In this document: positions 1 to 23,868 of the stretch, in pieces
How the letters are laid out: every line of letters begins with the position of its first letter
How positions within the stretch are numbered: position 1 is the stretch's first letter
Virus record (IMG/VR): IMGVR_UViG_3300034355_000065
Span: 1-23,868 of that record
Length of the DNA: 23,868 bases
Reading direction: 5' to 3' (one strand)
From: a virus
Position numbers and translations under genes: made by a program
The notes under the pieces: model-generated
The model's input: only the letters and a program-made list of their open reading frames with translations
What the model was told of the DNA's origin: nothing
Databases searched by the model: none

Positions 1-258
1 GCGGCCATGGTGTTCTGGCACTACCCACAGGTGACGAAGGTGAAGACCTCGTTCATCTGGCTCAAGTTCGACGAGGTGACAAACGCCACGTACGAGCGCC
101 GCTTCCTTGACTCGCTGTGGCGGGCACTGGAGCCTCGCTTTGACATGGTGCAGGAAGTCATCGACCTCGGCGTGTTCAAGACCAAGCCATCGGGCCTGTG
201 CCCATGGTGCCCAGCGAAGGGGTTCTGCCCTGACGCACGACTGAAAGGTAAACGATGA
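1..258 (+). CDS. RecB/Cas4-like PD-(D/E)XK nuclease, C-terminal part (partial)
   Basis: The frame is open from the first base, so the gene starts left of the window and only about 85 codons are visible. The visible part carries a Cys cluster near its end (GLCPWCPAKGFCPDA), the usual C-terminal iron-sulfur or zinc cluster of RecB/Cas4-type exonucleases. It follows a helix-rich stretch typical of phage members of that family. The catalytic D/E-x-K residues would lie upstream and cannot be seen. The internal ATG at 7 is probably not the true start, because the family is much longer. The stop overlaps the next start as ATGA, so the genes are translationally coupled. Position ahead of VRR-NUC and SNF2 genes fits a phage recombination/replication module. 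The fold assignment rests on the Cys pattern and context only. Confidence 0.6.
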   Translation, partial: AAMVFWHYPQVTKVKTSFIWLKFDEVTNATYERRFLDSLWRALEPRFDMVQEVIDLGVFKTKPSGLCPWCPAKGFCPDARLKGKR

Positions 259-494
259 GCAACAGATACAAGTGCGTGCAGTGTGACAACATTTGCCAAG
301 AGGGCGAAGTGCTGCACTCACAAAATCCATTCGACTCAACAGAAGCAATCGTAGGCTGCCCGCTTTGCAAAAGCGTTGACTCGCTTGTCACGGCCTGTGA
401 AGTGCCCGACTGCACACGAGAAGCCAGCTGCGGCTGGCCAAGCCCTACGGGGTTTCACGTTACATGCGGTCAACACATGGAGCACAACAAATGA
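255..494 (+). CDS. Small Cys-rich zinc-binding protein, function unknown
   Basis: This 79-residue protein has ten Cys. C7-x2-C10 and C35-x2-C38 look like one zinc ribbon, with C14 extra. C48, C53, C59, C71 and H74 could form a second metal site. There is no signal peptide or membrane segment. The start overlaps the preceding nuclease stop and its own stop overlaps the next gene's ATG (both ATGA), so it is made in step with two nucleases. I do not recognise the family. A nucleic-acid-binding or nuclease accessory role is possible from the zinc ribbons and neighbours, but nothing in the sequence proves it. Confidence 0.75.
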   Translation: MSNRYKCVQCDNICQEGEVLHSQNPFDSTEAIVGCPLCKSVDSLVTACEVPDCTREASCGWPSPTGFHVTCGQHMEHNK

Positions 495-802
495 AAAAGG
501 AAGAAGATGTCAAGAAAGTGGTTAAGGCTGTACTCAAGAGCACGCCGGATTGCTGGTGGTTTATGCCTCCTGCCAATGGTTTTGGCCGCGCTGGTATCCC
601 TGACTTTGTGGGTATCGTCAACGGTCTCGGCTTTGCTGTGGAGACAAAGTTCGGCAAGGGCACTACTACAGCGAATCAAGAGCGCGAGATTGCAGCGGCA
701 ACGCAAGCAGGCGGAGAAGTCTGGATCGTAAGAGAAACCAACGTGGACGAATGGGCGCTCACATTTAAAGCATGGGTGGCACTGAATGCTCGTAATACCT
801 GA
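491..802 (+). CDS. VRR-NUC domain nuclease
   Basis: A 103-residue protein spanning essentially one VRR-NUC domain, the PD-(D/E)XK-fold nuclease found stand-alone in phages and fused in eukaryotic FAN1. Visible signature residues are E5 in the first helix, the G-I-P-D block with D38, the E51-T-K53 catalytic pair, and Q63 in the following helix. An in-frame ATG at 464 would add nine residues. The start at 491 is preferred because it overlaps the upstream stop as ATGA and matches the family N-terminus. Its end overlaps the SNF2 helicase start by 17 bases. In many phages VRR-NUC and SNF2 genes are adjacent, which implies joint action on branched or recombining DNA. The exact substrate is not known from sequence. 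Confidence 0.88.
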   Translation: MKKEEDVKKVVKAVLKSTPDCWWFMPPANGFGRAGIPDFVGIVNGLGFAVETKFGKGTTTANQEREIAAATQAGGEVWIVRETNVDEWALTFKAWVALNARNT

Positions 803-2336
803 CAAGCGCAAGATCATCATCAACAGCAATGAGAATGCAGCTGTTGCGCGAGCCATCCCCCATGCCAAGCTGTTGCAGCACAACGGCGAAGACATGCTGG
901 CTATGCCGTATGGTGTTGACGAGTCGATGGTTCTCAAGAACCTTGGCTTCAGTGTGCCCGCGCCGATCTTGCAATACTACAACTGGCCGGGTCGCTTCGC
1001 AGCGATGGAACACCAGAAGGACACTGCAGCGTTCTTGACCATGCACAAGCGTGCCCTGTGTCTCAACGCGCCGGGTACTGGCAAGTCCATCAGCTCGATC
1101 TGGGCTGCTGACTTCCTACTCGATGAAGGTGTAGCCAAGAAGGTGCTCATCATCGCTCCGCTGTCCACGGTGAAAGTCGTGTGGGGTCGTGAGCTCAAGC
1201 ATCACCTGCCGCACCGCTCGTTTGTGATCTGCACAGGCACGAAGCAAAAGCGCCTCGACCTGCTGGCTACGCCCGGGGTGCAGTACGTCATCATCAACCA
1301 TGACGGGTTCACCAATATGGCTGCAGAGCTCAAGGACTTCGACGTGGTGATCTACGACGAGGCGACAGCGCTGAAGTCACCGAGCTCACAGCGGTACAAG
1401 ATATTCGCCAAGTGGATGACCAAGAACCAGCCGTGGCTGTGGATGCTGACGGGCACGCCCATCTCGCAGACACCAGCTGACGCATGGACACTGGCACGCC
1501 TTGTGGATTCGCCGCAGTGCCCAAAGAGCTTCACCACGTTCAAGGACTTGGTGATGCAGAAGGTGACGACGTTCCGCTGGGTGCCGCGTGCTGACGCGCT
1601 GGAGACATGCCGCAAGGTGCTGCAGCCTTCGATCCGGTTCTCGCTGGACGAGTGCAAGGACTTGCCTGACACCAACTTCGTGGGCCGCAAGACCGAGCTG
1701 ACCAAGCAGCAAGAGAAGGCGTTCAAGGACATGAAGGACAAGGCCGTGACGATCTTCGCTGGTGGCGAAGTGACTGCGCCCAACGCCGCTGTGGTGCTGG
1801 CCAAGCTGCTGCAAATCTGCTGCGGTTCGGTCATCAGCGAGACCGGTGTGATTGACATGGATGACTCAGAGAGGTACAATACACTCACTGAATTACTCAC
1901 GGAGATCGGCGACAAAGCAATCATCTTCATGCCGTTCAAAGCGTCACAACAGCGCTTGTTGAGCAGGCTCATCACAGATGGTTTCGATGCTGCGATGGTC
2001 AACGGAGACACAAGCAAGAAGGAACGTGATCAGATATTCAACGACTTTCAGCACACGGACAAGCCGCAGATTTTGCTGGCTCACCCCAAGGTTGCTGCAC
2101 ACGGTTTGACACTGACACGTGCGAAGGACATCATTTGGTTTGCGCCTATTTATTCACTTGAGCAATACGAGCAGGCCAATGCGAGGATTCGCCGGTTGAC
2201 GACAACTGGCAAAACGACTGTGTGGCACATCTGGGCCACCGGCTTTGAAGCAGAGTTATACCGCCGACTCCGCGCAAAGAAAAACACACTGGCGGAGTTT
2301 TTGAATTTGGTGCAAGGCATCAACAGTGACGAGTAA
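786..2336 (+). CDS. SNF2-family superfamily 2 DNA helicase/translocase
   Basis: The 516-residue protein has the ordered SF2 motifs: Walker A APGTGKS at 95-101, motif Ia IIAPLSTV near 123-130, a DEAH-type box DEAT at 191-194, and motif III LTGTP at 221-225. The second RecA lobe begins near 370, with motif V around AHGLTLT and motif VI QANARIRR at 463-470. The spacing and the Q-x-x-x-R-x-x-R finger fit SNF2/Rad54-like double-strand DNA translocases. Family members couple ATP hydrolysis to DNA translocation or remodelling. Phage members sit beside VRR-NUC nucleases, as here, in replication/recombination modules. The N-terminal 70 residues lack a recognised domain. Downstream, the GAGG at 2342-2345 is the ribosome site for the next gene. 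Confidence 0.92.
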   Translation: MLVIPDKRKIIINSNENAAVARAIPHAKLLQHNGEDMLAMPYGVDESMVLKNLGFSVPAPILQYYNWPGRFAAMEHQKDTAAFLTMHKRALCLNAPGTGKSISSIWAADFLLDEGVAKKVLIIAPLSTVKVVWGRELKHHLPHRSFVICTGTKQKRLDLLATPGVQYVIINHDGFTNMAAELKDFDVVIYDEATALKSPSSQRYKIFAKWMTKNQPWLWMLTGTPISQTPADAWTLARLVDSPQCPKSFTTFKDLVMQKVTTFRWVPRADALETCRKVLQPSIRFSLDECKDLPDTNFVGRKTELTKQQEKAFKDMKDKAVTIFAGGEVTAPNAAVVLAKLLQICCGSVISETGVIDMDDSERYNTLTELLTEIGDKAIIFMPFKASQQRLLSRLITDGFDAAMVNGDTSKKERDQIFNDFQHTDKPQILLAHPKVAAHGLTLTRAKDIIWFAPIYSLEQYEQANARIRRLTTTGKTTVWHIWATGFEAELYRRLRAKKNTLAEFLNLVQGINSDE

Positions 2337-2352
2337 GAAACGAGGTAACTGA

Positions 2353-2745
2353 ATGAACTACGACATTGCCGCAGAGCGGTACCTGCAGGTTCGCAAAGAG
2401 ATTGACGATCTCGAACGCGAGCACAAGACAACCAAGGGCAAGCTCACAGAAAAGCTGGTGGCCCTTGAAAACTGGATGACAGCGAAAGCACAGGAAGACG
2501 GACTGGAGACAGTCAAGACTCCGCACGGTACGGCCTACTGGTCTACCCATCACACCGCAACAGTTGGTTCTCGTGAAGAGTTCTTCAGCTTTTGCAAAGA
2601 GCACGATGCTTGGGACATGGTTGAGAGCCGAGCATCAAAGACGGGGGTCAAGAGTTACATCGAGGCCAACGGCGCACCTCCACCCGGGGTAAATTTCTCA
2701 TCGACAAAAGTGTTCAACATGCGCAAAGCGCAATCCAAGGAGTAA
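2353..2745 (+). CDS. Coiled-coil protein of the replication module, function unknown
   Basis: A 130-residue protein. Residues about 7-45 are a charged helix with coiled-coil character, followed by a short beta-like segment (TPHGTAYW) and a helical C-terminal half ending in a basic tail. The arrangement of coiled coil followed by a small mixed domain loosely recalls Gam-like or Gp157-like recombination proteins, but I cannot match a family signature. It lies 16 bases after the helicase gene, with GAGG at 2342-2345 as ribosome site, and 4 bases before the ssDNA-binding-like gene. Co-expression with both suggests a replication or recombination accessory role (inference). Confidence 0.75.
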   Translation: MNYDIAAERYLQVRKEIDDLEREHKTTKGKLTEKLVALENWMTAKAQEDGLETVKTPHGTAYWSTHHTATVGSREEFFSFCKEHDAWDMVESRASKTGVKSYIEANGAPPPGVNFSSTKVFNMRKAQSKE

Positions 2746-2749
2746 CTAA

Positions 2750-3649
2750 ATGAGCAACATGATCGCAAACGTCCCAGCGCACATCGCAGCGCGTATCGCA
2801 GCCCGCCAACAGGCTGGCACCAAGTCTTCCGTGGCATCTGCCATCGTCTCTGATGGCGTGAGCATTCCGCGTATCAGCATCCGTGCTGGCCGCTATCGCC
2901 TGAACGAAGAAGGCGTTGAGACCACCGTGGGCGTGACGTTGGACACCATCATCGTGGGTGCCAACCCCCGCGTCTCCAAAGTGTTCTACGCCAAAGCCTT
3001 CGACGCATCTGCTGAGAATGTCCGCCCTGACTGCTGGTCCAACGATGGCCTGAAGGCTGACGCAAGCATTGACGCTCCTGTGCACAACGCCTGCGCTGAC
3101 TGCCCCAACAACGTGCTGGGCTCCAAGATTCTGCCCTCGGGTGCCAAGTCCAAGATGTGCGCTGACCAGCGTCACCTCGCCGTTGTGGCTGCTGCTGACC
3201 CCACCAAGGTCTACAGCCTGACTGTGCCTGTCAGCGGCATGAAAGCTCTGCGCGAATACTTCAAGGAACTGGGCAACTATGGCATCGGACCTGAAGAAGT
3301 CGTGACTGAGCTTGGCTTCGACGACGCAGCCAGCTTCCCCAAGATCACCTTCAAGCAGAAGGGCTATGTGCCAGAGAAGGCCATTGAGCGTGTGGACAAC
3401 CTGTTGACAAGTGACCCTGTTAAAGTGGCTACTCGTCAGATGGCTCCTACTGCTGCAGGCCCAGCACTGGCTGCCCCCAAGGCGCAGACTGCGATCGCCG
3501 CTCCTGCTGTGGATGATGCCTACGAGGAAGAGGCTGCCGCTGCTCCAGCACCTGTGGTTGCTGCTACACCAAAGGCCAAGCCTTCGGTTGCCCCAGTAAA
3601 AGCGTCGGATGAATTGGCTGCTAAACTCGACAGCCTGTTCGACGAGTAA
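2750..3649 (+). CDS. Putative phage single-stranded DNA-binding protein
   Basis: The 299-residue protein has a beta-rich core (about residues 35-200) interrupted by four Cys at 95, 115, 118 and 137, which could bind one zinc ion as in gp32-like proteins. A long Ala/Pro/Lys-rich low-complexity linker runs from about 215 to 285. The extreme C-terminus is short and acidic (KLDSLFDE). An acidic tip on a flexible linker is the hallmark by which SSBs recruit replication partners. Neighbouring helicase, nuclease and primase genes agree. The OB fold itself cannot be confirmed by eye, and a DUF2815-like recombination-associated protein is the main alternative. A strong intrinsic terminator follows the gene directly, consistent with a highly expressed stoichiometric protein. 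Confidence 0.65.
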   Translation: MSNMIANVPAHIAARIAARQQAGTKSSVASAIVSDGVSIPRISIRAGRYRLNEEGVETTVGVTLDTIIVGANPRVSKVFYAKAFDASAENVRPDCWSNDGLKADASIDAPVHNACADCPNNVLGSKILPSGAKSKMCADQRHLAVVAAADPTKVYSLTVPVSGMKALREYFKELGNYGIGPEEVVTELGFDDAASFPKITFKQKGYVPEKAIERVDNLLTSDPVKVATRQMAPTAAGPALAAPKAQTAIAAPAVDDAYEEEAAAAPAPVVAATPKAKPSVAPVKASDELAAKLDSLFDE

Positions 3650-3671
3650 TAGAATCCTCGAAAAACAAACC

Positions 3672-3694
3672 CCCCGGCTGAGGCCGGGGTTTTT
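3672..3694 (+). terminator. Rho-independent terminator after the SSB-like gene
   Basis: A perfect 7-bp stem, CCCCGGC (3672-3678) and GCCGGGG (3683-3689), closes a TGAG loop and is followed at once by five T (3690-3694). It lies 22 bases after the SSB-like stop and before the primase-helicase start. It would reduce read-through into the replication enzyme genes. Confidence 0.9.
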
Positions 3695-3699
3695 CATCT

Positions 3700-3713
3700 A
3701 GGGGCATGTCTTG
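3700..3713 (+). promoter_or_regulatory. Shine-Dalgarno and TTG start of the primase-helicase
   Basis: AGGGG at 3700-3704 is followed after six bases by TTG at 3711, which opens the long frame. An ATG at 3706 lies in another frame, one base from the Shine-Dalgarno, which is too close for good use, and that frame stops after about 45 codons. The TTG is therefore the best-supported start and implies reduced initiation. Confidence 0.7.
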
Positions 3714-6674
3714 GACACCAAACACTTTCTTACTCGCGTATTTGCCCAGCTCGACGAACTCGTTATCAGCGTCCACAAGCCAGACCCAAGCGGCAAAGTT
3801 GCCCGTGGTTTTTTCTGGAACAGGGGCTCGTTTACGGACATCGACGCGGCTGTAGCAGCTATCTCTCAGTGGGACTCAGAGCCCAACACCACGGTCTACT
3901 TCGGCGTGGGTGCATTTGCAGGCCACGGCTATGACGATGACGGCAAGCAGAAGTGGTACCGCAAACAAGAACACGCAACATGGTTCAAGGCATTGGCCCT
4001 TGACCTCGACATCGGCCCAGACAAACCGTATGCCACTCAGAAAGAGGGCTGGACTGTGATGAAGGAGGCACTGACGAAGATCGGTATGCCGCCACCCATG
4101 ATTATCTCGTCCGGTAACGGCATCCACCTGTACTGGCCACTCACTTCACCAATCAGCAAAGCGCACTGGGTCAAAGCATCCACAGCGCTGCGCGTTGCGC
4201 TAGAAGAGCACGGAGTTGAAATTGACACCTCGAAGATTCACGACCCATCCATGGTGCTTCGCCCCGTTGGTACGCACCACAAAAAGCAGCAGCCATGGAA
4301 AGATGTCCGGTGTGTTGCGGACAGCGCAGACTTCGATGCAGTTGCGCTCTTCGGTACGCTCAAGCCGTGGTTCGGCAAGAGTGCCAAACTATCATCCACT
4401 GCGCTCACGCCACGTGCAGGCAAGCCCAAGTCATCCATCCTCGACGCAGTACTCAACACCAATGATGTCGTCCTCGATGCCGTGGCATCTCGTTGTAACC
4501 AAGTGGGAGCTCTTGTTTCTTCTGGTGGTGTGCTTGATGCCGCTGGTCGACCTGTAGAAGAGCCGCTGTGGCGTGCGTCACTGGGCCTTGCCAAGCACTG
4601 CACGGACCCACAGGAAGCCATCGTAAAGTTGGCTGGGCTACACAAGGACTTTGACCTCGACACCAACCTCGACAAGATCAACGGTTGGAAAGGTACAGGG
4701 CCAACAACCTGCGCGAAGTTCGAGCAGCTGTGCTCCAAGGGCTGTGAGGGATGCCCGAGTCGTGGAAAGATCACAAGCCCAGCGCAGTTGTCTGTGGTGA
4801 CTGAAGTGGCCGTAGAGACTGAGGCTGGCGAAGAGATCGTGCTTACGCTGCCCAAGGGCTACGTGGTGCAGAACGGGCAGATTTACCGCGAGGTCAAGAC
4901 AGAGGTCACGACGACCGATGCCAACGGCAATACCGTGGCGCAAGACGTGGTTGAGTTCGACCACGTGAGCCAGTATGAGATGCACATCACGGGTGTGTAC
5001 AACGACGACGAGAGCGGCAAGTCAGCATTCAAGCTGATGGTCAAGTACCCGATGACTGGCTGGAAAGAAAAGCCTCATGACATGTCGGTGCTGGCTTCAG
5101 TAGGCAAAGACTTCAGCGCGTTCTTGCTCAACCGCCAGATTTACGTCAAGAACATTGGCCAACAAGAAAAAGTACGGGGATTTTTAATGGATTACTTAAC
5201 GATGGTGCAGCAGCAGACACCAACTGGGCAGGACTACGTGAGCTTCGGCTGGCAAGATGATGGCTCGTTCATGTGTGGCCCGACACTGCTTGGTGCACAG
5301 CACGACAACATCGACACGCGCTTGCGTGGCCCAGCGAAGGCATTCGAGAATTTGATCGGCCCACACGGCTCTCGCGAAGAGTGGATTCGCGGCATGGACA
5401 TGCTCAACCGTCCGGGTTCAGAGACGATACGCTCCGCTGTGCTGCTGGCATTGACTGGCATCCTCGGGCCTGTGGCTGGTAACGGCACCGTCGTGGTGTC
5501 CATCTACTCAACAGAGACGACTACGGGCAAGACACTGTCACTGATTGCCGCCAATAGCCTCATCGGCACGCCCAAGCAACTGTTCCTGAGCCAGAAGGAC
5601 ACGGCCAACGCCCTGTACAAGCAGCGCGGTGTGCTCAACAGCTTGCCATGCTGCATCGACGAGATGACTGCAGCTGACGACAAAGACATCGCTGACATGA
5701 CGTATCAGCTGAGCATGGGCCGCGAGAAGGTGTCCATGACCAAAGATCGCGATTTGCGAGACCCTGCGTCGTGGGATGGCCCCACACTGATGACAACCAA
5801 CATCTCGCTGTGGCAGAAGTTCGAGGGTGCACAGGCTGGCAACGAGCCGCTCAAAGCCCGATGCTTGGAGTTGCCACAACATGACCGCACGTTCATCGAG
5901 ACCCGTGAAGACGGCAAGAGCGATGGCTATGAGTTCTTCGACATCATGGCCAAGAACAACGGCTGGGCTTTCCCAGAGCTGGTGCAGGTGGTGATCGATA
6001 AGGGCGGTCCAGAGGCTGTGTGGAAGTGGGCCGAGGCATCGTTCATGAAGACGTTCAACTTTGTGTTCGAGCCGCAGGAGCGCTTCTATCGTACGGCCAT
6101 CATTGCTGCATGGGGTATGGGACGGATTGGCCAAGCCTTGGGCCTGTTCCCGTTCGATGTGCAGGGCACCATTGACCACCTGATCTCGCACATCAAGAAG
6201 ACACGCCAGTTCACCATTGATCACAAGACCGATGTGTTCGACATCGTGGGCCAGTTCCTTGCAGAGCACAACGACCAGCTGGTCGAGTGCAAAGAGAAGT
6301 ATGGATCAGGTGTTGAGCAGGTCACACTGCCAGCACCAGAACGCGCCGTGGCGCGGGTCAAGATCGTCTACGACGACAAGAACCCCATCATGCCGGGTAG
6401 CCAAGTGGCGATCAACGCTGAGAAGCTGCGCTCATGGCTCAAGATCAAGCGTGATGGCTTGGACCGCATCGAGCGGGAGTTGGAGAACGAGAACGCATTG
6501 CTGCGCCGCCGTGACCGCGTCACGATGTTCAAGGGCTGCCCCAAGCACGCCCCGGGCCAGATGCAGTGCATGATCGTGAACCTGAACCACCCACGGTTCG
6601 TGGACAGCCTGACGGGCACCACAGCCCGCGCACAGAGTAAGATTGCACTGGCTGTTTTGGGAGCTGCAGCATGA
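3711..6674 (+). CDS. Primase-helicase: AEP-like primase domain plus DUF927-like helicase
   Basis: A 987-residue two-part replication enzyme. Residues about 1-220 look like an archaeo-eukaryotic-type primase: the metal-binding D98-L-D100 pair, SGNGIHLYW at 134-142, and a D178...RPVGTHHKK block. A probable zinc cluster follows at C334, C341, C345 and C348. The second half is a P-loop ATPase resembling DUF927/phage helicases: Walker A TTTGKT ending at T608, Walker B with D650-E651, and a sensor-like LMTTN at 693-697. The expected job is primer synthesis coupled to fork unwinding. The start is TTG (see regulatory entry); no in-frame ATG fits better. The gene follows a terminator, and its stop overlaps the next start as ATGA. 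No DNA polymerase is visible, so that gene presumably lies upstream of the window. Confidence 0.85.
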   Translation: MDTKHFLTRVFAQLDELVISVHKPDPSGKVARGFFWNRGSFTDIDAAVAAISQWDSEPNTTVYFGVGAFAGHGYDDDGKQKWYRKQEHATWFKALALDLDIGPDKPYATQKEGWTVMKEALTKIGMPPPMIISSGNGIHLYWPLTSPISKAHWVKASTALRVALEEHGVEIDTSKIHDPSMVLRPVGTHHKKQQPWKDVRCVADSADFDAVALFGTLKPWFGKSAKLSSTALTPRAGKPKSSILDAVLNTNDVVLDAVASRCNQVGALVSSGGVLDAAGRPVEEPLWRASLGLAKHCTDPQEAIVKLAGLHKDFDLDTNLDKINGWKGTGPTTCAKFEQLCSKGCEGCPSRGKITSPAQLSVVTEVAVETEAGEEIVLTLPKGYVVQNGQIYREVKTEVTTTDANGNTVAQDVVEFDHVSQYEMHITGVYNDDESGKSAFKLMVKYPMTGWKEKPHDMSVLASVGKDFSAFLLNRQIYVKNIGQQEKVRGFLMDYLTMVQQQTPTGQDYVSFGWQDDGSFMCGPTLLGAQHDNIDTRLRGPAKAFENLIGPHGSREEWIRGMDMLNRPGSETIRSAVLLALTGILGPVAGNGTVVVSIYSTETTTGKTLSLIAANSLIGTPKQLFLSQKDTANALYKQRGVLNSLPCCIDEMTAADDKDIADMTYQLSMGREKVSMTKDRDLRDPASWDGPTLMTTNISLWQKFEGAQAGNEPLKARCLELPQHDRTFIETREDGKSDGYEFFDIMAKNNGWAFPELVQVVIDKGGPEAVWKWAEASFMKTFNFVFEPQERFYRTAIIAAWGMGRIGQALGLFPFDVQGTIDHLISHIKKTRQFTIDHKTDVFDIVGQFLAEHNDQLVECKEKYGSGVEQVTLPAPERAVARVKIVYDDKNPIMPGSQVAINAEKLRSWLKIKRDGLDRIERELENENALLRRRDRVTMFKGCPKHAPGQMQCMIVNLNHPRFVDSLTGTTARAQSKIALAVLGAAA

Positions 6675-6859
6675 ACGTGTATGGCACTCCTTGGGAACTA
6701 GACGAGCCCTACGAAGTTAGCATTGCCAGAATCAAAGCCCTCGCTGCAAACGCGGGGACTCCGGGTCATAACGAATATGGACAGGCATTGCACGCATGTC
6801 ACGGGTACAGGCACGACGCTCACTACTGGGCATGGATTTCAAACAGGGGAAACGCATGA
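6671..6859 (+). CDS. Small protein of unknown function
   Basis: A 62-residue protein whose start overlaps the primase-helicase stop (ATGA) and whose stop overlaps the ATG of the NTP pyrophosphatase gene (ATGA). This perfect tiling is the main evidence that it is a real gene. It has an acidic N-terminus, a central helix and a His/Trp/Tyr-rich C-terminus (residues about 40-58). It has no Cys pair, signal peptide or membrane segment. I recognise no family. Confidence 0.6.
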   Translation: MNVYGTPWELDEPYEVSIARIKALAANAGTPGHNEYGQALHACHGYRHDAHYWAWISNRGNA

Positions 6860-7281
6860 GTATTGATTCGATCGAGTTGTGGCACCGTAGGGGTCGTCCT
6901 GACCCCACTGCCCGGGAACTGGACATTCAGATGGGATGCCACGTGGAGGAGTTCGTGGAGATGCTGGACTGCGTGCAGTTCAACGGCGGGTGGAATAACC
7001 TGCGCTACGAGCTCAAGCTGTTGGCTGACCGACTCAAGAGCGGACAGGAGAACGTGGTCATTCATGACCGCAAAGAGATGCTGGACTCGCTGGCCGATCA
7101 GATCGTCACGTCTGTCGGTGTTGGCCACTGCGCTGGCATGAAGATGACCGATGGGGTCGATGCCGTGAACCGCAGCAACTGGTCAAAGTACGACGAGAAC
7201 GGCAACCCTGTGTTCAACGAACATGGGAAAATAGCGAAGGGGCCGAACTACCGCCCTCCAGTGCTGAACAACCTTTACTGA
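6856..7281 (+). CDS. MazG-like all-alpha NTP pyrophosphohydrolase
   Basis: A 141-residue protein with the four-helix NTP-PPase layout. The first metal-binding helix contains E31, E32 and E35 (HVEEFVEML), and the second contains D77 and D81 (EMLDSLADQI). The C-terminal block VNRSNWSKYDENGNP...KGPNYRPP is characteristic of phage members related to phosphoribosyl-ATP pyrophosphohydrolase and MazG. These enzymes cleave (d)NTPs to monophosphate and pyrophosphate, or hydrolyse related nucleotides, and phages use them to shape nucleotide pools. An in-frame ATG at 6796 exists, but 6856 is preferred: it has AGGGGA at 6845-6850 and an ATGA overlap with the previous stop, and it starts at the conserved domain. 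The precise substrate cannot be read from sequence. Confidence 0.85.
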   Translation: MSIDSIELWHRRGRPDPTARELDIQMGCHVEEFVEMLDCVQFNGGWNNLRYELKLLADRLKSGQENVVIHDRKEMLDSLADQIVTSVGVGHCAGMKMTDGVDAVNRSNWSKYDENGNPVFNEHGKIAKGPNYRPPVLNNLY

Positions 7282-7290
7282 GGAACAACC

Positions 7291-7542
7291 ATGCCACGCA
7301 ACTACAAACAGGAATATGCCAACTACCAAGGCAAGCCAGAGCAAATCGCCAACCGTGCGAAACGCAACGCTGCCCGTTCCGAGATGGAGAAGAAGGGTGT
7401 GGTGTCCAAGGGTGACGGCAAAGACGTCGATCACAAGACGCCTATTGCCAAAGGCGGCGGCAACGGATCAGGCAACCTGCGTGCAGTGCCCAAGTCCGAA
7501 AACCGCTCCTTTGCCCGGACCAAGTCGGCCCGGATGAAGTAA
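7291..7542 (+). CDS. HNH endonuclease (small)
   Basis: An 83-residue protein with a clear HNH core: D47-H48-K-T-P-I, then a G-rich turn, N62-L63 and N71-R-S-F. The N-terminal half is a basic helix that probably binds DNA. There are no zinc-binding Cys pairs, as in many minimal phage HNH proteins. Phage HNH enzymes of this size may act as homing nucleases, nicking enzymes or packaging partners of the large terminase. No terminase is adjacent here, so the role is open. An AGGA about six bases upstream serves as ribosome site. It is the last gene of the rightward arm, and its TAA abuts the stop of the opposing 46-aa gene without a spacer. Confidence 0.88.
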   Translation: MPRNYKQEYANYQGKPEQIANRAKRNAARSEMEKKGVVSKGDGKDVDHKTPIAKGGGNGSGNLRAVPKSENRSFARTKSARMK

Positions 7543-7549
7543 TTACTTC
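7536..7549. repeat. 14-bp perfect palindrome at the convergent gene junction
   Basis: GAAGTAATTACTTC reads the same on both strands and is centred between the two back-to-back TAA stop codons (7540-7542 and 7543-7545). It arises because both genes end in G-AAG-TAA. As RNA it could form only a 5-bp stem with an AATT loop, so it is a weak terminator at best. Confidence 0.8.
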
Positions 7550-7683
7550 TTGGCTTTGGCGGCGCAGACGCCAGCCTTAGCGCACTTGGCTGGGCTTGGG
7601 CAGCTCTTGCAAGGTTTGAATGGAGCAGCTTTTTTGCCTGCGGGTTTGGCCGGGGCCATCATCATCTTTTTGCCGTACATCAT
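7543..7683 (-). CDS. 46-aa Lys/Ala/Cys-rich small protein
   Basis: An ORF of 46 codons, the last gene of the leftward arm. It begins with two Met codons (7683 and 7680) after a good ribosome site, GGAGAA at 7693-7688; the second ATG has the better spacing. The product starts with a Met/Lys-rich stretch, then an Ala/Pro/Lys-rich segment, then four Cys in the pattern C-K-S-C...C...C (positions 25, 28, 34, 40), and ends in AKAKK. The strong basic charge suggests nucleic-acid contact, and the Cys could bind zinc; both are inference. It lies 12 bases after the DUF6321-like gene, so it is co-transcribed with the virion genes. No family is recognised. Confidence 0.65.
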   Translation of the reverse strand: MMYGKKMMMAPAKPAGKKAAPFKPCKSCPSPAKCAKAGVCAAKAKK

Positions 7684-7695
7684 GGGGTTCTCCAG

Positions 7696-7950
7696 TTAGC
7701 ATTTCCAAGCCCGCAGGCTTTTGTTGATTCGACTGTTAGGGTCTTTGGCAGTTTTTTCACTGGTCAGCTTCTCCTTCATGCCCTCCATGCGGGCGCAGAA
7801 TGAGTCACGTCGTGGGCCACCTTCAGGTTGAGGGGCCTTGAGCCCCGGCTTGCCGGGGTTGGCTTTGTTGTAGGAGGCACGCCCCTTGGCGTTAAGACCC
7901 CCCTTGGGGTCTTTGCCTTCCTTGCGTGTCCATGCTGGTGTCTTTGCCAT
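7696..7950 (-). CDS. DUF6321-like small basic phage protein
   Basis: An 84-residue Lys/Gly-rich protein opening with PAWTRKEGKDPKGGLNAKGR. This motif recurs in small basic proteins of many environmental phages and cyanophages, which I associate with DUF6321 from memory. A second conserved part is the FCARMEGMKE segment near residues 51-60. Its function is not known. High basic charge and the position at the end of the virion operon suggest a DNA-associated or virion-associated role (inference). The start codon shares a base with the stop of the 2166-aa protein (TAATG), so the two are translationally coupled, and an AGGAG lies just upstream inside that gene. Confidence 0.72.
   Translation of the reverse strand: MAKTPAWTRKEGKDPKGGLNAKGRASYNKANPGKPGLKAPQPEGGPRRDSFCARMEGMKEKLTSEKTAKDPNSRINKSLRAWKC
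7843..7858 (+). other. GC-rich hairpin, possible stop for rightward transcripts
   Basis: CCCCGG (7843-7848), loop CTTG and CCGGGG (7853-7858), followed on the + strand by TTGGCTTTG. It resembles the arms of the terminator at 3672 but has no clean T-run. It lies inside the leftward DUF6321-like gene, about 300 bases past the end of the rightward arm. Terminator activity is speculative. Confidence 0.25.
7894..7913 (+). other. 8-bp-stem hairpin, possible stop for rightward transcripts
   Basis: AAGACCCC (7894-7901), loop CCTT and GGGGTCTT (7906-7913). The + strand continues TGCCTTCCTTG, only moderately T-rich. With the hairpin at 7843 it forms a pair just beyond the convergence, antisense to the DUF6321-like gene. 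It may simply reflect the codons of the conserved DPKGG motif. Confidence 0.25.
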
Positions 7951-10900
7951 TACTCTTCTCCTCTGGCTTTCGCCAATGCTTCTTGCATACGATCTCGCAG
8001 GTCGTCGAGCTCTCTGTCCAGTGCCTCGTAGTCGGGGTAGCCCTTGCGGTACTCCTCGCGCTTGGCCTTGGTCATTGCAGCCTTGTAGTCCTTCTTGATC
8101 TCTTTGAGCTCTTTGCTCTTGTAGAACGCAGCTTCGTCGACGTTGAACTGATACAGCCCAATGCCACCCAGCGTACGGGCCAAGAACATAGAGCTTTTCT
8201 CGATGCCTGTGGGGCCTTTGGCACCATCCTTCAGATCGCCTATTTGATCCCAGAACTTGGTTGTCACAACTGGCGGTGCCATTGTGTCATAGGAGAACTT
8301 GGCTGTCGTGACAAGTTTGTCCCACTCTGTGTCTGTGGGGGCGTGCATTGGCTTGCCTGTGAATGGGTCGTAGCCGTTCATGGCAGAGATCAGCGTGACA
8401 AGTGGGCCACCGGGCGTAGCGAAACCGGGCAACCACGACTGCCCTGCAAACGGAGACTCACCCGGCGCAGGCTGGAACAACGACAAGAACGGGATGTACT
8501 TGCCGACGTTGAGGTATGTCGGGTTCTGGTCATCGCCAACAAACGGAATCCGCATGTGCATGTATGGACCGAGGCCGAACAGCGAACGCTCACGCAGGTA
8601 GTCCGGGCCTTTTTTGCGCAGCTCATCGTCTTCTTCTCCGCCCAGCGCAGCCTGCATCAGCATGACCGATGCCATCATGTTGACAATGGCCCAAGGCTTG
8701 GTAACTGCGATGCGACCAAGCACCGGCATGATGGCGTATGACCACGATACGAACGGCAGGAATGTTTGACGGGCTGCGCGGATTGCACGTGCGTCGATGT
8801 CATAGTCCAAGAACATCTTGCGTGCGGCCAGACCAACTTCTTCAAGCTGTTTGGCGTCGAGTTGTTTGGAACCGTCGCGCAACTGCACATTGCCAGCTGT
8901 CTCCAAGAACGCAGCGAAGCGGAACACGTTATCTTCTGCTGCGTATATCTCTACAGCGTTGTCCTTCCAACCTGCCAACTTGGCTTTGGTCTGTTCAAAC
9001 GCTGCCATCGAGGTCATGCGCTTGATGTACGACTGATCGCTGGTGGGGGTGATGGACTCGGACAGGCGGTCGTAGACGCTGCCCTTGAGCTCAGAGTTTG
9101 TGAACTGACCAAGCACAGCACCGGAGTTAAAGAACGCCTGCATCAGTGCGCGATCGGCGTCGTTCATAGAGTCTGGGTTGCGCTCGAACTTGGCGTACAT
9201 GCCTGCAGCGCGTTTGAGCGTGCCGAGGCGGATGCCGTGCAGAATCAGCAGTGCGACGTTCGACAGCACGTTGGTGACGTGTGTGCCGGGGTTCAGGACA
9301 GTCTTAGACTGCTTGAAGAAGGCCATAAGTTCGTTGAACGACTTGAAGTTAACCGCTGGCGAACGATCGTGCATGTCGATCATGGCGTTCCACACGGGGC
9401 CGGGGATGATCTTCCCAGCAAGAGCGCCGTAGGTTGTACCTTGTGGCAACTGCACCCATGTGCCAGTGCGCTGTGTTTGCCAGCGCAGCGACTGCGATTT
9501 AGAAGCCTCGTCGGAAACTTGCAGCACGTTGTTGAGTTCGAGGTTACGATCGCCGAACACTTCGTTGATCTCGTCAACACTGTCGAACGCAACAGCTTCA
9601 GCCGTGGGCTTGCCGCTCTCACGGCCAATCGAAGCAAGGTTGCCGAAGTACGTTGTAGCAGCATGCGCGTGAGACAGTGCAGCCGTGGTGTTTACCAAAG
9701 CCAGTGCGAGGTCTTCGCTCTTCAGGTTTTTGAGCGCGTCACGGGTAGTGATGCTGGACGAGAACTCGAAGTTGCCCTTGTCGGTGTCGTACTTGGAAAA
9801 CTTCCAAACGCGCTTGGCGTCAACCGCTGTACCAGAAGGTGTCACGCCAGTCTTGTCGTACTGAGCCTTAGAAATAAACCCAGCAGGCAAACCCTTCTTG
9901 CCAAGTTTGTCTTCAAATATCTGGTACAGCGGCTGATCTTGATCGACAATGCCGTCTGTCATGTCGAGGAACTGCTTGAACTCATCAAGCGACTGGTGTG
10001 TCTGCTTCTTCGTGCCGATCATGCTGGCGATCTTGCCAGCGCTGAGCGTAGAGCCTGCGACCTGACTGATGCTGGTGGGGCTGATGATGTACTGCGTGAA
10101 CGGCATGCTCTCGAAAGCGCGGCGCTCCTTGGAGTTTGCAGGCAGGGTGCTGATGTACTGCTTCATCAAGCCTTTGAGGTTGTCGGCGATAGCCTTGAAC
10201 CCGGAAGCGTTCTGAATACCAGCAAACGCTTTGGTATTGCCATCCATGTAGTCCAAGAAGGGCTCACGCAGCTCAGGGCGGGCAGCGATGGTGGTTGCAA
10301 TCTTCTCCATCTGCAAGTGGCCAGTCTGGGCCAAAAACTTGTAGTTGTCGATCGCTGCCACGGTAGCAGGCGAATTGCTGAAGTTTGAGTTGAACTGCAT
10401 GATGACGCGCTCAAGCGTCGGCACTTCCTTACGGATGTAGTTCGCCAGCTTCGCACCGTTCTTTGCAATGCTTGCTGTGAGCGGCAGGTCTTTACCATTT
10501 ACGCGGCCAAGGCCAACAATCTCGAACACAAGCTGTGTAGGTGTCTTGAACTTACCGGGGCCATTGGCAAACGCGGTGGCGTCAGCAAAGCCAACCTGCT
10601 GTGCAGCAGCGTCGATCGTAGGCGCAGTCGTTGGGTCAGTAGCTTGGATAGCGGCTTCGAGCACACTACCTGTGGCTTTACCCTTCTTCTGCCCTTTTTG
10701 GCCAGCAGCCTCAAGCAGCTTGAACGTGTTTGCGATAACGTCAGCAGCCACGGAAGGCTTGACGCCGAGCATCTTCTGCACGGCTGTCAGGATAGACTGC
10801 CACACGTTGTTGGCTGCGTCAAAGAATGACTTCGGAGCTTCGGTGCTGTCCATTGCTTCCAGTGCGCGTCGGAAGTCGTTAAGGGTATTCCCATAGGACA

Positions 10901-13900
10901 CCAGTTCGAGGACAGCGTCAAGCTCTTTCTTGTCCTTCATCAGAGCTTTGAGTAGGTCTTGCACGCGCTTGGCATCTGCACCAAGGGGGCCTTTAAAGTT
11001 GACGACTTGCTTGAGCGAAGCCTTCAGCGCTCGAACTGCTGGAGCGTCTGGATTACCATACACATACCACTGCAACGCAGAGTGCAGGGCTTCGTGCAGA
11101 GTTACGGCAGCGGACGCATCTCGTTGGATGTAGATCGTGTTCTTCTTGGGGTCGAACCGTGGATTACCTTCGGTGATGAACACCAGCTTAGGTGCCTCTT
11201 GGTATGCCATGGACTCGAACACAGCCTTAGCAATGGTGCGCTCAAACGGTGTGCCGTGCGTCTGGATGTAATTCATCACCCCCAAAATGCCATCAGACGA
11301 TTCACCTTTGCCGAACACGGCGTAGCCTTTGGCGGCTTTCTCCAGTGGAGTCTGGCTTTCACCAGCGGCGGTAGCTTCTTTAGACTCGCGGATCGCTGTC
11401 TGGCGAACGAACATGGCGTCAGAACGGCCTTGAAACATGTTGGCTTTTGCCGCGTTCCAACCTTGAGACAACATGGTGTCGAGTTTGCCGAAAGCGGCAT
11501 CGACGCTGTCTTGTTCTGTGTCTTGGCCAAAGTCTTCGTTGATGCCAGTGTCATTGACTTGTGTGTGCAGCTTTTGTTGCACCATGTCTTTGGTCAGCTT
11601 GACGATAGCTTCGACGTCTTTAGCGTTCCCGTTGACTGCAGTGCCGAGCGCAGCCAGTGCAGCGCGTGTTTCCTCTAAGAGCTTCATCGTGTTTTCAACA
11701 CGAATACCAGTCTTGGCCTTGATCTGCCCACGTTGCTCAGCAGGGGTTTGCTTGGAGAATTTTGTGGGTTTGTAGACCATCTCGCCGTTTTCAGCACGGG
11801 TACCGCGCTCAGACGGGATACCGCGCAGCATGTTGCCGCCAGCGTTGCTGAGCTTGTAGTAGGCCTTGGCAAATGCGCGGACTGCGTCAGCGATGGCCTG
11901 CTCTTTGGCACCAATGCCTTCCACAGTTGCAGATGGGTTCAACAAAGCATCGCGGATGTCGCGCAAAGAGTTGACGCTTAATGAAGCCTTGCCCGGTACA
12001 GCTACTTTTCCTGCGCCTTGAACGCTGGCTTGCAGAGGGTTGCCAGTAGTCTTTACGCGGTTCGCTACCTGCAGGGCTTGGGTCAGGCCAAGTTCGTCTG
12101 CAGCTTGTTGCTCAGCTGTTTGGGTGCTGGCAATTCTGACGGCGGAAGTGGATGCCTTAGTGCCAGTCGCAGCGTTCCATGCGTCGGCTACCTTAGCACC
12201 AAGGGTTTGTGTGTCTGTCCCGCCAGATGCTAACCAACTCTGCATGGCAGCAATAACAGGCTTTGGGAGCTCAGGGTACATAGCCGCTAACTCGGCGGCG
12301 GAAAACACGTTGCCTCTGCTGTCGAACTGCTTGCCTTCTGCGTAGAAGACCGATGGGCCACTCGCGCTATTTGGGTCTCGCACGACAAGTTGGGGCTTGC
12401 CGCCGACGTTCGTAAGCACAAAACGCTTATCACCTTGCTTGAGCTCAAGACTTGCGTCACCTGAGCCAGCAGCCACATATGTTGCTGGTTTGCTTACAGC
12501 TGGGGTGGAGGTGGTTGCTTTTTGTCCTTGCGTTTTTGCTTCGACGGTTTTAGGGGCTTGAGTGCCACTGGGTGCTCCGGTAGTTACAGGGGTGGAAGAA
12601 ACGCCTGCTGCAGGTTGTGCAGCAGGCAAAGCGGCGGCAACTGCAGTTGGTGCGCCGACAGGAGTAACGGGGGTGCCACTGCGCTGTGCTGCGCGTTCGA
12701 TTGTGCGCTGGACCATGGCAGCTACGCTTGCGCGTTCTGCGTCAGTCTCAGCAAGGCCAAAGATGGCGTTGGCTTGCTTGACCAAGCGGTTTTCATCCGC
12801 TGTCAGGGTAACGCCAGCAGGCACAGTAGGCAACGCCACAGGTTGGGCCGGAGCTTGCGCAGCAGGCGCAACTGGTGCAGGGGTCTCAACTACGGGGGCT
12901 TCGACTGGAGCAGCCGCAGCAGCGCCCAAGGGGGCTGTAGGCAACAGGTTCTCGATGGGGCCGGGGGCATTCTGTTGTGTGCTTGGGCGACCCTGTGGGT
13001 ACGCACCGCCGCGTGGGCCGAACATCTCTTGCTGCTGGGCCATGCCACCGAACGCCTGCATTGCAAGACCTTCGACGCCAGCCTTTGTACGTTCAGAGAT
13101 TGTGCCGTCTGTCCGCACGCGATCAAACAACGCAGCGATTTGTGGCTGCTGCTCAGGATCAGCCATGTCTTTGCCGAGCAGCTGGCGGTACATTGGCGAC
13201 TGCCGAGGCATGCCGAGGCCATCCAGAAGCTCTGCTGTGATGCGAGTCTGAAACGTAGGTTCCTGTGGGGCGAACAGATCGCCTTGTCGCTCGTCGACAA
13301 AAGGCGCGGGGGCCACGCCACCGCCGCCAAACAGGTCAATCTGCTCACCGGCAACGGGGGCTGGCGGAGCTTCGCCGCCACGAGTATCAAACAAACCGCG
13401 TTGAGCGGGGGGCGCTTCAAACGCTTCGTCACTCAATGCCGCAGGACGACGATCCTGAATCTGCTGCAGACGCTGCGCTGCTTGCTCTGGAGTCATCAAG
13501 ACATTGCTGCCACGAGTCAGGTCGGTTTCGCCTTCTGCGCCTGTAGCGGGCTGGTCCGAAGTGATTGTGCCATCTGGTTGGATGGTGACTGTGGGCTCTG
13601 CTGGGCGCGTACCGGCAAGTGTGGACAATCCAGCGCGGATAGAGCCGCCGCCCAAGAAGGCTTTGGCACCTGCGACGCCGTACTCATTCATAGCCTCTGG
13701 GCTTGTAAGGTCAGCTGTTTGGCCAGTAACACCGTAGCGCTCCAAGCCAGTCTGTGGTAACTCAGTAATAGCTTCTTCCAAACCACCACGGACGAATTGT
13801 TTGCCAGCATTCTTCGCAAAGCCTGTTCCAGCTGCACGGGCGAGGAACTCAGTGCCTTCGCCAGCCACACGCAGGGCTACACGCTCTGCGCCGCCAAAGC

Positions 13901-14450
13901 GCTCTAACAGGGCAGCAGGGATGGTAACTGCCACTGCCCGACCACGCTCGTCAATGCCTTGTTCACGCTGTCCCGTGCGAATGCCGCCGTATGTCTGTAC
14001 AGCAGTAGGGAGTAGACCGCCAACAAAACCGCCGACCTGTTGTCCGACTGCAACACCTGCTGGGCCAAACGGCAAACCAAGAACACCGCCAACCAATCGT
14101 CCACCTAGTTGCCCACCCAAGGCCAAGCCTACCTGCGGGGCTACCTCACCAACGGCCTCACGTGCAGTTGTGAAGGGGCGAGACAGAACATCGTCAAACG
14201 ACTGAATCTCGCTGGGGTTACGACGCACAACATCAGCACCGTACTGCTCGACTGCACCGCCCACGTCCTCAGCGCCAAGGTCACGCAGCGTAGAACCGGC
14301 ACCAGCGACAAACTGTCCTGTGGCTCGGCGCACATCGGACATAAGTCCGGGGGCGTTTGGGCGCTCCTGAGTTGGTTTTTCTTGGGTTTCACCAAAGGCT
14401 CCACCAAAATCAACTGAGGACAGTGAGCCGATACCTTTGAAGTATTCCAT
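7950..14450 (-). CDS. Giant polyvalent internal virion/ejection protein with HExxH metallopeptidase motif
   Basis: A 2166-residue protein, last of three large virion genes, in the position of T7 gp16. Residues about 104-158 form a hydrophobic glycine-zipper stretch that could insert in membranes. Long Gln/Ala/Pro-rich disordered segments span roughly 290-660. HEALH at 1119-1123 follows a beta segment (NTIYIQRD), as in zinc metallopeptidases; a Glu further on (LELVSYG) may be the third ligand. The C-terminal part, around 1880-1950 (FVSWSYAIMPVLGR...), resembles the LPD38-type 'large polyvalent protein associated' domain of phage ejected proteins. Such proteins are packaged in the head, injected with DNA and act on envelope or host targets. 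AAGGA precedes the ATG. I see no lytic transglycosylase motif of the T7 gp16 type. Confidence 0.82.
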   Translation of the reverse strand: MEYFKGIGSLSSVDFGGAFGETQEKPTQERPNAPGLMSDVRRATGQFVAGAGSTLRDLGAEDVGGAVEQYGADVVRRNPSEIQSFDDVLSRPFTTAREAVGEVAPQVGLALGGQLGGRLVGGVLGLPFGPAGVAVGQQVGGFVGGLLPTAVQTYGGIRTGQREQGIDERGRAVAVTIPAALLERFGGAERVALRVAGEGTEFLARAAGTGFAKNAGKQFVRGGLEEAITELPQTGLERYGVTGQTADLTSPEAMNEYGVAGAKAFLGGGSIRAGLSTLAGTRPAEPTVTIQPDGTITSDQPATGAEGETDLTRGSNVLMTPEQAAQRLQQIQDRRPAALSDEAFEAPPAQRGLFDTRGGEAPPAPVAGEQIDLFGGGGVAPAPFVDERQGDLFAPQEPTFQTRITAELLDGLGMPRQSPMYRQLLGKDMADPEQQPQIAALFDRVRTDGTISERTKAGVEGLAMQAFGGMAQQQEMFGPRGGAYPQGRPSTQQNAPGPIENLLPTAPLGAAAAAPVEAPVVETPAPVAPAAQAPAQPVALPTVPAGVTLTADENRLVKQANAIFGLAETDAERASVAAMVQRTIERAAQRSGTPVTPVGAPTAVAAALPAAQPAAGVSSTPVTTGAPSGTQAPKTVEAKTQGQKATTSTPAVSKPATYVAAGSGDASLELKQGDKRFVLTNVGGKPQLVVRDPNSASGPSVFYAEGKQFDSRGNVFSAAELAAMYPELPKPVIAAMQSWLASGGTDTQTLGAKVADAWNAATGTKASTSAVRIASTQTAEQQAADELGLTQALQVANRVKTTGNPLQASVQGAGKVAVPGKASLSVNSLRDIRDALLNPSATVEGIGAKEQAIADAVRAFAKAYYKLSNAGGNMLRGIPSERGTRAENGEMVYKPTKFSKQTPAEQRGQIKAKTGIRVENTMKLLEETRAALAALGTAVNGNAKDVEAIVKLTKDMVQQKLHTQVNDTGINEDFGQDTEQDSVDAAFGKLDTMLSQGWNAAKANMFQGRSDAMFVRQTAIRESKEATAAGESQTPLEKAAKGYAVFGKGESSDGILGVMNYIQTHGTPFERTIAKAVFESMAYQEAPKLVFITEGNPRFDPKKNTIYIQRDASAAVTLHEALHSALQWYVYGNPDAPAVRALKASLKQVVNFKGPLGADAKRVQDLLKALMKDKKELDAVLELVSYGNTLNDFRRALEAMDSTEAPKSFFDAANNVWQSILTAVQKMLGVKPSVAADVIANTFKLLEAAGQKGQKKGKATGSVLEAAIQATDPTTAPTIDAAAQQVGFADATAFANGPGKFKTPTQLVFEIVGLGRVNGKDLPLTASIAKNGAKLANYIRKEVPTLERVIMQFNSNFSNSPATVAAIDNYKFLAQTGHLQMEKIATTIAARPELREPFLDYMDGNTKAFAGIQNASGFKAIADNLKGLMKQYISTLPANSKERRAFESMPFTQYIISPTSISQVAGSTLSAGKIASMIGTKKQTHQSLDEFKQFLDMTDGIVDQDQPLYQIFEDKLGKKGLPAGFISKAQYDKTGVTPSGTAVDAKRVWKFSKYDTDKGNFEFSSSITTRDALKNLKSEDLALALVNTTAALSHAHAATTYFGNLASIGRESGKPTAEAVAFDSVDEINEVFGDRNLELNNVLQVSDEASKSQSLRWQTQRTGTWVQLPQGTTYGALAGKIIPGPVWNAMIDMHDRSPAVNFKSFNELMAFFKQSKTVLNPGTHVTNVLSNVALLILHGIRLGTLKRAAGMYAKFERNPDSMNDADRALMQAFFNSGAVLGQFTNSELKGSVYDRLSESITPTSDQSYIKRMTSMAAFEQTKAKLAGWKDNAVEIYAAEDNVFRFAAFLETAGNVQLRDGSKQLDAKQLEEVGLAARKMFLDYDIDARAIRAARQTFLPFVSWSYAIMPVLGRIAVTKPWAIVNMMASVMLMQAALGGEEDDELRKKGPDYLRERSLFGLGPYMHMRIPFVGDDQNPTYLNVGKYIPFLSLFQPAPGESPFAGQSWLPGFATPGGPLVTLISAMNGYDPFTGKPMHAPTDTEWDKLVTTAKFSYDTMAPPVVTTKFWDQIGDLKDGAKGPTGIEKSSMFLARTLGGIGLYQFNVDEAAFYKSKELKEIKKDYKAAMTKAKREEYRKGYPDYEALDRELDDLRDRMQEALAKARGEE

Positions 14451-14490
14451 GAAAATTCCTTGAGCTGCGCTACTACCCCTAGTTTAGCGG

Positions 14491-16233
14491 TTAACGCGCT
14501 GCTGTGATGTTGTTTCGCTGGGCAATTATTTGCTCTACACCAGAGAGCGGAATCCGGTTAGCAATTTTGATGCGAATTGTATCAAGCTGAGCAGGAGAAT
14601 CACCGCTAACAGCTGCCTGAACACTACGTCCCAAGCCTACCCCAGCAGGGGCAGCAGGGGCAGCGGAGGCCGGAGCAGCAGCGGGGGCAGCGGAGGCCGG
14701 AGCAGCAGCGGGAGCAGGGGCTGTATACGCAACGCCAGCTTGCATAGCAGCAGCCTGAATCGCAGGCTCGGGCATATTTCTTTTGCGCAATTCCGCAATG
14801 GCTTCTGCACCTTTACCAGCTTCCTGTGCTTGGGTGAGACCAGCTACCACTGCCGCTGCTGTTTCACGGCCTTTACTCCGAGCCAATGCTGCCTGAATTT
14901 CCCCCGGCAACGCTTTGAGAACTTCGGGGTTAGCCGTGTCAGAGCCAGCGATCTTGATGATTGCAGCAAGTTCAGCCTCAAGAGCTGGGTCTTTCTGAAC
15001 TCCTAGTACCATCGTTTTTATCTGGGCGTCGGTTACTGGAATGTTCAGGCGCTTCAGTGTTGCGAGGTTTTTCTCAAGCGGGCTTTGTTTCTCTAAGCCT
15101 ACGTTAGCGGCTTGCGCATTCTTGAGTTTGGTACCTGCCTCGGACTCTTTGATTGCAGCCGCACCCTTTGCAAGGTTCTGCATCTGGATAGCGGTCTCAT
15201 ATGGCTTGCCCTGTGCGGTGTTGATGTAGAACGCACCAGCTTGTTGCAGAGGAGAAATACCGTCAGCGCCAGCGAACACGGGGCTCATTGGCTTGTTGCC
15301 GTACATGACCTGCACGCCGCCCTTGACTTGCATCAGCTTGGGGGTGATGTCGTCCTCTTTGTTCGGGTCAGCAAACGACCCCAACAGCTTGTTGAACGAT
15401 GCTTCACCGCCCAGCACAGCCTCGTTGATCTGGTTCACCAGTTGGTCTGTCTTCTGCTTTGCGATCTTGTCGGTAATACCCAGCACGTTGGCAGTGGTGG
15501 ACAAGAGCGTGTCGTAGTTGCCCTTGAACTTTGTCTGCGCTTCAGCGATCAGAGTCATGTCTGCAGTACGGCCAGAGCTGATCTGAGTGGCCATCCACTG
15601 GGCAGCGTTGTTGGTGTTTTGCTTCTGCTCGTAATCGGCTTTGGTGCGAGCGTCGGCTTCCCGAGTACGTGCATCCTGTTCCTCTTGGCGACTGACGTCG
15701 TAGGCTTTCAGGCGGTACTGCTCGGCCTGATCTGTCAACCCGTTGCGTGCGTAGATGTCAGCCTGACGGGCAAGCTGCTGCGACATGGGGATTGGGCGCG
15801 TGAGCCCTTGCGTAGGGACACCTTGAGCAGTAGCTGCTCGCTCGGCAGCGGGAGCGCCGCCTGTGGCGTATGCAGAACGCACGGCCTGAGTCTGATCAGC
15901 TGTGTACCCGCGAGCAAACCCAGTGCCCGGTGGTGTCGCCGCAGGGGCGGCAGGCTGAGGACGCACCAAGCCTTGAGGCTGGATGCTCGTGTAGTCTTCT
16001 TCTGTGCCATACGCGCCAGTGCCAAGACCTGCGGGAGCAGGAGCGGCAGGAGCTTCGGGGGTGTACACACGTGGCTGCTCTGGGAGTTCTGCAAGGCTGG
16101 TGGTTCCAGCCGCAGCAATTTCCTCGGCAGCGCGACGCTTGCGTGTTTTCTCTTCGACGGTGTTGTAGGTATCCAGCCAGCTTTTGGCGAGTCGTGTTCC
16201 AGACTCCATGCCCTGTGCGAATGCGCTTGCCAT
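14491..16233 (-). CDS. Putative internal virion protein, helical with Ala/Pro linkers
   Basis: A 580-residue protein between two other predicted ejection proteins, the slot of T7 gp15. The N-terminus is helical and charged (10-45), then an Ala/Pro/Gly-rich linker runs to about 150. A strongly helical, coiled-coil-like region covers about 150-215, rich in Arg/Glu/Gln/Ala. The middle is helical without Cys. A second Ala/Pro linker (about 504-531) contains a duplicated nine-residue unit, and a 49-residue C-terminal domain follows. No signal peptide or enzyme motif is seen. The function as an internal core or ejection protein rests on gene order, composition and size. The downstream intergenic gap is only 40 bases and holds the ribosome site of the giant gene. 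Confidence 0.65.
   Translation of the reverse strand: MASAFAQGMESGTRLAKSWLDTYNTVEEKTRKRRAAEEIAAAGTTSLAELPEQPRVYTPEAPAAPAPAGLGTGAYGTEEDYTSIQPQGLVRPQPAAPAATPPGTGFARGYTADQTQAVRSAYATGGAPAAERAATAQGVPTQGLTRPIPMSQQLARQADIYARNGLTDQAEQYRLKAYDVSRQEEQDARTREADARTKADYEQKQNTNNAAQWMATQISSGRTADMTLIAEAQTKFKGNYDTLLSTTANVLGITDKIAKQKTDQLVNQINEAVLGGEASFNKLLGSFADPNKEDDITPKLMQVKGGVQVMYGNKPMSPVFAGADGISPLQQAGAFYINTAQGKPYETAIQMQNLAKGAAAIKESEAGTKLKNAQAANVGLEKQSPLEKNLATLKRLNIPVTDAQIKTMVLGVQKDPALEAELAAIIKIAGSDTANPEVLKALPGEIQAALARSKGRETAAAVVAGLTQAQEAGKGAEAIAELRKRNMPEPAIQAAAMQAGVAYTAPAPAAAPASAAPAAAPASAAPAAPAGVGLGRSVQAAVSGDSPAQLDTIRIKIANRIPLSGVEQIIAQRNNITAAR
14661..14714 (-). repeat. 27-bp direct repeat, two copies, in an Ala/Pro linker
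   Basis: Units at 14661-14687 and 14688-14714 are identical at 26 of 27 bases. They encode a duplicated Ala/Pro/Ser nine-residue segment near the C-terminus of the 580-aa protein. Length is a multiple of three, so gain or loss of a copy keeps the frame. Confidence 0.85.
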
Positions 16234-16244
16234 ATCAGTACTCC

Positions 16245-17186
16245 TTATTTTCTGCCGAGGTAGCCAGCGCCCAGAGTCCCGGCCATGCCGAGCAGAGAGC
16301 CAGTCATGCCTGCTTGTTCCTGCATTGCAGCGGAGGCAAGGCTTGTCGCGCCGCCGTACAGTGAGCTGTACCCAGAAATCTGTTGTCCTGCGCCAGTGGT
16401 CATAACGCCAGCTGCGCGGTTTGCGCCTGCGGAGTACTGAGCACCCGGTGCCATGGCGGAGTTAAGACCTGCGGAGCCAGCGGTTGTTGCTGCGCCATAC
16501 GCTGCAGTAGACGCTCCAGCCAGACCACGGCCAAGGCCTGTGACATCCAGCTTGCGAGCGTAGCCGAGCTGCTCAGCCTGATTGCGTGCGCCTGTAGCCG
16601 CGCCTGCGCGGGCGGAAGCCAGCGCCAAAGCGTTCTGGTTGTTCATGGCCATCGCATTGCCTGAGCCGGGGCCAACACCACGACGAGCTTGATCACGAGT
16701 GGTCATGCCCTGCGCCACACCGAATGCACGCGAAACGTCTGCTGCAGCCTGCGAGGCCAGCTGCTCACGATAAGCCTCAGTGTCGAAATCTTGAACTTGA
16801 CGAACCAGACCCTGCTCAAGCGGGCGGAATGTACCAGTCTGGTAGTCGTAATAGTCACGACCCTGACGCATTTGCTCATCCTGCGCCGCAACCTGCGAGG
16901 CAGAAACTTTCTCAGCCAGCGGCTTCATCTCAGCGTATTGCTGTTTCTCAAATGCCAGTTGATCTTGACCTAGCTTGTACGATAAATCGGCAGCGTAGTC
17001 GGATGACGCGGCCAAACCAGCAGCGGCGCGTCCCTGTGCAGCCTGAGCTTCAGCGGCGTTTTCACGACCGGACTGCATCATCATTCCAGCGCCGACACCG
17101 GCGACGCCAGCACCAACCAAAGCAGCGCCCGTAAGACCTGCAGCAAGACCGCCACCGACAGCAATTGCACCAACAACAGCACTCAT
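16245..17186 (-). CDS. Putative internal virion protein with N-terminal glycine-zipper segment
   Basis: A 313-residue protein, first of three consecutive predicted ejection proteins (T7 gp14 slot). Residues about 4-38 form a hydrophobic Gly/Ala/Val stretch with GxxxG-type spacing, able to cross or insert into a membrane. This is followed by a Gln/Ala/Glu-rich helical region (about 42-160) and a Gly/Ala/Ser-rich C-terminal half. T7 gp14-type proteins form an outer-membrane channel after ejection, and an N-terminal glycine zipper with an Ala-rich body agrees. No enzyme motif is seen. The gene begins 2 bases after the SET-domain gene ends and runs to within 11 bases of the next, so all are one operon. 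Confidence 0.65.
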   Translation of the reverse strand: MSAVVGAIAVGGGLAAGLTGAALVGAGVAGVGAGMMMQSGRENAAEAQAAQGRAAAGLAASSDYAADLSYKLGQDQLAFEKQQYAEMKPLAEKVSASQVAAQDEQMRQGRDYYDYQTGTFRPLEQGLVRQVQDFDTEAYREQLASQAAADVSRAFGVAQGMTTRDQARRGVGPGSGNAMAMNNQNALALASARAGAATGARNQAEQLGYARKLDVTGLGRGLAGASTAAYGAATTAGSAGLNSAMAPGAQYSAGANRAAGVMTTGAGQQISGYSSLYGGATSLASAAMQEQAGMTGSLLGMAGTLGAGYLGRK

Positions 17187-17188
17187 AA

Positions 17189-18067
17189 TCAGCTCCCCAA
17201 CCCTTGGATAAGGGTCAATGTATCACCGTAATTGGTGGTAAGTTCCTCGTCAGGCTCAATCTCGCGGCCTGCTACAAGCCACAGCGCACCACCGACGACA
17301 GCAAAATTGCAGTTAGGCGTGGGCGAATGGTTGGAATACCTGCCAGCCAGAGACCGTTTGCCGTCTACAAGCGCGACGCAGATTTTCTCATCTGCGCTGA
17401 ACCCGCGCAAGGAAAACAAGCCTGATCCTTCAATAGCCGACTCGCGCACCTCAACGCCGTCAAGTGGAGTTCTGTCCAGCGTAGACTCGTCGACGGATAC
17501 GGTACGTACGGTCTCTTCGTCCAACCCAAACGCAGCAATGGTGTCTTTAAAGCTGGCGTGGGCGACAAGTTTCTCGTATTCAGCGAATGTGTTCACTGTG
17601 ATGGCATCAATGATCTGGTCAGGCTCAAGGCCCAAGTCAGGGTGCACATTGATCCAGATCGAATCTTCGTTGGCGTACGCTAACTTCTTCGTGCCAGCGG
17701 GGGACGAAAACATGGCCGGAGCCTTGATACGCTTAGGTCCGTCTGCCGTCATGAATGTGAGGTCGCCCTGCATGCAGATGTTCAAGTGCTCAGTCATGTG
17801 CAGCTTGCCCACCAGCAAAGTCCCCTTGGGGATAAACAGTTCGCGGGCGTAGACGCCGCCAGAGAATACGTTGCGCACGGGCGTGTCAACTTGTGGCTGC
17901 TGCAGCATAAGCGCCTGCAAGGCGTCGATCTTGTTGCGCAGCTTGGCCTCGCGGATGACCAGCTCTGGGCCGTTGATCGGCTCGAACAAGTCAATGGGGA
18001 ATCCTTCCGGCACCCCATCAGGGTAGCAGGAGTCCACTGCCGACTGCTCTACGAGTTCAAGTTCCAT
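17189..18067 (-). CDS. Cupin-like/SET-domain fusion, predicted protein-lysine methyltransferase
   Basis: A 292-residue protein with two parts. Residues about 69-143 look like a single cupin barrel: a G...H90-x3-H94...G101 first motif and a PAG turn at 123-125, with some usual metal ligands not evident. Residues about 204-282 carry a compact SET domain: GSGLF (214-218), the NHS-x-x-PNC block (246-253) that binds S-adenosylmethionine and shapes the knot, and EELTTNYG with the catalytic-type Y280. SET enzymes transfer methyl groups from S-adenosylmethionine to protein lysines. The ATG at 18067 is preferred over a TTG at 18124, which would overlap the previous gene; no strong Shine-Dalgarno is seen. 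Location among nozzle and ejection genes suggests a virion, chaperone-like or host target (inference). Confidence 0.78.
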   Translation of the reverse strand: MELELVEQSAVDSCYPDGVPEGFPIDLFEPINGPELVIREAKLRNKIDALQALMLQQPQVDTPVRNVFSGGVYARELFIPKGTLLVGKLHMTEHLNICMQGDLTFMTADGPKRIKAPAMFSSPAGTKKLAYANEDSIWINVHPDLGLEPDQIIDAITVNTFAEYEKLVAHASFKDTIAAFGLDEETVRTVSVDESTLDRTPLDGVEVRESAIEGSGLFSLRGFSADEKICVALVDGKRSLAGRYSNHSPTPNCNFAVVGGALWLVAGREIEPDEELTTNYGDTLTLIQGLGS

Positions 18068-18086
18068 GGTGCGTATTATGGCCGAT

Positions 18087-18281
18087 CTACTGCAATCTAT
18101 CCACAACGGCGTTGAGCTGGGCAATCACTTCGGCCAGCGTGGCGGTGGCAGGTAGCGGCTGAAAGCGGTTTACGTTTTTGGATTGAGCCGTGATGGCGTC
18201 CAAGTTCTGCTTGATAGACGACAGCGCCCGATCCAAGTCGGGCTTGCCGGTCATAACAGATGGGATAGCGGCTTTGGTCAT
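18087..18281 (-). CDS. Small helical protein of the tail operon, unknown function
   Basis: A 64-residue protein whose start overlaps the nozzle-protein stop as ATGA. After a short N-terminus comes a helix (about 14-32, LDRALSSIKQNLDAIT), a Pro-containing linker (LPATATL) and a second helix to the end. It lacks Cys and membrane segments. Similar small proteins sit beside tail genes in other environmental phages in my memory, without known function. A tail assembly or partner role for the adjacent cupin-SET protein is possible but unproven. Confidence 0.7.
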   Translation of the reverse strand: MTKAAIPSVMTGKPDLDRALSSIKQNLDAITAQSKNVNRFQPLPATATLAEVIAQLNAVVDRLQ

Positions 18282-20296
18282 CAGGATGCCTGCGCAAGTT
18301 CTGTAATAGACGTTGCAACAGCAACGGAGTACGTCTTGACGGACGCGTTCAGGCCCACGTTATAGACCTCACTCAGATACCCTGAAGGCAGTCGGAACGG
18401 CTTAGACGAGGTCACGTTCTTTGTGAACACAGGGGTGTTGTTGGAATACAACGTGAACTGGACGCGCTTGGCGGTGTTGAGTTCCACCGGCACAATGTTA
18501 CTGCCGTTGATCTCTAGGCTAAGCAGTTCTGCTCCATTTAAGTGGCCAGCGACTGCATCAGCACCAAGCGCAATGAGCGCTTCATTCGCGGTAATTTGGC
18601 TTGTGTCCACCGGTACTGCACTACCAAAATCGGCGTGTACCTGAGCAACAGACATGTTGACAGGTGCTGGCAGCTGCATGGTGCTACTTAGCCAATCGCT
18701 TTCGTATGCGCGTCCAGCATTGACATCCCACTCGTACAGTATCTCACCTTTGGCGACATACAACTTACCATCATATTCGTTGCGGTACAGTGCATTGAGA
18801 GACTCTTCAACCTCTACAACGCTATCCGGCTCGCCGAGGTCAAGGACCAGCGTCCTGCTGTTGGTACCTGTTGTGTATGTGGCGAAATACTGCCCGTCGT
18901 GGAACGCTGCGGTGAAGGATGCAGGGTTAAGCTGCGACCACTCTTCTTCGCGGTACAACTTGCTGGTGACGCGGTTAACAGCGCCGGGGGACACAGCCCA
19001 AAGCCCGTCGAAACTAGGGTAGATAGCCTCGCCGCCGAGATCAACTACGCCGCGAGCAGACACACAGGGGGCGTATGTCTCCAGAGTCGTGGCTGACATG
19101 GCTTCTGGATCGGAGCCAGTGAACAGGATAGGGAACGTCTGCGTCAGGACAATGACCGAGTTGCTTGCAGCGACAGCAGCAACGCCAACGCCAGAGAACG
19201 CGTAGCGGTTGCGGATAGGCCACGAGTACGGCATGTACGGGTCACTGAAACACAGCTCGTTACCGGCAAGGCCAGCCAAACAGCCGTTGGGTAGGCTGAC
19301 CAGACTCACTAGGTTTTTTGGCGGGGTAGACGAGTCAGCGGTTGGCAGTATTTCGCCAAGGTCCGCAGCAACCACGCTATCTGCAAATGATGTTGCGCTT
19401 GTGTTTGTCTCACCCACGAACAGAAAATCACCGGACGTGCCGACTGTGCGATACACGCGGTACTTGTAGTTTGCAGTGTCGTATGTGGCCACACGAGCCA
19501 CAGTACCGCCGCTTGTGTATGTCTGCGCCGTAGTGAGCGCGACGCTCAGTTTGTTGGCTGCAGGCTCAACACTTACGATCCTGAAAGTCCCATTAAGGGA
19601 GGTCATGCCTACGACACCAGAAATCGTGATCTGCTCGTACTGCTCAAAGGTAAACCCTGTGGCTGTGATGGTCACAGTGACAATGCCCGGAGATGTCGTG
19701 GCCGCAGTGCTAACAGAGTACGAGTTGGCTGGCTTAGCTGGCAGTGTTGCAATTGTCCATGTGCCGTCTGCATAGCCAGTCACACTGTCTGACGGGGGGC
19801 TGGGGGGTGACTCTTGCCCAAAGTTGTCTACAAACGTAACCGCGTAGGAACGCGTCTCTGTACTACCGGAGCCGCCAGCAACTGTGGGGTTGCTTGGCGC
19901 AGCTACAGGTGGACGAATGCCGAGAGCCAAAAAAGCCGTAGGGTATGGAACGCTTTGAACCGCCAAAGCGTAAGTCGACATCCTAGGTGAAAAAGATTCG
20001 CTGGCGAAGAAGAAACGGCCATACACATCGTTGGCATTCGGTGATGGCGCTACGCTAACGACTTCTGGCCACGTGAGCCAGTTATCCAAGTAGCCGCCAT
20101 TGATAAATGCGCGGTAGCGATAGACCGTGCCGATGCTTAAATTAGCGTCGTAGACCTGCCCAAGACCAGCAAGTGGGTCGAGTCGCCCGGATGTGATCTT
20201 GCAGTTCAGCGCCCGCACGGCTTGGTTGGGTTGCAGTAGGCGATCGCTCACCCGAGGAATTTGACCTCTGAATGCTTTGATGTTTACTACTGTCAT
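18281..20296 (-). CDS. Tail nozzle / tubular protein B, T7 gp12-like
   Basis: A 671-residue beta-rich protein with the opening typical of phage nozzle proteins (AFRGQIPRVSDRLLQPNQA, with KITSGRLDPLAG shortly after). A fibronectin-like domain around 148-295 (YAVTFVDNFGQESPPS ... YKYRVYRT ... FLFVGE) appears to be interrupted by a bead at about 193-269 that resembles FCCH-type virion domains (ISGVVGMTSLNGTF). Propeller-like strands follow to about 520, then a C-terminal domain. T7 gp12 forms the lower tail and fibre attachment site. The ATG at 20296 is chosen because GGAG lies eight bases upstream and the conserved N-terminus starts there; an upstream in-frame start at 20380 would run into the previous gene. 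Its stop overlaps the next start. Confidence 0.82.
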   Translation of the reverse strand: MTVVNIKAFRGQIPRVSDRLLQPNQAVRALNCKITSGRLDPLAGLGQVYDANLSIGTVYRYRAFINGGYLDNWLTWPEVVSVAPSPNANDVYGRFFFASESFSPRMSTYALAVQSVPYPTAFLALGIRPPVAAPSNPTVAGGSGSTETRSYAVTFVDNFGQESPPSPPSDSVTGYADGTWTIATLPAKPANSYSVSTAATTSPGIVTVTITATGFTFEQYEQITISGVVGMTSLNGTFRIVSVEPAANKLSVALTTAQTYTSGGTVARVATYDTANYKYRVYRTVGTSGDFLFVGETNTSATSFADSVVAADLGEILPTADSSTPPKNLVSLVSLPNGCLAGLAGNELCFSDPYMPYSWPIRNRYAFSGVGVAAVAASNSVIVLTQTFPILFTGSDPEAMSATTLETYAPCVSARGVVDLGGEAIYPSFDGLWAVSPGAVNRVTSKLYREEEWSQLNPASFTAAFHDGQYFATYTTGTNSRTLVLDLGEPDSVVEVEESLNALYRNEYDGKLYVAKGEILYEWDVNAGRAYESDWLSSTMQLPAPVNMSVAQVHADFGSAVPVDTSQITANEALIALGADAVAGHLNGAELLSLEINGSNIVPVELNTAKRVQFTLYSNNTPVFTKNVTSSKPFRLPSGYLSEVYNVGLNASVKTYSVAVATSITELAQAS

Positions 20297-20312
20297 GCGC
20301 GGGCTCCGTAAT

Positions 20313-20840
20313 CTATGAAACTGGAATGCCGCTGCTGACTCGCTCTTGGCACTTGCCACATGACCCGCACGGGACGACATGGATGCAGGAGTGAACCAGC
20401 GGACGGAGTTCTTGTGGGATCACTTCCCAGCTTTCGGCTTTGGAAAGGTGACTCAATGGAGAAAGCAGGGGCACGCCCGGGTGCGCCACCTTCCACGATT
20501 CAACGATCCGATCAAACTCGACCGCCATGTGTGGCTTGATGTCGTCCTTATTGCGACCCCACCAAACCTCCTTGGTATTCGTGAAGGTTGAAACCCATAA
20601 CGAGGCGATTCTCGAAAGCGCCCACATTTGCACTGGTCTGATTCCCGCAGGCAGCTTGAACGAGGCAATCTCCACCTTCATGCCGTAGTGAGCGGCCAGC
20701 TTCAATGCTTTCTCGCGCACGAAGAAAACAACATCTGGCCCGTGAAACGGCTCAACCATCAGCAGGGTGTCCCCCTTGTTGGCAAGCGGCAGGAGTGCGG
20801 CACTTTCCACGCCGCCGCTGAACAGAATGATTCTGGTCAT
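20313..20840 (-). CDS. QueC-like ATP pyrophosphatase (7-cyano-7-deazaguanine synthase family)
   Basis: A 175-residue protein, shorter than usual QueC (about 220-230). The N-terminal PP-loop reads SGGVES (8-13) where family members have SGGxDS, so Asp is replaced by Glu. GRNKDD (95-100) and SPLSHLSKAE (127-136) match QueC-type blocks. The C-terminus has C152, C158, C161 and C164, matching the zinc-binding quartet. QueC converts CDG to preQ0, a precursor of queuosine and of 7-deazaguanine DNA modifications used by some phages against restriction. No QueD, QueE, FolE or DNA transglycosylase gene is in the window, so preQ0 synthesis would need the host or distant genes. The start overlaps the DUF4376 stop as ATGA. 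Another adenylating or amidating reaction is possible. Confidence 0.75.
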   Translation of the reverse strand: MTRIILFSGGVESAALLPLANKGDTLLMVEPFHGPDVVFFVREKALKLAAHYGMKVEIASFKLPAGIRPVQMWALSRIASLWVSTFTNTKEVWWGRNKDDIKPHMAVEFDRIVESWKVAHPGVPLLSPLSHLSKAESWEVIPQELRPLVHSCIHVVPCGSCGKCQERVSSGIPVS

Positions 20841-21451
20841 TGCGGAAGAATAATGTTGCCCACTTCTTCAATGGTCGTCGCGCCAGAAACCAACTGGCTG
20901 TACGTCTTTTCCATCTGGTAGCAGGCCTGCACATGATCGAAGACTGCCCTTGACATGGCAGTGAGCATCTCGACAGTGAGCGTGATCCACTGACCATCTG
21001 CTGCCTTCCAATCCAAGGTTGCGGAGAAGTTGTCCTTCATCCCCACAAGTGCGCCGGTAATCTTCTGTTGCGACTCTCGATCTGTTGCGATGGTCACACC
21101 CTCAAAAGTCACGCCACCGATCTCTCGGGCATAGCGCCACGCCATGATCTCGCGCAACTTCTGGGCACGCACGCTTTCAAGAGTGACCGGCTCCTCAACC
21201 GGCACCGATGGCGCGCTCCCTTGAACCCCGCCGCCTTTATGGCCTACTACCGGAGGCACGACCACCATGTCCTTCTCCAGCCAAATCCAAACAGGCGCAA
21301 ACTGCGAAACCACATCGTCAAGACTCTCGCCTTGATACGGAAGCCGCGCCCCAACGTGCAAGGGCGTTCTGCCCTCCGATGTGTAAACGATCTCCATGCA
21401 ACGATTTGGCTCGTCTACATTGACGATCTCGTAACTGTATTCAATGCTCAT
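20837..21451 (-). CDS. DUF4376-domain protein, probable tail-fibre assembly protein
   Basis: A 204-residue protein. The N-terminal 70 residues are beta-rich, followed by a Gly/Pro linker. The C-terminal part, about 94-185, matches the DUF4376 style: KLREIMAWRYARE, GVTFEGVTIATDRESQQKI, a W-containing turn and a helix ending HVQACY. In phages this domain lies directly downstream of tail fibre genes and is thought to act in fibre assembly, as here after the glycine-rich fibre. The ATG at 21451 is chosen over an upstream in-frame start (21487): AGGAG lies about eight bases before it, and it overlaps the fibre stop as ATGA. Confidence 0.8.
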   Translation of the reverse strand: MSIEYSYEIVNVDEPNRCMEIVYTSEGRTPLHVGARLPYQGESLDDVVSQFAPVWIWLEKDMVVVPPVVGHKGGGVQGSAPSVPVEEPVTLESVRAQKLREIMAWRYAREIGGVTFEGVTIATDRESQQKITGALVGMKDNFSATLDWKAADGQWITLTVEMLTAMSRAVFDHVQACYQMEKTYSQLVSGATTIEEVGNIILPQ

Positions 21452-22386
21452 GTGAGTGCTCCTAAACGGGTGCCTGTTGCAGCCCAAGTAATGTTTGAAT
21501 TTCCGCTGACGGCATAGCCAGAGCCGCCGCCACCGCCGCTGGAAGCGCCGCCTGCACCACCGGCAGCTCCAGATGAGCCCCAGCCACCGCCTGCGCCGCC
21601 CAAACCTGCGCCGCCAGAGCGGGTGCCGCCAGCGCCATTGGTTGACACGGTGCCGGTGCCACCTGCGCCGCCATTGACGATGCTTCCGTTGGAACCGGAT
21701 GCGGTGCCACCAGAGCCGCCCGAAGAGTTCGCAGCATTGGAAGATCGACCACCGCCACCGCCACCGCCACCGTATGCGTTTGTATAGTTAGAGTCGCCAA
21801 ACGAAATGGATTCGAAGTAACCGCCACCACCTCCGCCGCCACCGCCACCGCCAGCAATGGTTCCGTTGTTGGTAATTGCGGTAGCAACGGATACGGATAA
21901 CGCGCCGCCGCCTGCGGAGCCAGCAACGCCGGGAGACGCACTGCCCGGATAGTATGAATCTGCCACCACGGCAGGGGTGGATGCTGCCCCGCCTGCGCCA
22001 CCATTGCCGCCTCTACCAACGATGAAGCCGTTGTTGATAAGCTGAACACCACCGGGGAATGAGCCATTGATCGTCAATGCGGGTGTGCCCGTGGCGTTGC
22101 TGCTGACGTAGATGCCTGAGTTGATCGTGGCAACCACTTTGGTTGACTGATTCCAGCCAGCGTTGACCGCCAGCGTCCGCAAGTTAGCGTTGGTCTGGTT
22201 GCTCGCAATCGTGAATGCGAACTGGTTGGCCTTGCCGTAGAAGTTGCTCATCGAGATTGCGCCCGAAGCAACACCGGCCAGATTTCGATAAGAAGTTTGA
22301 CCCAAAGAGGCTTGCGTTGTTCCAGAAACACCCAACTCCACGTTGATGTTGTTGAACGAAATTGCACCTGATGCTGGTAGCGTCAT
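21448..22386 (-). CDS. Glycine-rich tail fibre / adhesin protein
   Basis: A 312-residue protein. The N-terminal part (about 1-52) has the repeat-like phage fibre motif ASGAISFNNIN...SGAISMSNFYGK. A beta-rich middle (55-115) follows. From about 120 to 292 the chain is extremely Gly-rich, with runs of eight or more Gly broken by Ala, Ser and Asn and by short aromatic-containing loops. Such composition is seen in the polyglycine-II sandwich of T-even-like gp38 adhesins, where loops at the tip bind receptors. It lies directly before a DUF4376 assembly protein and after another fibre gene. Receptor binding is inferred; no enzymatic motif is present. Confidence 0.75.
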   Translation of the reverse strand: MTLPASGAISFNNINVELGVSGTTQASLGQTSYRNLAGVASGAISMSNFYGKANQFAFTIASNQTNANLRTLAVNAGWNQSTKVVATINSGIYVSSNATGTPALTINGSFPGGVQLINNGFIVGRGGNGGAGGAASTPAVVADSYYPGSASPGVAGSAGGGALSVSVATAITNNGTIAGGGGGGGGGGGYFESISFGDSNYTNAYGGGGGGGGRSSNAANSSGGSGGTASGSNGSIVNGGAGGTGTVSTNGAGGTRSGGAGLGGAGGGWGSSGAAGGAGGASSGGGGGSGYAVSGNSNITWAATGTRLGALT

Positions 22387-22395
22387 GTGATCTCC

Positions 22396-23085
22396 TTACG
22401 GTGTGCTGTAGGCTGTGATGTCAGCCAAGGCCACAAAATTGCCACTGGAATCCAACGAAGCGATCTTAGTTGTACCATACTTAAAATACAGTTTACCGCT
22501 CTCTTGCACGACTGAAAAGTTTGCAGTTGCCAAAGAACCTGCGCTGCCCGAGGCGTTGCCTGTGACGTTGCCTGTGACGTTGCCTGTGACGTTGCCTGTG
22601 ACATTACCTGTGACATTACCTGTGACATTACCTGTGACGTTTCCAGTGACATCGCCTGTTAAATCACCAGTGACATCGCCAATGACATCACCTGTTATAG
22701 CTTGTGAGAACGTATTGGTTCCGGTAAAGGTGTTGTTGCTCGCGATCAAACCAACAGAAGTCTCAACATCCAAAGCTGTAAGGCGCAATCCGACAACCGT
22801 ACCAGTGCTGAACGCTTTAGCCGTAGTACCTTCCTGAGCCCGCAAGACGTTAGATAAAATACCGGAGCCAGCTGTGCGCGTGCGGACGTATATGATCTCC
22901 ACTGCGCCCGTGGAGTCCTGAAGCGTGACCTTGAACCAGTTGGTTGCTGCGGGTACTGTCCCAGTACCAGTGTTGGCCGTAGGGAACAAATCTGCCTTGG
23001 ACGACTCAACCACCATGGAGGTAGCAGTATCCGTAATACTGGCTGTGAGCAGCGCTCTGGCGTTGTTCGTAAAAAGTTGAGGCAT
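22396..23085 (-). CDS. Tail fibre-like protein with GNVT tetrapeptide repeats
   Basis: A 229-residue protein. The N-terminal domain (about 1-105) starts with FTNNARALLTASITDTATSM, a recurrent opening of phage tail and fibre proteins, and is beta-rich. After a short linker come about twelve tetrapeptide units (G-D/N-V-T) at roughly 131-178, predicted to form an extended rod. The C-terminus (KLYFKYGTTKIASLDSSGNF) resembles a short fibre-end domain. GGAG at 23095-23092 precedes the ATG with six bases spacing, and a probable sigma70 promoter sits in the 59-base gap to the endolysin. It probably links the tail to the glycine-rich fibre that follows (inference). Confidence 0.75.
   Translation of the reverse strand: MPQLFTNNARALLTASITDTATSMVVESSKADLFPTANTGTGTVPAATNWFKVTLQDSTGAVEIIYVRTRTAGSGILSNVLRAQEGTTAKAFSTGTVVGLRLTALDVETSVGLIASNNTFTGTNTFSQAITGDVIGDVTGDLTGDVTGNVTGNVTGNVTGNVTGNVTGNVTGNVTGNASGSAGSLATANFSVVQESGKLYFKYGTTKIASLDSSGNFVALADITAYSTP
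22561..22692 (-). repeat. 12-bp tandem repeat array, about 11 units
   Basis: Consecutive 12-mers on the + strand: three copies of TGTGACGTTGCC, three of TGTGACATTACC, one TGTGACGTTTCC, then four increasingly diverged units. Each unit encodes G-N-V-T or G-D-V-T in the tail-fibre gene. The array is homogeneous at the gene's 3' side and degenerate at the 5' side. Confidence 0.95.
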
Positions 23086-23111
23086 CGCCTACTCCTTATG
23101 TGCTGGGCACT

Positions 23112-23140
23112 ATTGTACTTGGCATAGCGCTACGCGCCAA
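23112..23140 (-). promoter_or_regulatory. Candidate sigma70-type promoter for the tail-fibre and virion operon
   Basis: On the - strand, TTGGCG (23140-23135, four of six consensus bases) and TACAAT (23117-23112, five of six) are separated by exactly 17 bases. It lies in the longest non-coding gap of this arm, between endolysin stop (23145) and fibre start (23085). A start of transcription near 23105 would give a leader of about 20 bases with the GGAG ribosome site. Confidence 0.5.
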
Positions 23141-23144
23141 TAGC

Positions 23145-23756
23145 TTACGCATGTGTTGATCCACCAAGTAAGGCTAGAGCTTGATTGGTGTGCAGGATGC
23201 GGTCGTTCAGGCCGATGGTTCCACCGTTGATCTTCTTGGTCAGGGCCAGATTGTTGCCAGACTCGGCAATGGCGTTCAGCTTCTGCGTGTTCCAGAAGAA
23301 CCCAGCAGTCAGTGCGGCGTACTGGGGCGTAGCCACCAGATCAGGCTCCATGATGAAGTCAACGCCCAACGCCTTGCCTGCGTGGAAGTAATTGGCCGAA
23401 CCAGTGAGCTGAATGCACCCACGGCCACGGAAGCGGTACCCGTCACCAGACGCCTCGTCCCGGTTGCCCATGCGGTCAGCGTAGACCTTGTTGGCGATCT
23501 TCTTGGGGTTTTTGGCGTACTGGTTGGCGATCTCCAGCGTGGGAAAGCGGCGCGGCCAGATTTTCATCAGCGTCTCGGCGCGGTAATTCAGGTTCTCCTC
23601 CAGCACCCGGAAGTTGCCGCACTCATGCCCACACTGGCCGAGGAAAGCAGCCTGCTGGCGAGGTGTCAAGATGCTGAAGCGCTCGAAGGTTTCGTTCAGC
23701 GGGCCAACCCACTTAGGGTCGATGTGCAGTTGCTTGAGTTGTTCAGCGTTGACCAT
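23145..23756 (-). CDS. GH19-family endolysin (chitinase-like muramidase)
   Basis: A 203-residue protein matching phage glycoside hydrolase family 19 lysins. HECGNF (44-49) supplies the first acidic catalytic residue, E45, and LEENLNY (52-58) a second Glu pair. FRGRGCIQLTGSANY (109-123) is the conserved substrate-binding block; the usual Arg in TGRxNY is Ser here. Phage GH19 enzymes cleave the peptidoglycan glycan chain at lysis. There is no signal peptide or transmembrane helix, so a holin is needed, which is not in the window. The gene overlaps the end of the upstream spanin frame by 14 bases, and AAGGAA lies nine bases before the ATG. Confidence 0.9.
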   Translation of the reverse strand: MVNAEQLKQLHIDPKWVGPLNETFERFSILTPRQQAAFLGQCGHECGNFRVLEENLNYRAETLMKIWPRRFPTLEIANQYAKNPKKIANKVYADRMGNRDEASGDGYRFRGRGCIQLTGSANYFHAGKALGVDFIMEPDLVATPQYAALTAGFFWNTQKLNAIAESGNNLALTKKINGGTIGLNDRILHTNQALALLGGSTHA

Positions 23757-23868
23757 TGAGAGTGTTCCTTACTTCGTTGTAGGCGTCGATGCAGGCGTTG
23801 AGCTGGTTGATGGCTTTGTCTCCGTCTGCGGCGATTTGGGCGATGAGCTGGAGGGTTTCTCGCTCGGC
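23743..23868 (-). CDS. i-spanin (Rz-like), C-terminal part (partial)
   Basis: The - strand frame is open from the window edge and ends with TGA at 23745-23743, giving 41 residues that form an amphipathic helix (LQLIAQIAADGDKAINQLNA, then CIDAYNEVR). Similar Rz/i-spanin C-termini have a periodic helix with a Cys and an AYN/TYN segment. Spanins fuse inner and outer membranes at the last step of lysis. Position directly upstream of the endolysin, with a 14-base overlap, fits a lysis cassette. The N-terminal membrane anchor lies outside the window, so the call rests on this fragment and context. Confidence 0.55.
   Translation of the reverse strand, partial: AERETLQLIAQIAADGDKAINQLNACIDAYNEVRNTLNGQR

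Follow-up and report, generated by a model that had tools for sequence, protein, structure and literature searches.

A small QueC-like protein (P0001, 175 aa) is encoded at 20313..20840 (-) of the window (the whole 23,868-nt stretch analysed here, a podovirus fragment of 23.9 kb from IMG/VR), as the last gene of an adhesin–chaperone cassette. Our preferred but tentative reading is that P0001 is a stand-alone minimal N-type ATP pyrophosphatase of about the size of Cap9, which does not make preQ0, travels in a mobile receptor-binding cassette and would act as a carboxylate-activating ligase that modifies the fibre. So far three independent homologs are known, that of the window included.

A divergent member of the QueC family

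The gene starts with ATG and its product is matched to the QueC family by sequence profiles and by Foldseek. P0001 scores 21.5 bits against PF06508, just below the 22-bit gathering cut-off; its homologs score above it, P0006 with 25.4 bits and P0008 with 32.5. It also matches phrog_1550 (E=3e-11) and the PADLOC QueC profile (E=3e-5, residues 4-167). The TIGR00364 score, 18.7 bits, does not reach the equivalog cut-off of 150.3, and the PADLOC QatC profile matches neither P0001 nor P0006. Judged by these sequence comparisons the kinship with QueC is weak, and real: the PF06508, phrog_1550 and PADLOC QueC profiles, together with the fold match given below, bear out the QueC-family membership proposed in the initial annotation. 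That annotation had also described a short protein with Glu in place of the PP-loop Asp, and we confirm both points: P0001 is ∼50 residues below canonical QueC in length, and SGGVES is at residues 8-13 (20802..20819 (-)), invariant across three homologs. The other motifs are GRNKDD (residues 95-100; 20541..20558 (-)), the GxNxxD core of which is common to all three homologs, HLSKAE (residues 131-136; 20433..20450 (-)), which includes the lysine conserved in the QueC family, and a probable zinc site, C-x5-C-x2-C-x2-C (residues 152-164; 20349..20387 (-)).

The AF2 model built from the three-homolog alignment (pLDDT 78.4, pTM 0.77) has a predicted QueC/Cap9-type fold with the core motifs intact. 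Only two PDB entries are matched by Foldseek at E <= 0.001: the top match is 9NTO, Cap9-CdnD carrying the NDG modification (E 1.8e-6, TM 0.65/0.63), and the second is Bacillus subtilis QueC (3BL5; E 2e-5, TM 0.63/0.58). Vibrio phage 1.169.O contributes a named top match among viral models, its orphan QueC-like protein, and the profile comparison with canonical QueC covers residues 1-169. A first AF2 model, from an alignment that contained the distant P0007, was poor (pLDDT 47.8) and its fold matches were set aside; PDB sequence searches gave nothing useful.

No close relatives were found by direct tblastn of phages and plasmids, by single-sequence scans of viral contigs or by two scans of genome contigs; the homologs surfaced only via a zinc-motif DNA pattern, an alignment scan and a chaperone scan. 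The DNA pattern found P0006 (82% identity to P0001) on the 17.7-kb contig L135, the alignment scan found the 56,038-bp contig L152, which carries the same gene as L135, and the scan with the DUF4376 chaperone found P0008 (38% identity to P0001) on contig L178, an independent locus. There are thus three independent loci on four contigs (the window, L135, L152 and L178). A match in Yersinia YeP5 is a mere tail-fibre assembly protein and was dismissed as chance. SGGVES, GxNxxD, HLSKAE and the four cysteines are kept in all three homologs, and because two other lineages keep SGGVES it is not a sequencing error.

Between the window and L135, dN/dS is 0.083 for the QueC-like gene, 0.123 for the adhesin gene and 0.126 for the chaperone gene (the ratios are approximate, as dS is ∼1.5, near saturation). 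These values indicate strong purifying selection on the QueC-like gene; with dN/dS of ∼0.08 against an 82%-identical homolog, the ORF at 20313-20840 is not a chance one.

Missing determinants of preQ0 synthesis

In alignments with Escherichia coli and HCTV-1 QueC, the YPDC loop that follows G-x-x-x-x-D is either deleted from P0001 or replaced. The arginine of VPxRN is without a counterpart conserved among the three homologs; the tyrosine and glutamine of YxQ are gone, and with them the equivalent of YxQxHxxE (in the alignments with both QueC proteins and among the homologs); and the tyrosine beside the first zinc cysteine is replaced by Ile or Gln. In E. coli QueC, Y35, R99, Y131 and Y189 are reported to be essential (PMC13329287), and the Tyr/Asp pair by which Cap9 recognises CDG is matched in QueC (PMC13279940). 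As this pair and the essential QueC residues are missing, CDG-to-preQ0 chemistry is unlikely. QatC, which is without the same motifs, fails to restore queuosine (PMC13329287). The PP-loop Asp helps ATP phosphate binding (PMC13279940); ATP chemistry is still plausible for the QueC-like protein, since Glu retains the carboxylate.

The initial annotation placed the gene apart from queD, queE and folE, and this extends to its relatives: PTPS (QueD), radical SAM (QueE) and GTP cyclohydrolase (FolE) have no match in the window, the 17.7-kb L135 or the 56-kb L152, an absence that is limited by the possible incompleteness of these three records. HCTV-1 served as the positive control and was found for QueD, QueE and FolE, with a radical SAM match below the family cut-off. 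TGT (PF01702) has no match in the three records either, a weak negative given that the model is insensitive to phage DpdA and also missed HCTV-1. Synthesis of preQ0 is unlikely because the essential residues (equivalents of Y35, R99, Y131 and Y189) are absent and no queD, queE, folE or tgt is found in the 56-kb relative, which speaks against the earlier suggestion that the protein supplies preQ0 for DNA modification. The other suggestion, a divergent clade with another substrate, fares better: P0001 and its homologs make up a divergent clade of the QueC superfamily whose substrate is probably different. A tree of nine sequences did not resolve the placement of the QueC-like protein.

The adhesin-chaperone cassette and its exchange

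The cassette opens with a glycine-rich GP38-like tail adhesin of 312 aa (21448..22386 (-)), continues with a DUF4376 tail-fibre chaperone/assembly protein (20837..21451 (-); the start at 21451 is better supported than 21487) and ends with the QueC-like gene; a tail fibre protein is encoded upstream of it (22396..23085 (-)). Two ATGA overlaps join the three genes, one between the adhesin stop and the chaperone start (21448..21451 (-)) and one between the chaperone stop and the QueC-like start (20837..20840 (-)). Gene order and both junctions are the same in the three backgrounds. Among independent loci, the QueC-like gene is present in 3/8 that encode the DUF4376 C-terminal domain and in 0/31 that lack it (Fisher p=0.006). 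The question raised earlier, whether the SGGVES form is always linked to tail genes, can be answered for every homolog found: it is, in 3/3 independent loci and 4/4 contigs. Adhesins in these loci start with Met-Thr or Met-Pro and chaperones with Met-Ser, and no neighbour starts with Met-Gly. We found no adhesin residue pattern that tracks with the QueC-like gene.

Translational coupling had been claimed to both neighbours; it holds for the chaperone, through the ATGA overlap, but not for the tail nozzle/internal virion protein (phrog_511; 18281..20296 (-)), which adjoins the cassette and is not part of it. For the nozzle the most likely start is 20296, which is 16 nt past the stop codon of the QueC-like gene and has its own GGAG, and homology to other phages starts precisely at this position. 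The QueC-like gene is followed by a small gene and lysis genes in L135 and L152 (the nozzle is several kb off) and by other genes, not the nozzle, in L178. Linkage to the nozzle was rejected on the basis of these different downstream genes, and the adjacency in the window is incidental.

None of the nozzle-related viral contigs (0/23) has a QueC-like gene. In L006, with a nozzle 98% identical to that of the window, homology ends exactly at the cassette boundary. L178 and L186 share ∼85%-identical flanks around a different adhesin-chaperone-third-gene block, the third gene being QueC-like in L178 and a cupin in L186. Cupins are found in the slot region of 30/75 loci, never alongside the QueC-like gene, and 2OG-Fe(II) oxygenases hold the third slot in other loci. 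These comparisons show that phages swap the adhesin-chaperone-third-gene cassette; Alteromonas phages offer an earlier example of a shared module of fibre and chaperone that moves horizontally (PMC10579305). The cupins and oxygenases of the third slot suggest a class of fibre-linked enzymes.

The post-chaperone slot often encodes a small cupin-like protein or a 2OG-Fe(II) oxygenase (e.g. L006 7133-7411, L186 4163-4516, L022 4575-5219 and L207 4450-4998).

Possible functions of the QueC-like protein

In the ligase model the PP-loop, with Glu for Asp, would use ATP to adenylate a carboxylate, and the activated group would be passed to an amine or a comparable acceptor that belongs to the adhesin or chaperone or is required by one of them. 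This transfer would occur while the virion is assembled and leave the fibre with a covalent modification. Catalytic activity and its chemistry are inferred, as is the target, for which gene order, coupling and joint transfer make the adhesin or its chaperone the likeliest candidates. Cap9, and probably QatC too, act on partner proteins (PMC13279940, PMC13329287). Modification of an N-terminal glycine of the neighbours, as by Cap9, was rejected since none of them starts with Met-Gly. Against modification of the adhesin, the fibre linkage could reflect modular exchange alone, and the PP-loop Glu could have reduced or abolished ATPase chemistry. More doubtful is the fuller version of this model, in which a phage QueC-family ligase modifies its own adhesin or chaperone and is one of a set of interchangeable cassette enzymes (QueC-like, cupin, 2OG oxygenase).

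A late accessory gene whose product modifies a small molecule of host or phage, or a surface glycan (e.g. by carboxylate amidation), and thereby affects receptor display or superinfection, would account for the fibre linkage if both were matched to one host surface. Swapping of the cassette as a unit, with the third gene varying along, fits this explanation, as do the WbpG-type sugar amidotransferases in another PF06508 branch (PMC13329287). It is nevertheless rather unlikely: the cassette shows no partner gene of the glutaminase, sugar-nucleotide or membrane type, and the zinc motif and predicted fold are QueC/Cap9-like, not WbpG-like. We give slightly less weight to a hitch-hiking gene of unrelated function (e.g. 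acting on tRNA or a host protein) at a hot spot of accessory-gene insertion. The slot is indeed hypervariable, with no QueC-like gene in the nozzle-sharing relatives, but the two ATGA junctions, both conserved, and the tie to the long DUF4376 chaperone speak against this.

Retention of the zinc cysteines, the PP-loop Ser/Gly, GxNxxD and KAE at 38% identity argues for chemistry, and so against a QueC-like protein of little or no catalytic activity that would, as decoy or binder, block the defence proteins Cap9 or QatC or the substrates of either; the gene is also in a late virion operon, not among early genes. We regard such a decoy as improbable, even though the closest solved fold is that of Cap9 complexed with its substrate, the PP-loop Asp has become Glu and the length is near that of Cap9 (175 versus ∼185 aa; PMC13329287). 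A true QueC, turning CDG of the host into preQ0 or ADG for the modification of DNA or tRNA, is very improbable: similarity to PF06508/TIGR00364 and a possible supply of CDG from host bacteria are outweighed by a TIGR00364 score far from its cut-off (18.7 versus 150.3), by the missing equivalents of YPDC, YxQxHxxE, VPxRN and Y189, by the lack of queD, queE, folE and tgt family matches in the 56-kb relative, and by the case of QatC, which has likewise lost the motifs and does not restore queuosine (PMC13329287).

The QueC-family proteins Cap9 and QatC are shown or proposed to put nucleobase-like groups on proteins in anti-phage defence (PMC13279940, PMC13329287). The presence in adhesin cassettes of a Cap9-sized relative, which has a PP-loop specific to its clade and is devoid of the CDG-recognition residues, suggests that the QueC scaffold also serves phages, perhaps acting on the proteins with which they recognise hosts. 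If true, a ligase acting on the phage's own adhesin or chaperone would be a new, undescribed layer of virion protein modification, for which the cassette, with three genes and two conserved translational couplings, is a small test system. A phage 'QueC' annotation should not always be read as DNA modification.

Other features of the window

The tail-fibre-like protein phrog_12032 (17189-18124 (-)), ∼98% conserved in L007, L009 and L018, has a C-terminus that matches the SET domain (PF00856; E 1.8e-9, above the cut-off), a putative protein methyltransferase domain within the virion operon. A 12/36-bp tandem repeat at 22554-22695, in the tail fibre gene, encodes a GDVTGNVTGN-type repeat and is a candidate for length variation. 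The Rfam L19-Flavobacteria ribosomal leader matches at 9350-9378 (+) (31.8 bits versus a 31.5-bit cut-off, E 0.014); the match is antisense within a 2166-aa ORF and is probably due to chance.

Comparison with known systems

P0001 shares with canonical QueC the superfamily, a Rossmann-type PP-loop fold, the zinc cysteines and the conserved Lys. All four cysteines are kept, spaced C-x5-C-x2-C-x2-C rather than C(x)8CxxCxxC. It differs from canonical QueC in being shorter by ∼50 residues, in SGGVES instead of SGGxDS, in lacking the four essential residues and the pathway genes, and in falling far under the TIGR00364 cut-off.

Cap9, the type IV CBASS protein deazaguanylase, has the minimal QueC fold, is the best PDB structural match of the predicted fold and has a PP-loop and a C-terminal CxxCxxC zinc site; it is ∼185 aa long (PMC13329287) compared with 175 aa here. 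Unlike Cap9, P0001 has SGGVES for SGGxDS and is without the Tyr/Asp of YxDC and the RN motif; its gene sits in a phage adhesin cassette with no adjacent CD-NTase gene, and its neighbours (adhesin, chaperone and nozzle) have no N-terminal Gly. QatC of the qatABCD defence system resembles P0001 in its QueC core, in the loss of the CDG-recognition Tyr/Asp and in a proposed protein substrate; it differs in its larger size (∼400 aa, extended at both the N- and the C-terminus) and in keeping SGGxDS, and no qatA, qatB or qatD is near P0001.

QueC-like genes are also found in virion operons of unrelated phages, a pattern for which we make no statistical claim. Mycobacterium phage Muddy gp16 (L226 10216-10767), an orphan QueC-like PP-loop protein annotated as hypothetical, is flanked by the major tail protein and a tail assembly chaperone. 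The gene of Vibrio phage 1.169.O (L003 4626-5261) is flanked by a DUF1983 gene and a portal-adjacent gene, that of Vibrio phage VCPH (L029 3992-4633) has tail genes on both sides, and an orphan gene on contig G021 (L162 5462-6100) follows the major head protein, of family phrog_247. A counter-example is ECML-4, in which the QueC-like gene is away from tail genes. The SPN3US-like jumbo phages encode phrog_8825 (∼340 aa; L157 4001-5008 in SPN3US, L005 3506-4540 in Caitlin) near the head maturation protease; the Caitlin protein has a PP-loop-like TGGLDS start and no Pfam match.

Singleton phage QueC-like proteins (ECML-4, Muddy, SP-15 and SFP10) have been suggested to belong to another N-type ATP pyrophosphatase subfamily (PMC6884629; Hutinet et al. 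2019). They are QueC-like by profile and their pathway genes are not encoded, and P0001, a QueC-like PP-loop protein without the preQ0 pathway, is comparable to these orphan phage N-type ATP pyrophosphatases (the concept is that of PMC6884629). The two whose PP-loop was checked (ECML-4 and Muddy) have SGGVDS or SGGIDS, versus SGGVES here, and none of the singleton genes checked is within an adhesin-chaperone cassette. The SGGVES cassette protein is a variant of the orphan phage QueC-like proteins known since 2019.
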